Notes: a model not told the origin generated them from the sequence alone. Counted from the stretch's first letter, positions 1 through 64,000 are shown. The stretch is 64,000 nt of DNA from Actinotalea endophytica (GCF_025717005.1 NZ_JAOVZU010000005.1:124001-188000); one strand, 5' to 3'. Program-made: numbers and translations.

Positions 1-3000
1 GCTGGATCGTGACCTCGTGGTCCGGGCGCATGCCGTAGAGGTAGGTGGCCGTGTCGAGCACGCTGACGTCGCCGTACTGGGCCCGCACCGCCTCGAGCTC
101 CTTGGTGGGCCCAGGGAACAGCAGGTGGTTCAGGCGGTTCCGCCGGGTCGCCGAGTCCCCGCGGAGCTCTGCCCGGTCGGCCTCGCTCAGCGGCGCGATC
201 CGCTTGCCAGGTGTGCGACCGGCCAATGCCTTGGTCCGGAACGGCTCCGGCCAGCCCCCGGGAGGCGTGCCGAGCTCGCCCCCGAGGAACCCGACCACCG
301 AGTCCGGGATGTCGTAGTCCCCCGGCGACTGCGCGAAGTGCTCGGGGTCGGCCCCACGCGCGACCAGGTGCAGTGCGAGGTCGCCGACCACCTTCGAGGA
401 CGGCGTCACCTTGACCAGCCGGCCGAGCAGCCGGTCCGCAGCGGCGTACATCGCCTCGATCTGCTCGAACCGGTCCCCCAGGCCCAGCGCGATCGCCTGC
501 TGGCGCAGGTTGGACAGCTGCCCGCCCGGGATCTCGTGGTCGTAGACCCGTCCGGAGGGTCCAGGGAGCCCGGACTCGAACGGTGCGTACAGCTTGCGCA
601 CCGCCTCCCAGTACGGCTCGAGGTCCATCACGTTGCGCAGCGAGAGCCCGGTATCGCGCTCGGAGTGCTCGAGCGCCGCCACGAGCGCCGACATCGGTGG
701 CTGGCTCGTGGTGCCGGCCATCGATGCCGACGCCGTGTCGACAGCGTCCACACCGGCCGCGACCGCCGCCATGAGGGTCGCGAGCTGGCCACCGGCGGTG
801 TCGTGGGTGTGCAGGTGGACCGGCAGGTCGAAGCGCTCGCGCAGCGCCGTGACCAGGCGAGACGCCGCGAACGGGCGCAGCAGGCCGGCCATGTCCTTGA
901 CCGCCAGGACGTGCGCGCCGGCCGCGACGATCTCGTCCGCGAGGTGCAGGTAGTAGTCGAGCGTGTACAGGTCCTCGCCAGGGTTGGTGAGGTCGCCGGT
1001 GTAGCACAGCGCCACCTCGGCGACGGCGCTGCCCGCGGCCCTGACGGCGTCGATCGCGGGCCGCATCTGGTCGACGTCGTTCAGGGCGTCGAAGATCCGG
1101 AAGATGTCGATGCCCGTCGACGCGGCCTCGCTCACGAACGCCGCGGTGACCTCGGTCGGGTAGGGCGTGTAGCCCACCGTGTTCCGGCCGCGGAGCAGCA
1201 TCTGGATCGCCACGTTCGGCAGGGCGTCGCGCAGCACCGCCAGGCGCTCCCACGGGTCCTCGCCGAGGAACCTCAGGGCGACGTCGTAGGTCGCCCCGCC
1301 CCAGGCCTCGACCGAGAGGAGCTGGGGTGTGAGCCGGGCGACGTGCGGCGCGGCGACCGCGAGGTCGTAGGTCCGCACCCGGGTGGCGAGCAGGGACTGG
1401 TGGGCGTCGCGGAACGTCGTGTCGGTCACGGCCACCGGCACCTGCTCGCGCAGTGCGCGGGCGAACCCGTCCGGCCCGAGCTCCAGGAGGCGCTGCCTGC
1501 TGCCCGAGGGCGGGGCCGCGGCCAGGTCCGCCGCCGGCAGCTTCTCGCGCGGCTCCAGCTGGTCACGCGGGGCGCCGTGCGGCCGGTTGACCGTGACGTC
1601 GCCGACGAACGCCAAGAGCTTCGTCCCGCGATCCTGGCTCTCCTTGATGATCAGCAGCTCGGGCCGCTCCTCGATGAAGGACGTGGACAGGTCGCCGGCG
1701 ACGAACTCCTCGTCGGTCAGCACGGCCTGGAGGAACGGGATGTTCGTCCGGATGCCGCGGATCCGGAACTCGGCCAGCGCCCGGCGGGCCCGGCGGACGG
1801 CCGTCCCGAAGTCCCGGCCCCGGCAGGTGAGCTTCACCAGCATGGAGTCGAAGTGGCCACTCACCTCGGCGCCAGCCGTCGCGGTCGCACCGTCGAGGCG
1901 CACGCCGGCCCCGGCCGGAGACCGGTATGCCACGATCCGGCCGGTGTCCGGACGGAAGCCGTTGGCCGGGTCCTCGGTGGTGATCCGGCACTGCAGCGCG
2001 GCACCGTTGATCCGGACCGTCTCCTGCGCGATGCCGATGTCCGCGAGCGTCTCCCCCGAGGCGATGCGCATCTGCGCGCCCACGAGGTCGATGTCGGTGA
2101 CCTCCTCGGTCACCGTGTGCTCGACCTGGATACGCGGGTTCATCTCGATGAAGACGTGCCTGCCGGCCCGCTCCCCCGCCGTGTCCACCAGGAACTCGAC
2201 CGTCCCCGCGTTGACGTAGCCGATGTGCCGGGCGAAGGCCACGGCGTCGGCACAGAGCCGGTCCCGCAGGGCAGGGTCCAGGTTCGGTGCCGGGGCGATC
2301 TCGATGACCTTCTGGTGTCGCCGCTGGACCGAGCAGTCCCGCTCGAACAGGTGTACGACCTCGCCCGTGGCGTCCGCCAGGATCTGCACCTCGATGTGGC
2401 GGGGGCGCAGGACCGCCTGCTCCAGGTACACCTGAGGGTTGCCGAACGCGCTGCCGGCCTCGCGCATCGCCGCGTCGATCGCCTCGGGCAGCGCATCAGC
2501 GGTCTCGACGCGACGCATCCCGCGCCCGCCGCCACCGGCCACGGCCTTGACGAACAGCGGGAAGCCGATCGGCTCGGCCGCGGCGACCAGGGTCGCGATG
2601 TCGTCCGAGGGGTCGCTCGACGCGAGCACGGGGAGCCCGGCCTCCCGGGCTGCTCGGATCGCCTGGACCTTGTCGCCGGTGAGGTCGAGCACCTCGGGCG
2701 GCGGCCCGACGAAGGTCAGCCCCGCCTGCGCGCACGCCCGGGCGAACCCGGCGTTCTCGGAGAGGAACCCGTAGCCCGGGTACACGGCGTCGGCGCCCGA
2801 CTCGCGCGCGACCCGGAGGATCTCGTCGACGTCGAGGTAGGCGCGGACCGGATGTCCCGGCACACCGATCGGGTAGGCCTCGTCAGCCTTCAGCCGGTGC
2901 TCGGAGTTGCGGTCCTCCCACGGGAACACGGCGACGGTGCGCGCGCCCAGCTCCACCGCGGCACGGAAGCCCCGCACGGCGATCTCGGCGCGGTTGGCGA

Positions 3001-3019
3001 CCAGGACCTTCGAGAACAC
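1..3019 (-). CDS. pyc: Pyruvate carboxylase, 3' end outside window
   Basis: Biotin enzyme that carboxylates pyruvate to oxaloacetate with ATP and bicarbonate, the main anaplerotic step in many actinobacteria. About 1006 residues are visible. The biotin carboxylase part comes first: N-terminal FSKVLVANRAEIA, the glycine-rich ATP loop AGGGGRGM near residue 160, and EMNPRIQVEHT. The carboxyltransferase part follows, with DTTFRDAHQS near residue 530, VKDMAGLL near 710 and the metal-binding LHTHDT near 735. The C-terminal biotinyl domain lies beyond the left edge. I chose the GTG at 3019 because GGAGGGG sits about six bases upstream and the protein then begins exactly where the family does. It follows the MerR gene on the same strand with a 156-base gap, so it may have its own promoter. 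The single chain carrying both domains separates it from acetyl/propionyl-CoA carboxylase alpha subunits. Confidence 0.95.
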   Translation of the reverse strand, partial: MFSKVLVANRAEIAVRGFRAAVELGARTVAVFPWEDRNSEHRLKADEAYPIGVPGHPVRAYLDVDEILRVARESGADAVYPGYGFLSENAGFARACAQAGLTFVGPPPEVLDLTGDKVQAIRAAREAGLPVLASSDPSDDIATLVAAAEPIGFPLFVKAVAGGGGRGMRRVETADALPEAIDAAMREAGSAFGNPQVYLEQAVLRPRHIEVQILADATGEVVHLFERDCSVQRRHQKVIEIAPAPNLDPALRDRLCADAVAFARHIGYVNAGTVEFLVDTAGERAGRHVFIEMNPRIQVEHTVTEEVTDIDLVGAQMRIASGETLADIGIAQETVRINGAALQCRITTEDPANGFRPDTGRIVAYRSPAGAGVRLDGATATAGAEVSGHFDSMLVKLTCRGRDFGTAVRRARRALAEFRIRGIRTNIPFLQAVLTDEEFVAGDLSTSFIEERPELLIIKESQDRGTKLLAFVGDVTVNRPHGAPRDQLEPREKLPAADLAAAPPSGSRQRLLELGPDGFARALREQVPVAVTDTTFRDAHQSLLATRVRTYDLAVAAPHVARLTPQLLSVEAWGGATYDVALRFLGEDPWERLAVLRDALPNVAIQMLLRGRNTVGYTPYPTEVTAAFVSEAASTGIDIFRIFDALNDVDQMRPAIDAVRAAGSAVAEVALCYTGDLTNPGEDLYTLDYYLHLADEIVAAGAHVLAVKDMAGLLRPFAASRLVTALRERFDLPVHLHTHDTAGGQLATLMAAVAAGVDAVDTASASMAGTTSQPPMSALVAALEHSERDTGLSLRNVMDLEPYWEAVRKLYAPFESGLPGPSGRVYDHEIPGGQLSNLRQQAIALGLGDRFEQIEAMYAAADRLLGRLVKVTPSSKVVGDLALHLVARGADPEHFAQSPGDYDIPDSVVGFLGGELGTPPGGWPEPFRTKALAGRTPGKRIAPLSEADRAELRGDSATRRNRLNHLLFPGPTKELEAVRAQYGDVSVLDTATYLYGMRPDHEVTIQ

Positions 3020-3175
3020 GGCTCACCCCTCCGGACGGTATTGGCGTCACGGTAGCGGCAGACGGGTGACGAGCGCCCGCTTTCCGACTGGCGGACAAGT
3101 GTCCAAAGGCCCAAGCCGAGGGGGCTCGGCGGGCGTGCGCGAACTCGGCCCCCCGTGGGGGCAGGGTCGCGAACG

Positions 3176-3754
3176 TCAGCCCGCGGTGCGCGCCCGACGC
3201 CGCGCGGCGAGCTCGTCGCCGGGGTGGTTGGCGTCGTCCTCGGCGCGAGCCGTCGGCAGGCTGGCGAGGCTGCCCTCGACCTCACGCCAGACACGGCCGA
3301 CCGCGATCCCGAACACACCCTGGCCGCCCTGGACGAGGTCGACGACCTCGTCCGGCGAGGTGCACTCGTAGACGCTCGCACCATCGCTCATCAAGGTGAT
3401 CTGGGCGAGGTCGTCGACACCGCGCTCACGCAGGTGCGCGACAGCCGTGCGGATCTGCTGCAGCGAGACCCCGGTGTCGAGCAGACGCTTCACGACCTTG
3501 AGCACCAGGATGTCGCGGAAGCTGTACAGCCGCTGGGTCCCCGAGCCGCTCGCCGAGCGGATGCTCGGCTCGACCAGCCCCGTGCGTGCCCAGTAGTCGA
3601 GCTGGCGATACGTGATCCCCGCAGCCCGGCAGGCGGTGGGGCCGCGGTAACCCGTGCTCGCGTCCAGCTCGGGGAGCTCGTCGCCGAAGAGCAGGCCCTG
3701 CACGCGCTGCGGCACACCGACCGTCTGGTCGGCAGTCTGATCCACGCCGCCCAC
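3176..3754 (-). CDS. MerR-family regulator, Rv1830/ResR type
   Basis: 192-residue DNA-binding regulator. A MerR helix-turn-helix occupies about residues 35-105: the pattern YRGPTACRAAGITYRQLDYW is followed by ARTGLVEPS and the second helix region with SFRDILVLKVVKRLL. The C-terminal part (DGASVYECTSPDEVVDLVQGG) is short and has no obvious ligand cysteines, unlike metal-sensing MerR proteins. The GTG at 3754 has GGGGAGG four bases upstream; a second GTG three codons in is possible. Position, downstream of GarA, FtsR-type MerR and the DUF151 protein, matches Rv1830 (ResR/McdR) of M. tuberculosis, a regulator of growth and division genes. That function is inferred from family and order. Confidence 0.85.
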   Translation of the reverse strand: MGGVDQTADQTVGVPQRVQGLLFGDELPELDASTGYRGPTACRAAGITYRQLDYWARTGLVEPSIRSASGSGTQRLYSFRDILVLKVVKRLLDTGVSLQQIRTAVAHLRERGVDDLAQITLMSDGASVYECTSPDEVVDLVQGGQGVFGIAVGRVWREVEGSLASLPTARAEDDANHPGDELAARRRARTAG

Positions 3755-3866
3755 CGTGCCTCCCCTCGCGCCGGCACCCCGCCGGACACCTGCCACGCTA
3801 GGGCCGGCAGGGTGCACCGTCAACGACGCCACGCCCGAACCACGTCGGCGTGTCGCGGCGGCGTGT

Positions 3867-3889
3867 CTCAGGTTCAGGTTGAGGGTCAG
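3867..3889. promoter_or_regulatory. Repeated GGTT motif between DUF151 gene and MerR gene
   Basis: Read on the plus strand this stretch holds two adjacent TCAGGTT units followed by GAGGGTCAG, so CAACCT/GAACCT-like units repeat on the minus strand about 115-135 bases before the MerR start at 3754. The spacing and repetition suggest an operator, possibly for one of the two MerR proteins encoded here, but no full palindrome is present and no consensus was checked. Confidence 0.25.
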
Positions 3890-3909
3890 ATTTGCCCCGG
3901 ATCGGGCCC

Positions 3910-4419
3910 TCAGCCCGGCTCGACCGGCCCCTCCGGCGGCGCGTTCTCGAAGTCCTCCGGAGTCACGTTCTCCAGGAAGGCCTTGAACTCCTCGACCTCG
4001 TCCTCGGGGGTCACGCCCTCGACCTCGAGGGCCGACTCGTCCAGCACCTCGGACACGCACAGCACCGGGCACCCGAGCCGTACCGCCAGTGCCACGCCGT
4101 CCGACGCGCGCGAGTCCACCCGGTCGCCGGTGTCGAGCACCAGCGCCGCGTGGAACACGCCGTCCTCCAGCGAGACGATCTCGACCTGGGCAACCCCGAC
4201 GCCGCACGTCTCCAGGACCGAGACCAGAAGGTCGTGCGTCATCGGCCGAGGCGGCACGATGCCGGCCTGCCCGGCCGCGATGGCCGCTCCCTCGGCCGGC
4301 CCCACCACCACCGGCAGCAGCCGCCGACCGGCGGCGTCGAGCAGGAGCACGACCACCTGGTCGACGCTGCTCTGCCGCCGCACGCCCAGGACCTCGAGCT
4401 CGACGAGTCCGGTTGCCAT
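3910..4419 (-). CDS. Bifunctional nuclease domain protein (DUF151), Rv1829 type
   Basis: 169-residue cytosolic protein of the bifunctional nuclease family (PF02577). The family core is visible from residue 1 to about 135: LELVEL-like start (VELEVLGVRRQ), LLPVVVGPAEGAAIA, the helix PRPMTHDLLVSVLE and the late block DSRASDGVALAVRLGCPV, which is strongly conserved in the family. The tail of about 35 residues is acidic (TPEDEVEEFKAFL). Plant members show DNase/RNase activity; the actinobacterial member has no settled role. The ATG at 4419 gives a protein of normal length, although the ribosome site is weak. It lies 62 bases after the FtsR-type MerR gene, in the same order as in mycobacteria and corynebacteria. 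Confidence 0.88.
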   Translation of the reverse strand: MATGLVELEVLGVRRQSSVDQVVVLLLDAAGRRLLPVVVGPAEGAAIAAGQAGIVPPRPMTHDLLVSVLETCGVGVAQVEIVSLEDGVFHAALVLDTGDRVDSRASDGVALAVRLGCPVLCVSEVLDESALEVEGVTPEDEVEEFKAFLENVTPEDFENAPPEGPVEPG

Positions 4420-4481
4420 GGACACCACGCTACGTCCCCGGGGCCCTGCGCGGTACCTCGTGCCGGGCGGCTCGCCGACGG

Positions 4482-5276
4482 TCAGGGCGACAGCCGCGCC
4501 ACACCCGCGCGGACGAGCGCGGTGTGCAACCGGCTGCAGAGCTCGCCCACCTCGGCGGCGACCGCCGCCGCGTGCGCCTGCGCCGCGACCTGGCGCTGGC
4601 CGCGCAGCGGAGCGACGATCTGGTCGACCACGTCGACCTGCCGGTCGGCCGCGCTGCGGAAGCCCCGCAGGTGACGAGGCTCCACGCCGTGCTCGGCCAG
4701 TGCTGCCGCGGCGATCACGATCTCCATCGCCCACGGGTCCAGGTGCCCACCGGCCCCCGGGGTCACGACTCCCGCCTCGACGAGTCCGGTGACCAGGGCG
4801 GGATCCACGCCCGCCTCGCGTGCGAGGGACTCCACGGTGTGCCGGCCGGCTGCCCGAAGCGGCTCACCGTCGGACGTGGCGAGCCGCGGAACCACCTGCT
4901 CGCTGCCTTCGCCACGGTCCAGCGCGGCGAGCTGCTCCCCGATCACCCGCAGCGGGAGGTACCGGTCACGCTGCTGGCGGAGCACGTAGCGCACGCGCTC
5001 GACGTCCGCACGGCTGTACTGGCGGTAACCGCCGGCGGTGCGACGGGGCTCGACCAGCCCCTGCTCCTCGAGGAAGCGCAGCTTCGACGGGCTCAACGCC
5101 GGGAAGTCCGGCTGGAGCTCGGCAAGCACGTCGGAGATCCGCATGCTCGGCTCACGCGAGACCCCCTGCGGCCAGGACTCCACCACGCTCGGCCGCGGGG
5201 GCGCGGCGGCGTCGGCCTGGACTCGATCGGTGCTGCCCCCCGCCACGCGACGCGACGCGGCGTCGCGCGTCGTCAC
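4482..5276 (-). CDS. ftsR: MerR-family regulator, FtsR/Rv1828 type
   Basis: 264-residue transcription factor. After about 45 poorly conserved residues the MerR DNA-binding domain begins at MRISDVLAEL and contains FPALSPSKLRFLEEQGLV and YRQYSRADVERVRYVL. The C-terminal half (about residues 130-264) is a helical effector-like domain. Corynebacterium FtsR, encoded beside odhI, activates ftsZ; Rv1828 lies beside garA. The gene order here is the same. The ATG at 5276 overlaps the GarA stop by four bases (ATGA), which supports translational coupling and the long N-terminus, but an internal start at MRISDV cannot be excluded. The ftsR symbol rests on neighbourhood and domain layout, not on a binding assay. 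Confidence 0.83.
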   Translation of the reverse strand: MTTRDAASRRVAGGSTDRVQADAAAPPRPSVVESWPQGVSREPSMRISDVLAELQPDFPALSPSKLRFLEEQGLVEPRRTAGGYRQYSRADVERVRYVLRQQRDRYLPLRVIGEQLAALDRGEGSEQVVPRLATSDGEPLRAAGRHTVESLAREAGVDPALVTGLVEAGVVTPGAGGHLDPWAMEIVIAAAALAEHGVEPRHLRGFRSAADRQVDVVDQIVAPLRGQRQVAAQAHAAAVAAEVGELCSRLHTALVRAGVARLSP

Positions 5277-5731
5277 TGCGAGTCCGCCGAACCGGGCTGA
5301 CGGGCGGGGCTCGGGTGGAACGTCATCCGGAACTTGCCGATCTGCACCTCATCACCCGGACGGAGCAACGCCTGGTCGATCCGCTCGCGGTTGACGTACG
5401 TCCCGTTCAGCGAACCGACGTCCCGCACGACGAAGCCGTCTCCCTCGCGCACGAACTCGGCGTGCTTGCGGGACACCGTCACATCGTCGAGGAAGATGTC
5501 CGCGGAGGGGCTGCGGCCGGCGCTCGTCCGCTCCGCGTCGAGCAGGAAGCGCGCACCCGCACTGGGGCCGCGCTGCATCAGGAGCAGCGCCGACGTGGGC
5601 GGCAGAGCCGCCACGGCTGCGTGCTCGGCGGGCGTGAGCGCGACCGACGGCTCCTGGTCCCCCACCAGGCCTTCGCCGAAGCTCATCGTGGTGTCGACCG
5701 CCCACTGGCGCTCGGACGCGCGATCGTCCAT
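5273..5731 (-). CDS. garA: FHA-domain metabolic switch protein GarA/OdhI
   Basis: 152-residue phospho-dependent regulator. The FHA domain spans about residues 48-142 and keeps the phosphothreonine-binding features GRSPSADI, VSRKHAEF and GSLNGTYVN. The N-terminal tail carries VDTTMSF, equivalent to the ETTSVF phosphorylation motif of mycobacterial GarA, where PknG and PknB modify neighbouring threonines and the phosphorylated tail folds back on its own FHA domain. In actinobacteria this protein inhibits 2-oxoglutarate dehydrogenase and affects glutamate enzymes. The ATG at 5731 has AGGAGG five bases upstream. Transcription likely continues into ftsR through the overlapping stop/start. The two threonines are kept, but the residues after them differ from the mycobacterial motif. 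Confidence 0.94.
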   Translation of the reverse strand: MDDRASERQWAVDTTMSFGEGLVGDQEPSVALTPAEHAAVAALPPTSALLLMQRGPSAGARFLLDAERTSAGRSPSADIFLDDVTVSRKHAEFVREGDGFVVRDVGSLNGTYVNRERIDQALLRPGDEVQIGKFRMTFHPSPARQPGSADSQ

Positions 5732-5780
5732 CGGACCTCCTGTCTCGAACGTCCAGCCTATGCGCAGCCGGGCGTCGGCG

Positions 5781-6614
5781 TCAGTCCCCGGTGGGTGAAG
5801 CCGACGGTGCCGGCGTGGCGTACTGCGGCGCCTTGACGTCCCGGAGGACGGAGATCGTCAGGTGGTCGACCGCTTCGACGTCCGTCGTCGCGTCCGCCCT
5901 GGCCTGGAGCGACGACAGCGCACCGCCGGGCACCTGCAACGCGGGGATCAGCGTGTCGGGATCGCCGATCGCGAGCCAGACGTAGGGCGCACTGAGCATC
6001 ACGCCGTCCACCATCACGCCGTCGACCGTGTCGATCACGTAGCTCGACGCGGTGATCCGGCGGTCGCCCACCTGGATCGCCTCCGCACCGGCGTTGCGCA
6101 GCTCCTCCATGAGATTCAGCAGGAGCACGGCCGAGATCCGCTGGTCGGTCTCGCCGACGACGACCTTGACCCCGCCGCCCTCCGCGGGCAGCGTGCCCGC
6201 GAGGATGCCCTGGACCTCGGCGCGCTGCGCCGCCGCGGCGACTGCGGCACGCTCGCTGTCCGCACCGCTCACGAGCTCCGCGCGCTGCGCCCGCAGCGCC
6301 GCGGCCTGCTCCTCGAGCGCGTCCGTACGTTGCGTCACCTCGTCGAACAACCGGACGAGCTCCTCCTGACTCAGGCCGGCGAGGTCGTCGCTGTTGGTCT
6401 GACGAACCTGGGCGACGAGCCCGAAGCCGAGCAACGCGCACAGCACGCCCGCGACGAGCTGGCCGCGGGAGAGCCGGGGCGCCAGTCCGCGCCGGAGCTT
6501 GGTCCACCCGGACGCCGCCGCCGGGGACGACGGCTGCTGGACCGCCTGCGCCTCCGGCAAGGCCTCGGGCGGGGCCTCGTCGTGCTCGGTGCTGCCGGGC
6601 TGGAGATCTGCCAT
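5781..6614 (-). CDS. DUF881 membrane-anchored protein, Rv1825 type
   Basis: 277-residue DUF881 protein. A Pro/Ala-rich cytosolic tail of about 70 residues precedes one membrane segment (LVAGVLCALLGFGLVAQV), then a coiled coil rich in Leu, Glu and Ala (about 105-160), then the extracytoplasmic DUF881 fold with GGGVKVVVGE, NLMEELRNAGAEAI and ITASSYVIDT. Proteins of this family in mycobacteria are linked to cell division and envelope growth. The ATG at 6614 lies one base after the small basic protein stop (TGACATG), so the genes are cotranscribed. It resembles the other DUF881 gene at 6945-7793, probably an old duplication. In M. tuberculosis gcvH lies between this gene and garA; here only 49 bases separate them. 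Confidence 0.88.
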   Translation of the reverse strand: MADLQPGSTEHDEAPPEALPEAQAVQQPSSPAAASGWTKLRRGLAPRLSRGQLVAGVLCALLGFGLVAQVRQTNSDDLAGLSQEELVRLFDEVTQRTDALEEQAAALRAQRAELVSGADSERAAVAAAAQRAEVQGILAGTLPAEGGGVKVVVGETDQRISAVLLLNLMEELRNAGAEAIQVGDRRITASSYVIDTVDGVMVDGVMLSAPYVWLAIGDPDTLIPALQVPGGALSSLQARADATTDVEAVDHLTISVLRDVKAPQYATPAPSASPTGD

Positions 6615-6615
6615 G

Positions 6616-6948
6616 TCAGGCCTTGAAGAGGTGGCGGCGGATCGCCGCCGCGTTGGAGAAGATCCGGATGCCGAGCACGACCACGACGGCCGTCGAGAGC
6701 TGGGTGCCCACGCCGAGCTGGTCACCGAGGAAGACGATCAGCGCGGCGACCACGACGTTCGACAGGAAGGACACCAGGAAGACCCGGTCGTCGAACGTGC
6801 CGTCGAGGATCGCCCGCAGAGCGCCGAAGAGTGCGTCGAGCGCAGCGATCACCGCGATCGGGAGGTAGGGCTGCAACGACGGCGGCACCGACGGCCCGAG
6901 GACGATGCCGGCGATCGCGCCGAGCAGCAGGCCGATGACGGCGATCAT
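6616..6948 (-). CDS. sbp: Small basic protein family (DUF1290)
   Basis: 110-residue integral membrane protein. Three hydrophobic segments are visible: IAVIGLLLGAIAGIVLG, YLPIAVIAALDALFGALRAIL and FLSNVVVAALIVFLGDQLGVG, followed by a last one (TAVVVVLGIRIFSNAAAIRRHLF). The pattern DALFGALRAILDGTFDD and GIRIFSNAAAIRRHLFKA is typical of the DUF1290/Sbp family, found between two DUF881 genes in many Gram-positive genomes near division genes. The ATG at 6948 overlaps the stop of the upstream DUF881 gene (ATGA), which fixes the start. Its role is unknown beyond the association with envelope and division. Confidence 0.9.
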   Translation of the reverse strand: MIAVIGLLLGAIAGIVLGPSVPPSLQPYLPIAVIAALDALFGALRAILDGTFDDRVFLVSFLSNVVVAALIVFLGDQLGVGTQLSTAVVVVLGIRIFSNAAAIRRHLFKA

Positions 6949-7793
6949 GGTGAGCCTTCCTGGTCGTTCGTCGTCGACGATGCCACACCGGCCTCGACCG
7001 CGTACCGGAGCACCGCGCTGCTCACGCCCGCGAGCGACAGGTCCTGCGCGCTGCGGATCTGCACGCCGATGCCGTAGCCGCTGGACAGCAGGCCCAGATG
7101 GCTCGCCGCCTGGGTCGCGGCGAACGTGCTCTGCAGGGAACCCGGGTCGCCGACCGCCTCGATCGTGTAGGGCGAGGACAGCGGCACCAGGTCCACGAGC
7201 ACGACCTGGCTGGCCGAGCGGATGGCGCTGAGCGACGTGATCCGCTGGCCGTTCACCGCGATCGCCTCGGCGCCCGAGGCCCACAGTCCGTTGACGACGA
7301 GCTGCAGGTCGACGTCCTGCACCCGGTCCTCCGGCACCTCGGCGCCGTCCGGCCCGTCGGTCAGCTCCACGACCAGACCCGGTCCCACCACGGGCAGCGT
7401 GCCGGCGACGGTGCCCGTGAGATCGAGCTCTGCGAGGAGCTCGGGGTGCCGAGCGGCCAGCACCTGCTCCTGGAGGTCGGCGATCTGGGCGTCGAGATCG
7501 GCGTTGGTCTGCGCCAGCTGGTCGGCCGAGTCGGTCCGCTCGGTGATCTCCGAGATGAGCAGGTCCCTCGAGGACCTCAGTGCTTGGGCAGGTCCGCGGA
7601 GCCCGAAGATCGCGCCGGACAGCAGGACGCCGAGCGTGACGGACACGACGAGCACGATGCCGGACCGGGCGAGCGCAGCCGGCCGCGACCTCTGCTGCGG
7701 CGGGCTCGCCAGCCCGTAGTCACCGTCGACCGGCTGGTACCACAGGTCGTTCAGCAGGCTCATCGAGGCGTCGGGGCGGCGGTAGGTGCTCAT
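6945..7793 (-). CDS. DUF881 membrane-anchored protein, Rv1823 type
   Basis: 282-residue protein with a cytosolic N-terminus of about 50 residues, a single membrane helix (SGIVLVVSVTLGVLLSGAIFG), a coiled-coil stalk (about residues 80-125, ERTDSADQLAQTNADLDAQ) and an extracytoplasmic DUF881 domain (GPGLVVELTDGPDG, VVNGLWASGAEAIAVNGQ, ITSLSAIRSAS). Both ends overlap neighbours by ATGA: its start with the phosphatidyltransferase stop, its own stop with the small basic protein start. That arrangement indicates one tightly coupled operon. A conserved role in cell envelope assembly is likely; the biochemical function is unknown. Confidence 0.88.
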   Translation of the reverse strand: MSTYRRPDASMSLLNDLWYQPVDGDYGLASPPQQRSRPAALARSGIVLVVSVTLGVLLSGAIFGLRGPAQALRSSRDLLISEITERTDSADQLAQTNADLDAQIADLQEQVLAARHPELLAELDLTGTVAGTLPVVGPGLVVELTDGPDGAEVPEDRVQDVDLQLVVNGLWASGAEAIAVNGQRITSLSAIRSASQVVLVDLVPLSSPYTIEAVGDPGSLQSTFAATQAASHLGLLSSGYGIGVQIRSAQDLSLAGVSSAVLRYAVEAGVASSTTNDQEGSP

Positions 7794-8365
7794 CTGCGGG
7801 CCCTCAGCTCGCGGAACGCCTGGCCCAGGTACAGCGCTGCGGCCAACCAGTAGAGGCCGATGCCCCACCACGCACAGGCCCAGCCGATGACTCCGGCCAC
7901 GTCACCGAGGGTGCCGGCCACGTGCGCGAGAAGCAGCAAGGGGAAGGCGTACAGGAGCGCGAACGTCCCCGCCTTCCCGACGAAGTGCACCGGCAGCGGA
8001 CCGATCCCTCGGGCCATGAGGACCGCCAGCACGACGGCCAGCAGCACGTCCCGGCCGACGACGACACCGACCAGCCACCACGGGACCACGTCACGGATCG
8101 CGAGCACCAGCAGCGTCACGAAGATGAACAGCCGGTCCGCTGCCGGGTCGAGCAGCTCGCCGAGCCGGCTCTGCTGGTTGAGCTTGCGCGCCAGCACCCC
8201 GTCGAGCCAGTCGGTCGCGCCGGAGAACGCCAGCACGATCAGCGCGGCGACGTCGTACCCGGCGAAGGCGAGCCAGGCGAAGACGGGGACGAGGATCAGG
8301 CGCAGCAGGCTGATCGCGTTGGGCAGGGTCACCACCCGCCTGGCGGCGACGTCGGAGGTGCTCAC
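7790..8365 (-). CDS. CDP-alcohol phosphatidyltransferase, PgsA2-like
   Basis: 191-residue polytopic enzyme that transfers a phosphatidyl group from CDP-diacylglycerol to an alcohol. The family signature is complete: DWLDGVLAR followed by GELLDPAADR at about residues 51-76, providing the metal-binding aspartates. Several hydrophobic helices surround it (VPWWLVGVVVGRDVLLAVVL among them). The substrate is probably glycerol-3-phosphate (phosphatidylglycerophosphate synthase), matching PgsA2/Rv1822 at the same place in mycobacteria, but the motif alone does not separate glycerol phosphate from other acceptors. It appears to be the first gene of the operon running down to the MerR genes; a 134-base gap separates it from the divergent App1-like gene. 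Confidence 0.85.
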   Translation of the reverse strand: MSTSDVAARRVVTLPNAISLLRLILVPVFAWLAFAGYDVAALIVLAFSGATDWLDGVLARKLNQQSRLGELLDPAADRLFIFVTLLVLAIRDVVPWWLVGVVVGRDVLLAVVLAVLMARGIGPLPVHFVGKAGTFALLYAFPLLLLAHVAGTLGDVAGVIGWACAWWGIGLYWLAAALYLGQAFRELRARR

Positions 8366-8499
8366 CGTGCTTCACCCTCCGAGTCCGGCGACCCCGTCAA
8401 AGGACGATCCTACGGCGAGTCGCCGGGACCTCCGACCAACCGACGTCCTCGGGACCGCGCGTCGAGGCGCCGCACAGGTCGGGCTGACAGACTGCTCGG

Positions 8500-9543
8500 G
8501 TGGACACCACACCCCACTGGGCGGCGCGCGTCGAGGACCTCCTCGTGAACCGCCTGGTGGGCACGCTGCGCCGACGCGACTGGGTGCCCCGCATCGAGCC
8601 GTACACCGGCTACGGCGCCGAGGGCTGGGTCCGCGTGCTCGCCCGAGCCGTCCTGGCTCCGCCCGGCACCCGGTCGGCTGAGGTCGCCGAGCGGGACGAG
8701 CCGGAGCGTCCGGTGCGCGGCTGGCGGAGCTTCGCCTCCGTGCAGGTGCCGTTCCAGGCCGTCGAGGTGACGGTCTCCGGCCGGACGCACCACCTGGTCG
8801 TGGATCGCGGGGGGTACCTCGACGCGGTCGTGCCGGCCGACCTGGCACCCGGCTGGCACGAGGTGGTGATGGCACCCGAAGGCGTCGACGCGCCCGTCGT
8901 GGCACCCGTCCTGGTGGTGGGGCCGGAACCGGCCACCGCCCTGGTCAGCGACATCGACGACACCGTCATGGTCACGGCCCTCCCCCGGCCGATGCTCGCG
9001 GCGTGGAACGCCTTCGTGCTCCACGAGCACGCCCGGCGCGCCGTGCCGGGGATGCCGGAGCTCTTCCGCCGGTGGCAGGGCGCTCACCACGATCCGCCGG
9101 TCTTCTACCTGTCCACCGGCGCGTGGAACACCGCGCCGGCGCTCCGCCGGTTCCTCCAGCGCAACGGCTACCCGCCAGGACCCCTGCTGCTGACGGACTG
9201 GGGGCCGACGAACACCGGCTGGTTCCGGTCAGGTCGGGAGCACAAGCGGCAGACCCTGCGCCGCCTCATGACCGAGCTGCCTCAGCTCAGCTTCGTCCTG
9301 ATCGGTGACGACGGGCAGCACGACCCGCACCTGTACGCCGAGGCGGTGGCCGACCACCCCGGTCGGGTCACTGCGGTCGCGATCCGACGGTTGACGCCGG
9401 CCGAGCAGGTGCTCGCGCACGGGATCCCGTCGCCGCTGCGCGCCGTGGCCACCGACGACGCCCCCCTCGTGGTCGCGGGCGACGACGGGCACGAGATCCT
9501 GCTGCGCCTGATCGACGCGGGACTCGTCCCGCCGGCGAGCTGA
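8500..9543 (+). CDS. App1-family phosphatase (DUF2183)
   Basis: 347-residue protein with the catalytic domain of yeast phosphatidate phosphatase App1. The haloacid-dehalogenase-type motif DIDDTVM lies near residue 150 (aspartates are nucleophile and acid/base), followed by FYLSTGAWNT (second motif), then HKRQTLRRLM with its lysine and IGDDGQHDPHLYAE (third motif with paired aspartates). The N-terminal 140 residues form a beta-rich region. Likely substrate is phosphatidate or another phospholipid phosphate; the bacterial enzymes are poorly studied. The start is a GTG at 8500 without a clear ribosome site, so the exact N-terminus is uncertain. It is divergent from the phospholipid-synthesis gene pgsA-like, a suggestive lipid context. 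Confidence 0.87.
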   Translation: MDTTPHWAARVEDLLVNRLVGTLRRRDWVPRIEPYTGYGAEGWVRVLARAVLAPPGTRSAEVAERDEPERPVRGWRSFASVQVPFQAVEVTVSGRTHHLVVDRGGYLDAVVPADLAPGWHEVVMAPEGVDAPVVAPVLVVGPEPATALVSDIDDTVMVTALPRPMLAAWNAFVLHEHARRAVPGMPELFRRWQGAHHDPPVFYLSTGAWNTAPALRRFLQRNGYPPGPLLLTDWGPTNTGWFRSGREHKRQTLRRLMTELPQLSFVLIGDDGQHDPHLYAEAVADHPGRVTAVAIRRLTPAEQVLAHGIPSPLRAVATDDAPLVVAGDDGHEILLRLIDAGLVPPAS

Positions 9544-9582
9544 CCCGGCCCGGGTCCTGGGACCGGGTGCGACGGGCCTCGG

Positions 9583-10626
9583 TCAGCGAACCGCGTCCGC
9601 GACCGCCGCGACGAACGCGTCGACGTCCTCGGGCGTGGTGTCGAACGCACACATCCAGCGCACCTCGCCGCCGGTCGCGTCCCAGTCGTAGAACGCGAAC
9701 CGCTCGCGGACCTGGTCCGCCACCCCGGCCGGGAGCCTGGCGAAGACCGCGTTGGCCTCGACCGGATGGAGCACCGTGACGCCGGGAAGGTCCCGCACGC
9801 CGTCCGCGAGGCGCTGCGCCATCGCGTTGGCGTGCCGGGCCGAGCGGAGCCACAGCTCGTCGGTCAGCAGCGCGAGCAGCTGGGCCGAGACGAAGCGCGT
9901 CTTCGACGCCAGCTGGAGGTAGGTCTTGCGCAGGTACCGGAGCCCGTGCGCGGCCTCCGGGTCGAGGACCACGACCGCTTCGGCCGCCATCGCTCCGTTC
10001 TTGGTCCCCCCGAAGGAGAGCACGTCGACACCGACGTCGGTGGTCAGAGCCCGTAGCGGCACGTCGAGGAACGCCGCGGCGTTCGCGATCCGGGCGCCGT
10101 CCAGGTGGACCCGCATGCCGGCGGCATGGGCCACCTCGGTGACCGCAGCGATCTGCTCGGGCGTGTACGTCGTGCCGAGCTCGGTCGACTGGGTGATCGT
10201 GACCACCAGCGGCTGGGCACGGTGCTCGGAGCCCCAGCCCCAGGCCTCGGTGGCGATCAGCTCAGGGGTCAACCGTGCGTCCGGCGTGTGGACGGGCAGC
10301 AGCTTCACTCCCGCCACCTTCTCCGGCGCCCCGCCCTCGTCGGTGTGCACGTGCGCGGTCGCCGCGCACACCGCAGCACCCCACGGTGGGAGCATCGAGG
10401 ACAGCGCGACCACGTTCGCCCCGGTGCCCGAGAGCACCGGGAACACCTCGACCTCGCGGCCCAGCTCCGCGCTGAGGCGGGCGGTCAGTGCCTCGCTGTA
10501 CGGGTCCGCGCCGTAGGGGCGCACGTGTCCGCCGTCGGCCGCGGCGAGGGCCGCGAGGACCTCCGGGTGGACGCCGGCGTAGTTGTCCGAGGCGAAGTCC
10601 CGTCGCGACGGGTCGTGGAGCGGCAC
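9583..10626 (-). CDS. Low-specificity threonine aldolase family PLP enzyme
   Basis: 347-residue fold-type I pyridoxal-phosphate enzyme that cleaves L-threonine or allo-threonine to glycine and acetaldehyde. The family features are ASDNYAGVHPEVL at the N-terminus, SGTGANVVAL, ARIANAA following LHLD-type HLDGAR (about residue 175), and SFGGTKNGAM around residue 205, whose lysine should bind the cofactor. The C-terminal domain runs to the end with normal length. The GTG at 10626 has an AGGA element about nine bases before it. It converges with the App1-like gene; a GC-rich imperfect inverted repeat lies between them. Beta-eliminating relatives such as tyrosine phenol-lyase are less likely because of the sequence around the lysine. 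Confidence 0.88.
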   Translation of the reverse strand: MPLHDPSRRDFASDNYAGVHPEVLAALAAADGGHVRPYGADPYSEALTARLSAELGREVEVFPVLSGTGANVVALSSMLPPWGAAVCAATAHVHTDEGGAPEKVAGVKLLPVHTPDARLTPELIATEAWGWGSEHRAQPLVVTITQSTELGTTYTPEQIAAVTEVAHAAGMRVHLDGARIANAAAFLDVPLRALTTDVGVDVLSFGGTKNGAMAAEAVVVLDPEAAHGLRYLRKTYLQLASKTRFVSAQLLALLTDELWLRSARHANAMAQRLADGVRDLPGVTVLHPVEANAVFARLPAGVADQVRERFAFYDWDATGGEVRWMCAFDTTPEDVDAFVAAVADAVR

Positions 10627-10708
10627 GGCGACGATCCTGCCACCGGTCGAGGCCTGGTCCGGACCACCCGGCTCGGGTGTGATCGCCCGGTCCGGGCGTC
10701 CGCCGGCG

Positions 10709-11341
10709 TCAGCGCATCGGTGCGCGGCGGGCGAGGAGCTTGCGCTGCAGGTCGAGCACCCAGCTGAAGAGCTCGTCGTGCTCGCGCTCGGTGGCGTCCA
10801 CGATCCGGCAGCCGTACGCGGTCTGACCTCGTAGCTCGTGGGACCGCACGACCTCGACGACCAGCTCGAGCGGCCGTCGCGGCGCTGCCAACCGGACGCG
10901 CCAGCGCGAGCCGCGGTCGAGACCTGCCGGGGTCACGATCCGCAGCCCGTGGGCAGAGAGGTCGACGAGCGCGGCGTCCCACGGGGCAGATGGCGGGTTG
11001 TCGTCGTCCGGGGCCGGCTCCGGCATCGGACCGAGCACCGTCACGGTCAGGTCGGTCGGCACGCGCAGCGCCGAACGCTGCTGGCGGACCTCCTGCAGTC
11101 GCAACCCGCTGATCTCGACCCGCTTGCCGGCCGCGAACTCGACGGTGCCGTGGTAGGTCAACGCACCGCGGTCCGGGTTGAGCACCTCGACGACGGCCTC
11201 GTCACCCTCCGCGAACCACGCGCCGGCGAGGGTCTGCGCGTCGACGACCAGCACGTCGTGCTCGTGCGAGCGCACGAAGCCGCGGGCGATCAGCTCGCCC
11301 GCAAGGGTACGGAGCTGGCACGGATCGGCCTCCAGTGCCAT
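10709..11341 (-). CDS. PilZ-domain protein, probable c-di-GMP receptor
   Basis: 210-residue protein with a YcgR-like layout. An N-terminal beta region (about residues 1-90) is followed by a PilZ domain (about 90-190). The two c-di-GMP-binding elements are present: QQRSALRVP, giving the RxxxR motif, and VDLSAHGLRI, giving the D/NxSxxG motif. No flagellar or synthase gene is in the window to show the target. The ATG at 11341 is preceded by GGGAGGGG at good spacing. The gene lies between the aldolase and the adenosyltransferase on the same strand with gaps of 82 and 51 bases, so a link to cobalamin use is not implied. Confidence 0.88.
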   Translation of the reverse strand: MALEADPCQLRTLAGELIARGFVRSHEHDVLVVDAQTLAGAWFAEGDEAVVEVLNPDRGALTYHGTVEFAAGKRVEISGLRLQEVRQQRSALRVPTDLTVTVLGPMPEPAPDDDNPPSAPWDAALVDLSAHGLRIVTPAGLDRGSRWRVRLAAPRRPLELVVEVVRSHELRGQTAYGCRIVDATEREHDELFSWVLDLQRKLLARRAPMR

Positions 11342-11392
11342 GGACCCCTCCCGTCACGTGTGTGCAAGCGCGCCCATGCTATTGCCGCCAGG

Positions 11393-11938
11393 TCAGTCGT
11401 GGCTCGGAGGCTCGACGTCCCCGGCGGCGTTGCGCGCGAGCACGAACAGCAGGTCCGACAGCCGGTTCAGGTACCGCAGCACCGCGGGCGAGACCACGTG
11501 CCCCGCCTCCTCGGCGGCCACGACGTGCCGCTCCGAGCGGCGCACCACGGTCCGTGCGTGGTCCAGCCGGCTCGACGTCAGGTCCGAGCCCGGGACGACG
11601 AACACCGGCCGGAGCGGCTGTTCGGCGACCAGCCGGTCGATCCGGTCCTCGAGCGCCTCGACCATCTGCTCGGTGACGAGCGAGACGCCCGGCCGCAGCC
11701 GATCGCGGTGGTCGGGATTGGTCGCCAGGTCCGCCCCGACCACGAAGAGCTCGCGCTGGAGCGTGAGGACGGTCTCGGCGAGGGCCTCGTCCTCGCACCC
11801 GGCACGCACCACGCCCAGCACCGCGATCGCCTCGTCGACGTCCCCGCTCGCCTCGATCAGCACGTCCGACTTGGGCACCCGGCCGCCGAGGAACCGGCCC
11901 GTCGTGCCGTCGTCCCCGGTCTTCGTGTAGACCCGCAC
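11393..11938 (-). CDS. PduO-type cob(I)alamin adenosyltransferase
   Basis: 181-residue enzyme that attaches the 5'-deoxyadenosyl group of ATP to cob(I)alamin, making coenzyme B12. The N-terminal ATP-binding motif YTKTGDDGTTGRFLGGRVPK is intact, followed by GDVDEAIAVLG, LFVVGADLATNP and the C-terminal helical segment with RRSERHVV and RYLNRLSDLLFVLAR, which carries the conserved arginine and asparagine of the PduO family. I use the GTG at 11938, which has GGGAG five bases upstream; an ATG twelve codons earlier has no such site. It is divergent from the riboswitch-led cobalamin uptake operon. The B12-dependent reductase encoded 5 kb away needs its product. Confidence 0.93.
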   Translation of the reverse strand: MRVYTKTGDDGTTGRFLGGRVPKSDVLIEASGDVDEAIAVLGVVRAGCEDEALAETVLTLQRELFVVGADLATNPDHRDRLRPGVSLVTEQMVEALEDRIDRLVAEQPLRPVFVVPGSDLTSSRLDHARTVVRRSERHVVAAEEAGHVVSPAVLRYLNRLSDLLFVLARNAAGDVEPPSHD

Positions 11939-12009
11939 TGCCGCTCCCGTCCTCGAGTGCGCCCAGCGTGCCATGGGTCACGAGCGCGTGCGGTACCGTG
12001 AGCCGGTCA

Positions 12010-12118
12010 CCATCCGGTGGCAGTCCTGCAGGTCCAGGGGAAGCCGGTCGAAGTCCGGCGCTGTCCCGCAACCGTAGGCCGAGCGAGCTCGGCGAGCCGG
12101 AGCACCTGGGCAGGACGA
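12010..12118 (+). ncRNA. Cobalamin (AdoCbl-type) riboswitch aptamer
   Basis: The leader contains the conserved cobalamin riboswitch core: AGGGGAAGCCGGT, then GAAGTCCGGCGCTGTCCC, then GCAACCGTAGG, and the closing element GAGCCGGAGCACCTGGG. These match the B12-box consensus order GGGAA, GGT, TCCGGCGCTG, CCCGCAACTGT and AGTCGGAnACCTG. It precedes the DUF4430 surface protein and the ECF transporter on the same strand, so cobalamin should repress uptake. Boundaries are approximate because the pairing was done by eye. Confidence 0.92.
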
Positions 12119-12142
12119 GAGGCTCCATCCGTCGAGGACAAC

Positions 12143-12204
12143 GGGACGGGGCCCGCGCCCGTCCCGGCACCAGCCGCGTGGGGCACGGGGTCCGTCCACG
12201 GACC
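12143..12204 (+). promoter_or_regulatory. Candidate riboswitch expression platform (two hairpins)
   Basis: Two perfect inverted repeats lie between aptamer and start codon. GGGACGGG/CCCGTCCC pairs across seven bases at 12143-12165, and GGTCCGT/ACGGACC at 12189-12204 forms a tight hairpin. There is no U-tract, so control could be at translation rather than by an intrinsic terminator. The start GTG at 12222 follows AGGAAGAGG. Which hairpin competes with the aptamer cannot be settled by eye. Confidence 0.45.
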
Positions 12205-12221
12205 ACTCAGGAAGAGGCACC

Positions 12222-12887
12222 GTGCTCCAGTTCCGCCGTGCCGCGCTCGCCGCGGCACTCAGTTTTCTCCCGCTGGCCGCAGCGCTCCCCGCGTCGGCCG
12301 CCGAGGACGTCACCACCTGCCCCGACGGCGTCGCCGTGGTGGTGGACGCCACCGAGCTGGATGGGGACGTCTCGGTCGGCTGCGCCGACGACTCCCCCGC
12401 GACCGGCACCGACGCGCTGCACCAGGCCGGCTTCACCGACACCCGGGACGGCTCCGGGCTGATCTGCGCGATCGACGCCCTGCCCGACCCCTGCCCGGCC
12501 ACGTTCGAGGGCTCCTACTGGTCCTACTGGTACGTCGCCGACGGGGAGTGGGTCAGCTACATGGAGGGCTCCGACACCGCCGTGCCGGGCGTCGCGGACG
12601 GTTGGCGCTGGGGCGACGGCAGCACCCCGCCGGACGTCGCACCCGCCGATCTCGTGGCCACCTCGACCGACGACCCGTCCGCGTCGCCCAGCGCGTCCGC
12701 ATCCGCCGTCGCCGCGTCGCCCAGCGCGAGCGAGGAGCCGTCGGTCAACGAGGCCACGACCGACGTCGCCGACCAGGGTGGCACCAGCACCGGCGGATGG
12801 CCGGTGATCGGCATCGTGGCGCTCGTCGTGGCGGTCGTCCTCGTCGTCGCGACCGCACTGGTGACCCGGCGGCGTCGGGACGTCTGA
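12222..12887 (+). CDS. Membrane-anchored DUF4430 (transcobalamin-like) surface protein
   Basis: 221-residue exported protein, first gene after the cobalamin riboswitch. A signal peptide (AALAAALSFLPLAAALPASA, residues 8-27) leads to a domain of about 110 residues with cysteine pairs and the pattern SYWSYWYVADGEWVSY and GDG, resembling DUF4430, the fold of the C-terminal domain of transcobalamin and intrinsic factor. A low-complexity Ser/Ala/Asp/Pro linker follows (about 145-180), then one membrane helix (GIVALVVAVVLVVATALV) and the positive tail TRRRRDV. No LPXTG sorting motif is seen. It probably captures cobalamin or another cobamide at the cell surface and hands it to the ECF transporter whose T subunit starts two bases downstream. 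Binding is inferred from riboswitch, domain and order. Confidence 0.8.
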   Translation: MLQFRRAALAAALSFLPLAAALPASAAEDVTTCPDGVAVVVDATELDGDVSVGCADDSPATGTDALHQAGFTDTRDGSGLICAIDALPDPCPATFEGSYWSYWYVADGEWVSYMEGSDTAVPGVADGWRWGDGSTPPDVAPADLVATSTDDPSASPSASASAVAASPSASEEPSVNEATTDVADQGGTSTGGWPVIGIVALVVAVVLVVATALVTRRRRDV

Positions 12888-12888
12888 C

Positions 12889-13878
12889 GTGCACCCGGCG
12901 GCGTGGTGGGCGTGGGCGCTCGGCATCGTGGTCCTGGCCGGCCGGACCGGCTCGGCCACGGTGCTGACCCTGCTCGCGCTCACCGCGCTCGCCGTGCTCC
13001 TGCTGGCCCGTCGGCGCGGCGGTCCGGCGCCCGGTGCGTACCTCACCCTCGCCCTCGCCGTCGTCGTGGTCCGGCTGGTCTTCCACGTGCTCGTCGGGGT
13101 GCCGGGCGGTGGCACCGTGATCGTGGACCTGCCCACCCTCGAGGTGTCCTGGGCACCCGGGCTGAGCCTGCTCGGACCGATCACGACCGGTGGGCTCCTG
13201 TCCGCGGTGATCGGCGGTCTCCGGCTCGCGGTCATGGTCCTCGCGATCGGCGCCGCCGCCACGGCGGCGCCCCCGACCCGACTCCTCCCGCTGCTGCCCC
13301 CCGCCCTGCACCACCTCGCGACGGCGGTCGTCATCGCCGTCGCGGTCGCCCCCTCGCTCTCGGCCGCCGCGGGTGCGACCCGACGCGCGCGGCGCCTGCG
13401 CGGCCTGCCCACCCGAGGAGTACGGGCGGTCGCGGGGACGGCCCTGCCGGTCCTCGCCGACGCGCTCGACCGCTCGCTCGCCCTCGCCGCGTCGATGGAC
13501 ACCCGCGGCTACGCCCGCCTCCTCGCGCCGCGCGACCGGCGCGTCACGCCGCTGCTGCTCGGCTCGCTGGTCGCCCTCGGCCTCGGGACGTACGGCCTGC
13601 TCACCGGCGACCTGCGGTACGGGCTGCCCGGTCTGGCCGTCGCCGTCCTGCTCGGTGCCGTCGCCGCCGGGCTGGCCGGGCGCGGTCCGCGTCGTACCCA
13701 GTACCGCCCAGCGCGGTGGCGGCCGCCGGACCTGCTCCTGGCCTGCGTCGGGGCCCTCCTGGCACTGGGTGCCACCGCGGGCGTCCCGGGCGGCGCGCTC
13801 GCCGCAGCGGCTGTGCTCGGCGCCGTCGTGGGCTCGGTCCGCGAGCCCGGGGCGCGCTACCGGGAGGCGCTCGCATGA
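12889..13878 (+). CDS. ECF transporter transmembrane T component (EcfT/CbiQ family)
   Basis: 329-residue polytopic protein coupling the ATPases to the S component of an energy-coupling factor vitamin importer. Hydrophobic helices run throughout. The coupling region of the family is visible: GATRRARRLRGLPTRG and SMDTRGYARLL, which correspond to the two Ala-Arg-Gly-type coupling motifs. An extra hydrophobic C-terminal part makes it longer than the usual 220-270 residues. The GTG at 12889 lies one base after the upstream stop, and its stop overlaps the ATPase start (ATGA). Together these show a cotranscribed uptake operon under the cobalamin riboswitch. Confidence 0.85.
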   Translation: MHPAAWWAWALGIVVLAGRTGSATVLTLLALTALAVLLLARRRGGPAPGAYLTLALAVVVVRLVFHVLVGVPGGGTVIVDLPTLEVSWAPGLSLLGPITTGGLLSAVIGGLRLAVMVLAIGAAATAAPPTRLLPLLPPALHHLATAVVIAVAVAPSLSAAAGATRRARRLRGLPTRGVRAVAGTALPVLADALDRSLALAASMDTRGYARLLAPRDRRVTPLLLGSLVALGLGTYGLLTGDLRYGLPGLAVAVLLGAVAAGLAGRGPRRTQYRPARWRPPDLLLACVGALLALGATAGVPGGALAAAAVLGAVVGSVREPGARYREALA

Positions 13879-15503
13879 TCCGCCTCGAGGCCGTGAGCGT
13901 CACCTATCCCGGTCAGGCCTCCCCCACGCTTCGCGACGTCGACGTGTCCGTCGCCGAGGGCGAGCTGTGCCTCGTGGTCGGGCCCACCGGCGCCGGCAAG
14001 TCCACGTTGCTGCGGGCCGTCAGCGGGCTCGTCCCGCACTTCACCGGTGGCACCGTGCACGGTCGGGTCGTCGTCGACGGTCGGGACACCCGCGACCATC
14101 GACCGCGGGACCTCGCCGACGTCGTCGGCGTCGTCCAGCAGGACCCCGCCCGCGGCTTCGTGACCGAGACCGTCGAGGAGGAGCTCGCCTACGCGATGGA
14201 GCAGCTCGGCCTGCCGAGCGACGCGATGCGCGCCCGGATGGAAGAGGTGCTCGACCTCCTCGGCCTCGTGACGCTGCGGCACCGCGCCCTGCGCGACCTG
14301 TCGGGCGGCGAGCAGCAGCGCGTCGCGATCGGCGCCGTGCTCACCGCCCACCCCCGAGTGCTCGTGCTCGACGAGCCGACCTCGGCGCTGGATCCGGCGG
14401 CCGCGGACGACGTCCTCGCGGCGTTGACCCGCCTGGTGCACGACCACGGCATGACCGTGCTGCTCGCCGAGCATCGCCTCGAACGGGTCGTGCAGTACGC
14501 CGACCGGGTCCTCGCGGTCGGCCCGGACGGCTCGGTGGCCGAGGGAGCCGCGGGCGAGCTCGTCGTGCGGGTCGCGGGCGGCCCACCCTTGGTGGAGCTC
14601 GCGGCGCTCGCCGGCTGGGACCCCGTCCCGCTCTCGGTGCGCGACGCCAGACGCAGGGTGGCTCCGCTGCGCGCGCGGCTCGCCGCGAGCGAGCCGCCCC
14701 TGCCGCACGTCCCCCGCGCGGCCACCCTGCTCTCCGCGCACGACGTGCACGTGCGCTACCCGGGGACGCACGCGGTTCGCGGGGTCGGCCTCGAGCTAGC
14801 CGCCGGCCAGGTGACCGCGGTGATGGGGCGCAACGGCGCCGGCAAGTCCTCGCTGCTGTGGGCCGTGGCGGGTGCGGCGCCACGGGCTGCCGGCACCGTC
14901 CTGGTCGCCGGGCGGCGCGAGGCCCCGGCGCCCGCCGATCCCGCAGTGCTCGACCCTCGGGAGGCACGCCGCCGGGTCGCGCTCGTCCCGCAGGACCCCG
15001 GTGACCTCCTGTACCTCGGGTCGGTGGCCGCCGAGCTCGCGGCGAGCGACGCGCAGGCCGACGCAGCGCCAGGGACCACGGCAGCCCTCTTCGCGGGGTT
15101 CGCCGGCGCCGTGCCCGCCGCGGCCCACCCCCGCGACCTCTCGGAGGGACAGCGGCTCGGCCTCGCGCTCGCCGTGCAGCTCGCGGCCGGCCCCCCCGTT
15201 CTCGTGCTCGACGAACCGACCCGCGGCCTGGACTACGCCGCCAAGCGCGTCCTCGCGAGGCTGCTCGCCGAGCACGCGCGGGCCGGCGGCAGCGTGCTCC
15301 TGTCCAGCCACGACGTCGAGTTCGTCGCGCAGTGCGCCGACCGGGTCGTCGTGCTGGCCGACGGCTCGGTGGTCAGCGACGCGCCAGCGCGAGAGGTCCT
15401 CGTCGCGTCGCCGACGTTCGCGCCACAGGTCGCCAAGGTGCTCCACCCGCTCCCGCTGCTCACGGTGGACGAGGTCCGCGACGCGTTGGCGGTGACCGGA
15501 TGA
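13875..15503 (+). CDS. Fused ECF transporter ATPase (EcfA-EcfA')
   Basis: 542-residue protein with two ABC ATPase domains, replacing separate EcfA1 and EcfA2. Domain 1 (about residues 1-230) has Walker A GPTGAGKS, signature LSGGEQQR and Walker B VLVLDEPTSALD. Domain 2 (about 285-530) has Walker A GRNGAGKS, the variant signature LSEGQRLG and Walker B VLVLDEPTRGLD, with SSHDVEF as switch histidine. The glutamates after Walker B are present in both. ATP hydrolysis drives vitamin import with the T and S subunits. The start overlaps the upstream stop and the stop overlaps the S component start, each by four bases. The unusual signature in domain 2 (E for G) is a common asymmetry in such pairs. Confidence 0.9.
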   Translation: MIRLEAVSVTYPGQASPTLRDVDVSVAEGELCLVVGPTGAGKSTLLRAVSGLVPHFTGGTVHGRVVVDGRDTRDHRPRDLADVVGVVQQDPARGFVTETVEEELAYAMEQLGLPSDAMRARMEEVLDLLGLVTLRHRALRDLSGGEQQRVAIGAVLTAHPRVLVLDEPTSALDPAAADDVLAALTRLVHDHGMTVLLAEHRLERVVQYADRVLAVGPDGSVAEGAAGELVVRVAGGPPLVELAALAGWDPVPLSVRDARRRVAPLRARLAASEPPLPHVPRAATLLSAHDVHVRYPGTHAVRGVGLELAAGQVTAVMGRNGAGKSSLLWAVAGAAPRAAGTVLVAGRREAPAPADPAVLDPREARRRVALVPQDPGDLLYLGSVAAELAASDAQADAAPGTTAALFAGFAGAVPAAAHPRDLSEGQRLGLALAVQLAAGPPVLVLDEPTRGLDYAAKRVLARLLAEHARAGGSVLLSSHDVEFVAQCADRVVVLADGSVVSDAPAREVLVASPTFAPQVAKVLHPLPLLTVDEVRDALAVTG

Positions 15504-16357
15504 CCACGGCGGTCCGGACGTCCCCGTCCCGGACCGAGGTGCTGCGCGCGCCCCGGGTCCACGCCGTGCCGCTGCGCACGTCGACCTGGGTCGCGCTCGC
15601 GGTCGCCAGCCTCGTCGGGCTGGCGGCGTTCGGCTGGCCGCTCGTCGTCGCCCCGGAGGCCGGGCTCGCGCACGCGGCGGACGCACCGGTGGTGCTCGGG
15701 GCCGTCCTCGCCGGCCTGCTCCTGGTGGTCCACCTCGCGCTCGCGGACGGCGGCATGGACGTCAAGGCGGTGGCCCTGCTCGGGCTGCTCTCCGCGGTCG
15801 GCGCCGTGCTGCGGCAGCTGTCGGCCGGCGCTGCGGGCATCGAGCTCGTGTTCGCCGCCCTCGTGCTCGGCGGCCGGGTGCTGGGCCCGGGCTTCGGCTT
15901 CGCGCTCGGGACCACCACGCTCGCGACCTCGGCGCTCCTGACCGGGGGGGTCGGTCCGTGGCTGCCGTTCCAGATGCTCGCGGCATCCTGGGTCGGGCTC
16001 GGCGCGGGGCTGCTCCCCTCCCGGGTCGGTGGGCGGCGCGAGGTCACGATGCTCGCTGCCTACGGGGCCGTGGCCTCGCTCGCGTTCGGCGTGGCGATGA
16101 ACCTCTCGTTCTGGCCGTACACGCTCGGTGCCGGCACCGACCTCTCGTTCGTCGCGGGCGCACCCGTGCTCGAGAACCTGCGACGGCTCCTGCTCTTCTC
16201 GGCCGCGACATCGCTCGGGTGGGACCTGGGACGGGCCGTGACGACGGCCGTCGGGCTGGCGCTCGTCGGCGCCCCGGTGCTGGCGGTGCTGCGGCGCACC
16301 GCCACTCGCGCAGCGTTCCTGCCGGCCCCGGAGCGCGCGGGCGACACGAGCCGCTGA
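15500..16357 (+). CDS. ECF transporter S component, probable cobalamin-specific
   Basis: 285-residue substrate-binding membrane protein. After a soluble N-terminus of about 30 residues, six or more hydrophobic helices can be drawn, including VALAVASLVGLAAFGWPLVV, AGLLLVVHLALADGG and LRQLSAGAAGIELVFAALVLGG. The segment GPGFGFALGTTTLATSALLTGGVGPWLPFQMLA has the small-residue helices typical of S components of the CbrT/QueT-like type. The family alone does not give the substrate, but the cobalamin riboswitch, the DUF4430 gene and the adenosyltransferase beside it point to B12. It overlaps the ATPase gene by ATGA and ends the operon. Confidence 0.82.
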   Translation: MTTAVRTSPSRTEVLRAPRVHAVPLRTSTWVALAVASLVGLAAFGWPLVVAPEAGLAHAADAPVVLGAVLAGLLLVVHLALADGGMDVKAVALLGLLSAVGAVLRQLSAGAAGIELVFAALVLGGRVLGPGFGFALGTTTLATSALLTGGVGPWLPFQMLAASWVGLGAGLLPSRVGGRREVTMLAAYGAVASLAFGVAMNLSFWPYTLGAGTDLSFVAGAPVLENLRRLLLFSAATSLGWDLGRAVTTAVGLALVGAPVLAVLRRTATRAAFLPAPERAGDTSR

Positions 16358-16611
16358 CCGCACGACGTCCACGGCCGCGCCGGGACCGTGACCGCCCCGA
16401 GAGCGTGGCCGCGCGGCACGCGTCCGCAGCCCGCTCCGCCCAGCTGCCCGCGAAGCCCGCGACACGCCGACGTGAACGCGACACGCCGTCCGAATGCTGC
16501 GACGCCGGTTCTGTCTCGCGACGCCTCCGTGGCGCTCACCTGCAGTTTCTCTGTCAGTCCCCGTGACTACCGTCGGTGGTAGGACGACATCGGACGTCGA
16601 CCATGTCGGAG

Positions 16612-16627
16612 GCACAACATATAGTGG
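16612..16627. promoter_or_regulatory. NrdR box upstream of nrdJ
   Basis: GCACAACATATAGTGG matches the NrdR consensus acaCwAtATaTwGtgt at 13 of 16 positions, including the central core and the C and G anchors. It overlaps the putative -10 TATAGT, as expected for repression of ribonucleotide reductase genes by ATP/dATP-bound NrdR. A second, poorer candidate starts at 16671. Confidence 0.6.
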
Positions 16628-16664
16628 TCACACGCATGTAGTTACGGCACACGTTGTGGTGTGG

Positions 16665-16673
16665 TTGTCCACA
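16665..16673 (+). promoter_or_regulatory. DnaA box upstream of nrdJ
   Basis: TTGTCCACA is an exact copy of the DnaA box preferred in high-GC actinobacteria. It sits within the inverted pair TGTGG/CCACA, 40 bases downstream of the putative -10. DnaA is known to regulate nrd genes in E. coli; here the link is inference from one site. Confidence 0.4.
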
Positions 16674-16826
16674 GAACATATCGGACACTCACAACCAAAC
16701 CCACAGGTTTCCCACATGGTTCTGCACAGGCCGCCCCGGCGGGCCACGCGGGCCCGGTGCCGCGACGCAGGGCAGGACGAACGGATCGACGACGCCGAGG
16801 GCCTCGGAGTCACAGGAGGATCAGAG

Positions 16827-19643
16827 ATGACGGAGACGTCTGCGGGAGCCCGTCGCTCGGGCCGCAAGGGGCAGGGCCTGACCATCGAGCGGGTGTTCAC
16901 GACGCCCGGCACGCACCCCTACGACGAAGTCACGTGGGAGCGGCGCGACGTCGTCCAGACCAACTGGAAGACCGGCGAGACGATCTTCGAGCAGAAGAAC
17001 GTCGAGTTCCCCGCCACCTGGTCGATGAACGCGACCACGATCGTCACCACCAAGTACTTCCGCGGCGCGGTCGGCACCGAGCAGCGCGAGCACAGCCTCC
17101 GCCAGCTCATCGACCGGGTCGTGCTCACCTACACCGCCGCGGGCCGCAAGTACGGCTACTTCGCGAGCGACGCCGACGCCGAGGTCTTCGAGCACGAGCT
17201 GACCTGGATGCTGCTGCACCAGGTGTTCAGCTTCAACTCGCCGGTGTGGTTCAACGTGGGCACGCCGTCGGCCCAGCAGGTCAGCGCCTGCTTCATCCTG
17301 TCCGTCGACGACACCATGGACTCGATCCTCAACTGGTACCGCGAGGAGGGGATGATCTTCAAGGGCGGCTCGGGCGCCGGTCTGAACCTCTCGCGCATCC
17401 GCTCGTCGAAGGAGCTGCTGTCCTCCGGCGGCACGGCCTCCGGACCGATCTCGTTCATGCGCGGAGCCGACGCCTCGGCCGGCACCATCAAGTCGGGCGG
17501 CGCCACCCGCCGCGCGGCGAAGATGGTCGTGCTCGACGTGGACCACCCCGACATCGAGGAGTTCGTCGAGACCAAGGCGCGCGAGGAGGACAAGATCCGC
17601 GCGCTGCGCGACGCCGGCTTCGACATGGACCTCGGCGGCCGGGACATCGTCTCGGTCCAGTACCAGAACGCGAACAACTCGGTCCGCGTCTCCGACGAGT
17701 TCATGCAGGCCGTCGCGGACGGCACGGAGTTCGGCCTTCGCGCCCGCCACTCCGGCGAGATCCTGCAGACCGTCGAGGCCAAGGGCCTGTTCCGCAAGAT
17801 CGCCCAGGCTGCGTGGGAGTGCGCCGACCCGGGCATCCAGTACGACTCGACGATCAACGCCTGGCACACGAGCCCGGAGTCGGGCCGGATCAACGCGTCC
17901 AACCCGTGCTCGGAGTACATGCACCTGGACAACTCCTCGTGCAACCTCGCGTCGCTGAACCTGCTCGCCTTCCTCCGCGAGGACGACACGTTCGACGTCA
18001 CCCGGTTCGTCAAGGCCGTCGAGCTGATCATCACCGCGATGGACATCTCGATCATGTTCGCCGACTTCCCCACCGAGCCGATCGCCGAGACGACCCGTGC
18101 GTTCCGCCAGCTCGGCATCGGCTACGCGAACCTCGGTGCGCTGCTCATGGCGACCGGCCACGGCTACGACTCGGCCGGCGGTCGTGCGCTCGCCGCGTCG
18201 ATCACGTCGCTGATGACCGGCACGGCCTACAAGCGCTCCGCCGAGCTCGCCGCCGTGGTGGGCGCGTACGACGGCTACGCGCTCAACGCGCAGGCTCACC
18301 AGCGGGTCATGCGCAAGCACGCCGCCGCGAACGACGACATCCGCACGCTGCACACCATGGACGCGGAGATCCACCAGGCGGCCACCAAGGCGTGGGCCGA
18401 GGGCAACAAGCTCGGTACCCGCAACGGCTGGCGCAACGCTCAGGCCTCGGTGCTGGCCCCGACCGGGACCATCGGCTTCATGATGGACTGCGACACCACC
18501 GGCGTGGAGCCGGACTTCTCGCTGGTCAAGTTCAAGAAGCTCGTCGGCGGCGGCTCGATGCAGATCGTCAACCAGACGATCCCGCGCGCACTCGCCAAGC
18601 TCGGCTACGCGACCGAGACCGCGGAGGCGATCGTCGAGTACATCGCCGAGCACGGCCACGTGATCGGCGCCCCGGCGCTCAAGCCCGAGCACTACGAGGT
18701 CTTCGACTGCGCGATGGGTGAGCGTGCCATCTCCCCCATGGGTCACGTTCGGATGATGTCGGCCGTCCAGCCGTTCATCTCTGGTGCGATCTCCAAGACC
18801 GTCAACATGCCGGAGACCACCACCGTCGAGGAGGTCGAGAAGCTCTACTTCGACGCCTGGTCGATGGGCATCAAGGCGCTCGCGATCTACCGCGACAACT
18901 GCAAGGTCGGTCAGCCGCTGTCGGACGCCAAGGCGAAGAAGGCCGAGGCGCCCGCCGCACCGGCAGCGGAGGTTCCCGGCCCGGCGCCCGCCACGCGCAA
19001 GCGACTGCCGCGCCAGCGCCAGTCGGTGACCACGTCGTTCACCGTGGGTGGCGCCGACGGGTACATCACGGCCGGCTCCTACCCCGGCGACGGCCTCGGC
19101 GAGCTGTTCCTCAAGCTCGGCAAGCAGGGGTCGACGCTGGCCGGCGTCATGGACGCCTTCTCGATCGCCATCTCGGTGGCGCTGCAGTACGGGGTCCCGC
19201 TGGAGACCTACGTGCAGAAGTTCACCAACATGCGCTTCGAGCCCGCCGGCATGACCGACGACCCGGACATCCGCATGGCGCAGTCGATGATGGACTACAT
19301 CTTCCGTCGGCTCGCGCTGGACTACCTGCCGTTCGAGACGCGCTCCTCGCTCGGCATCTACACCACCGAGGAGCGTCAGCGGCAGCTCGACACCGGCTCG
19401 TACGAGCCCCTCGAGTCCGACGAGGCCGACGGCGCCGACCAGGCACCGGCTCCCGCGGTCGCGGAGGCCCCGGCGGTCCGCACCGAGACCCCGCGCGAGG
19501 TGCACTCGTCGGCCGAGCTGATGGACCTGCTGCAGGGCCGCGAGGCCGATGCCCCGCTGTGCATGAACTGCGGCATCAAGATGCGCCCGTCCGGCTCCTG
19601 CCACGTGTGCGAGGGCTGCGGCTCGACCAGCGGCTGCAGCTGA
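16827..19643 (+). CDS. nrdJ: Vitamin B12-dependent (class II) ribonucleotide reductase
   Basis: 938-residue enzyme that reduces ribonucleotides to deoxyribonucleotides using adenosylcobalamin, needing no oxygen. Active-site residues can be placed: Cys361 and Glu363 in NPCSE (thiyl radical site), and Cys155 (SACFILS) with Cys372 (SSCNLASL) as the redox pair. APTGTIGFMMDCDTTG and the phosphate-loop region follow. The C-terminal about 100 residues contain a linker and a cysteine-rich tail (CMNCGIKMRPSGSCHVCEGC) that probably regenerates the active-site disulfide. The ATG at 16827 has AGGAGGA seven bases upstream. No class I reductase lies in this window. Expression is probably controlled by NrdR. 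It is the main local consumer of the cobalamin handled by the upstream genes. Confidence 0.97.
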   Translation: MTETSAGARRSGRKGQGLTIERVFTTPGTHPYDEVTWERRDVVQTNWKTGETIFEQKNVEFPATWSMNATTIVTTKYFRGAVGTEQREHSLRQLIDRVVLTYTAAGRKYGYFASDADAEVFEHELTWMLLHQVFSFNSPVWFNVGTPSAQQVSACFILSVDDTMDSILNWYREEGMIFKGGSGAGLNLSRIRSSKELLSSGGTASGPISFMRGADASAGTIKSGGATRRAAKMVVLDVDHPDIEEFVETKAREEDKIRALRDAGFDMDLGGRDIVSVQYQNANNSVRVSDEFMQAVADGTEFGLRARHSGEILQTVEAKGLFRKIAQAAWECADPGIQYDSTINAWHTSPESGRINASNPCSEYMHLDNSSCNLASLNLLAFLREDDTFDVTRFVKAVELIITAMDISIMFADFPTEPIAETTRAFRQLGIGYANLGALLMATGHGYDSAGGRALAASITSLMTGTAYKRSAELAAVVGAYDGYALNAQAHQRVMRKHAAANDDIRTLHTMDAEIHQAATKAWAEGNKLGTRNGWRNAQASVLAPTGTIGFMMDCDTTGVEPDFSLVKFKKLVGGGSMQIVNQTIPRALAKLGYATETAEAIVEYIAEHGHVIGAPALKPEHYEVFDCAMGERAISPMGHVRMMSAVQPFISGAISKTVNMPETTTVEEVEKLYFDAWSMGIKALAIYRDNCKVGQPLSDAKAKKAEAPAAPAAEVPGPAPATRKRLPRQRQSVTTSFTVGGADGYITAGSYPGDGLGELFLKLGKQGSTLAGVMDAFSIAISVALQYGVPLETYVQKFTNMRFEPAGMTDDPDIRMAQSMMDYIFRRLALDYLPFETRSSLGIYTTEERQRQLDTGSYEPLESDEADGADQAPAPAVAEAPAVRTETPREVHSSAELMDLLQGREADAPLCMNCGIKMRPSGSCHVCEGCGSTSGCS

Positions 19644-19657
19644 GTCGTCGGACCCGC

Positions 19658-19695
19658 GAGGGCCCGGATCCCGTCCGACGGGGTCCGGGCCCTCG
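19658..19695 (+). terminator. Terminator hairpin after nrdJ
   Basis: GAGGGCCCGGATCCC pairs with GGGGTCCGGGCCCTC with one mismatch, a 15-base stem starting 15 bases after the nrdJ stop. There is no T-run, usual for actinobacterial terminators. Confidence 0.75.
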
Positions 19696-19844
19696 CGCAT
19701 GCCTGCGCCGTCACCCGACCGCCAACCCGGCTACGGCGCTCGGGTGAATGTCGCGCCCGAGTCGGACCGGTTCGCTCACATCGTCCGAACGCACGCCGAT
19801 CCAGGGGTGGGGAGAAGTGTGCCCACCGACCGAGGAGTTCCTGG

Positions 19845-21413
19845 ATGGCCGAGCGCCGACACGCCGTGCGTCGCGGTTCGCACCGTGCGCCGCGGCCCAC
19901 CGGCGCCGCCGGGACGCTCGACCGGGTGCTCTGGACCGGTGGTGGCCTGCTCCACGGACGTGTGCTCCCGCCGGTCGCCGCGCTCATCGCCGCCACCAGC
20001 TTCGTCGCCGGCTCCGTGGCACAGGTGACGCTGTCGCAGATCCAGGCCGACGCCCTCCAGGTCGAGCAGCGGGCCGCCGCGCTCGCCGCCGAGCAGGCAC
20101 AGGAGCGCCACGACGCCGCGAGCACGGCACGGCTGAGCGCCCAGGCCACCGCCTACCTCGCCCACCGGCGCACCGAGGCCAGGTCGATCGCCGAGGGCGC
20201 CGTGCAGACCGCGGACGAGCTCACGGCAGCGTCCGGCACGTACCTCGACGACGACGAGCGGGACGAGCTCGATGCGGCCCTCGCCGAGCTGACGGCTCTG
20301 CTCCAACAGACCCCCGACGCCGAGACGGCCCTCGACACGGCGCTCCAGACCCTGCCGGCCGTGGACGTCGAGCCCGTCGTCGTCGAGCCCCCGGCGGTCT
20401 CGCCGATCGAGCCGCTCGCCGACGTGACCGAGCTCCTGGCGGCCTCGGTCGCCGACGCGTCCACGTCCACCCCGGCGCCGGCCGCCGCCGACGTGGTGCT
20501 CGACCCCGGGCGGACCGACGCGGGGTCCGCCTCCCGCGGGCTCACGATCCCCCGCGCCGAACCGACCACGGCCACGCCCCTGGTCGTCGCGACCGGCGAT
20601 GCCACCCCGATCTCCAGCGACGCCACCGACCCGGACCCCGAGCCCGCACCGAGCACCGATACCGACCGACCGACCGGCTCGGCGACCGACGACGCGGGAG
20701 AGGTCGGCGAGGTCACCGATCCCGCGCCGGGCCTGTCGCCCGACCCCGGCGCCGTCCCGAGCGCGGCTGACGACGCGTCGGCCGATGCCGCCGTGCTCGC
20801 GACCGCCGACCTCGCGCTGTCCGACTCCGAGCACCTGGTCGAGGTCGCTCAACGGCTCCTCGACCTGAGCGCCGAGGTCCAGGCCGTCGTCGAGCAGCGC
20901 AAGGCCGAGGAGCAGGCCCGGCTCGCTGCGGAGGCCGCTGCCGCCGCGGAGGAAGCGCGGATCGCCGCGAGCTTCTCCGCCAAGGTCGCGGCCGCCGACG
21001 CGGCGCCGAACGGCGAGATCCCGACCCAGTACCTGTGCGGCGTCACCTTCCAGCGCGGCGTGCTCCTGCGTTGCGACGCCGCCGCCGCGCTCGACAAGCT
21101 CAACACCGCGTACCGCCAGGCCACCGGGCACTCGCTCACGGTCGTGTCGAGCTATCGCACCGCCGAGGAGCAGGCCGCCCTCGTCGAGGAGAAGGGCGAG
21201 GAGATCGCCGCCGCCGCCGGTACCTCTCAGCACGGTCGTGGTCAGGCGATCGACCTCGCGGGCGCCGGCCAGCTCGGCCAGTTCGACGCCCCGCTCTACC
21301 TGTGGCTGACCGAGCACGCCGAGGACTTCGGCTGGCACCACCCGTCCTACATGGACCCGGGCGGCGCCGGGCCGCTCGAGCCGTGGCACTGGGAGTTCCA
21401 CACCGGAACGTGA
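19845..21413 (+). CDS. Exported M15-family D-Ala-D-Ala carboxypeptidase-like protein
   Basis: 522-residue probable cell-wall peptidase. A basic N-terminus and one hydrophobic segment (LPPVAALIAATSFVAGSVA, about residues 42-60) form a signal anchor. A coiled-coil region rich in Ala, Glu and Gln follows, then about 150 residues of Asp/Pro/Thr/Ala low complexity, then a second Ala/Glu coiled coil. The catalytic VanY-type domain occupies the last 140 residues. Its zinc ligands are visible in SQHGRGQAIDL (His and Asp) and WHWEF (His), and SSYRTAEEQ is the family arginine loop. The enzyme would trim peptidoglycan stems outside the membrane. The ATG at 19845 has GAGGAG at good spacing. I found no c-di-AMP riboswitch in its 200-base leader. 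Confidence 0.87.
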   Translation: MAERRHAVRRGSHRAPRPTGAAGTLDRVLWTGGGLLHGRVLPPVAALIAATSFVAGSVAQVTLSQIQADALQVEQRAAALAAEQAQERHDAASTARLSAQATAYLAHRRTEARSIAEGAVQTADELTAASGTYLDDDERDELDAALAELTALLQQTPDAETALDTALQTLPAVDVEPVVVEPPAVSPIEPLADVTELLAASVADASTSTPAPAAADVVLDPGRTDAGSASRGLTIPRAEPTTATPLVVATGDATPISSDATDPDPEPAPSTDTDRPTGSATDDAGEVGEVTDPAPGLSPDPGAVPSAADDASADAAVLATADLALSDSEHLVEVAQRLLDLSAEVQAVVEQRKAEEQARLAAEAAAAAEEARIAASFSAKVAAADAAPNGEIPTQYLCGVTFQRGVLLRCDAAAALDKLNTAYRQATGHSLTVVSSYRTAEEQAALVEEKGEEIAAAAGTSQHGRGQAIDLAGAGQLGQFDAPLYLWLTEHAEDFGWHHPSYMDPGGAGPLEPWHWEFHTGT

Positions 21414-21422
21414 CGCCTGCTC

Positions 21423-22643
21423 TCACCCGGCGGAGGCTCGGCGTCGCACCACCACGGCCCTGCCCGCCAGGCCCACCAGGAGAACGCCGCCTCCGGTCAG
21501 CACCGACGCCACCGGCAGCGAGAGCACCAGCACCCCGCACCCGACTGCACCGAGGGTCGGCAGCGTGCGCGGGCCGACCCGCCGGGCCGCGACGTTGGCG
21601 ACCAGGTAGTAGGTGAGGACGCCGAACGACGAGAACCCGATCGCGCCACGCAGGTCCGTGGCGAGCGTCAACCCGACGACCACGACGCCCACCGCGAGCT
21701 CGGCACGATAGGGCGTGCCGTGCACCGGATGCACAGCGTCCAGCCGTCGAGGGAGGTCTCCCTCGCGCGCCATCGCGAGGACGGTGCGCGCGAGGCCTGC
21801 CAGGAGGGCGAGGAGCGCACCGGTCGCGCCCGCCACGGCGGCAACCCGAGCCACGGCGCCGATGCCGGGCCCCACCGACGCGGCAAGGTCTGCGACCGGT
21901 GCCGTGGACCGCGCCAGCGCCTCCGGGCCGAGCCCGGCCAGGAGCGCGGCGCCGACGGCGCCGTACACAGCCACCACGATCAGCAGGGCGATCGCGATCG
22001 CGCGCGGGATGGTCCTGGCCGGGTCGCGGACCTCCTCGCCGAGGGTCGCGACGCGCGCGTACCCGGCGAACGCGAAGAACAGCAGCCCGGCAGCACCGAG
22101 GACGCCCATCGGGCTCCCGCCCGCTGACCAGGCCTGGGACGACTCGAGCAGACCGGCCGCGGCTGCGCCGCCCACCACGGTCGCGAGGCCCGCGAGGACG
22201 ATCACGACGAGCACCGCGGCGGCGCGGGCCGTGCGGGTCACACCTCGGTACCCGAGCGCGATCGCCGCCGCCGCCACCAGACCTGCCACCGGCCGGGTCC
22301 ACGGAGCGGGCACCAGGTACGCGGCGACCGCCAATGCCATCGCCGCCGCGCTGGCGGCCTTTCCCACCACGAAGCCCCAGCCCGCGAGGAAGCCCCACCA
22401 CTCGCCGAGCACCGTGCGTCCGTAGAGGTAGGAGCCACCCGCCGCCGGCATCAGGGCCGCGAGCCGCGCGGACGACATCGCGTTCGCCCAGGCCACACCC
22501 GACGCCACGGCCAGGCCGGCCAGCAACCAGCGGCCCGCAGCCGCAGCTGCGGGTGCGAACGCCACGAACACCCCGGCCCCGAGCATCGAACCCAGACCGA
22601 TCACGACCGCGTCGAACAGGCCCAACCGCCTCGCCAGGCGCAT
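21423..22643 (-). CDS. APC-family amino acid permease
   Basis: 406-residue polytopic transporter of the amino acid-polyamine-organocation superfamily. Helix 1 carries the family glycine motif VVIGLGSMLGAGVFVA, and about twelve hydrophobic helices follow, with FAFAGYARVATLGEEVRDPARTIPRAI in helix 6 and its loop (typical of the APC family). The substrate cannot be read. I place the start at the ATG at 22643, ten residues before helix 1; an upstream GTG at 22727 would add 28 basic residues with no ribosome site. The gene converges with the M15 peptidase gene with only nine bases between stops. Confidence 0.85.
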   Translation of the reverse strand: MRLARRLGLFDAVVIGLGSMLGAGVFVAFAPAAAAAGRWLLAGLAVASGVAWANAMSSARLAALMPAAGGSYLYGRTVLGEWWGFLAGWGFVVGKAASAAAMALAVAAYLVPAPWTRPVAGLVAAAAIALGYRGVTRTARAAAVLVVIVLAGLATVVGGAAAAGLLESSQAWSAGGSPMGVLGAAGLLFFAFAGYARVATLGEEVRDPARTIPRAIAIALLIVVAVYGAVGAALLAGLGPEALARSTAPVADLAASVGPGIGAVARVAAVAGATGALLALLAGLARTVLAMAREGDLPRRLDAVHPVHGTPYRAELAVGVVVVGLTLATDLRGAIGFSSFGVLTYYLVANVAARRVGPRTLPTLGAVGCGVLVLSLPVASVLTGGGVLLVGLAGRAVVVRRRASAG

Positions 22644-22733
22644 CCCCTGTCCGGCCACGCGCCGATCCTCGCGTCGCCACGTCGCGCGCGCCACCCGGCC
22701 CCGCGCTGGGCTCTCCGGGCCCGGCACGGACGG

Positions 22734-23054
22734 TCAGTGCGACCCGGGCGTGCGGACCGGTGATGTCCGAACCGGTGGCGTCCGTGCCGGGGTCACGAAC
22801 CAGCTCACCGAGCGCATCACGTCCCCGGCCCGCAACCATGCCCACTGCTCCGCGGCGGGCGACGGCGCCGAGCCGACATGCTCGGGACGCCAGCCGACCA
22901 TGACGTGGGAACGGGTCCACCGGATCGCGCGCGCGGGGCGCCACTCCTCGAGGCCGTCCGACCAGACCAGACGCACGATCACCGGCACGTCGCCCATCGG
23001 CGCGACCGGAGCGTTCGCCGGCTGCTCACGGTTGACGACGCGACGTGGCTCCAC
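22734..23054 (-). CDS. Hypothetical protein, 106 residues
   Basis: Small protein of unknown function. The central part VPVIVRLVWSDGLEEWRPARAIRWTRSHVMV is tryptophan-rich and beta-like and is probably the conserved core; the C-terminal tail is a repetitive Arg/Thr/Pro/Val stretch (RTPPVRTSPVRTP). No signal peptide or membrane helix is seen. The GTG at 23054 has a weak ribosome site. It lies between the permease and the MBL-rhodanese gene on the same strand. Codon pattern and high third-position GC fit a real gene, but I recognise no family. Confidence 0.6.
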   Translation of the reverse strand: MEPRRVVNREQPANAPVAPMGDVPVIVRLVWSDGLEEWRPARAIRWTRSHVMVGWRPEHVGSAPSPAAEQWAWLRAGDVMRSVSWFVTPARTPPVRTSPVRTPGSH

Positions 23055-23099
23055 CCGCCCAGCGTATCGAACACCTGTTCGAGCGACCAGATCCGCCGG

Positions 23100-24458
23100 T
23101 CAGACGGCGACGAGCTGCAGACCGGAGCCGGCGGCCGACATGGCGTACGAGTCGTCCACGTGGACCACCTGGCGCCCGCGCGCGGTGAGGATCGAGGCGG
23201 CCATCGACGCGCGGTACCCGGCCGCACAGTGCACCCAGACCTCACCCGGCGGCACGTCGTCGATCCGCTCGATCAGCTGGTGCAGCGGGATGTTCACGGC
23301 GCCGTCGACGTGCCCGGCGCGCCACTCCGAGCCACGCCGGACGTCGAGCACGACGACCGGCCGGTGGTGGCGCACCTGGGCCAGATCGGCGAAGGTCGCG
23401 CGGACCTGGGTCCCGATCGGCCCGTCGGTCCAGTCCTCCGGTCGGCCGGTCGCGGCCGCGGCCGGTCGGTCGATCCCGATCCGGACGAGCTCGCGCTGAG
23501 CCTCGGCAACCTCCTCCGGCGTCGCGCCGAGCAGCGTGAGCGGCGTGCCCCACGGGATGAGCCAACCCAGGTAGGTCGAGAACTGACCGTCCAGACCGAT
23601 GTTGATCGTCCCGGGCACGTGGCCCGCGGCGAACGCCGTCCGGGTGCGCAGGTCGACCACCCACTCCCCCGCCTCGAGGCGGCGGCGCAGCTCGGCCTTG
23701 TCCGCGAGGCTCGGGAGCGACAGATCCGGCTCGACCGGCCCGTCGACGTTCCGCGGCGCCATGTGCACGTAGTACGCCGGGTAGTCGTCCAGACCCGCGA
23801 GGATCGTCTCGACGAACGTCTCCTCGTCCTGCGTGAGCGCGGGGTTGAACCGGCGCTCCTGGGCGATCGTGGATCCGGTGGCGCCCTCGGTGGTCGCCGT
23901 CGCCGAGCAGAAGCTTCCGAAGCCGTGGGTCGGCATCACCTGGGTGACGTCGGGCAGGGCCGCCAGCCGGTGCGCCGAGTGGAACTGGTGGTGCGCGAGG
24001 GTCGAGGCGTGGGCCATGCCGAGCAGGTCGGGGCGTCCGGTCGAGCCGTACAGCAGCGATCCACCCGAGAAGACCATCGGCGTCTCGCCCTCGAGCACGT
24101 ACGACAGGTGCGTGAACGTGTGACCCGGGGTGTGCACGACGCGCACGACCATCTCGTCGCCCACCGGCACGACGTCGCCGTCGCGGGTCGGGACCCGCTC
24201 GAAGGAGACCTGGTCGTCGGCGTTGACGTGGTACGCCGCTCCCGTGCGCTCCGCGAGTGCGTAGCCGCCGGTGACGTAGTCGTTGTGGATGTGCGTCTCG
24301 AAGACGTGCGTGATCTGCACGCCCACGCGATCCGCGAGGTCGAGGACGCGGTCGATGTCACGCTGCGGATCGATCACGAACGCGACCCGGCCGTCGTGCA
24401 CCAGGTAGCTGCGGTCCCCGAGCGACGGGGTGTCCAGGGTCAGTACCGTCGGGGTCAT
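23100..24458 (-). CDS. MBL-fold hydrolase with two rhodanese domains (persulfide dioxygenase-like)
   Basis: 452-residue protein of the ETHE1/CstB-like class, which oxidises persulfides and moves sulfane sulfur. The metallo-beta-lactamase part (about residues 1-240) has ETHIHNDYVTGG and HTPGHTFTHLSY, giving the metal-binding histidines. The first rhodanese domain (about 270-350, AFAAGHVPGTINIG) has no visible catalytic cysteine and is probably structural. The second (about 365-452) keeps HCAAGYRAS with Cys near residue 410. The ATG at 24458 has GAGGAGG five bases upstream and lies ten bases after the single-domain rhodanese stop, so the two form an operon behind the CsoR/CstR-type palindrome. 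Sulfide or persulfide detoxification is the most likely role. Confidence 0.87.
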   Translation of the reverse strand: MTPTVLTLDTPSLGDRSYLVHDGRVAFVIDPQRDIDRVLDLADRVGVQITHVFETHIHNDYVTGGYALAERTGAAYHVNADDQVSFERVPTRDGDVVPVGDEMVVRVVHTPGHTFTHLSYVLEGETPMVFSGGSLLYGSTGRPDLLGMAHASTLAHHQFHSAHRLAALPDVTQVMPTHGFGSFCSATATTEGATGSTIAQERRFNPALTQDEETFVETILAGLDDYPAYYVHMAPRNVDGPVEPDLSLPSLADKAELRRRLEAGEWVVDLRTRTAFAAGHVPGTINIGLDGQFSTYLGWLIPWGTPLTLLGATPEEVAEAQRELVRIGIDRPAAAATGRPEDWTDGPIGTQVRATFADLAQVRHHRPVVVLDVRRGSEWRAGHVDGAVNIPLHQLIERIDDVPPGEVWVHCAAGYRASMAASILTARGRQVVHVDDSYAMSAAGSGLQLVAV

Positions 24459-24468
24459 CGTCGCCTCC

Positions 24469-24786
24469 TCAGCGCGCGTCCATGCCGGTGACGACCGAGC
24501 GTCCGGCCATCCGCCACCCGTTGGTGCCACCCGCGACCGAGACCGCGTCGTAGCCGGCCCGCTGGAGCGCGTCGGTGACCACGAGGCTCCGGTTGCCGCT
24601 CGCACAGATGACGTGGATCCGTCCGTCCGTCGGCAGCTCGGCGACCCGCTGCCCGAGCTGGCTCATCGGGACGAGCACGGCCCCGGGGACGTGACCGGCC
24701 ACGTACTCCCCTGGCTCCCGGACGTCGAGGACGTACCCGCCCGCGGCGTGGACCTCGGCGAAGCCCGTGATGTCGATCTCCCGCAC
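24469..24786 (-). CDS. Single-domain rhodanese sulfurtransferase
   Basis: 105-residue rhodanese that carries sulfane sulfur on one cysteine. The fold is complete: VLDVREPGEYVAGHVPGAVLVP, the active-site loop HVICASGNRSLVV with Cys near residue 70, and the terminal block YDAVSVAGGTNGWRMAG. The GTG at 24786 has TGGAGG five bases upstream; an ATG 17 codons earlier lies inside the operator and is unlikely. It is the first gene of a two-gene sulfur operon with the MBL-rhodanese protein. The operator centre is 36 bases before the start. Confidence 0.88.
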   Translation of the reverse strand: MREIDITGFAEVHAAGGYVLDVREPGEYVAGHVPGAVLVPMSQLGQRVAELPTDGRIHVICASGNRSLVVTDALQRAGYDAVSVAGGTNGWRMAGRSVVTGMDAR

Positions 24787-25162
24787 CGTTCCTCCAGATG
24801 TCGTCGTCGTTTGGATACCCCCCGGGGTATGCAACACCTAACTCTGCCCATCGTGACTTTGTTCCGCATCCCGGGCGGCGGGCCTGGCGGACTCCCGAGG
24901 CACCCGAGCGGCCAGGGCAGCTCCGGGTACCCGGCAGCGACGGAGGAACACCGGCCGCGCGGCCTCGCGCGCAGGTTTCACCCGTCTGCACGAGGACCAG
25001 AGCCGTTCGAGTGCGGTATAGGGGCGCCGGGGCCCTTTCACCCGCTCCCCTGGCCGGTGTGGCCCTCGCCAGGCCGGACACTGGAGGTGGAGGGCGTGGA
25101 CCACGTCCTCAGGCGCGCTCGGGACCATCCCCCCGCCCGGAGCGCGGAGAGGCAGTACGTCG
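24787..25162. other. Divergent intergenic region
   Basis: 376 bases between the rhodanese operon (minus) and the 158-residue hypothetical gene (plus). Apart from the CsoR/CstR-type palindrome at 24815-24830 and the ribosome site GGAGAGG before 25163, I see no gene, no further clear hairpin and no known RNA motif. The short stretch just beyond the palindrome (CAACACCTAACTCTGCCC) is relatively AT-rich and may contain promoter elements. Confidence 0.5.
24815..24830. promoter_or_regulatory. CsoR/CstR-type operator before rhodanese operon
   Basis: ATACCCC-CC-GGGGTAT has perfect seven-base arms around a two-base spacer, the form reported for CsoR-family and especially CstR (persulfide-sensing) operators. 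It lies 29-44 bases upstream of the rhodanese GTG at 24786. The genes downstream are of the kind CstR controls. No CsoR-family gene is in the window. Confidence 0.65.
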
Positions 25163-25639
25163 ATGGATCGCAACAGCCCGCGCGAGGACCTCGTCCTCGC
25201 GATGCTCGAGTCCAGGCACAGCGCCGGTCAGGTGCGCGCCGTCCTGGACTCCTCGGAGTTCGGCACGCACACGGCGCTCGTCATGCTGCTCGCCGACCAC
25301 GACCTGCACCGTCCGGACTCCCCGGCCGCCGGCCCCGAGCGCCACGCCTCGGTCGCCGGCTACGTGCGAGAGATCGCGGCGGCAGCGCGCCACGCCGGCC
25401 CCCGTGCCCGCGGCACCGACCCGCGCTGGGCGCTCGTCGCGGACGCACAGGCCTCACTGGTGTGGCTCGCCGGACGCACCCCGACCTCGGCCGAGGTCCA
25501 TGCGCTGCTCCGTGCGGTCCTGGCCGCACGTCCGCACCCCGGCCCAGCCCAGGTGCGGTCGCCGAAGGACGTACCGCTGGTGCCGCGGCCCAACGGACCC
25601 GACACTCGCCGGACGCGCAGCGACGACCGGCGGTCGTGA
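25163..25639 (+). CDS. Hypothetical protein, 158 residues
   Basis: Unknown cytosolic protein. It begins DRNSPREDLVLAMLESRHSAGQVRAVLDSSEF and is mainly helical, with a His/Arg/Pro-rich disordered C-terminus after about residue 125. A tryptophan-containing segment (RWALVADAQASLVWLAG) lies in the middle. No membrane helix, signal or metal motif is visible. The ATG at 25163 follows GGAGAGG at longer than ideal spacing. It is divergent from the sulfur operon and converges with the NfnB-NfnA-like gene. I recognise no family. Confidence 0.55.
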   Translation: MDRNSPREDLVLAMLESRHSAGQVRAVLDSSEFGTHTALVMLLADHDLHRPDSPAAGPERHASVAGYVREIAAAARHAGPRARGTDPRWALVADAQASLVWLAGRTPTSAEVHALLRAVLAARPHPGPAQVRSPKDVPLVPRPNGPDTRRTRSDDRRS

Positions 25640-25679
25640 CCGGGCCGGGCCGGACCGCCAGTCGTCGCTGGGCTTCATG

Positions 25680-25700
25680 CCGCGCCGGAGCACGGCGCGG
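25680..25700. terminator. Hairpin between convergent genes
   Basis: CCGCGCCG and CGGCGCGG form a perfect eight-base stem with a five-base loop between the stops at 25639 and 25708. It could end transcription from both sides. Confidence 0.5.
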
Positions 25701-25707
25701 GTAGGGC

Positions 25708-28554
25708 TCAGCTGAAGCCGTGCGCCACCCGGGAGCGCTGCTCCTGGGTCTTGAAGAGCCGGAACCGCGGCAGGAACTTCTCCCAGTCGATCAGGTGGGA
25801 GTCGATCTCCGGGCCGTCGATGCAGGCGTGCTTGCGGATCATCTTCCCGTCGACGACGACCGGCACCATGCACGCACCGCACATGCCGGTAGCGTCCACC
25901 ATGATCGAGTTGAGGCTCGCGACGCACGGCACGCCGTAGAGCTTCGTCAGGTCGGACACCGCACGCATCATGAGCGGCGGGCCGATCGTGACGACCTCGG
26001 CGATCGTGCGGCCCTCGCCGCGCTTGTTCGCCTCGAGCATCTCCTCCAGCGGCCCCGTGACGAAGCCGTGGTGGCCGAGGGTGCCGTCGTTGGTGGCGTA
26101 GACGACGTCGAGCTGGTCGCCGTATTCCGCCTTGATCCGCCCGACCCGCTCGTCCTCGCCCGTCCAGAACATCAGGCTGGCGCTGCGGAAGCCGGCGATC
26201 AGCGTCACGTGGTTGCCGGCCTTCAGGTGCTCGCGCATGATCGGGAAGACCGGCGGGAGGCCGAGACCGCCCGCGGTGAACACCACCGTCGAGTCCTTCG
26301 GGTACTCGTGGATCTCGCTCGGACGCCCCAGCGGTCCGGCGATGCCGGCGAAGGCCTCACCGACCTTCATCTGGTTGATCTCCAGCGAGCTCGTCCCGAC
26401 GCCCTGGACGACCAGGCAGATCGTGCCGTCCTCGGTGCTCCAGTCCGCCAGGGTCAGCGGGATCAGCTCACCGTCGGGACGCGGCAGCACGCGGACGAAC
26501 TGCCCGGCCTGCGCGGACTGCGCGATGACCGGCGAGTGGACCACGAACTCGTGGATCCCGTCGCTGAGCTCGGCGGTCGACATGATCCGCTGGGCCGTGG
26601 CGGCCATCTCGGTGTAGGCCTGCGCACCGGAGACCATCGCACCGATCGTCTCGGGAGCGAGGTCGATCGCGCCGACGATCTCGCGCGCAGCCGACTGGCC
26701 GTCGCCCGCCGCGCGGATCGCGGTCGAACCACCGCGAGCCGCGTCGCCACCGGTGTAGACGCCCGGGAGCGAGGTCTCCTGCGAACCGTCGCCGGTGACC
26801 TCGATGGTTCCCCACTTGGAGGTCTGCAGCCGAGGCTCGGAGTCCTTGATGATCGGGTTGGCGTCGTTGCCGAGCGCCATGATCACCAGGTCCGCGCTCA
26901 CGGTCTCGGTCTGACCGGTGGACCGTGGCCGCCGGCGACCGGAGTCGTCAGGCTCGCCGAGCTCCATCACGTCGAGCGTCGTCGCCGTGACGAAGCCGTC
27001 GTCGTTGCCGAGGAACTCCGACGGAGAGCGCAGCACCCGGAGGCCGATGCCCTCCTCGAGCGCGTGGTGCAGCTCCTCCACACGTGCCGGCATCTCGGAC
27101 TGCGTGCGGCGGTAGACGATCGTCACGTTGCCGCCGAGCCGCCGTGCGGTGCGCGCGGCGTCCATCGCGGTGTTGCCGCCACCGATGATCAGGACCTGCT
27201 TGCCCTCGACGTCCGGCAGCGGGGTCTCGTACTCCGGGCTCTGCGCGTGCATGAGGTTGACCCGGGTGAGGAACTCGTTCGCCGACATCACGTTCAGCAG
27301 GTGCTCACCGGGGACGTTCATGAACCGCGGCAGGCCCGCGCCCGACCCGACGAAGATCCGCCAGAAGCCCGCGTCGCGCAGGTCCTGCAGCGTCGCGGTC
27401 TTGCCGACCACGAAGTTCGGCACGAACTTGCCACCGAGCAGCGTGATCTTGTTGACCACGTCGTCGATCAGCTCGTTCGGGAGACGGAACTCGGGAATGC
27501 CGTAGCGCAGCACGCCGCCGAGCGCGTGGAACGCCTCGAAGATCGTGACCGGGAATCCCTCGGCCGCGAGCAGGTAGGCGTTGATCAGGCCGGACGGCCC
27601 GGAACCGACGATCGCCACCGGAGGCTTCTCGGCCCGCTGCCACGGGTCCGGCCAGCTCGCGAACTTCTCGGCGGCGCCGTTCGGGTTCACCAGCTTGTCC
27701 CGCTCGGGCAGGAACCACTCGACCTGACCGATCTGGATCGGGTTCTGCTTGTGCAGGCACACGCCCTGGCACTGCAGCTCCTGCGGGCACACCCGGCCGG
27801 TCACGTCCGGCAGCGGGTTGCTGCCCTCGATCAGCTCGAGGGCGTCCCGGAACCGGCCGTTGCCGATCAGCTCCAGCATCGCGGGGATGTGGATCTTGAC
27901 CGGGCAGCCGCCCTTGGGTTCCTTGTGGTTCGCCAGGAAGATGCCCAGCTCGCACGGCTTCTCGGCGCACTGCTTGTCGCGCAGGGCCTCGAGCCAGATG
28001 AACAGGTCCACGTCCTCGCGGGAGTAGCCGAGGTTCATGTACCCGAGGTAGCCCTGGTTGACCAGGCCGAAGTCCTTGGCCCGCTCCTCCGGCTCGCGGA
28101 TGTGCGGCGGGATGGACACCGAGGCCGGCCAGCCGTCGGAGAGTCCGTCGAACATCGGGTAGCGCTCCGACAGGTGCTTGTCGATCGCCTTGATGAACAT
28201 CCGCTTCTTGCCGAGCGGCAGGTTCCAGACGAACCGCATGAAGAGCACGCTCACGTCGTCGCCGCGGCGGAGCAGGCCCCACAGCGTCTCGGTGAACTCC
28301 TTGCCGAGCTCCGGCTGGGAGAACTCCCAGGCCACCGCGGCCATGCCGTCCGAGATGAACATCTCCCGGAAGGCCGTCGGCTCGGCCAGCAGCCGGCGCC
28401 GCAACAGCTCCATCTGCTGGTGGAACTGCTCCACCTCGTCGGAGTGCTCCAGCTCGGCCAGCTGGGCCGCGCCGGTCTCGACCGCTCCCTGCGCGTCCAG
28501 GTACCTCAGCAGGTTCTCACGCCCCCCGGCAGCCGGGGGCAGGGTCTCGGTCAC
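25708..28554 (-). CDS. NfnB-NfnA-like (SudA-SudB-like) fused NADPH/ferredoxin oxidoreductase
   Basis: 948-residue flavoprotein joining two subunits normally encoded separately. After an N-terminal helical extension of about 200 residues without a recognised domain, the glutamate synthase small-subunit-like part has iron-sulfur cysteines (CPQELQCQGVC near residue 256), an FAD site (AIVGSGPSGLINAYLLAAEG near 315) and an NADP site (IIGGGNTAMDAARTARRLGG near 455). From about residue 665 a ferredoxin-NADP reductase alpha-type module follows (AGQFVRVLP, GGLGLPPVFPI), ending in a 2Fe-2S motif (GMCGACMVP with KHACIDGP). It probably exchanges electrons among ferredoxin, NAD(P)H and perhaps another acceptor; bifurcation is possible but unproven. 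The GTG at 28554 overlaps the nifJ stop (GTGA), so production is coupled to pyruvate:ferredoxin oxidoreductase. Confidence 0.87.
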   Translation of the reverse strand: MTETLPPAAGGRENLLRYLDAQGAVETGAAQLAELEHSDEVEQFHQQMELLRRRLLAEPTAFREMFISDGMAAVAWEFSQPELGKEFTETLWGLLRRGDDVSVLFMRFVWNLPLGKKRMFIKAIDKHLSERYPMFDGLSDGWPASVSIPPHIREPEERAKDFGLVNQGYLGYMNLGYSREDVDLFIWLEALRDKQCAEKPCELGIFLANHKEPKGGCPVKIHIPAMLELIGNGRFRDALELIEGSNPLPDVTGRVCPQELQCQGVCLHKQNPIQIGQVEWFLPERDKLVNPNGAAEKFASWPDPWQRAEKPPVAIVGSGPSGLINAYLLAAEGFPVTIFEAFHALGGVLRYGIPEFRLPNELIDDVVNKITLLGGKFVPNFVVGKTATLQDLRDAGFWRIFVGSGAGLPRFMNVPGEHLLNVMSANEFLTRVNLMHAQSPEYETPLPDVEGKQVLIIGGGNTAMDAARTARRLGGNVTIVYRRTQSEMPARVEELHHALEEGIGLRVLRSPSEFLGNDDGFVTATTLDVMELGEPDDSGRRRPRSTGQTETVSADLVIMALGNDANPIIKDSEPRLQTSKWGTIEVTGDGSQETSLPGVYTGGDAARGGSTAIRAAGDGQSAAREIVGAIDLAPETIGAMVSGAQAYTEMAATAQRIMSTAELSDGIHEFVVHSPVIAQSAQAGQFVRVLPRPDGELIPLTLADWSTEDGTICLVVQGVGTSSLEINQMKVGEAFAGIAGPLGRPSEIHEYPKDSTVVFTAGGLGLPPVFPIMREHLKAGNHVTLIAGFRSASLMFWTGEDERVGRIKAEYGDQLDVVYATNDGTLGHHGFVTGPLEEMLEANKRGEGRTIAEVVTIGPPLMMRAVSDLTKLYGVPCVASLNSIMVDATGMCGACMVPVVVDGKMIRKHACIDGPEIDSHLIDWEKFLPRFRLFKTQEQRSRVAHGFS

Positions 28555-31500
28555 TTGATGATCTCCGCGTCGCACGTGGCCTTGACCCGCTCGATCCGGG
28601 CCTGCAGCTCCGGGGTGACCTGGACCTTGTCCAGCGCACCCTCCTTCATCTTCGCCACCGTGCGGGCCTCGCCGTCGATGACCTGGGTGACCTTCTCGAA
28701 GAACATCGGCAGCTCCTGGTAGCAGGTGCCGCAGTCGGTGCACTTCGCCTGGTCGGTCGGGTCGAGCCAGACCGCTCGGTCGGCGACCGCGGTGGCCGCC
28801 GGGGCGGCGGCCGGAGCCGCAGCCGGGGCTGCTCCACGGACCGGCACGGGAGCACTCAGCCCGGACGGCGCCTTGCTCGAGGTCGCGAGCTCGGCCATCG
28901 CCCGTGCGATGTCGTCCATCGACGTCTCGCGCAGCGTCATCGCCTCGTCGTAGCGAGCCGTGATCGTCGCGAGGTCGCCGTCGTGCAGCGCGGTCAGCTG
29001 GTCCTCGTGCATGCCCGAGAGGTACTGCAGGATCTGCCAGTACCGCCGCCGGTCCTCGACGAGTGCCACGACCTGCCCCGAGCACTGCACCTTCATCAGG
29101 TGACGGTCCTCGTCGGTGGCGTAGATGAACGGCACCTTGCCCTCACGGTCGGCGACCTCGAGCTCGACGAACTCGTCGATCGGCACCGCGTTCGCCTCGT
29201 CCGCCGGCTTGAGCGGCCGGAACTGCTTCTTGAACCGCGTCTCGCCGAGGGCGAACTCCGCCGGGGTGAGCGACGTGGTCATCAGCTGCACCTGACCCGC
29301 CTCGTCGAGGTACTCGAGAGTCGTGTCGGTCCAGGTCTTGTCCGGATCGGGGTTGCCGTCGAGCGAGAACCAGTCGTACAGCGTCTTCCCGCGACGCGGG
29401 TCGTGCACGAACAGCGGGCTCATCCGGGACTCCACCGCGAGCCGCGACCGCGCCGCGGACGCCGCCTCGGCGATGCCGTGCTCGGAACCGCACGGCGTGT
29501 AGGTGTCCATCACTGCCGGACCCTCGGCGTAGCTGAGGAAGTCCATCGAGCTCTTCAGGAAGTGCCCGTGCATCGACGTCGACGTCGAGGCGACGTAGAC
29601 GTTCGGGTGGAACGACGCCAGCAGCCCGAGCTCCTTGCGGGACTCGTGCTTGCCGTCGTGCGCCCCGCCGAACCGCGACAGGTCGGAGTCCTGGCCGGTG
29701 AAGCTCGCCGTGGACGCCTGGCCGCCGGTGTTGGAGTAGGCACCGGAGTTCAGCACCATCACCTTGATCGGCGTCTCGGACGCCAGGATGCGGCTCATCG
29801 CGCCGAACCCGATGTCGTAGCTCGCGCCGTCGCCGCCGATCGTCATGATCGTCGGCATCATGTCCAGCTCGCTCTGCGTGAGCCGGTCCCAGGTCAGGCG
29901 CTGCATGACCTTCTCGTGGCGCTCGGGGTCGTACGCGTCGTCGATCTCGAGCCGCGCGGTGCGCATCGCGCGCACCTCGTCGACCAGGTCGTGCGCGACG
30001 CCCTCGAAGATGCCCTTCGCCAGCGGCTGAGCGTCCTGGAACAGGCTGTTCACCCACGGGTCGAGGTAGTTGTTGTAGGGCATCGTCGACGCGTAGACGC
30101 TCGAGCAGCCGGTCGAGTTCGCGACGATCGTCGAGGCAGGGCCTTCGCCGGTCGGGCCGGACTCGACCAGGTACAGCCGGCGCTCGAGCGTCGAGATCAG
30201 CGAGGCGACCCGCTCACGGCGCACCGTCTCGGACGGGTCCAGCGCGGCGAGCTTGTCCTCGAGGCCGCCGAGCAGCTCGGTGAGGGCCTTCTCGTGCGCG
30301 TCGCGCCGCTCCTCGCCGAGGGCGTGGCTCATCGACATCACCAGACGGATCGCGGTGACCTCGCCACAGCCGCGGCACGCGCCGTGACCACCGGTCGTCG
30401 AGTAGTAGTTGTCGTGGTCGAGCAGCAGCCGCTTGAGGTCACCCTCGGGCGACGTGGAGCCCTCGTAGAACCGCGCGGGCGTGTTCGGCAGCGCCGAGAG
30501 CAGCTCGAAGCGGTCCTGCAGGTTCGCCAGGAGCGTGTCGTCCTGGTCCACCGGCGTCAGCGCGCCGGGGCCGCAGACCTCGGTGCACTCCAGGCAGCCC
30601 GTGCACTTCCACGGGTCGATCGTCGCGCTGAACAGGCCGCCGCTGCCCGGCTTGGCCTTCTCCATCGCGTCGAAGTAGGGCCGGGTGCGCGCGACCGGGA
30701 AGGTCGCGAGCTTCTCGACCAGCGCGGACAGCGAACGGGCGAACGTCGCGCTCTCCGACTCCAGACCGGCACCGACCTGGGCGACCAGGTCGTGGAACGC
30801 CGGGGCGTCCTTCTCGGCCAGGTAGCGCTCCCGCACGCCCGCCGCCAGCGGGTACACCTGGGTCCGCAGCGAGGCGCGCTGCGCCTCCGGCAGGTCCAGC
30901 GTGTCGATCGTGGTCAGCAGCAGCGTGTGCAGCTCGTGGACGGTGTTCGGGATGGCGGCGTCCGGGCAGACCAGCGCGCACTCCATGCAGCCGGTGCACA
31001 GGTCGGGGTCGAACGCCGGAACCGTCCGGCGGAACAGGCCCTTGTCCTTCGCGCCGGCGGACCCCGCCGGCATGAACAGGCCGACACCCGGCAGCACCGG
31101 TGCCTCGCCGATCGTCCCCTCGCGGAACGGCCGCGCCACGATGTCCTCGTAGTAGGCCGGGTCGAACAGCGCGCTCGCGGTCCCGCTGTTGGACGAGCAC
31201 ATCTCCTGCGACACGGTCACGGGGCGCAGCATCCGGGCCGGGGCGGCCTCGGCGTCGATCGCGACCAGCTCGGGCGCGTCGTAGTCCACGGCGACGACGG
31301 CGTCCACCGCGTCGCGGATGACCGCCATGTTGCCCTCGACGACGGCCTCGCCCTTGGACCCGAACTTCTTCGAGATCTGCGCGCGGACCTTCTCCAGGAT
31401 GGCGTCCTGCGAGGCGCCCTTCGCGACCCGGTCGACGTGACCGGCGACCGCGCCGATGAACGCGATGCCCATCATGCGGGTCTCGAGCTCGGGCTTCGGG

Positions 31501-33539
31501 GCGTGCTTCTTGGCCACCGTGAAGGCGTCCATGATCATCAGGCGGATCTTGCGCTCACGGATCGTGGTGCGCGCGTACTTCGGCAGCTGACGCCAGAAGT
31601 CGGCCGGGCTGAGGTCGGACTGGATGATCAGCGTGCCACCCTCGACCAGACCCTTGATCGGGTTGGTGTGCACGAACGCCTTGTGGTCGGGCGAGAGCAC
31701 GACCTCGACGTCCTCGAGCTCGGCGTTCGTGATGAGCACGGGCTCGGGGCTGAGGGTGATGTAGTAGTTCGTCGGCGCGCCGGACTTCTCCGAGCCGTAC
31801 TTCGGGGCGGCCTTCGAGTGCATCCCGAGGACGCCGGACAGGATGTCCGTGAGCAGCTTGCCGGTCGCGATCGTGCCGTAGCCGCCGACCGAGTGGAACC
31901 GGATGCGCATCGCCTCGTCGGGCAGCAGCTGCGGGTTCTCCTTGGTCACCAGCGCCATGTGCTCGGTGCTCGGGTAGGCGGCCTTGAGACGCGCCTCGAT
32001 CTCGGCCATCTGCGGGGTCGGGTTCTTCGAGAAGAACTGCGAGCCCAGGTAGACCAACGGGGCGGCGGTGCCGTCGATCATCGCCTCGTAGGCGGCGACC
32101 AGGTGGCGCGGCTGCACGTCGTGGCCGCCGAGACCGAAGATCGCGGTGGTGACGTGCGGCAGCGCGGCCAGCGCCGGCAGCTCGTGGGCGGCGCCGTCGG
32201 CGTTGGCCCGGGCCTTGAACAGCGCGTTGCTGACCAGGCTGGTGAGCGCGGTCTGGTCGGACCGCTCGAGGACCATGACGCTCTTCTTGCCGGCCAGGGC
32301 CTCGACGATTTCGGCCTCGGGGAACGGCGAGAGCATCTTGACCGAGACGACGCCCACCTTGTGCCCGAGCGAGCGCAGGTACGGGACGACCGCGCGCACG
32401 TCGTCGGTGATCGAGCCGAGGCCGACCATGACGTAGTCGGCGTCCTCGACGTCGTAGGTCATCACGGGGCCGTACTCACGACCCGTGAGCTCGGCGTACT
32501 CGGCCATCGCCTGGCGCGCGAGCCTCGGCACCTCGGAGGCGAAGTGCGTGCGGTGGTCGACCGCACCGGCCTGGAAGTCGGGCTGGTTCTGCACCGGGCC
32601 GGTGAGGCCCGGGTTGTCCACGTCCACCAGCGCGGGAACGAGCTGACGGGTGCCCTTGCGGGGGGCGTTGCGCCACTGGCGCGACCAGGGCTTGTGCAGC
32701 TCGGTCGGCAGCCAGGCGAGGGTCGGTGCGACCAGCTCGCCGGCGTCGTCCGCCTCGATCGCGTCGGCGTTGGTGCCCAGGTGCGCCAGCAGGGCGTCCA
32801 TCGCGCCCTCGACCACGTCGTCCCGGTGCCGCTCGAGCCAGGAGGTGAGCTGGGCCACGCGGCCCTTGGCGCCGAACAGGATCTCCTGCGCCACGGTCGG
32901 GCAGTCGACGCGGCTGGTGGGGTCACCCACGTAGGCCCGCAGCATCTCGGGCTCGGGCAGGACCATCTCCGACATCATGTGGCTCGTCGAGAAGCCGTCG
33001 AACGAGTTCGCGACCGGGATGAGGGACAACGCCGAGGTGCGGTACGAGATCGCCGCGAGGTCGGCCGCCTCCTGCGGGTTCGAGCCGAACAGGATCGTGT
33101 AGCCGGACGGCAGGAGCGCGTACACGTCGTCGTGGCCGGCCATGACGTTGAGCGAGTGCTTCGACACCACACGGGCCGCGCACTGCAGCACGAAGCCGCC
33201 GATCTTCTTGCCGACACTGACGTAGTGCGACTCGAGGGCGTACAGGATGCCCTGGCTGGACGACGCGTTCGAGACGTACTGACCACCCGTGAGCGCGGCA
33301 CCGAGCGCACCACTCTGAGCGGAGTGCTCACCCTCCGTCTCGAAGAAGAACGGGTGCTTGCCCCACACGTTGACGTTGCCCTCGGCTCGCGCGGCCTCGA
33401 AGAGCTCGGAGATCTCCGTGGACGGCGTGATCGGGTAACCGATCACCCCGCCGCAAACGTGACGCATGACGTACGCCACGGCTCCGTTACCGTTCAGAAC
33501 GGTCGGCTTGCCGGGGTACTGAGGCTGCTGAGAGGTCAT
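28551..33539 (-). CDS. nifJ: Pyruvate:ferredoxin (flavodoxin) oxidoreductase with C-terminal ferredoxin
   Basis: 1662-residue enzyme, far longer than the usual 1170-1200. It converts pyruvate and CoA to acetyl-CoA and CO2 and reduces ferredoxin. Visible parts: N-terminal GYPITPSTE (pyruvate site), NSFDGFSTSHMM, two 4Fe-4S motifs CTGCMECALVCP (near residue 850) and CTGCLECTEVCGPG (near 983), the proximal-cluster region GACRGCGEV (near 1055), and the thiamine diphosphate block GGDGASYDIGFG with NSGAYSNTGGQ (near 1235). The two ferredoxin motifs are about 130 residues apart, roughly 75 more than in Desulfovibrio PFOR. After an Ala/Pro linker the last 75 residues form an extra ferredoxin (KCTDCGTCYQELP with a later Cys in ATCDAEI). 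Start ATG at 33539 has a weak ribosome site. It probably acts in anaerobic or microaerobic pyruvate metabolism. Confidence 0.94.
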   Translation of the reverse strand: MTSQQPQYPGKPTVLNGNGAVAYVMRHVCGGVIGYPITPSTEISELFEAARAEGNVNVWGKHPFFFETEGEHSAQSGALGAALTGGQYVSNASSSQGILYALESHYVSVGKKIGGFVLQCAARVVSKHSLNVMAGHDDVYALLPSGYTILFGSNPQEAADLAAISYRTSALSLIPVANSFDGFSTSHMMSEMVLPEPEMLRAYVGDPTSRVDCPTVAQEILFGAKGRVAQLTSWLERHRDDVVEGAMDALLAHLGTNADAIEADDAGELVAPTLAWLPTELHKPWSRQWRNAPRKGTRQLVPALVDVDNPGLTGPVQNQPDFQAGAVDHRTHFASEVPRLARQAMAEYAELTGREYGPVMTYDVEDADYVMVGLGSITDDVRAVVPYLRSLGHKVGVVSVKMLSPFPEAEIVEALAGKKSVMVLERSDQTALTSLVSNALFKARANADGAAHELPALAALPHVTTAIFGLGGHDVQPRHLVAAYEAMIDGTAAPLVYLGSQFFSKNPTPQMAEIEARLKAAYPSTEHMALVTKENPQLLPDEAMRIRFHSVGGYGTIATGKLLTDILSGVLGMHSKAAPKYGSEKSGAPTNYYITLSPEPVLITNAELEDVEVVLSPDHKAFVHTNPIKGLVEGGTLIIQSDLSPADFWRQLPKYARTTIRERKIRLMIMDAFTVAKKHAPKPELETRMMGIAFIGAVAGHVDRVAKGASQDAILEKVRAQISKKFGSKGEAVVEGNMAVIRDAVDAVVAVDYDAPELVAIDAEAAPARMLRPVTVSQEMCSSNSGTASALFDPAYYEDIVARPFREGTIGEAPVLPGVGLFMPAGSAGAKDKGLFRRTVPAFDPDLCTGCMECALVCPDAAIPNTVHELHTLLLTTIDTLDLPEAQRASLRTQVYPLAAGVRERYLAEKDAPAFHDLVAQVGAGLESESATFARSLSALVEKLATFPVARTRPYFDAMEKAKPGSGGLFSATIDPWKCTGCLECTEVCGPGALTPVDQDDTLLANLQDRFELLSALPNTPARFYEGSTSPEGDLKRLLLDHDNYYSTTGGHGACRGCGEVTAIRLVMSMSHALGEERRDAHEKALTELLGGLEDKLAALDPSETVRRERVASLISTLERRLYLVESGPTGEGPASTIVANSTGCSSVYASTMPYNNYLDPWVNSLFQDAQPLAKGIFEGVAHDLVDEVRAMRTARLEIDDAYDPERHEKVMQRLTWDRLTQSELDMMPTIMTIGGDGASYDIGFGAMSRILASETPIKVMVLNSGAYSNTGGQASTASFTGQDSDLSRFGGAHDGKHESRKELGLLASFHPNVYVASTSTSMHGHFLKSSMDFLSYAEGPAVMDTYTPCGSEHGIAEAASAARSRLAVESRMSPLFVHDPRRGKTLYDWFSLDGNPDPDKTWTDTTLEYLDEAGQVQLMTTSLTPAEFALGETRFKKQFRPLKPADEANAVPIDEFVELEVADREGKVPFIYATDEDRHLMKVQCSGQVVALVEDRRRYWQILQYLSGMHEDQLTALHDGDLATITARYDEAMTLRETSMDDIARAMAELATSSKAPSGLSAPVPVRGAAPAAAPAAAPAATAVADRAVWLDPTDQAKCTDCGTCYQELPMFFEKVTQVIDGEARTVAKMKEGALDKVQVTPELQARIERVKATCDAEIIK

Positions 33540-33870
33540 CTGCCTGTCCCGTGGTGTGAGCGGTCAACGGTGTCAGGTCGAGGGTCTGCAGCGACCCCGT
33601 CGCGACGATGGTGTCGTCGTGGCGGAACGCGTCGTCGCGGTCCTCCCGGCCCGGTCTTGGGCAGCGTAAGTCAGCCCATGACCGCCTCCCCGGACCATTC
33701 GTCCTACGAGGCACCCGTGACCGGGGAAAACCCGGCCGAAGCTCGTGTCATACCCGGCCGGCGGAACGGCGTGTCGCAGCCCGATCGCCGTTGACCAGCG
33801 GCATCGGGGCACCCACCCCGACGCCCCCGTCGGGCCTCGGCGACCGTGATAGGTCCGGCGCCCGGTGGCC
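33540..33870. other. Intergenic region upstream of nifJ
   Basis: 331 bases holding the presumed nifJ promoter. Near its left end TGTGAGCGGTCAAC and GTGTCAGGTCGAGG are seen but match no redox-regulator consensus well (no clear Rex or FNR site). The right end carries two hairpins for the upstream gene, listed separately. I support no gene here. Confidence 0.5.
33817..33834 (-). terminator. Hairpin downstream of cytidylate kinase-like gene
   Basis: CCCGACG/CGTCGGG stem with a four-base loop, about 40 bases after the stop at 33871. A second perfect stem, GGCGCCCG/CGGGCGCC at 33857-33882, encloses the stop codon itself. Both could separate this gene from nifJ transcription. Confidence 0.5.
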
Positions 33871-34512
33871 TCAGCGGGCGCCGAAGACCTCGTCGAGGGT
33901 CTCGGCCAGGACCGAGTCGACGACGATCCCGGACGTGGTGTGAGCGCCCAGTCCGGGCGTCGGCATGGCCGCCAGCGCCTCCTTCACGAGCGCGTGGGCC
34001 TGCTCGTCCGAGGTCTCCGCGGTGTCGATCACCAGGTCGAACTGGTTCTCCTTGGCCCAGTCCTTGCCGTAGAACATCCGGACGAACTTACGGCGCATCG
34101 CGTCGTCCGCCTTCACCCGGGTCAGTGCGTCCTCCAGCGGCATCGCGTCGCGTCGGGCGATCCGCTGGGCGCGCCGCTCCAGGGGCGCCTTGATCAGGAC
34201 GTGCAGCGCGTCGGCGTAGTCGGCGAAGAGCGAGAACCCACCACGGCCGAGGATCACGGTGTCCCCCCGCGCGGCGATCGCCTTCATCGTGGCGTCCAGC
34301 ATGTTGATCGTCGTGGTGGCGTCCTCGTCGAACAGCTCCCAGATGCTCGGCGGCTCGTCGTAGATCTTCGACAGCTGCGGGATCCCGTACTGACGCAGCA
34401 CCGAGTCGATCAGCGTCTTGTCGGCGAACGTCCAGCCGAGGTCCTTGGCGAGCGACTTGGCGATCCGGGCGCCGTGGCTGCCCATCTGGCGAGAGACGGT
34501 GACGAGGGTCAT
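33871..34512 (-). CDS. Cytidylate kinase-like family protein (PF13189)
   Basis: 213-residue nucleoside-phosphate kinase-like protein. It begins TLVTVSRQMGSHGARIAKSLAKDLG, where RQMGSHGARIA replaces the usual P-loop GxxGxGKS, the pattern of the cytidylate kinase-like 2 family. Later blocks ILGRGGF and HVLIKAPLERRAQRIARRD fit a kinase lid and core. The canonical Cmk is encoded separately at 55378-56088, so this is not the housekeeping enzyme. Substrate and role are unknown. The ATG at 34512 has AGGAG seven bases upstream. It lies upstream of nifJ on the same strand but with hairpins in the 331-base gap, so it probably has its own transcript. Confidence 0.82.
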   Translation of the reverse strand: MTLVTVSRQMGSHGARIAKSLAKDLGWTFADKTLIDSVLRQYGIPQLSKIYDEPPSIWELFDEDATTTINMLDATMKAIAARGDTVILGRGGFSLFADYADALHVLIKAPLERRAQRIARRDAMPLEDALTRVKADDAMRRKFVRMFYGKDWAKENQFDLVIDTAETSDEQAHALVKEALAAMPTPGLGAHTTSGIVVDSVLAETLDEVFGAR

Positions 34513-34677
34513 GGCACTTCTCCTGTCCGCGACGGTGCGGGCATCCGGGACCGGACGGCCCGGAGGACGCGACTGAGTCTACTGACGGAACGGTCAAAAG
34601 TCAGGATGTCCTGACGTATCCATGTCTCGCGGCTCGGTCCGCGGGCCTCGGCGCGGACGCCGGCCGCCGGCCGGCGG

Positions 34678-36048
34678 TCACAGCAGCACACGCTCGCCGT
34701 CCTCGGGGACCACCGTGTGCCACCCCAGCTCGTCGCGGACCCGGCGGGCGAGCGCGCGCGAGGCCCGCACCTCGCCGTGCCAGACGTACACCACGTCCGG
34801 CGGGGCCGGCGTCGCGGCGAGCCACCCCACGATCTCTCCCGCGTCGGCATGGACGGAGAACCCGTGCAGCACCACGACCTCGGCACGGACCGGCACGTAG
34901 CGGCCGTGCATCTTGATCGCCGCGGCGCCGTCCTCGAGGGACCTGCCGCGGGTGCCCTCGGCCTGGTAGCCCACCAGCACCACGGCGTTCCGCTCGTCCG
35001 GCAGCAGGTGCTTGAGGTGGTGCACCACCCGGCCGCCGGTGGCCATGCCGGATGCGGAGACGATGATGCTCGGCCGGTTCGGCGGGTCGAGACCTCGCGA
35101 CTGCGACGCGGTGTGCGCCTCGTGCAGGTCCCCGGGGTCGAGCGCCTCGAGGTCGGTGCCGGCCGCGAGCTCCGGGTCCTGCTCACGTAGCGCGCGCCGG
35201 TAGACCTCGAGAGCCGCCAGGGCCATCGGGCTGTCGACGAACACCGGCACGCGCGGGATCCGCCCCTCCGAGCCCAGGCGACGCAGCGCGTGCAGCAGGA
35301 CCTCGGTGCGGTCCACCGCGAACGCCGGGATGAGCACCGATCCGCCGCGCCCGATGGTCCGGGTGACCACGTCGGCCAGGGCCGCCAGGTCGTCGCCGGC
35401 GTGCCGGCGGTCGCCGTAGGTCGACTCGACCACGATCGCGTCGACCGCGGGCGGTGGTGGCGGAGCTGCGAGCAGCGGGTGGGACGGACGGCCGAGGTCG
35501 CCGCTGACCACGAACCGCCTGCCGCGCGTGGTGACGACGGCCGACGCCGAGCCGAGGATGTGGCCTGCGCTCTGCAGGTGCACCGAGACCTCGGCGCACG
35601 GGCTCACCTCGTCGCCCAGGGCGGTCGGCCGGAACATCGGCAGGCACCGTTCCGCGTCGGCGGTGTCGTACAGCGGACGGGGCGCGGCGTGCCGCGAGTA
35701 GCCGTGCCCGGCGGCGAAGGCGGCGTCCTCCTCCTGCAGGTGGGCGCTGTCACGCAGCACGATCGCGGCGAGCTCGGCCGTCCACCGCGTGGTGACGATC
35801 GGCCCGGCGAAGCCCTGGTCGACCAACGCCGGCAGGTAGCCGCTGTGGTCGAGGTGCGCGTGGGTCAGGACCACCGCGTCGATGCTCGACGCCGGGACCG
35901 GCAGGGGCCTCCAGTTGCGCCGACGCAGCTCGCGCGGCCCCTGGAACAGACCCGCGTCGATCAGGAGGCGACTCTCGCCCGTGTCCACGAGCAGCTTGCT
36001 CCCGGTCACGGTGCCGGCGGCGCCGAGGAACCTCAGGCTGGTGTGCAT
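34678..36048 (-). CDS. MBL-fold/beta-CASP RNase-like protein
   Basis: 456-residue metallo-beta-lactamase protein of the CPSF73/YSH1-like beta-CASP group, whose members cut or trim RNA. The first metal motif is LTHAHLDHSGYLPAL near residue 60; HLQSAGHILGSASAVV and VSGDLGRPSHP supply further ligands. The beta-CASP cap contains ESTYGDRRH, VLIPAFAVDRTE, VDSPMA and SASGMATGGRVVHHL, with HGFSVHADAGE giving the C-terminal histidine. All key residues appear intact. The ATG at 36048 gives the family N-terminus directly (SLRFLGAAGTVTGSK). The target RNA is unknown. It stands alone, with the cytidylate kinase-like gene 165 bases downstream. Confidence 0.9.
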   Translation of the reverse strand: MHTSLRFLGAAGTVTGSKLLVDTGESRLLIDAGLFQGPRELRRRNWRPLPVPASSIDAVVLTHAHLDHSGYLPALVDQGFAGPIVTTRWTAELAAIVLRDSAHLQEEDAAFAAGHGYSRHAAPRPLYDTADAERCLPMFRPTALGDEVSPCAEVSVHLQSAGHILGSASAVVTTRGRRFVVSGDLGRPSHPLLAAPPPPPAVDAIVVESTYGDRRHAGDDLAALADVVTRTIGRGGSVLIPAFAVDRTEVLLHALRRLGSEGRIPRVPVFVDSPMALAALEVYRRALREQDPELAAGTDLEALDPGDLHEAHTASQSRGLDPPNRPSIIVSASGMATGGRVVHHLKHLLPDERNAVVLVGYQAEGTRGRSLEDGAAAIKMHGRYVPVRAEVVVLHGFSVHADAGEIVGWLAATPAPPDVVYVWHGEVRASRALARRVRDELGWHTVVPEDGERVLL

Positions 36049-36280
36049 CGTCGCTCCGACCCGGCCCGCCCGACCCGCGCGCGGGCCTCTCCTCCACGGT
36101 ACTCGGCGACCCGGCGCGGCGGCCCCGATCCGACCAACGATCGCCGGACGAGACAGGTGCGCGATGGGACCGGGCCCACGGCGACGGCCCGGCGTGTCGT
36201 CCGTCCCGCGAAACATGGCGGACCCAGACTCCGGGCTCAACGGCGCCGGACCCCGCCTGCGCCCGAGAAGTGGGAGAAGC

Positions 36281-36556
36281 ATGATCAAGCAGTCCACCGA
36301 CGCCAAGGGCCGCCGGCTCACCTTCGCGCTGCCGACCGAGGCACTGCCCGGTCCGGTCAGTGTCGTCGGGACCTTCAACGACTGGACGCCCGGCAGCCAC
36401 GTGCTGCGACGCCGGTCGAACGGCATGTCGAGCGCGTCCGTCACCGTCCCGGCCGGGACCACGGTGCACTTCCGGTATCTCGCGGACGGCGGCGCCTGGT
36501 TCGACGACACCGAGGCCGACGCGGTCACGGCCGAGGGCAGCTTCGTCAGCGTCTGA
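36281..36556 (+). CDS. Isoamylase early-set (CBM48-like) small protein
   Basis: 91-residue protein consisting of one beta-sandwich related to the N-terminal domain of glycogen branching and debranching enzymes. The signature is PGPVSVVGTFNDWTPGSHVLRRR, then VTVPAGTTVHFRYLADGGAWFDD. The tryptophan and the WFDD edge are the usual carbohydrate-contact residues. Such free-standing domains may bind glycogen or act as a regulator; no function is shown. The ATG at 36281 has GGGAG at good spacing. It converges with the ABC-2 permease gene across a strong hairpin. Confidence 0.85.
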   Translation: MIKQSTDAKGRRLTFALPTEALPGPVSVVGTFNDWTPGSHVLRRRSNGMSSASVTVPAGTTVHFRYLADGGAWFDDTEADAVTAEGSFVSV

Positions 36557-36578
36557 CCGGCGCGACGGGTCGCGACCT

Positions 36579-36614
36579 GTGGTGGCCGGCCGTCCGAAGC
36601 CGACCGGCCACCAC
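36579..36614. terminator. Bidirectional terminator hairpin
   Basis: GTGGTGGCCGG and CCGGCCACCAC form a perfect eleven-base stem between the convergent stops at 36556 and 36617. It should serve both the CBM48-like gene and the ABC exporter operon. Confidence 0.75.
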
Positions 36615-36616
36615 GG

Positions 36617-37366
36617 TCACTCCCAGCGGAACGTCCGCCACGCGACGGCCCCGAAGACCGCCCCGTACCCGAGCAGGAGCAGCAGGGACACCAGCGGCGG
36701 CGCATCGCCACGGACCGTGGCGTTCATCGCCTCGACGGCCGCTCCCGTCGGGATCCAGGAGCTGATGCCCTGGAGCACCTGGGGCATGGCCGGCAACGGC
36801 AACCAGAGGCCCCCGAAGAACGCCAGCGGGAAGAACAGCACGTTCCCCAGAGCCGCCGCGGCGCGACTGGTCCGGGCCACCGCGGCGACCACGAGGCCCA
36901 GCGCGAACAGTGCCCAGGCGGTGAGCAGCAGGACCAGGACGAACGCCGGGACGCGGCTCGGCAGCTGCCCGCCGAGCATCGAACCGACACCCAGGACCAG
37001 CACGACCGCCGCGGCACCGACCACGAGGTTCAGGACGACCTGAGCGCCCAGCAGGCGAGCCGGCGAGACCGGCGTGGTCGCCATCCGTCGCAGCACACCC
37101 AGCTCGCGGTAGGTGGCCAACGGCATCGGCAGACCGATCAGCGCGAGCATCGTCAGGGCCACGACGCACAGCACCGGCAGGTAGGCGTCGAAGACGCTCA
37201 TTCCCCCCGAGCCCGGGATCTCGTCGGCGAACGGGCCGATGTTCCCGAAGATCACCACGAGGATCACCGGCATGCCGAATCCCCAGACGATCCCCACCGG
37301 CTCGCGAATCGCCAGCTTCGCCTCGGTCTGCACGACGCGGGCGAACACACCGCGCGGCGCGCTCAT
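36617..37366 (-). CDS. ABC-2 type exporter permease
   Basis: 249-residue membrane subunit with six predicted helices. Visible features are the amphipathic N-terminus (VVQTEAKLAIREPVG), helices IVWGFGMPVILVVIFG, LPVLCVVALTMLALIGLPMPL and VVLNLVVGAAAVVLVLGVG, and the cytosolic YRELGVLRRMATTPVSPARLLGAQ loop, a conserved element of drug-exporter permeases. The last helices include FFPLAFFGGLWLP. It pairs with the ATPase upstream; its ATG overlaps that stop (ATGA). The exported compound is unknown; related systems give drug or lantibiotic tolerance. Confidence 0.87.
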   Translation of the reverse strand: MSAPRGVFARVVQTEAKLAIREPVGIVWGFGMPVILVVIFGNIGPFADEIPGSGGMSVFDAYLPVLCVVALTMLALIGLPMPLATYRELGVLRRMATTPVSPARLLGAQVVLNLVVGAAAVVLVLGVGSMLGGQLPSRVPAFVLVLLLTAWALFALGLVVAAVARTSRAAAALGNVLFFPLAFFGGLWLPLPAMPQVLQGISSWIPTGAAVEAMNATVRGDAPPLVSLLLLLGYGAVFGAVAWRTFRWE

Positions 37367-38292
37367 CGCCGTCCCACCTCCTCCGCCTCGTGGAAGGCGT
37401 GCCCGGTGAGGGCGAGGAACGCGTCGTCGAGCGTGCCCGAAGCCACGGTCAGCCCGCGGGGCCGGAGCCCGAGGCGGTCGAGTGCGAGGACGACGGCGAC
37501 CACCACGTCGCCCGTCCCGGTGACCGTGAGCACATCGCGGTCGCGACTCACCGAGGTGACCTCGGCAAGCGCCGCGACGACCTCGTCCGCGGCGCCGGGC
37601 TCGAGCACGAACCGCAGGTGCGTGGCGCCCCCGTGGCGTTCGGCCAGCTCGGCCGGTGTGCCGACCGCGACGATCCGGCCGGCGTCGATCAGCGCGACCC
37701 GGTCGCAGAGCCGTTCGGCCTCCTCCATCGCGTGCGTGACCAGGAGGACGGTGACACCGCCGTCCCGGACCTGCTCGATCAGGCCCCAGGTGTCCCGGCG
37801 TGCGGCCGGGTCGAGCCCCGTCGTCAGCTCGTCGAGGATCGCCAGCCTCGGGCTGCCGACCAGGGCCAGGGCGATCGACAGCCGCTGCCGCTGCCCGCCG
37901 GACAACGTTCCGTAGTACGCGTCCCACCGGGGCGCGAGTCCGAGCTGGTCGGCGAGGGCCATCGGGTCGGCCGGCCCGCGGTAGAAGGCGGCGTACAGCT
38001 CGAGCGCCTCCCCGACCCGGAGCTTGCGCGGCAGCGCACCCTGCTGCTGCTGGACGCCGACCACCTCGTGCAGCGCCGACGCGTCCCGGCGGGGATCGAG
38101 TCCCAGGACGTCGATCCGTCCCGCATCGGGGCGCCGCAGGCCGGCGACGCACTCCACGGTCGTGGTCTTCCCCGCGCCGTTCGGCCCGAGGATTCCGAAG
38201 ATCTCCCCCGCGGCCACCTCGAACCCGACGTCCTCGACGGCGACCAGGTCGCCGTACTGCTTGTGCAAGCGTTCGACCTCGACGACCGGCAC
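37363..38292 (-). CDS. ABC-2 type exporter ATPase
   Basis: 309-residue ATPase of the DrrA/CcmA-like class. Walker A is GPNGAGKTT near residue 40, the signature is LSGGQRQRLSIALAL, Walker B is LAILDELTTGLDPAAR and the switch region is LLVTHAMEEAERL. Note Leu for Pro in the Walker B follow-on (DELTTG), seen in some members. The C-terminal about 90 residues form the extra domain common in drug-exporter ATPases. The GTG at 38292 has GAGGAGG five bases upstream. It is coupled to the permease by overlap. It is divergent from the lipoprotein gene 102 bases away. Confidence 0.9.
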   Translation of the reverse strand: MPVVEVERLHKQYGDLVAVEDVGFEVAAGEIFGILGPNGAGKTTTVECVAGLRRPDAGRIDVLGLDPRRDASALHEVVGVQQQQGALPRKLRVGEALELYAAFYRGPADPMALADQLGLAPRWDAYYGTLSGGQRQRLSIALALVGSPRLAILDELTTGLDPAARRDTWGLIEQVRDGGVTVLLVTHAMEEAERLCDRVALIDAGRIVAVGTPAELAERHGGATHLRFVLEPGAADEVVAALAEVTSVSRDRDVLTVTGTGDVVVAVVLALDRLGLRPRGLTVASGTLDDAFLALTGHAFHEAEEVGRR

Positions 38293-38394
38293 GGCGTCCT
38301 CCTCGCGCGGTGGTCTCCAGTCTCCCTCCGGACGGTGCCGAGCGGGCCCGGATCCGGGCGCGACCCCGAGATGGGTGCCACCTACAGTCAGGTC

Positions 38395-39330
38395 ATGACA
38401 GTGGTCGGACCCCGGCGCGCGCCGTGTGCACTGCTCGTCGCGCTGCTCTCGCTCGCGGGCTGCACGGCCACCGGCGCGCCACCGTCGGCGGGCGCGTCGC
38501 CCTCGCCGGGGTCGGCCTCCGCCGGGGAGGTGGGGCCCGACCTCACCGCCGTCGGCGTCGAGATCCGGCAGGACCGGGCGAGCTGGGGGCCGCGCGTGGT
38601 CCAGGTCCACGTGACCTACGACGGCCCGGGTGCGCTCGAGGTCCTGGACGCTTCGCTCAGCACGTCGGTCATCGTGGGGCCTGCCGTCTCCGACCCCGCG
38701 AAGCCGAAGACCGTGCCCTCCGGCAGCTACCGCGACGTCGACGTGCCGCTCGGCGCGCCCGTGTGCTCACCCGCGAGTGCGGAGACCCCCGCCACCGACA
38801 CCTCGGTCCCGGCAGAGGTCACACTCACCGTCGCGACGCCGGACGGCCCGCAGGACGTCGTCGCGAACCCGACCGACCCCAACTCCCACCTCGAACGGAT
38901 CCACGCCGAGGACTGCGCGGCCCAGGCCTTCGATGCGGCGGCCACCGTGCGCTTCGACAACTACCGCACGACCGAGCACGGCGACCAGCTGATCGGGCTC
39001 GTGGACCTGGTCGTGGACCCGGTCGTCGGTGGACCCGCCGTGTCGATCGACCAGATCGACCAGTCGATCCTCTTCCAGCCCGAGGCCGCCGCGACCGCGT
39101 GGATCTTCCCCGACCTCGAGCCCGTCCGTGCGGCGACCACGGTCACCCTGGAGTTCCGGCCGGGTCGGTGCGACCCGCACGCCGTCGCCGACGACAAGCG
39201 CGGCACGTTCTTCGGCCTGCGCACGACGGTCGGCGGCGAGCCGCAGCACGTGTTCTACCTCCAGCTCCCGGAGTCGATCCGGGCTCAGGCGAAGGCCTAC
39301 ATCGGCGACGCCTGCGGATGGGGCACGTAG
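38395..39330 (+). CDS. Putative lipoprotein of unknown function
   Basis: 311-residue exported protein. A signal peptide ends in the lipobox LSLAGC (Cys near residue 23), followed by a Ser/Pro/Ala-rich linker. The mature part is beta-rich and includes VEIRQDRASWGPRVVQVHVTY and two pairs of scattered cysteines, with RCDPHAVADDKRGTFFGL near the end. No catalytic motif is recognised. It is divergent from the ABC exporter and converges with the 2Fe-2S protein gene, with no shared operon. The ATG at 38395 places a charged residue pair before the hydrophobic core and suits a lipoprotein. Confidence 0.72.
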   Translation: MTVVGPRRAPCALLVALLSLAGCTATGAPPSAGASPSPGSASAGEVGPDLTAVGVEIRQDRASWGPRVVQVHVTYDGPGALEVLDASLSTSVIVGPAVSDPAKPKTVPSGSYRDVDVPLGAPVCSPASAETPATDTSVPAEVTLTVATPDGPQDVVANPTDPNSHLERIHAEDCAAQAFDAAATVRFDNYRTTEHGDQLIGLVDLVVDPVVGGPAVSIDQIDQSILFQPEAAATAWIFPDLEPVRAATTVTLEFRPGRCDPHAVADDKRGTFFGLRTTVGGEPQHVFYLQLPESIRAQAKAYIGDACGWGT

Positions 39331-39361
39331 GGTCCGCGGGCGTCGGGCCGTGCCGCGTGGG

Positions 39362-39730
39362 TCAGCCGGTCGCCTCGCCCTCGTCCGGCGCGCCGACCAC
39401 GTACGGCGCGAGGACCGTCGGTAGCGCGGAGTGCCCCGGGCCGCCGGCGGCGAGCCAGGCCCGCAGGGCCTGGGTGGCGTCGGGTGTCACCAGCCCGGCC
39501 AGCCAGACCGGACCCGCTGTCGCCCGGTGCTCGCGGACTGGTCGGACCACGATCGCGTCGCCCTTGCCGCACTGGTCGAGGCAGTCGACCGCGGTGATCC
39601 GCGCCACCCCTGCCTCCTCGATCGCGGCGTACCGGGCGAGCTGCGCTTCCTGTCCGGCCCGCCCGTCGCCGAGCCGCTCGCCAGCGCAGCTGCGGCACAC
39701 CGTGAGGCCGGGCACGGCACGTGGGCTCAT
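39362..39730 (-). CDS. Thioredoxin-like 2Fe-2S ferredoxin-type protein
   Basis: 122-residue protein resembling the thioredoxin-fold 2Fe-2S ferredoxins. The four ligands are CRSC near residues 12-15 and CLDQCGKGD near residues 48-52, the second being the typical C-xxx-C-xxGD loop of the family. The rest is helical. The partner enzyme is not evident. The ATG at 39730 overlaps the stop of the DUF3105 gene (ATGA), so both are one transcript. It ends the minus-strand set led by the YHS gene. Confidence 0.75.
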   Translation of the reverse strand: MSPRAVPGLTVCRSCAGERLGDGRAGQEAQLARYAAIEEAGVARITAVDCLDQCGKGDAIVVRPVREHRATAGPVWLAGLVTPDATQALRAWLAAGGPGHSALPTVLAPYVVGAPDEGEATG

Positions 39731-40386
39731 GCCGGGGTCCCCACTCCGCCACTGCACGCTGCGCCGGGCTCCGGGGTCTGGGGCCCTTGGACGTACTTCA
39801 CGAGGAACTCCTCCACCCGGGGATCGGCCGGATCGTCGACCTCGAGCTGGACGCCCCACGCCGTCAGGACGATCGGGGCCTTGAGGTCCTCGAACGGGCT
39901 GAGCAGCACGAAGTCGTACCCCCCGGCGAGCGTGGTCAGGGTCTCGACCTGGGACGGGTCGAGTCCCGGCCGGTAGGTGATCCAGACCGCGCCGTGCTCG
40001 AGGGAGTGCACGGCGTTCGCCGTCGCCACCGGCTCGGTGTAGACACCGCAGTTCTGCACCACCGGGTCGTGATCGCCGCCCATCGGCGGGAGCAGGGTGC
40101 CGCCCGGTGTGCTCGGGGTCGGCTCGGGCAGCGCGGCGACGTGGTTCGCCGAGAGGTCCTGCTCCTCCTCGACGCCGGGGATGGGCGACGCCGCCGCCTC
40201 CTGCACCGCAGCCTGCCGCCGGCTCTCGGCGAGGATGACACCACCCGCGACAGCGACGAGAGCCACGACGACCGCTCCGACGGACGCGATCACCAGGACG
40301 CGTCGGCGGCGTTCGGAGGCCGCCTGGGCGGCGCGGATCCGGGCGAGCTCTGCCTGCCGCTCGTCCGCCGGCTTCTTCTTCCCCAC
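39727..40386 (-). CDS. DUF3105 membrane-anchored protein
   Basis: 219-residue protein with a basic cytosolic N-terminus (about 30 residues, lysine- and arginine-rich), one membrane helix (VLVIASVGAVVVALVAVAGGVIL) and an outer DUF3105 domain. That domain shows GGDHDPVVQNCGVY and HSLEHGAVWITYRP, with conserved histidines and a cysteine that could bind copper or another metal. I use the GTG at 40386, which has AGGAGGAGGG before it. The domain often occurs near copper genes in actinobacteria; here the YHS and BNR-repeat genes lie upstream. Function is inferred only from context. Confidence 0.83.
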   Translation of the reverse strand: MGKKKPADERQAELARIRAAQAASERRRRVLVIASVGAVVVALVAVAGGVILAESRRQAAVQEAAASPIPGVEEEQDLSANHVAALPEPTPSTPGGTLLPPMGGDHDPVVQNCGVYTEPVATANAVHSLEHGAVWITYRPGLDPSQVETLTTLAGGYDFVLLSPFEDLKAPIVLTAWGVQLEVDDPADPRVEEFLVKYVQGPQTPEPGAACSGGVGTPA

Positions 40387-40517
40387 GAACCCTCCTCCTG
40401 ACGTCGTCGCTGATGGGCGGCGTCCGATAATAGACACGGTACGGTCCGGCTCAGTGCGGGCCGCGGCCAGGCGCCGCCGGCAGGCCCACCCGGACACGTC
40501 GCGACGGATGCCGACGC

Positions 40518-41426
40518 TCAGCTCAACGCGACGAGCGTCGTGGCACCGATCGCGTAGGCCGACCCGTCGGCGGCCACGGCAAGCGCCTGGACCGGACCGA
40601 CGTCGGACCGCCGCTCCCAGGCCGCGCCGTCGCCCGAGCGCCAGGCCGTGCCGTTCACGTCGACGCCCCACAGCGACCCGTCGACCCCCGCAGCGATGAG
40701 CACGAGCAGCGGAGCGTCCACGACCGGGGCGAACGTCCGCCCCCGGTCGGTCGAGCGCTGCAGACCGTCCGCCGTCGTCGCCCAGATCCCCTCCGCCGTG
40801 ATCGCGAGGGCTGCCGGTGCGATCGCAGCGCCGCGCTCGAAGGACCCCCCGTCGTCACCGGAGACCAGCAGGCCCTCGTGCCCGTCGAAGCCGACCACCG
40901 TGTGACCGTCGCCGGCCAAGGCGTGGAAGTCGACCGCGCCGGTCAGCGAGCGGGCCGTCCACGTGTCGCCGCCGTCCGTGCTGACGATCAGACCCAGCGG
41001 GTTCGGCAGCTCGCTGCCGACCGCGGGATGCCCGGACGAGATGAGCGTCTCGGTCCCGGCGATCCCGGTCATACCCATCAGGTCGTGGCGATCTCCGGCG
41101 AGCAGGGAGACCTCGCCGTCCGGAGAGACCTCCACCGCTCCCGTGTGGGTGCCCGCCACGAGCACGCCGTCGGGACGCACGTGCAGCCCATGGACGTGGT
41201 CCAGCGCGACCGACAAGGGGATCACCGCGGCGGTCGGCTCGGCCGGGTCCGCCCCCGAGGAACCGCCCGACGCGGATCCGACCGTCGGGTCGAGGTCGTC
41301 CGGCGACGTGCTCCGCTCGGCGGACGGCGACGTGCTCGGCTCGGCCGGGTCCGCCGGCGTGCAGCCCGAGAGGGCAAGAAGGGCGGCCAGCAGACCTCCG
41401 GCGACCCGGACGGCAGACGCACCCAC
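40518..41426 (-). CDS. F510_1955-family BNR-repeat lipoprotein
   Basis: 302-residue exported protein. A signal peptide with lipobox ALSGC (Cys near residue 22) is followed by an acidic/serine linker of about 45 residues and then a beta-propeller with repeated sialidase-like Asp boxes (STDGGDTW, SGDDGGSF, STDRGRTF, SGDGAAW). Despite the family label glycosylhydrolase, no catalytic residues can be pointed out. DHVHGLHVRPDG is a conserved start of the propeller. The GTG at 41426 lies one base after the YHS gene stop (TGACGTG), so the two are cotranscribed from the CsoR-type operator. A role in metal handling at the cell surface is possible. Confidence 0.8.
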   Translation of the reverse strand: MGASAVRVAGGLLAALLALSGCTPADPAEPSTSPSAERSTSPDDLDPTVGSASGGSSGADPAEPTAAVIPLSVALDHVHGLHVRPDGVLVAGTHTGAVEVSPDGEVSLLAGDRHDLMGMTGIAGTETLISSGHPAVGSELPNPLGLIVSTDGGDTWTARSLTGAVDFHALAGDGHTVVGFDGHEGLLVSGDDGGSFERGAAIAPAALAITAEGIWATTADGLQRSTDRGRTFAPVVDAPLLVLIAAGVDGSLWGVDVNGTAWRSGDGAAWERRSDVGPVQALAVAADGSAYAIGATTLVALS

Positions 41427-41427
41427 G

Positions 41428-41631
41428 TCAGCTCGGGTGCCCGCCGTGGCCGTGCTCGCCGGCGTGGTGTCCCCCGTGCTGCCCGCCGAGGTACGCCGAC
41501 GGCTCGGCCAGGAACGCCTTGCGGCATCCCGGAGCGCAGAAGTAGTAGGTGGTCCCGTCCACCTCTGCACTCAGCGCCGTCGCCGGGTCGACGCTCATCC
41601 CGCACACCGGATCGGTTGCCGTCTCCGCCAT
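41428..41631 (-). CDS. YHS-domain metal-binding protein
   Basis: 67-residue protein with one complete YHS domain: DPVCGMSVDP, then YYFCAPGCRKAF, the usual cysteine ligands of the copper- or metal-binding TRASH-like fold. The tail GGQHGGHHAGEHGHGGH is very rich in histidine and would bind more metal. The ATG at 41631 has AGGAGG six bases upstream. The CsoR-type palindrome lies 27-45 bases upstream of the start, so copper-responsive expression is likely. It is the first gene of a probable transcript with the BNR-repeat lipoprotein. Confidence 0.88.
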   Translation of the reverse strand: MAETATDPVCGMSVDPATALSAEVDGTTYYFCAPGCRKAFLAEPSAYLGGQHGGHHAGEHGHGGHPS

Positions 41632-41657
41632 CGCAGCCTCCTCTGCTCGCCCGACGG

Positions 41658-41676
41658 GATACCCCGCCGGGGTATC
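41658..41676. promoter_or_regulatory. CsoR-type operator before YHS gene
   Basis: GATACCCC-GCC-GGGGTATC has perfect eight-base arms around a three-base spacer, a form close to CsoR copper-repressor sites. It differs from the site at 24815 only in spacer length and flank. No CsoR gene lies in the window. Confidence 0.6.
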
Positions 41677-41887
41677 GCGACTCTACCTGCGGGACTGCGA
41701 AGGACCCACCTGGCGACGATGAAGAGTCCGTCAAGAAGCACGGGCGTCCGGCCAGGTCCACCCCCACGTGGTCGTCGCGCCGCACGGCTCGGTGCACATG
41801 CGGGTGATCGCACCCGGTGGTTCAGTGGCATGACGGCACGCGTCACGCGCGCCGGCCCGGTCTCACATCCGACGGTGAGGAGGAGAC

Positions 41888-43111
41888 ATGGCTCACCCCC
41901 GTTTGGTCGTGGTGGGTGCGGGGCTCGCCGGGGTCACCGCCGTGGAGACGCTTCGGTCCGAAGGGTTCGACGGCTCCGTGACGATGGTCGGCGCGGAGCC
42001 GCACGCCCCCTACGAGAGGCCTCCGCTGTCCAAGGGCTTCCTGATGGGCACCGAGAGCCGCGAGTCGGTCTTCTCCCACCCGGACGACTGGTACCGCGAG
42101 CACGCCGTCGAGCTGCACACCGGCGTGCGAGTCACGGCGATCGACCGGAACGCCCAGGTCGTCGAGACCGCGGGTTCCGAGCGGATCGGCTACGACGGCC
42201 TGCTCCTCGCGACGGGCTCGCGGCCGCGCGGCCTCGACGTCCCCGGCACCGAGCTCGTCGGGGTCCACCAGCTGCGCACGCTCGATGCCTCGGAGGGTCT
42301 CAAGACGGCCCTCGAGGACGCCGAGCGCCTCGTCGTGGCGGGCGGCGGATGGATCGGCCTCGAGGTCGCGGCGGCGGCCCGGATCGCGGGCCTCGACGTC
42401 GTGCTCGTCGAGCGTGGCGACGTCCCGCTCGGCGGCGCGCTCGGTCCCCGGGTGGCCCAGGTTTTCGCCGACCTGCACCGCGACCACGGCGTCGGCGTGC
42501 TCACCCACCGCGAGGTCCGACGCTTCCTCGGGCACCACGGCATCCTCGAGGCCGTCGAGCTCGACGACGGGACCCGGCTGGACGCCGACCTCGCCCTGGT
42601 GGCCGTCGGCGCCGTGCCGCGGACCGAGCTCGCAGAAGCGGCGGGGCTCGCCGTCGACGACGGCGTCCTCGTCGACGCGCACCTGCGGGCGGCGGACCCG
42701 CGGATCTTCGCCGCCGGGGACGTGGCGAACGCCGACCACCCCGTGCTCGGCCGGCGAGTGCGGGTGGAGCACTGGGCCAACGCCCGGAGCCAGGGTCCCG
42801 TCGCGGCCCGCGCGATGCTCGGACAGGACGTCGTCCACGAGGACCTGCCGTTCTTCTTCACCGACCAGTACGAGCTCGGCATGGAGTACGTCGGCTACGC
42901 GCCACCGGGGGCCTATGAGCGCGTCGTGCTGCGCGGCGACGTCGCGGGGCTGACCTTCGTCGCGTTCTGGACCTCGGGCGATCGCGTCGTGGCCGCGATG
43001 CACGTGAACACCTGGGACGCGACCGAGCCGCTGACCGAGCTCGTCCGGTCCGGCCGGAACGTCGGAGCAGACCGGCTCGCCGACGCCGCGGTCCCGCTCG
43101 CCCAGCTGTAG
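41888..43111 (+). CDS. Ferredoxin/rubredoxin reductase-like FAD oxidoreductase
   Basis: 407-residue flavoprotein of the class that passes electrons from NAD(P)H to a ferredoxin or rubredoxin. FAD-binding motif VVVGAGLAGVTAVETLR is at the N-terminus and YERPPLSK follows. The NAD(P)-binding motif VAGGGWIGLEVAAAARIAG lies near residue 145, and the second FAD motif DPRIFAAGDVAN near 270. The C-terminal reductase domain completes a normal-length protein. The ATG at 41888 has GAGGAGGAG directly before it. The partner is not certain: the 2Fe-2S protein at 39362 is on the other strand. It is divergent from the YHS operon across 256 bases. Confidence 0.9.
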   Translation: MAHPRLVVVGAGLAGVTAVETLRSEGFDGSVTMVGAEPHAPYERPPLSKGFLMGTESRESVFSHPDDWYREHAVELHTGVRVTAIDRNAQVVETAGSERIGYDGLLLATGSRPRGLDVPGTELVGVHQLRTLDASEGLKTALEDAERLVVAGGGWIGLEVAAAARIAGLDVVLVERGDVPLGGALGPRVAQVFADLHRDHGVGVLTHREVRRFLGHHGILEAVELDDGTRLDADLALVAVGAVPRTELAEAAGLAVDDGVLVDAHLRAADPRIFAAGDVANADHPVLGRRVRVEHWANARSQGPVAARAMLGQDVVHEDLPFFFTDQYELGMEYVGYAPPGAYERVVLRGDVAGLTFVAFWTSGDRVVAAMHVNTWDATEPLTELVRSGRNVGADRLADAAVPLAQL

Positions 43112-43220
43112 CCCCGCGGAGTCCCCCGGCCCTCAGCGGGCGCGACGGCGCTCGTCGAGGCGCGCCGCTCGCCGGGCCGGACGATCCTCGATCCACACCC
43201 CGATCCGGAAGGAAGCACCG

Positions 43221-43787
43221 ATGACCCGCACACCGCCGACGGACCCGAACACCTCCGAGGCGGACGCCCGCCAGCTTCGCCTCGCGCGGCTCCAGGGCGA
43301 CGCGTTCCGCGCCGCCCTGGACCACATGGCGCTGGAGGTGGCCGACGACGGCGGGCATGCCCGAGCCGGCGACTACCTCGTGGCCTACGCGGTCGAAGAG
43401 GCCGAAGGCATGTATCACCTCGACGGCGGGGCGCTCGCCTGGCACAACCCTGATGGCGCGAACGCCCACCTCGAGATCGTCGTGTGCGACGCGGCCGACG
43501 GCCGGTTCGTCCCGGGCCTCGACGTCACCGCGACCCTCGTGGCGCCCGACGGCACCGAGCACGGGCCCCACGCCCAGGAGCTCGTCTGGCACCCGATGCT
43601 GTACCACTACGCGCGGAACTGGACCCTGCCCGGCGACGGCGAGTACACGGTGCGCGTACACATCGAGCCGCCGACCTTCATGCGCCACGACGAGGTCAAC
43701 GGACGCCGCTACGCCGATCCCGTCGACGTCGAGTTCACCGGCGTGCGGATCGAGCGCAGCGCCGAACCGGTCGAGCCACCGACCTGA
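43221..43787 (+). CDS. Hypothetical protein with faint P19-like similarity
   Basis: 188-residue soluble protein without a signal peptide. The central beta-rich part HLEIVVCDAADGRFVPGLDVTATLVAPDG, followed by HPMLYHYARNWTLPGDGEYTV, is somewhat like P19/Tp34 iron-binding proteins (histidine, methionine and tyrosine in similar order), but those are exported and this one shows no export signal. FMRHDEVNGRRYADPVDVEF completes the fold. The ATG at 43221 follows GGAAGGAA. It lies 109 bases after the ferredoxin reductase gene on the same strand and may be cotranscribed. The iron link is a guess. Confidence 0.55.
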   Translation: MTRTPPTDPNTSEADARQLRLARLQGDAFRAALDHMALEVADDGGHARAGDYLVAYAVEEAEGMYHLDGGALAWHNPDGANAHLEIVVCDAADGRFVPGLDVTATLVAPDGTEHGPHAQELVWHPMLYHYARNWTLPGDGEYTVRVHIEPPTFMRHDEVNGRRYADPVDVEFTGVRIERSAEPVEPPT

Positions 43788-43844
43788 GAGCCCCGGGGCC
43801 GCGCGCGCGAGGTAGAGCCCTGACCGGTCCGCGACGCCGCGCCG

Positions 43845-44270
43845 TCAGGTCCGGCCGCTCCATCCGGTCCAACGATCCACCCTGGCGAGCAGCACCGGGC
43901 CGGCCGGCGGCGCCGCACGGTACTGCGGGTACCGCTCGATCAGCTCCTCGACGGCCCGGTCTCGTTCGTCGCCGCCGTCCAGGACGCGCGCGCTCGCGTC
44001 GGCCCGCACCCACCACAGACGTTCCCAGTCCTCGTCGTAGACGTCCGCAAGGAACGCCACGCGTGGGTTGGCGACGATGTTCCGGATCCTCCGCAGGCGG
44101 TGCGGGTCGGCCACCCGTTTCGGCTTGTGGTCGATCGCGACAGCGATCTCGTCCGATCCGACGACTGCGAAGGTCACCGGGACGAGGTGCGGGACGGCCG
44201 CGCGGTCGGCGGTCGCGAGGTACGCGTGTCGTTCCGCCGCGAAGCGCGACCGGCACTCGTCGACGTTCAC
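43845..44270 (-). CDS. TIGR03668-type PPOX-class F420-dependent oxidoreductase
   Basis: 141-residue split-barrel protein of the pyridoxamine 5'-phosphate oxidase-like superfamily, subgroup that uses F420. Motifs: RHAYLATADRAAVPHLVPVTFAV, IAVAIDHKPKRVADPHRLRRIRNI (basic cofactor contact) and NPRVAFLADVYDEDWERLWWVRADASARV. It ends at a normal length. F420 synthesis genes are not in the window. The GTG at 44270 overlaps the stop of the repeat-containing gene upstream (GTGA), so they are cotranscribed. Substrate is unknown. Confidence 0.82.
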   Translation of the reverse strand: MNVDECRSRFAAERHAYLATADRAAVPHLVPVTFAVVGSDEIAVAIDHKPKRVADPHRLRRIRNIVANPRVAFLADVYDEDWERLWWVRADASARVLDGGDERDRAVEELIERYPQYRAAPPAGPVLLARVDRWTGWSGRT

Positions 44271-45376
44271 TGGTCGAGTGTGTCGTCGGCGCCGAGGTTC
44301 GGGGCGTCGCCTGCCACCGACCAGTCGTCCGCGTCGCCTGCCACCGACCAGTCGTCCGCGTCGCCTGCGACCGACCAGTCGTCCGCGTCGCCTGCGACCG
44401 ACCAGTCGTCCGCGTCGCCCGCCGAGACGCCGTCCGCTGCGCCGCCGCCGTCGAGGCCCTCCTGGATGTCGTCGTACAGGCCCTCGTGCAGCGCCGGGTC
44501 GCCGAGCGACGAGACCGGTCCGTCATCGGTCACGGGCTCGTCGACGGGCTCGAGGCTCTGCCGGGCGTCGACCTCGGCCGCGGCGTCAGCCGGGTCGACG
44601 TCGAACAGGGTCTCGTCCAGGCACTGCTCCGAGTCGGCCTGCGCCTGGGCCCAGTCGTTCAGCCGCATCTCCGCGGCGTGGGCCATCACCTCGGGGTCGA
44701 ACGCCGGGTCGGTGTCGTCCGGCATCGACTGCTGAGCGTCGACCTCACGCTCGGCGTGCTCCAGGTCCGACGTGGTGCCCTCGTTGAAGTGATCGACCAC
44801 GGCGGCACCGTGAGCCATCGTCTCGACGGGCTGCTCGAACAGTCCGGGGTCCGGCTCGCCCGCATGGGTGTCCACCAGGGTGAGCGTCACCGGCCCGATC
44901 CCGAGGCTCGTGTTCCAGCTGGACGCCGTGGAGCCGACCTCCACCGCGTCACCGAGCCACATGGTGTCCCACAGCCCGTCGTGCTCGACGTCCAGGTCGC
45001 CCAGCGTCGACCAGTCGTCGTCGGAGAAGCGGATGGTCATCGACTGCATGTCGTCGACCAGTGGCACCGCGTCCACCTCGGCGATGACCGCGGGCCCGGC
45101 GAAGTCCTCCACGCGATGAGCGTCCACGGTCCGGAAGGTGGCCCAGTCCCCGTTCCCGACGCTCCCGTTCCCGATGCCCGGGATCGCGGTCGCGCCGATC
45201 GAGGCGCCGTCGACCACGAAGTCTCCGGTCTCACCGGTGACCCGGTCCCTGATCTGCAGTCCCCCGACTCCCACCGACACGTTGAGCCCGGCGAGGTCGG
45301 CCGCGTCGACCGAGCGCATCGCGATGACCCGGATCGCCCACTCGTGCCCCGTGTACCCGTCGTCCTGCTCCGGCAT
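44267..45376 (-). CDS. Hypothetical acidic protein with C-terminal nine-residue tandem repeats
   Basis: 369-residue acidic protein without signal or membrane segment. The first 180 residues are beta-rich and Gly/Asp/Thr-rich (LNVSVGVGGLQIRDRV, DDWSTLGDLDVEHDGLWDTMWLG). The middle is helical and acidic, and the C-terminus ends in four exact copies of GDADDWSVA plus a partial copy. WSV and DDW occur only in this tail. I recognise no family. The ATG at 45376 has GGGGAGG upstream. It lies 15 bases downstream of the TPR/PH gene and overlaps the PPOX gene. The repeat may bind a ligand or partner in multiple copies, or simply reflect recent DNA slippage. Confidence 0.68.
   Translation of the reverse strand: MPEQDDGYTGHEWAIRVIAMRSVDAADLAGLNVSVGVGGLQIRDRVTGETGDFVVDGASIGATAIPGIGNGSVGNGDWATFRTVDAHRVEDFAGPAVIAEVDAVPLVDDMQSMTIRFSDDDWSTLGDLDVEHDGLWDTMWLGDAVEVGSTASSWNTSLGIGPVTLTLVDTHAGEPDPGLFEQPVETMAHGAAVVDHFNEGTTSDLEHAEREVDAQQSMPDDTDPAFDPEVMAHAAEMRLNDWAQAQADSEQCLDETLFDVDPADAAAEVDARQSLEPVDEPVTDDGPVSSLGDPALHEGLYDDIQEGLDGGGAADGVSAGDADDWSVAGDADDWSVAGDADDWSVAGDADDWSVAGDAPNLGADDTLDQ
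44304..44411. repeat. Four-copy 27-bp tandem repeat inside the gene at 44267-45376
   Basis: Unit GCGTCGCCTGC followed by (C/G)ACCGACCAGTCGTCC, four copies at 44304, 44331, 44358 and 44385, differing at one base between copies 1-2 and 3-4. A partial fifth unit follows. It encodes GDADDWSVA repeats and keeps the reading frame. Copy number probably varies between strains. Confidence 0.9.
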
Positions 45377-45391
45377 CGCTGCCTCCCCTGG

Positions 45392-46555
45392 TCAGACCCA
45401 CCAGCGCCGCATCGCCCGGCGCTCGCGCAGTGCGGCGTCCCGCAGCTCCGCCCACAGCCGACGCATCTGGTCGGCGCCCTGGAGCGCCACGACCGTGTGG
45501 GCGCGGTCCTCGCAGTGCAGCACGATCCGGGCATCGCCGGACAGCAGGAGCGACAGCGGCCGTTCGTAGACGGCATCGGTCACCTCGTACAACCAGACCG
45601 TGTCGGTACGACGGTTGAGCACACCTCGCGTGATGTCGATCGCGTGGGTGTACACGTCGTACCTCGTGGCGCGGGCGCGCAGCACGCCGCCGAGCGCGAT
45701 CAGCACCCCGAGCGCGGCGATCAGCAGGCCGACGACGGTCAGGGCGCTCGCGGCGACGGCCGCGCGGTCGTCCAGCACCTGGACGGCGCGCGCGACCTCC
45801 GCCTCGAGCACGGCGACCGGCGAGCCCTCCCCCTCCCCGAAGCCCAGGTCCTGCGCGTCCCGGAGCCGGCTCCGCAGCACGTCCGGGCTGCGCCCGAGCA
45901 TCGACCACCTAGCGAGCAACCCGGCCAGGGCCGAGGGTCGCAGGACGGCGAGCAGGACCCCGGCCACGGCCACGATCGCGCCGAGCAGAACCGCACCCAG
46001 CGACGATCCGAGGCGCCGGCCGCCCGAGACGAGCAGGGTGCCGTGCCCCGCGTCGCCCGGGCTCTGCTCGAGCCCGGCGGCGAGGGTGCCCGGACCCGAC
46101 AGCACCTGGTCGGCCGGTGCAGCGGGCGGCGCCGCCGGGGACCCGTCACCAGGGCCACCGTGCGGTCGTGGCGCATTCGGCGCCGCACCACCGGGCTCGA
46201 CCGTGGGTTCGAGGGCTCGGCACCGGGCGAACGCATCCTCGGCCCGGTCGGGCTGACCCGCGGCCTCGAGTGCGGTGCCCAGCGCGAACCACGACCGCGC
46301 GTCGTCGGGTGCGAGCGCCGTGAGGGTGCGGAACGGTTCCAGCGCCTCGGTCGGGCGTCCCGCCCGGTGGCGGGCCAGCCCGAGCAGGTACTGGGCCTGG
46401 CGATCCCCGGGTGCGCTGGCGACGACCCGCTCGAGGACCGCCTCTGCGCGGTCCAGCTGACCGGCTCGGATGGCGGCACGAGCGGCCGCGACGCTCCGGT
46501 CGTTCGGACCTCCGGTCGGCTCCGACACGCCAGTCCCCGTCCGTCGGCTTCCCAC
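45392..46555 (-). CDS. TPR protein with membrane segments and C-terminal bacterial PH-like domain
   Basis: 387-residue protein. An N-terminal tetratricopeptide region (about residues 20-115, with AAIRAGQLDRAEAVLERVV and YLLGLARHRAGRPTEAL) precedes a Pro/Gly/Ala linker. Then come one membrane helix (LGAVLLGAIVAVAGVLLAVL), a helical coiled-coil stretch, a second hydrophobic segment (LTVVGLLIAALGVLIALGGVL), and a C-terminal PH-like domain (YDVYTHAIDITRGVLNRRTD and later VVALQGADQMRRLW). TPR domains bind proteins and PH-like domains often face membranes. The GTG at 46555 has no ribosome site; a second GTG at 46528 is plausible. The 221-base space upstream separates it from the TE-rich lipoprotein gene. 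Confidence 0.7.
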   Translation of the reverse strand: MGSRRTGTGVSEPTGGPNDRSVAAARAAIRAGQLDRAEAVLERVVASAPGDRQAQYLLGLARHRAGRPTEALEPFRTLTALAPDDARSWFALGTALEAAGQPDRAEDAFARCRALEPTVEPGGAAPNAPRPHGGPGDGSPAAPPAAPADQVLSGPGTLAAGLEQSPGDAGHGTLLVSGGRRLGSSLGAVLLGAIVAVAGVLLAVLRPSALAGLLARWSMLGRSPDVLRSRLRDAQDLGFGEGEGSPVAVLEAEVARAVQVLDDRAAVAASALTVVGLLIAALGVLIALGGVLRARATRYDVYTHAIDITRGVLNRRTDTVWLYEVTDAVYERPLSLLLSGDARIVLHCEDRAHTVVALQGADQMRRLWAELRDAALRERRAMRRWWV

Positions 46556-46776
46556 GGGGCCGACGACGATCCCTGCCCTGCAAGGCCGGGACCCGAGACT
46601 CCGCGGCTATCGGGCCAGTCTGCGACAGTGCGAGAAGGCTTTCAACCGTCCCCGACCGGGTCTACCGGGACCCCGGCCGGGGCAGCCGGCGGACGAGACG
46701 TCGCCAGCGGGGCCACGGAAGCACCGATGATGGGACACTCGAACCCTCGCGCGCGTCCGCAACGTACGGGGGAACC

Positions 46777-47685
46777 ATGTACCGAGCACGTCTCGCCTCA
46801 GGACTCGCCACGCTCGTGGTGGCGGTGGCACTGCTCAGCGGCTGCGGTGACGGCGGGATCACGCTCCCGACCAGCCTCCCCACCACTCTGCCGACGGTGA
46901 CCCGCCCCGGGGGCAGCGGGACCGCGACCACCGACCCGACCGAGACCGCCGAACCCACCGAGACCACCGAGCCGACCGACCAGCCGACCGAGACGAGCGA
47001 GCCCACGGCGACCGCCGAACCCACGGCCACGGCCGAGCCGTCCGAGACAGCAGAGCCGACGGCGACGGCCGAACCCACCGAGACCACCGAGCCGACGCCG
47101 ACCACCGAACCCACAGCCACGACCGAGCCCTCCGAGACCGCGCCCGCGGAGCCGACCGACGAGCCGACCGCCAGCGCCTCTCCGACCGACGAGGGCGACA
47201 CCAGCGCCGGCGAGGAGACCGACGACGCCGAGCCAGGAGGCCCGACGTGGTGGGTCTGGCTGCTGGCTGCCGCGGTGCTCGCTGCGATCGGGGCGGCGTT
47301 CATCCCTGGCCGTCGGCGGCGCCGGCGGTGGGACGAGGAGACCGCCGCCATCACGTCCGACCTGGCCCGGCTCGATGCCGAGATCGTTCCCGAGGTGCTC
47401 ACCAGGGCGAGCACCACCGAGGCCGCCGCGGCGTGGCAGGCGAGCGGATCGTGGAGGTTCGACCTCGACCGCCGGCTGCGCGCCCAGGCCGCGTCCGCGC
47501 CCGACCCAGCCCGGCTCTCCCAGGTCGACGGCTGCCAGCAGGCCCTGGGCGCCCTGATCTCGGCCGTCGACGCGGAGATCTCGACACCGGCGGGTGCGGG
47601 GGCCGATGAGCTGCGCTCTCGTCGCGCCGCCGTCGAGCAGGCCCGCGCTCAGCTGCGTGTCGCGCTCCAGCCCCCGCCGGCCTAG
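46777..47685 (+). CDS. Thr/Glu/Pro-rich lipoprotein with membrane segment
   Basis: 302-residue exported protein. The signal peptide ends in the lipobox LLSGC (Cys near residue 23). A stalk of about 130 residues consists of degenerate repeats of [13 protein letters not shown]-type motifs. Then a hydrophobic segment ([21 protein letters not shown]) and a positively charged stretch (RRRRRRW) lead to a helical cytosolic domain of about 100 residues ([23 protein letters not shown]). Lipid attachment plus a later membrane helix would place the stalk outside and the tail inside. The ATG at 46777 follows GGGGGAACC. The stalk is probably flexible and perhaps glycosylated. The family is unknown. Confidence 0.72.
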
Positions 47686-47696
47686 GCGGACCGCCG

Positions 47697-49751
<2,055 letters not shown>

Positions 49752-49764
49752 CCCGCTCCTGCCG

Positions 49765-50343
49765 TCAGCCGGCGGGCGGTCCCTGCCGCCACTCGTCGCG
49801 CAGCAATCCGTACGTGCACGAGTCCAGCCACCTGCCGTCACGGTGCAGCGAGTCGGCGCGGAACAGTCCCTCACGGCGCATGCCGACGCGCTCCATCAGC
49901 CGCCACGATCGTTCGTTGTCGAGGAAGCAGCCGGCCGTGACCCGGCGCAAGCCCAAGTCGGTGAAGCACGCGCGGATCAGACCGGCGACGGCCTCGGTCG
50001 CGAAGCCGCACCCGTGGTGCCCCGGGTCGAACACCCAGCCCAGCTCGGCCTGCGTCCGCCTCGCGCGATCGGCGACCTCCGCCTGACCCCAGGCGTCCTC
50101 GACCGCGAGCCTCAGATCGCCGATCACAGCCCCGCCGTGCTCGACCACCAGCGTCACCGCGAGACTCGCCGGCTCGACGAACGTCTCGCGGAACGCCCCC
50201 TCGTCCGCCGGCTCGGCCGTCAGCCACCGCGCGACCTCGGGGAGCCGCCGGTACCGCCAGACCGACGCGGTGTCGCCGGGGCCGGCCGGACGCACCGTCA
50301 GGCGATCCGTCGCGAACGGCCGCAGTGGAAGAGCCTCAGGCAT
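49765..50343 (-). CDS. GNAT acetyltransferase, RimJ/RimL-like
   Basis: 192-residue N-acetyltransferase. Visible elements: LTVRPAGPGDTASVWRY at the start, the acceptor region VIGDLRLAV, the acetyl-CoA-binding loop GWVFDPGHHGCGFATEAVAGLI (with a G-x-G-F/Y-A pattern), and the tail FLDNERSWRLMERVGMRREGLFR, typical of RimJ/RimL proteins that acetylate ribosomal proteins or small metabolites. The ATG at 50343 has only a weak ribosome site; two upstream GTG/ATG codons exist but extend into a basic non-conserved region. The target is unknown. Confidence 0.85.
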   Translation of the reverse strand: MPEALPLRPFATDRLTVRPAGPGDTASVWRYRRLPEVARWLTAEPADEGAFRETFVEPASLAVTLVVEHGGAVIGDLRLAVEDAWGQAEVADRARRTQAELGWVFDPGHHGCGFATEAVAGLIRACFTDLGLRRVTAGCFLDNERSWRLMERVGMRREGLFRADSLHRDGRWLDSCTYGLLRDEWRQGPPAG

Positions 50344-50388
50344 CCGCCGACCGTAGCGCCCACGGCCGACGCGGTTCACACCGGCCGG

Positions 50389-51684
50389 TCAGCCTTCGGG
50401 CGTCCGCGCGGGGTCGTCCGGTGTTCGAACCAGCAGACGCGTCAACCGTCGCCCCTCGGTCGCCGTCACGACGAGCTCGTGCTCGCGCACGCGCACCCGA
50501 TCGCCGACCACGGCGAGCCGACCCAGGCGGTGCACGACGAAGCCGGCCGCCGTCTCGTACGGGCCGTCGGCGAGCTCGACGCCCGTGATCTCGGCGAACT
50601 CCTCGATCGTCACCCCGGCGTCCACCACCTGATGCCCCTCGGCGTCCTCGTGCGCCACGGGTTCGGGCACGTCGTACTCGTCGTGGATCTCCCCGACGAG
50701 CTCCTCGACCATGTCCTCCAGGGTCACGATGCCGTCCGTGCCGCCGTACTCGTCGACCACGACGGCGATGTGCTGGCCCTGCGACCGCATCGCGGACAAC
50801 GACGGCAGCAACCGGTTCGTCACCGGGAGGTGCAGGATCGGACGGGCGACCGCGGCGAGGGTCCGGTCCCCGTCGACGCCGAGCAGGTCGCGCACGTGGA
50901 TGAACCCGAGCACGTCGTCGAACCCGTCGCCGGTGACCGGGTAGCGGGAGAACGGGCGCGCCTGCACCAGCGGGAGCGCGTCGACCACGCGTACCCGGCC
51001 GGAGAGGAAGACCACCTCACCGCGAGGTCGCATCACCTCGCCGAGGGTTCGGTCGCCCGCGTCGAACACGTCGTCCAGGATCCGCCGCTCGTCCTCGGCC
51101 AGACCCGTGTGGCCCACCACGAGATCCCGGAGCTCGTCCTCGGTCATCTCCTCCGTCGTGGCGGTCGGGTCGCCGCCGAGCAGCCGGACCACCGCGTTGG
51201 TGGACACCGACAGCAGCCAGACCACCGGCCGCATGAGGGTTGCGAACCGGTCCAGGGGCGGGCCCACGACCAGCGAGACGGTCGCCGCACGCTGCAGCGC
51301 GAGCCGCTTCGGGACCAGCTCGCCGAGCACGAGGGAGAGGTAGGCGACGGCGAGGGTCATGACCACCAGGGCCGCCGTCTCCGCCGCGGCCTCGCCGAAC
51401 CCGAGACGCTCGAGGACGGGCGCGACGTCCGGCGCCAGCGTCGACGCACCGTAGGCCGCCGAGAAGAAGCCGGCGAGGGTCACCCCGATCTGCACGGCCG
51501 CCAGGAACCTGTTCGGGTCCCGTGCGACCGACGCCACCCGCGCACCCCGGCGACTCTGCCGCTCGAGCCGGTCGATCTGGCTCTCCCGGAGCGAGACGAG
51601 TGCGAGCTCGGTCCCCGCGAACACGCCACCGATCAAGACGAAGAGCAGCACCAGGAGCGCGTTGGTCACCGTGGTCAGATCCAC
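50389..51684 (-). CDS. CNNM/CBS membrane protein (hemolysin family, DUF21)
   Basis: 431-residue CorC/HlyC-type membrane protein. A DUF21 domain of four hydrophobic segments (VTNALLVLLFVLIGGVFAGTELALVSL, IGVTLAGFFSAAYGAS, ALVVMTLAVAYLSLVLGELVPKRLAL) precedes two CBS domains (VMRPRGEVVFLSGRVRVVDAL and RSQGQHIAVVVDEYGGTDGIVTLED) and a C-terminal transporter-associated domain (TIEEFAEITGVEL). GELVPKRLA is the conserved DUF21 signature. Related proteins transport or regulate magnesium or cobalt. The GTG at 51684 has a G-rich ribosome site. The CBS region may bind adenine nucleotides. Confidence 0.9.
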   Translation of the reverse strand: MDLTTVTNALLVLLFVLIGGVFAGTELALVSLRESQIDRLERQSRRGARVASVARDPNRFLAAVQIGVTLAGFFSAAYGASTLAPDVAPVLERLGFGEAAAETAALVVMTLAVAYLSLVLGELVPKRLALQRAATVSLVVGPPLDRFATLMRPVVWLLSVSTNAVVRLLGGDPTATTEEMTEDELRDLVVGHTGLAEDERRILDDVFDAGDRTLGEVMRPRGEVVFLSGRVRVVDALPLVQARPFSRYPVTGDGFDDVLGFIHVRDLLGVDGDRTLAAVARPILHLPVTNRLLPSLSAMRSQGQHIAVVVDEYGGTDGIVTLEDMVEELVGEIHDEYDVPEPVAHEDAEGHQVVDAGVTIEEFAEITGVELADGPYETAAGFVVHRLGRLAVVGDRVRVREHELVVTATEGRRLTRLLVRTPDDPARTPEG

Positions 51685-51914
51685 CGGACCCGCCCCCTCC
51701 CCGATCCGGCCGTGCCGGTGCTGGACAGCGGGTAGGTCGGGCCGTGCCGAACATCCATGGCGACGAGTACACACGGGACCTGGCCCCCGAGGTCAAGCCG
51801 GGGCTGTCGGGGCCTCGCCCGGATGCGGTCATCGAGGGCCTGGCCGGCAGCACGACGCGACCGGGACGGCCGATCGTCGCGAACTCCTGAGGCCACGCAC
51901 CCGCCACGACGCAC

Positions 51915-51950
51915 CAGAGGCCGCCTCGCTTGTCGGCGAGACGGCCTCTG
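51915..51950 (-). terminator. Terminator hairpin after tRNA-Pro
   Basis: CAGAGGCCG and CGGCCTCTG form a perfect nine-base outer stem with CTCGC/GCGAG as inner stem. It starts 18 bases beyond the tRNA 3' end on the minus strand. Confidence 0.8.
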
Positions 51951-51967
51951 ACCTGCGACAACACTGT

Positions 51968-52040
<73 letters not shown>

Positions 52041-52138
52041 TTCGGCCGAAGCCGGAGACGATCGTACCGCAGGCGTCGGGCCCCCTCGCGACGCGGCGAC
52101 ACGCACGCACGGTGACGCCCGGCGCGATCGGCCTCGAC

Positions 52139-53203
52139 TCAGACGGGCCGCGCCGAGCCCTGCGCTGTGCGGGCAGGGAGCTCGTCACCCTCCTCGAGCT
52201 GGCTGATCTCCGCCTCGACCAGGACCAGCACGGCGAGGTCGACGAGCAGGCCCCAGACCGCCGCGAACTCCTCGGCGAGGAAGACGAAGAACTGGGTCAC
52301 GAGCAGCGACACCAGGACCGCACGCCGGAATCTGAGGTAGGCGGCGTACCGGTCCCGGCGCACCAGCACCAGGCCCCACCCGGCGAGCAGTGCGCTCACC
52401 AGGACCCCACCGACCATGCCGGCGGCGACCCACCAGTCCAGGCCCGCCGCCTGCCAGGCCGCCAGGCCGAGGACCACCGTCGAAACGACGCTGACCAGCA
52501 GCACCGCGACGGTCACCGCCGGCACGAACCGGGCGTCGATCAGTCGACGCGTGGTGCGCACCAACCACGAGCTCACCGAAGCCACCGGGTTGGGCGCCTC
52601 GCTGTGGTCCTCGTCGACGACGTCGAGCACGGCGGCGACCTCGGCCGTGCCGTGCTCCCCCTCCGCGCGGGCGAGGAGCCGGCGCGCCTGGGCTCGCGCG
52701 TGCGGCGTGAACCCGCCGGCCAGCCCCGCCACGGCCTGGTCGGCAGCGGCGGCGAGGTACTCCGACGGCCGGTACGGCACACGCCCGTGCACCGCCTCCG
52801 CGAGCAGCACGAGCAGCACCACCACCAGGTAGATCAGCGCCGCAGTGGGACGGAAGAAGTAGTCGTTGTCGTCGGTGACGAACTTCCCGATCTCGTCGAT
52901 GAACAGCCCGAACCCGATGCCGCCGACGACCGACGCGATCGGCCGCACGGCCGGCCCGACGAACGACAGCAGCAGCACGATGGCCAGGGTCATGCCCAGA
53001 CCGCCCCAGAGCACGTGCGCGATGTGCAGGCCCTCCCCGCCGAGCTGCGGGTACCCGGTCGCGGCCAGGAAGGCTCGCGTGACCATCACGGTCGCCACGC
53101 CGGAGACCAGGAACCCGGCAAGGCTCGTGCTCGCCGCGGGGTCGCGCGGGAGCCCCCAGCGCAGCAGCACACCCCGCTGGGCGACGCGCGACGGGCCGGT
53201 CAC
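52139..53203 (-). CDS. Conserved multi-spanning membrane protein of unknown function
   Basis: 354-residue integral membrane protein with about eight hydrophobic helices, among them [59 protein letters not shown] and a C-terminal cluster ([46 protein letters not shown]). Between them is a soluble stretch of about 60 residues ([13 protein letters not shown] to [13 protein letters not shown]). [29 protein letters not shown] is a distinctive central block. No catalytic or transport motif is recognised. The GTG at 53203 overlaps the der stop (GTGA), so it is translationally coupled to the GTPase. The function is unknown. Confidence 0.75.
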
Positions 53204-54651
53204 CGCTTGCGCTTCTCCCGTACCCGGACCGAGATCTCGATCGGCGACCCCTCGAACCCGAAGGTCTCGCGCAGCCGTCGCTCGATGAACCGGCGGTAGC
53301 CCGCCTCGAGGAATCCCGTGGCGAACACGACGAACCTCGGCGGACGGGTCGCCGCCTGCGTCGCGAACAGCACCCGCGGCTGCTTGCCGCCGCGCAGCGG
53401 GTGCGGGTGAGCGGCCACCAGCTCGCCGAAGAACGCGTTGAGCCGGCCGGTCGGCACCCGGGTGTCCCAGGACTGCAACGCCAGGTCGAGTGCCGGGACC
53501 AGCTTGGCGCGGTGCCAGCCCGTCTTCGCCGACAGGTTCACCCGCGGCGCCCACTGCACCTGGACGAGGTCGCGCTCGATCTCGCGCTCGAGGTAGCGCC
53601 GACGCTCGTCCTCCATCAGGTCCCACTTGTTGTACGCGATCACCAGCGCGCGCCCGGCCTCGACGGCCTGGGTGATGACCCGGGTGTCCTGCTCGGTGAG
53701 CGGCTGGCTCGCGTCGACGAGGACGACCGCGACCTCGGCCTTCTCGATCGCCGCCTGGGTGCGCAGCGACGCGTAGAAGTCGGCGCCCGTCGTCTGGTGC
53801 ACGCGGCGCCGGATCCCTGCCGTGTCCACGAACCACCACGGCCGGTCGCCCAGCTCGACGAGCTCGTCCACCGGGTCACGGGTGGTACCCGCGACCTCGT
53901 CGACCACGACCCGGGCGGACCCCGCCAGCGCGTTGAGCAGGCTCGACTTGCCGACGTTCGGGCGCCCGACGAGTGCGACGCGGCGCGGGCCGCCCTCGGG
54001 CACCGGACCGGCGACCGCCGAGCGCTCCGGCATCGCCTCGAGCACGGCGTCGAGCAGGTCCCCGGAACCGCGCCCGTGCAGCGCGGAGACCATGTGCGGC
54101 TCGCCGAGCCCGAGGTTCCACAGCGCGAGGGCGTCCGCCTCGGCGCGCGGGCCGTCCACCTTGTTCGCGACGAGCACCACCGGCTTGCCGGCCTTGCGCA
54201 GCATCCGCACCACACGCTCGTCGGTGGCCGTCGCGCCGACCGTCGCGTCGACCACGAAGAGGACGACGTCTGCCAGGTCGATCGCGACCTCGGCCTGCTC
54301 CGCCACACGCGCGTCGAGGCCTGCGACGTCGACCTCCCAGCCGCCGGTGTCCACCAGCGTGAACCGACGTCCCGCCCACTCCGCGGGGTAGCTCACCCGG
54401 TCCCGGGTCACGCCGGGGGTGTCCAGCACGACGGCCTCGCGCCGGCCGAGCACCCGGTTGACCAGGGTGGACTTGCCGACGTTCGGGCGTCCGACGACCG
54501 CCACGACCGGCAGCGGCGCGCCGGACTCGCCCCCGTCACCTTCGAGGGTCTCGCCCTCGAGCAGCGCGAGGTCCTCCTCGGCGAGCTCGTACTCCTCGAG
54601 GCCCGCGCGCAGGGCTTGCGTGCGGGCCAGATCCTCGGCGGTGGGCTCCAT
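53200..54651 (-). CDS. der: Ribosome-assembly GTPase Der (EngA)
   Basis: 483-residue essential GTPase for late 50S assembly. It has two G domains in tandem, a hallmark of Der. The first carries [16 protein letters not shown] and NKVD (about residues 51, 99 and 163), the second [16 protein letters not shown] and NKWD. The KH-like C-terminal domain ends in RVREKRKR. I chose the ATG at 54651 with GGGGAGG nine bases upstream; an ATG three codons earlier directly follows that site and is too close to use it. It follows plsC by 52 bases. The position after cmk and the acyltransferase is common in actinobacteria. Confidence 0.96.
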
Positions 54652-54703
54652 GGGGGTCATCCTCCCCTGAACCGGCCCCGAGCGACGAACCGGACCGCCG
54701 AGC

Positions 54704-55381
54704 TCAGTCGGGGCCGTCAGCCGGCAGCGGCAGGCCGTGGCGCTCCGACGCGCCCTGGACGTGCTCGGCCAACCGGGCCGCCACGGCGTCCGCCGTCGCG
54801 GCGACGGCCTCCCGGCGCGACATCCCCTCGCCGCCGGCAGGTTCCACCGGGGCACCCAGCTCGACCACGAAACGCCGCCGCAGCGCCGGGACGTGGCCGA
54901 GGCTCTCGCCGGTCCGCCGCGTGCCGAGGATCGCCACCGGGACCACCGGGGCGCCGCCGTTCACGGCGAGCCACGCCACACCCGCGCGCACCCCGGCGAC
55001 GTCGCCACGCCCGCGGTTCCCTTCCGGGAAGATCCCGACCACCCCGCCACGTCGCAGCACCGCGAGACCCGCCTCCAGCGCGCTGCGCCCACTGCTGCGG
55101 TCCACCGGGATCTGCCCGGCACCACGCAGGATCAGCCCGATCGGACCGTGGAACATCTCCTGCTTGACCAGGATGTGCGAGCCACGCGGCAGGGCGCCGT
55201 GCAGCAGCGGGCCGTCGACGATCGACACGTGGTTCGCCGCGACCACCACCGGACCGGTGCTCGGCAGGTTCTCGACCCCGACGACCCGGGTGCTCCACAC
55301 GACGTGGGCCAGGAACCGTCCGACCTGGCGCGACCACACCGGACCGGCCGGCCCGGGCGCGTGCGGCCCCGCGGGGCTCAC
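54704..55381 (-). CDS. plsC: 1-acyl-glycerol-3-phosphate acyltransferase (PlsC family)
   Basis: 225-residue acyltransferase that adds the second acyl chain in phospholipid synthesis, producing phosphatidate. The catalytic NHVSIVDGP (NHx4D) is near residue 50; the substrate-binding [15 protein letters not shown] block (equivalent to FPEGTR) follows near residue 110. [20 protein letters not shown] lies between. A hydrophobic N-terminal segment suggests peripheral membrane binding. The GTG at 55381 overlaps the cmk stop (GTGA). The FPEGNR variant is common in actinobacterial members of this operon. The exact acyl donor cannot be read. Confidence 0.87.
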
Positions 55382-56088
55382 TCCCCCGTCCGGCTCTCGA
55401 TCAGGTCGAGCACGGCACGCACCGTCTGCTCGAGGTCGAGACCCGACGAGTCGACGGTCACCACGCCGTCCGCGGCGGTGCGGAACTCGACCACCGTGGA
55501 GTCCTTCGCGTCCCGGCCCACCACCTGGTCGCGGGTCGCGGCCACGGCGGCCGCGTCGTCGGTCCCGTGCAGCTCACGAGCACGACGGGCCAGCCGGGCC
55601 TCCTCGCTCGCGGTCAGCAGCAGCCGCACGTCGGCGTCCGGGGCGACGACGGTGGTGATGTCCCGCCCCTCGACGACGACACCACGTCCCTCGCTGAAGC
55701 CCTCCGGGGTGCACTCGAGCTCGATCACGGCCCGTTGCCGGCGCCCCAGGTCCGCGCGCACGTCGAGGTTCGTCGCCACCTGCGAGACGACCTCCGAGAT
55801 CGCCGAGGCCCGGATCGCGGTGCCGACGTCGTGCCCGGCCACGCGGAACACCGGGAACCTCGGGTTGAGGTCCAGCTCGAGCACCATGGCGTGCACCGCC
55901 TGCGTGACGGCGTCGGTGTCCGCCAGGTCGACACCCTGCTCACGGCACCACCACGCGGCCGCGCGGTACATCGCACCCGTGTCCAGGTACGCCAGGCCGA
56001 GGTGGGCGGCCACCTGGCGGCTCACGCTCGACTTGCCCGATCCGGAAGGCCCGTCGACCGCCACGACGAGCGGGGTCCGCACGCTCAT
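55378..56088 (-). CDS. cmk: Cytidylate kinase
   Basis: 236-residue housekeeping kinase that phosphorylates CMP and dCMP. Walker A GPSGSGKSSVSRQVA is at residues 14-28. YLDTGAMYRAAAW and GRDITTVVAPDADVRLLLTASEEARLARRARE are family blocks. The ATG at 56088 overlaps the tyrA stop (ATGA); an ATG five codons further upstream is also possible. The stop in turn overlaps the acyltransferase start. The gene differs from the P-loop-poor relative at 33871. Confidence 0.95.
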   Translation of the reverse strand: MSVRTPLVVAVDGPSGSGKSSVSRQVAAHLGLAYLDTGAMYRAAAWWCREQGVDLADTDAVTQAVHAMVLELDLNPRFPVFRVAGHDVGTAIRASAISEVVSQVATNLDVRADLGRRQRAVIELECTPEGFSEGRGVVVEGRDITTVVAPDADVRLLLTASEEARLARRARELHGTDDAAAVAATRDQVVGRDAKDSTVVEFRTAADGVVTVDSSGLDLEQTVRAVLDLIESRTGE

Positions 56089-57194
56089 CCCGCCACCCGC
56101 CATCCGCGCGCCTCCAGCTGGCTCTCCAGGTGCTCGCCGAGGCCCGGCAGCACCGAGATCGAGGCGAGACCGACCGCCTGCCGCGGCGCGTGGTCGATCG
56201 CGAGCTCCTCGAGGTTCACACCCACGTCGCCCATGTCCACGAGCAGACGGCCGAGCTCGCCCGGACGGTCCGGCACCAGCACCGTGACCACGTCGTACGT
56301 CGCGTGCGACCCACCGTGCTTGCCGGGCACCCGGCCGACACCCGCGTTGCCTGCCGCGATCGCACCGGCGAGCGTGCCGAGCGCACCGTCGGCCGCGGGG
56401 TCGCCCGTCGCCGCGTCGAGCGCGTCGATCAGCGCGTCGAGGTCACCGCGCAGCGCCCGCAGCACGGGCGCCACCGCCGCCGCGTTGGCCGCCAGGATCG
56501 AGGTCCACAGAGCGGGGTCGCTCGCCGCGATCCGGGTCACGTCGCGCAGCCCCTGGCCGGCCAGGTCGAGCGACCCGGGCGGCGCGGCTCGCAGCTGCGA
56601 CGCGACCAGCGACGCCGCCACCTGCGGCACGTGCGAGACCAGCGCCACGGCGGCGTCGTGCTCGGCCGCGGCCATCATGACGGGCGTCGCACCGGTGTCG
56701 ACAGCGAGCGTCCGGACCGCAAGAACCGCCGAGGGCTCCGCCTCCGGCGGCGCGGCCACCACCCAGGGACGGCCGGTGAAGAGGTCCGGGCGGGCCGCCG
56801 TGGGGCCGGAACGCTCGGACCCGGCCATCGGGTGCGACCCCACGTAGCGGCGCAGGTCACCGCCGCCTGCCGCGACGGCCGCGGCGATCGCACCCTTGAC
56901 CGACGACACGTCGGTGACCACGGCCCCCGGGTGCGCTGCGAGCTCCGCGAGCACGACCTCGGCGGTCACGTCGGGCGGGGCCGCGACGACCACGAGTGCA
57001 GGCTCGGGCTCGTCCTCGACCGGCAGCCGTCCTGCGCCGACGTCGCGTGCCAGCAGCACAGTGGTCCGCGACGGGTCGCTGAGCACCACGTCCACACCAC
57101 CGGCGCGCAGCGCGAGGCCGACACTCGTGCCCAGCAGGCCTGTGCCGACCACGCGCACCGGGCCTCGGGTCGCGACCACGGACTGCTCGCTCAC
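56085..57194 (-). CDS. tyrA: Prephenate dehydrogenase with ACT domain
   Basis: 369-residue enzyme of tyrosine synthesis that oxidises prephenate to 4-hydroxyphenylpyruvate with NAD(P). The nucleotide-binding motif VRVVGTGLLGTSVGLAL is at residues 13-29, VTDVSSVKGAI and GSHPMAGSERSGP (active-site serine and histidine region) follow. The C-terminal 75 residues (YDVVTVLVPDRPGELGRLLVDMG) form an ACT domain that probably senses tyrosine. The GTG at 57194 lies 52 bases after the pseudouridine synthase gene; its stop overlaps cmk. TyrA is absent at this place in M. tuberculosis, so it is an addition to the scp-cmk-der run. Confidence 0.93.
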   Translation of the reverse strand: MSEQSVVATRGPVRVVGTGLLGTSVGLALRAGGVDVVLSDPSRTTVLLARDVGAGRLPVEDEPEPALVVVAAPPDVTAEVVLAELAAHPGAVVTDVSSVKGAIAAAVAAGGGDLRRYVGSHPMAGSERSGPTAARPDLFTGRPWVVAAPPEAEPSAVLAVRTLAVDTGATPVMMAAAEHDAAVALVSHVPQVAASLVASQLRAAPPGSLDLAGQGLRDVTRIAASDPALWTSILAANAAAVAPVLRALRGDLDALIDALDAATGDPAADGALGTLAGAIAAGNAGVGRVPGKHGGSHATYDVVTVLVPDRPGELGRLLVDMGDVGVNLEELAIDHAPRQAVGLASISVLPGLGEHLESQLEARGWRVAG

Positions 57195-57246
57195 CGTGCG
57201 GGGTCCTTCCGGTCGGACGCGCTGGACGACCAGCGAGCGTAGCGGG

Positions 57247-57993
57247 TCACAGGTCCACGGCGGCCATCAGGGCGCCGAGCTCGTTGCCCGCCACCACCCG
57301 AGTCTGTCCCGGCTTGAGCTGCCCGAGCCGCACCGGGCCGATCCGGGTCCGCACCAGACGGGTGACGGGGTGACCGACGGCGTCGAACATCCGCCGCACG
57401 ATCCGGTTGCGGCCTTCATGCAGGTCGACCTGGACCAGGCTGCGGCGCGGCGAGGTCTCCAGGACCGTGTACGCGTCCACCCGCACCGGCCCGTCGTCCA
57501 GCTCGATCCCCCGCTTGAGCGCCTGACCCACGCCGGGCTTCACCCTGCCCTCCACGGTCACCACGTAGGTCTTCGTGACCTCGTAGGACGGGTGCGCGAG
57601 CCGGTGGGCGAGCTCACCGTCGTTGGTCAGCAGGAGCAGCCCCTCGGAGTCAGCGTCCAGCCGGCCGACGTGGAACACCCGACGGTCGGCCACCAGGCCG
57701 GACAGGTCCGGGCGCCCCTTCTCGTCGTGCATCGACGAGACCACGCCCTTCGGCTTGTGCAGCGCGATCGTGACCAGATCGGGGTCCAGCTGCACCCGCA
57801 TGCCGTCGACGTGCAGCACCACCGTCGTGGGGTCGACGCGCATGCCCTGCTCGCGGACCACCTCGCCGTCGACCTGCACCCGCCCCTGGGCGATCAGCTC
57901 CTCGCACGCCCGCCGCGAGCCCAGGCCTGCGCCCGCGAGCACCTTCTGCAGTCGGACGCCCTCGGCGCCTCCCGACCCACCCGGCTCGTTCAC
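57247..57993 (-). CDS. rRNA pseudouridine synthase, RsuA/RluB family
   Basis: 248-residue RNA modification enzyme. An N-terminal S4 domain (RLQKVLAGAGLGSRRACEELIAQGRV) is followed by the catalytic domain, with the nucleophilic aspartate in HVGRLDADSEGLLLLTNDGEL and the family blocks KTYVVTVEG and EGRNRIVRRMFDAVGHPV. It is probably RluB (23S rRNA position 2605 in E. coli numbering), as in most actinobacteria. The GTG at 57993 overlaps the scpB stop (GTGA). RsuA or RluF identity cannot be excluded by sequence alone. Confidence 0.92.
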   Translation of the reverse strand: MNEPGGSGGAEGVRLQKVLAGAGLGSRRACEELIAQGRVQVDGEVVREQGMRVDPTTVVLHVDGMRVQLDPDLVTIALHKPKGVVSSMHDEKGRPDLSGLVADRRVFHVGRLDADSEGLLLLTNDGELAHRLAHPSYEVTKTYVVTVEGRVKPGVGQALKRGIELDDGPVRVDAYTVLETSPRRSLVQVDLHEGRNRIVRRMFDAVGHPVTRLVRTRIGPVRLGQLKPGQTRVVAGNELGALMAAVDL

Positions 57994-58625
57994 GCGGACG
58001 CGTCCTCGTCGAGGTCGAGCGCCTCGAGGTCGGGCAGGTACGGCGCGAGCGGCGGGAGCTCGTCGAGGCTCGTCATGCCCATCCGCTCGAGGAAGTACGG
58101 CGTCGTGACGTACAGCAGTGCGCCCGAAGGCTCGGTCCCGGCCTCGATCACCAGTCCCCGGGCGGCCAGGGTGCGGACCACCGAGTCGACGTTCACACCG
58201 CGTACCGCGGAGACCTGCCCCCGGGTCACCGGCTGCCGGTACGCGATCACCGCGAGCGTCTCCAGGGCCGCCTGGGTGAGTCGCGCGGACTGCCCGTCCA
58301 GCACGAACCGGCCCACCACGTCCGCGTGCGCGGCCGACGAGTAGAACCGCCACCCGTCGCCGACCTGGCGCAGCTCGAACCCGCGCAGCTCCGTGCGGTA
58401 CTCCTCCGCGAGGCCGGCGAGCAGGGCCTCGACCTCCACCGTCGGCAGGCCCAGCGCCGTCGCGAGGCGCACCGCCGGGATCGGCTCGTCGGCGACCATC
58501 AGCACCGCCTCGAGAGCTGCTCGAGCCCCGCCGGGCAGCACCGAGACGTCGAACGCCAGCTCGTCCGGCTTGGGCTCGGCTGCGACCTCGTCGACCGGGC
58601 GCCCGAGGTCCTCGTGATCGCTCAT
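57990..58625 (-). CDS. scpB: Segregation and condensation protein B
   Basis: 211-residue subunit of the SMC-ScpA-ScpB condensin that compacts and segregates the chromosome. Two winged-helix domains are visible: ALEAVLMVADEPIPAVRLATALGL and LTQAALETLAVIAYRQPVTRGQVSAVRGVNVDSVVRTL, the second being the most conserved ScpB block. The acidic C-terminal tail (DLEALDLDEDASA) is normal. The ATG at 58625 overlaps the scpA stop (ATGA) and its own stop overlaps the pseudouridine synthase start. smc lies outside the window. Confidence 0.96.
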   Translation of the reverse strand: MSDHEDLGRPVDEVAAEPKPDELAFDVSVLPGGARAALEAVLMVADEPIPAVRLATALGLPTVEVEALLAGLAEEYRTELRGFELRQVGDGWRFYSSAAHADVVGRFVLDGQSARLTQAALETLAVIAYRQPVTRGQVSAVRGVNVDSVVRTLAARGLVIEAGTEPSGALLYVTTPYFLERMGMTSLDELPPLAPYLPDLEALDLDEDASA

Positions 58626-59473
58626 GCGTCCTCCTGCAGGGGCGCGGGCTCCGAGCCCGCCGCCTCGTCGTAGTCGTCGTTGACCTCGACGTCGCCCTCG
58701 GCGCTGCCCGTCCAGCGCACGGTGAGCTCGCCGAGGGGGTCGACCTGGTCGAACGCCACCTGGCCCTCGCGGAACAGCTCGAGCAGCCCGAGGAACCGCG
58801 CGACGACCACGACGGTCTCCCCGGCGTCGGACACCAGCGACCGGAAGGTGGCCGCACCGGTCCTGCGCAGCCGGTCGACCAGCACCGCCGCCTGCTCACG
58901 GACGCTGACCGGGGTCGCGTGCAGGTGGCTCAGCGAGACCACCGGGACCGGCTTCGGCGCCAGCGCGCGAGCAGCCAGTGCGGCGAGGTGCTCGGGCCCG
59001 ATCGCGAGGACCAGCTCGGGCAGCAGAGCGGCCAGCTGCGGTTCGAGCGCCACGGCCCGCGGCACCCGGCGCGACTGCGACGCGAGCCGCTCGCCGAGGA
59101 ACCCGGCGACGTCCTTGAAGGCGCGGTACTGCAGCAGCCGGGCGAACAGCAGGTCGCGGGCCTCCAGCAGCTCGAGGTCCTCGGTGGTGTCCAGCTCGCC
59201 CGGGAGCAGCCGGGCCGCCTTGAGGTCGAGCAGCGTGGCGGCCACGACCAGGAACTCGCTGATCCGCCCGAGCTCCCACGGCTGGTCGGACTGCTCCGCC
59301 GCACGCACCGCAGCGATGAACTCGTCGGTCACCTGCGCGAGCGCGACCTCGGTGATGTCGAGCTTGTGCCGCGTGATCAGACCCAGCAGCAGGTCGAACG
59401 GCCCGGAGAAGTTGTCCAGGTGGACCTCGAACGGTCCGGGCCGGCTCGACGCTGCGAGCTCCTCAGGCGGCAT
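58622..59473 (-). CDS. scpA: Segregation and condensation protein A (kleisin)
   Basis: 283-residue kleisin bridging the SMC heads. The N-terminal SMC-neck contact FEVHLDNFSGPFDLLLGLITRHKLDI and the segment LVVAATLLDLKAARLLP are clear. The C-terminal winged helix binds the other head (TVVVVARFLGLLELFREGQVAFDQ). The ATG at 59473 lies inside the end of parA, overlapping it by 11 bases, so both are coupled. The acidic linker and tail are usual for the family. It is part of one run parA-scpA-scpB. Confidence 0.96.
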   Translation of the reverse strand: MPPEELAASSRPGPFEVHLDNFSGPFDLLLGLITRHKLDITEVALAQVTDEFIAAVRAAEQSDQPWELGRISEFLVVAATLLDLKAARLLPGELDTTEDLELLEARDLLFARLLQYRAFKDVAGFLGERLASQSRRVPRAVALEPQLAALLPELVLAIGPEHLAALAARALAPKPVPVVSLSHLHATPVSVREQAAVLVDRLRRTGAATFRSLVSDAGETVVVVARFLGLLELFREGQVAFDQVDPLGELTVRWTGSAEGDVEVNDDYDEAAGSEPAPLQEDA

Positions 59474-60323
59474 CGCCGCGCGCCACCAGCTCGCGAGCCA
59501 GCTGCCGATAGGCGACCGCTCCGGCGTGCGTCGGTGCGTACGTGGTGATCGGCTCCGCGGCCACGGACGCGTCCGGGAACTTCACGGTCCGCCCGATCAC
59601 GGTCTGCAGGAGCTGGTCGCCGAACGCCTCGTGCACCCGGGCGAGCACCTCGCGCGAGTGCAGGGTCCGCGAGTCGTACATGGTCGCGACGATGCCGTCG
59701 ACCTGGAGCCGGGGGTTGAGCCGGTCCCGCACCTTCTCGACGGTCTCGATCAGCAGCGCCACGCCGCGCAGCGCGAAGAACTCGCACTCCAGCGGGATGA
59801 GCACGCCGTGCGCCGCGGTCAGCGCGTTGACGGTGAGCAGACCCAGCGACGGCTGGCAGTCGATCAGGACGACGTCGTAGTCCTCCTCGGCCGGACGCAG
59901 CACGCGGGACAGGATCGACTCACGAGCGACCTCCCCGACCAGCTGGACCTCCGCCGCGGAGAGGTCGATGTTGGCCGGGAGCAGGTCCAGGCCTTCGACC
60001 GCGGTCGGCCGCACGACGTCGGCCAACGCCGAGCCGCGCTCCATCAGGAGGTTGTAGACCGTGCGGTCGAGCTCGTGCGGGTTGACCCCGAGTCCCACCG
60101 ATGCGGCGCCCTGCGGGTCGAAGTCCACGACGAGCACCTTGCGCCCGTAGTCGGCCAGCGCCGCCGCGAGGTTGATGGTGGTGGTGGTCTTGCCCACCCC
60201 ACCCTTCTGGTTGCACAACGCGATGATCCGGGCCGGTCCGGTGCCGGCCAGCGGCGAGGGCTCCTGGAATTCGGGCAACGGCCGTCCGACCGGGTCTGCC
60301 CGGGGCGCCTCGAGGTCCGTCAC
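59463..60323 (-). CDS. parA: ParA-family ATPase
   Basis: 286-residue Walker-type chromosome/plasmid segregation ATPase. The deviant Walker A motif CNQKGGVGKTTTTINLAA, with the extra lysine of ParA/MinD proteins, is near residue 37; DFDPQGAASVGLGVN and VLIDCQPSLGLLTVNAL follow as motifs A' and B. Located beside scpA, it corresponds to Rv1708 of M. tuberculosis, a second ParA paralogue, and is not the origin-proximal parA. No parB is adjacent. The ATG at 60323 has no strong ribosome site in the immediate upstream GGTAACCTC. Confidence 0.93.
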   Translation of the reverse strand: MTDLEAPRADPVGRPLPEFQEPSPLAGTGPARIIALCNQKGGVGKTTTTINLAAALADYGRKVLVVDFDPQGAASVGLGVNPHELDRTVYNLLMERGSALADVVRPTAVEGLDLLPANIDLSAAEVQLVGEVARESILSRVLRPAEEDYDVVLIDCQPSLGLLTVNALTAAHGVLIPLECEFFALRGVALLIETVEKVRDRLNPRLQVDGIVATMYDSRTLHSREVLARVHEAFGDQLLQTVIGRTVKFPDASVAAEPITTYAPTHAGAVAYRQLARELVARGDAA

Positions 60324-60348
60324 CCGCCCGAGGTTACCTCAGGAGAAG

Positions 60349-60374
60349 CCCCGGCCAGCGCCGCTCCGCCGGGG
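60349..60374 (-). terminator. Hairpin downstream of xerD
   Basis: CCCCGGC and GCCGGGG pair across a 12-base loop in the 63-base gap between xerD stop and parA start. A partial terminator, or a processing site between the two, is possible. Confidence 0.45.
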
Positions 60375-60386
60375 TGGCGCGAACCC

Positions 60387-61316
60387 TCAGCCCACCGCCC
60401 TCGGATGGGCCGCGACGTACACCTCACGCAGCAGCTCGGGGCTCACCTGGGTGTAGATCTGCGTGGTCGTCACCGACGCGTGCCCGAGGAGCTCCTGGAC
60501 CACACGCACGTCCGCGCCACCGGCCAGCAGGTGCGTCGCGAACGAGTGCCGCAGCGTGTGCGGCGAGATGGCCTGGGTCAGTCCCGCCCGCTCGGCCGCG
60601 AGCCGCAGGACCGCCCAGCCGGACTGCCGCGACAGCCGCCGGCCGAGGGTGTTCAGGAAGATCGCCGGTGTCCCCCGGCCGTGCGCTGCGAGCTCCGGGC
60701 GGGCCCGCACGAGGTACGCCTCGACGGCGTCGCGCGCGTACGAGCCGACCGGGACGACGCGCTGCTTGTCACCCTTGCCGCGCAGCAGCACCTCGCCGGT
60801 CTCCAGGTCGAGGTCGTCGACGTCGAGCCCGACCACCTCGCTGATCCGGGCACCCGTGGAGTAGAGCAGCTCGAGCAGCGCGCGGTCGCGCAGCGGCACG
60901 GGCCCGTCACCGATCCCGGCGGCCTCGAGCAGCGCGGTCACCTCGGCCACGCCGAGTGCCTTGGGCAGTCGCCTGGGCCGGGCCGGCGGCTTCACCGGGC
61001 TCGCCGGGTCGGTCACGGTCCAGCCCTCCAGGGCGCCGAACCGGTGCCACCCGTGCACGGCGGCGACCATCCTGGCCGTCGACGAGGCCGCCAGCGCCCG
61101 CCCGCCGTCGGCGCCGGTGCGCACCGCGAGCACGTAGTCGCGGACGTCCGCCTCGCTGACCTCGGCGAGGTCGGTGCGCCCACGCGCCGCGAGGTAGGAC
61201 TGGTACCTGCTCAGGTCGCGCCGGTACGCGGCGAGCGTGTTGGCGGACAGGCCCCGCTCGACCGCGAGGTGGTCGAGGTAGGCCGTCGCCGCACCCTCGA
61301 GCCGGTCGGAGCCCAC
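60387..61316 (-). CDS. xerD: Site-specific tyrosine recombinase XerD
   Basis: 309-residue recombinase that with XerC resolves chromosome dimers at dif. The N-terminal core-binding domain (about residues 1-105, [23 protein letters not shown]) precedes the catalytic domain. Catalytic residues are visible: the arginine in [11 protein letters not shown], lysine in RGKGDKQR, histidine-x-x-arginine in [11 protein letters not shown], histidine in [13 protein letters not shown] and the nucleophilic tyrosine in IYTQVSP. The GTG at 61316 lies one base after the ctaB stop (TGAGGTG), so it is cotranscribed with ctaB. It is chromosomal, not a phage integrase, by gene order with parA and scpA. Confidence 0.95.
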
Positions 61317-61317
61317 C

Positions 61318-62271
61318 TCAGACCGGCAGGAACGGGTCGACCGAGACCGCGACGAACAGGAGCGTCAGGTAGGTGATCGAGTGGTGGAAGACCTTCATCT
61401 CACCCAGCTTGCCGCCCGCGCGCCGGGCTCGGACCAGCAGCCCGACGACCTGCGCCGTGAACCACGCCCCGAGAACCGTCGCGACGGCGGCGTAGACCCA
61501 GGACATCCCGGCGAGCGGCACCAGCGCGAGCGACGCCGCCACCATCGCGACCGTGTAGACGACCATCTCGACGGCGACCCGGACCTCGCCGGCCACCACG
61601 GGCAGCATCGGGACGCCGGCCTGCGCGTAGTCGCGGCGGAACCGCATCGACAGCGGCCAGTAGTGCGGGGGCGTCCAGAAGAAGATCACGAGGAACAGCG
61701 CGACGGGGGCCCAGGCGAGCGAGCCGGTCACCGCGGACCAGCCGATCAGCACGGGCATGCACCCGGCGATCCCACCCCACACGATGTTCTGCGGCGTGCG
61801 GCGCTTCAGCAGCATCGTGTAGCCGACCACGTAGAGCAGGATCGCGGCCAGCGACAGCAGCGCGGCGACGGCATTGACCAGGACCCAGAACCAGGCGACC
61901 GCACCGATCCCGAGCGCCACGCCGAACACGGTCGCAGCCCGCGGGCTCACCTCGCCGGTGACCAGCGGGCGCCGCTTGGTGCGGTTCATCACCGAGTCGA
62001 TGTCGCGGTCGAGCACGCAGTTCAGGGTGTTCGCCGAGCCTGCGGCCGCAGTGCCCCCGACCAACGTCGCGAGCACGAGACCGATCGACGGGAGCCCGCC
62101 GGCCGCCAGGATCATCGTCGGCACGGTGGTCACCAGGAGCAGCTCGATGATCCGCGGCTTGGTCAGCGCGACGTAGGCGGCTGCGCTGCGCACCACGCGC
62201 ACGCCCACCGCGGCGACGCGGGCACCCGGCGCCTGAGCGGGCCCGTCGGCCACCGCCGACGACTCGGTCAC
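61318..62271 (-). CDS. ctaB: Protoheme IX farnesyltransferase
   Basis: 317-residue UbiA-family membrane enzyme that adds a farnesyl group to protoheme, making heme O for cytochrome oxidase. The first aspartate motif is [23 protein letters not shown] and the second lies in [37 protein letters not shown] begins the first helix. About nine helices follow. I placed the start at GTG 62271 ([11 protein letters not shown]), about 30 residues before the conserved core; a start up to 31 codons further upstream is possible and the ribosome site is weak. It is divergent from transketolase, a standard actinobacterial arrangement. Confidence 0.93.
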
Positions 62272-62615
62272 GCTGCGCACTGTCGGCTTGCTCCGTTCGC
62301 GGTGAGGTCGCGCACCGGCCCGGCCTCCGGCGTCGGGGACCATGGTAGGCGACGGAGGCCGCATTCACAGGAGATGACGCCCTGCCGAGAGCGAACGACG
62401 CGCGAGCGGCAAGGGACAGGAGTCCCACTGCCCGTCGCCGGGTGATCGTCCCGGCCCCACGGCGACGGTTCGCACGTCGGACACGGACAGTGGTCCCAGA
62501 CATGGGCGGCTAGGCTCGTCGCGGTCACCGACGACGGTGGACCCGTGCTCGTCCGGGCCCTTGATCCCGCACGGAGCGTGCCCCAGATCCCCTCCCCGGG
62601 AAGGATCGAGCTGAC
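62272..62615. other. Divergent promoter region between ctaB and transketolase
   Basis: 344 bases without a gene. TAGGCT at 62511-62516 is a good actinobacterial -10 element for transketolase, though its -35 partner is unclear. On the minus strand TGTGAA and TACCAT spaced by 16 bases (near 62340-62367) could serve ctaB. No known RNA motif was seen. Confidence 0.45.
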
Positions 62616-64000
62616 GTGAACGCGCTGGAGTGGACCGACCTTGATCGTCGCGCGGTGGACACCGTGCGAGTGCTGGCCGCAGACGCGGTCGAGAAGGTCG
62701 GCAACGGCCACCCTGGGACGGCGATCTCGCTGGCCCCGCTCGCCTACCTGCTCTACCAGCGCGTGATGCGCCACGACCCCAGCCAGCCGGAATGGCTCGG
62801 CCGCGACCGCTTCATCCTCTCGGCGGGCCACTCGAGCCTCACCCAGTACATCCAGCTGTACCTGGCCGGCTACGGCCTGTCGCTGTCGGACCTCGAGGCG
62901 CTTCGCACCTGGGGCTCCAAGACCCCGGGTCACCCCGAGTGGGGCCACACCGCCGGCGTCGAGATCACCACCGGTCCGCTCGGCCAGGGCGTGTCCAGCG
63001 CGGTCGGGTTCGCGATGGCCGCCCGCCGGGAGCGCGGCCTGCTCGACCCGGATGCAGCACCCGGCACGAGCCCGTTCGACCACCACGTCTACGTGATCGC
63101 GTCCGACGGTGACCTGCAGGAGGGCGTGTCCTCGGAGGCGTCCTCGATCGCCGGCACCCAGAAGCTCGGCAACCTCGTGGTCGTCTGGGACGACAACCAC
63201 ATCTCGATCGAGGGCGACACGTCGATCGCGTTCACCGAGGACGTGCTGGCCCGCTACGAGGCCTACGGGTGGCACACCCAGTCCGTCGACTGGACGGCGA
63301 CCGGCGAGTACGTCGAGGACGTCGAGGCCCTGAACGCCGCGATCGAGGCCGCGAAGGCGGTCACCGACCAGCCGTCGATCATCCGCCTGCGCACGATCAT
63401 CGCCTGGCCGGCCCCGCACGCGAAGAACACCCACGGTGCGCACGGCGCCAAGCTCGGTGGCGACGAGGTCGCCGCGCTCAAGGAGGTCCTCGGCTTCGAC
63501 CCGACCGCGTCGTTCGCGGTGGAGCCCGAGGTCATCGCGCACACCCGGGCCGCGGTCCGTCGGGGCGAGGCCGCGCACGCGGAGTGGGACGTCCGGCTCG
63601 CCGAGTGGCGTGCCGCCAACCCCGAGCGCTCCGCACTGCTCGACCGGCTCGTCGCGCACGAGCTCCCCGAGGGCTGGGCCGACGCCCTTCCCACGTTCGA
63701 GGCCGGGACCTCGGTCGCAACGCGCGCGGCCTCCGGCAAGATCCTCGGCGCCCTCGCACCCGTGCTGCCCGAGCTGTGGGGCGGCTCGGCCGACCTGGCC
63801 GGCTCGAACAACACCACGATGAAGGGCGAGCCCTCGTTCCTGCCGCCCGAGCGCTCGTCGCACGAGTTCGCCGGTGACTGGTACGGCCGCACCCTGCACT
63901 TCGGGATCCGCGAGCATGCGATGGGCGCGATCCTCAACGGCATCGCCCTGCACGGCCTGACCCGGCCGTACGGCGGCACCTTCTTCACCTTCAGCGACTA
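62616..64000 (+). CDS. tkt: Transketolase, 3' end outside window
   Basis: First 461 residues of an expected ~700. Transketolase moves two-carbon units between sugar phosphates in the pentose phosphate pathway, using thiamine diphosphate. The N-terminal cofactor-binding domain shows KVGNGHPGTAISLAP near residue 25, LSAGHSSLTQYIQLYLAG, TGPLGQGVSSAVGFAMA and ASDGDLQEGVSSEASS (metal-binding GDG-type motif) near residue 170. GTSVATRAASGKILGALA starts the middle domain, and IREHAMGAILNGIAL brings the conserved catalytic glutamate. The GTG at 62616 is preceded by AAGGA at about eleven bases and gives the usual N-terminus. Confidence 0.96.
   Translation, partial: MNALEWTDLDRRAVDTVRVLAADAVEKVGNGHPGTAISLAPLAYLLYQRVMRHDPSQPEWLGRDRFILSAGHSSLTQYIQLYLAGYGLSLSDLEALRTWGSKTPGHPEWGHTAGVEITTGPLGQGVSSAVGFAMAARRERGLLDPDAAPGTSPFDHHVYVIASDGDLQEGVSSEASSIAGTQKLGNLVVVWDDNHISIEGDTSIAFTEDVLARYEAYGWHTQSVDWTATGEYVEDVEALNAAIEAAKAVTDQPSIIRLRTIIAWPAPHAKNTHGAHGAKLGGDEVAALKEVLGFDPTASFAVEPEVIAHTRAAVRRGEAAHAEWDVRLAEWRAANPERSALLDRLVAHELPEGWADALPTFEAGTSVATRAASGKILGALAPVLPELWGGSADLAGSNNTTMKGEPSFLPPERSSHEFAGDWYGRTLHFGIREHAMGAILNGIALHGLTRPYGGTFFTFSD

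Follow-up and report, generated by a model that had tools for sequence, protein, structure and literature searches.

A probable pyruvate-oxidising, NADP+-reducing complex of a PFOR with a tethered ferredoxin and a fused Nfn in Actinotalea endophytica

Two overlapping genes of Actinotalea endophytica probably encode a dedicated complex which, as far as conserved sequence features tell, would oxidise pyruvate and reduce NADP+ through a ferredoxin tethered to one of its chains; NADH may contribute as well (confurcation). The genes lie in a stretch of 64,000 nucleotides (the window) from a genome of 4.25 Mb. They encode a long PFOR and a fused Nfn, i.e., a single protein with an NfnL-like and an NfnS-like module (table 1). 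The initial annotation had proposed that this coupled pair moves electrons from pyruvate to NADP, perhaps with bifurcation. The core of this idea is upheld by the conserved overlap of the two genes, their co-occurrence, their co-variation and their reciprocal loss, but the site where the PFOR was thought to dock, near the 2Fe-2S cluster, is not.

Table 1. Features of the PFOR and fused Nfn genes, counted from the first letter of the window
Feature	Position	Strand	Support
Long PFOR-like 2-oxoacid oxidoreductase gene, 1662 aa	28551..33539	-	Full-length homologues at 43 other loci
PFOR core, residues 1-1509: T38, E71, R123, N1270 and three 4Fe-4S Cys sets	29013..33539	-	Alignment to D. africanus and Moorella PFOR
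Low-complexity Ala/Pro-rich linker, residues 1553-1587	28779..28883	-	33-49 aa where delimitable, sequence poorly conserved
C-terminal single 4Fe-4S ferredoxin domain, residues 1588-1662 (C1600, C1603, C1606, C1656)	28554..28778	-	Fer4_15 1.3e-5, Fer4_13 2.9e-5
GTGA stop/start overlap, PFOR/fused Nfn	28551..28554	-	Same -1 overlap at 42 loci including the window
Pattern C fused Nfn (NfnL-NfnS order), 948 aa	25708..28554	-	NCBIfam PRK12779 1698 bits; AlphaFold model pLDDT 80
N-terminal helical extension, residues 1-139; 31-120 proposed as the PFOR-docking part	28138..28554	-	No Pfam/PDB sequence match
NfnL-like module, residues 140-632 (b-FAD, NADP(H), proximal and distal 4Fe-4S)	26659..28137	-	P. 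furiosus NfnL superposition
Altered distal-cluster segment R192-D193-x2-C196-x4-C201-insert-C217-P	27904..27978	-	Motif in 50/50 Pattern C proteins
NfnS-like module, residues 653-948 (a-FAD, NAD(H)-type site, 2Fe-2S D887/C892/C895/C911)	25711..26598	-	P. furiosus NfnS superposition

The coordinates, strand and lengths first given for both genes were borne out by the sequence. The PFOR gene ends in ...AAGTGA and the fused Nfn gene begins at this GTG, which overlaps the TGA, so that the start of the fusion does lie inside the PFOR stop, as had been described. Upstream sequence was present, and the arrangement hence testable, at 61 out of 64 loci fetched for the class of the fused Nfn (Pattern C, see below). 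A long PFOR is located directly upstream and in the same orientation at 57 of these 61, ranging from Actinomycetota to Vibrio. The overlap of the genes is not due to chance, because the exact -1 overlap recurs across phyla, at 42 loci including the window. Among the four loci without an adjacent PFOR, the two of Thiosymbion have a long PFOR elsewhere in the genome.

Whole-genome searches showed the fused Nfn and the long PFOR in the identical 9 out of 121 genomes of Cellulomonadaceae and in the identical 9 out of 150 of Vibrionaceae, with neither of them found alone. Among 197 genomes of Propionibacteriaceae, the fused Nfn is present in 62, the long PFOR in 61 and both in 53. The pairwise distances of the two proteins are correlated (Mantel r = 0.91 for 40 loci; none of 2000 permutations was as high), which is expected from co-inheritance and alone is no proof of contact. 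Between phyla, identity is 60-75%, and the presence of the pair is patchy, its hosts being mostly facultative anaerobes. Patchy presence at this level of identity suggests that the pair was moved as a unit by gene transfer. A search for its carriage on plasmids gave ordinary Nfn-like matches only.

The fused Nfn belongs to an already named yet uncharacterised class. It matches NCBIfam PRK12779 along its full length (1697.8 bits, cut-off 1519; residues 13-947 of 948), a model entitled 'putative bifunctional glutamate synthase subunit beta/2-polyprenylphenol hydroxylase', and no paper naming this model was found in the open-access literature searched. According to Liang et al. 2019 (PMC6405883), Pattern C Nfn have their a-FAD/NAD/2Fe-2S part at the C terminus and are ~200 residues longer; their hosts are Actinobacteria, Alpha- and Gammaproteobacteria, and their properties are uncharacterised in detail. 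In the window, likewise, the NfnL module is N-terminal to the NfnS module and the protein exceeds other fused Nfn by ~200 aa. In the Nfn tree of Poudel et al. 2018 (PMC6085437), one Pattern C Nfn stands at the base; the paper includes the Pattern C protein of Mobiluncus curtisii (ADI67453), and the word PFOR is absent from its main text. The nearest named homologue of the window protein is that of Actinotalea lenta (86-87%).

A Pfam scan of the fused Nfn (Fer4_20, Pyr_redox_2 and DHODB_Fe-S_bind) agrees with the module order that had been read from the sequence, i.e., a GltD/NfnB-like module followed by an FNR/NfnA-like one with a C-terminal 2Fe-2S motif. This order is indeed the reverse of that of the separate NfnA-NfnB pair present elsewhere in the host genome. 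In an AlphaFold model built from 50 homologues (mean pLDDT 80), residues 140-632 superpose on P. furiosus NfnL (5jfc_L; Z 32.9, rmsd 2.6, 447 aligned, 43% identity) and residues 653-948 on P. furiosus NfnS (5jca_S; Z 35.9, rmsd 1.8, 271 aligned). An NADP-type motif, GGGNTAMDAARTARRLGG...VYRRT, is found in the sequence.

Several marks of a bifurcating Nfn are present, namely, the NfnL fold with b-FAD, an NADP(H) site and a Glu-ligated proximal 4Fe-4S cluster, and the NfnS fold with a-FAD and an Asp-ligated 2Fe-2S cluster. In detail, E279 occupies the alignment position of E126 in P. furiosus NfnL, where this Glu ligates the proximal cluster and its replacement (E126C) uncouples the branches (PMC9503767). 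E279 is invariant in 50 sequences, and so are the 2Fe-2S ligands D887, C892, C895 and C911. The NfnS module carries insertions, and its predicted NAD(H)-type site has a nucleotide motif (GG[LV]GLP) which differs from the GGxGxA of most ordinary NfnA.

A further mark of bifurcating Nfn, the all-Cys distal motif C-x2-C-x3..8-C-x3-CP, was found in none of the 50 Pattern C proteins, whereas it is present in all 17 ordinary NfnB, a set that includes the separate NfnB of the host genome and where an R precedes the motif (R-C-x2-C...). In the altered segment of Pattern C, the insert between C201 and C217-P varies in length among the 50 proteins. Alignment of its R-D193 with the ordinary R-C places D193 at the usual position of the first Cys ligand. 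We infer that D193 ligates the distal cluster of the fused Nfn, the alternative being a 3Fe-4S cluster.

The long PFOR shows POR_N, PFOR_II, POR and Fer4 domains in Pfam. Its residues T38, E71, R123 and N1270 align with T31, E64, R114 and N996 of D. africanus PFOR, which, from known structure work, we take to be the ThDP- and pyruvate-binding residues. In 44 homologues, E71, R123, N1270 and all 12 internal cluster Cys are invariant and T38 is nearly so; thus, the ThDP/pyruvate residues and the three 4Fe-4S Cys sets of a PFOR are kept, and the conserved active site points to pyruvate as the probable substrate. The protein stays far under the equivalog cut-off of TIGR02176 (370.7 bits against 911.35) because it is divergent and bears insertions. 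It has the domain order, the ThDP/pyruvate residues and the three internal 4Fe-4S clusters in common with the single-chain PFORs of D. africanus (1B0P) and Moorella (6CIN), but it is ~430-490 aa longer, with internal insertions and the C-terminal ferredoxin. The four Cys of this ferredoxin are invariant in the 44 homologues, and the linker that precedes it is Ala/Pro-rich in most of them. In its sequence, this tail of linker and one-cluster ferredoxin is built like a tethered electron carrier.

The first ~200 residues of the fused Nfn had been noted as matching nothing known. At the level of sequence, this holds for residues ~1-139, for which no match was found among Pfam families or PDB sequence profiles; when they were modelled alone (pLDDT 67, low confidence), the best fold match reached Z 4.0 and none was above. 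It does not hold beyond, because the residues from ~140 superpose on NfnL and leave ~1-139 as the genuinely extra part, and the full length falls within PRK12779. The charge complementarity of the PFOR tail (mean -3.6) and this N-terminal domain (+2.8) was too variable for use and was rejected.

The fused Nfn is found without the long PFOR in ten genomes (nine Propionibacteriaceae and one Austwickia) and can therefore work with something else. These Nfn form three clades kept apart by supported branches in the Nfn-core tree (a quick tree without bootstrap), which are counted as three independent losses of the PFOR. Several of the genomes are draft assemblies and some absences could be gaps; for most of them this is unlikely, because the absences cluster by clade. 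Divergence was scanned in 30-residue windows along the Nfn and corrected for overall divergence. Strong divergence common to all three PFOR-less clades is confined to the windows of residues 31-120 (mean z -3.6, -3.9 and -2.6). Residues 181-210, adjoining the distal cluster, come next (z -1.8), and most of the remaining ones are within ~1 of zero. Dips in a single clade exist outside 31-120, for instance -5.1 at 841-870 in Austwickia. One genome (G672, locus L187) is an exception, as it retains PFOR fragments yet the N-terminus of its Nfn has diverged (z -3.1).

The opposite case, a PFOR without the Nfn, was counted once. Of eight PFOR-only genomes, seven were discarded, being cut at a contig end, and G687 alone is informative. 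Its long PFOR stops at alignment position 1509, and the linker and the ferredoxin tail are absent in every frame downstream.

In the proposed mechanism, the PFOR would turn pyruvate into acetyl-CoA and CO2, as its conserved active-site residues suggest, and the electrons would pass over its three internal 4Fe-4S clusters to the ferredoxin on the flexible C-terminal arm. The arm may dock at the Asp-modified distal 4Fe-4S cluster, aided by the N-terminal helical domain; the sequence change and the reciprocal loss both point there. From this cluster the path would lead through the Glu-ligated proximal cluster and the NfnL FAD to NADP+. As the NfnS module is intact, NADH is plausible as the source of a second electron, and confurcation is possible, by the reaction pyruvate + CoA + NADH + 2 NADP+ -> acetyl-CoA + CO2 + NAD+ + 2 NADPH. 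The reverse direction may also be possible. The most specific form of the model is offered tentatively, i.e., a bacterial pyruvate:NADP+ complex in which the swinging ferredoxin arm of the PFOR plugs into a confurcating Nfn with an Asp-ligated distal cluster and NADPH is made from pyruvate and NADH without free ferredoxin. The docking of the PFOR tail near the 2Fe-2S site, as first suggested, is probably wrong, because in NfnSL the distal 4Fe-4S cluster of NfnL is the ferredoxin exchange point and the 2Fe-2S cluster leads to the S-FAD and NAD+ (PMC9503767). The sequence changes specific to the family affect the N-terminus and the distal cluster.

The same complex could operate without bifurcation, with electrons passing from pyruvate to NADP+ directly and NfnS acting as a second port of the pyridine-nucleotide or quinone type. 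This explanation overlaps with the preferred one and deserves attention, even if it is rather doubtful. The altered nucleotide motif and the insertions of the NfnS module would fit it, and so would the non-NAD (quinol) branch proposed for a PFOR/Nfn-like set of Propionibacterium (PMC7650540); furthermore, PMC6405883 warns that bifurcation and function cannot be read from sequence. Against it, both carboxylate ligands shared with bifurcating NfnSL, that of the proximal 4Fe-4S cluster and that of the 2Fe-2S cluster, are invariant here, and E126C uncouples the branches in P. furiosus (PMC9503767). It is unlikely that the two proteins are operon partners without a stable complex, where the PFOR reduces a soluble ferredoxin, the fused Nfn uses it and the coupling of the genes serves stoichiometry only. 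Free ferredoxin does serve ordinary Nfn (PMC9503767) and the fused Nfn survives in the ten PFOR-less genomes, but the conserved tail ferredoxin, the diverged N-terminal domain of the PFOR-less clades and the tail missing from an Nfn-less PFOR all argue against this explanation.

The pair might also work as a pyruvate synthase, the Nfn oxidising NADPH with NAD+ as the high-potential acceptor and driving carboxylation by the PFOR, for instance in acetate assimilation by phototrophs. Both enzymes are in principle reversible and the hosts are often purple phototrophs or storage-polymer bacteria. However, the pair is also widespread in fermenting Actinomycetota and Vibrionaceae, and this suits the oxidative direction, so that synthesis as the main function seems improbable. 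By far the least credible explanation, to which the automatic annotation of the GltD-like module and the NCBIfam title would lead, makes the fusion a small subunit of glutamate synthase or a sulfide dehydrogenase. The adjoining partner is the long PFOR and not GltB, TIGR01316 gives 408.8 bits (cut-off 471.75) and the best structural matches are NfnL and NfnS; sulfide dehydrogenase was rejected on scores below curated cut-offs and, again, on the PFOR as partner.

The fusion has both folds, the FAD/NADP motifs, the proximal Glu and the 2Fe-2S Asp in common with the bifurcating NfnSL/NfnAB transhydrogenases (P. furiosus 5JCA and T. maritima 4YLF). It differs from them in its single chain, reversed order, N-terminal extension and distal Asp with insert, and would have a dedicated PFOR where they use free ferredoxin. 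Its architecture, NfnB then NfnA, is that of the Pattern C proteins of PMC6405883 and PMC6085437. The accessible text of the former does not describe the near-obligate long PFOR, the tethered ferredoxin, the distal Asp or the reciprocal loss; PFOR is among the abbreviations in the legend of its Fig. 2. As far as the open-access literature tells, the dedicated tethered-ferredoxin pairing and the reciprocal loss are new here, and the literature searched contained no laboratory study of the pair.

The pyruvate:NADP+ oxidoreductase (PNO) of Euglena and Cryptosporidium is a PFOR fused to a cytochrome P450 reductase-like FMN/FAD module. The pair resembles PNO in that PFOR chemistry would be linked directly to NADP+, but in the pair this task would fall to an Nfn on a chain of its own; a Pfam scan found no P450-reductase-like FMN/FAD domain in either protein. 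For Propionibacterium, a bifurcating complex of PFOR, an NfnB-like and a DHOD-like protein was postulated, and a PFOR knock-out severely crippled growth (PMC7650540). The NfnA role is there given to the dihydroorotate-dehydrogenase-like protein, and these genes may be different ones from the pair of the window. Since they are described as separate genes, the study is a precedent for the idea and not a test of this pair.

Nfn normally draws on a free ferredoxin common to many enzymes, and tethered delivery by a PFOR, if true, would be a channelled version of it. In that case, a facultative anaerobe could obtain NADPH from pyruvate independently of a pool of free ferredoxin, and a first physiological role would be given to the Pattern C Nfn, flagged by earlier authors as needing study. 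This could explain anaerobic NADPH formation from pyruvate in some facultative bacteria, among them phototrophs and polymer storers similar to Accumulibacter. Candidate docking elements of the pair are now named.

The long PFOR is an enzyme separate from the ordinary 1198-aa PFOR of the host genome. The latter is located beside a NifB-like radical-SAM gene and apparent other nif genes (L122, G000:C14:83000-96000), and the host may therefore fix nitrogen. A second PFOR/Nfn-type neighbourhood of the same genome (L123, G000:C20:121000-134000) consists of an NfnA-NfnB pair with the ordinary distal motif, directly before a third 2-oxoacid:ferredoxin oxidoreductase.

Other genes of the minus strand surround the pair in the window. 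At 23100-24837, a metallo-beta-lactamase/rhodanese protein overlaps a single rhodanese, probably for sulfur handling; in Actinotalea lenta (L039; 70-76% identity), both genes flank the pair on the same side, and they were not found at other loci. A Cytidylate_kin2-family kinase (33871-34512) lies just upstream of the PFOR and was not found beside the pair at other loci. The RNase-like beta-CASP metallo-beta-lactamase at 34678-36711, whose listed ORF start may be too far upstream, has the type VII CRISPR Cas14 model as its best NCBIfam match (341 bits, far below the cut-off of 800) and is probably an ordinary beta-CASP nuclease.

Fifty upstream regions contained no Rex box, and the window contained neither a Rex nor an FNR-type box. 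FNR-type boxes (0.05 expected) are present in 6 out of the 50 regions, all from Alphaproteobacteria (L049, L050, L052, L073, L051 and L089), and the four from Rhodopseudomonas are identical. The palindrome, TTGAY-N4-RTCAA, is placed 112-259 bases before the PFOR start, hinting at anaerobic control at these six loci.
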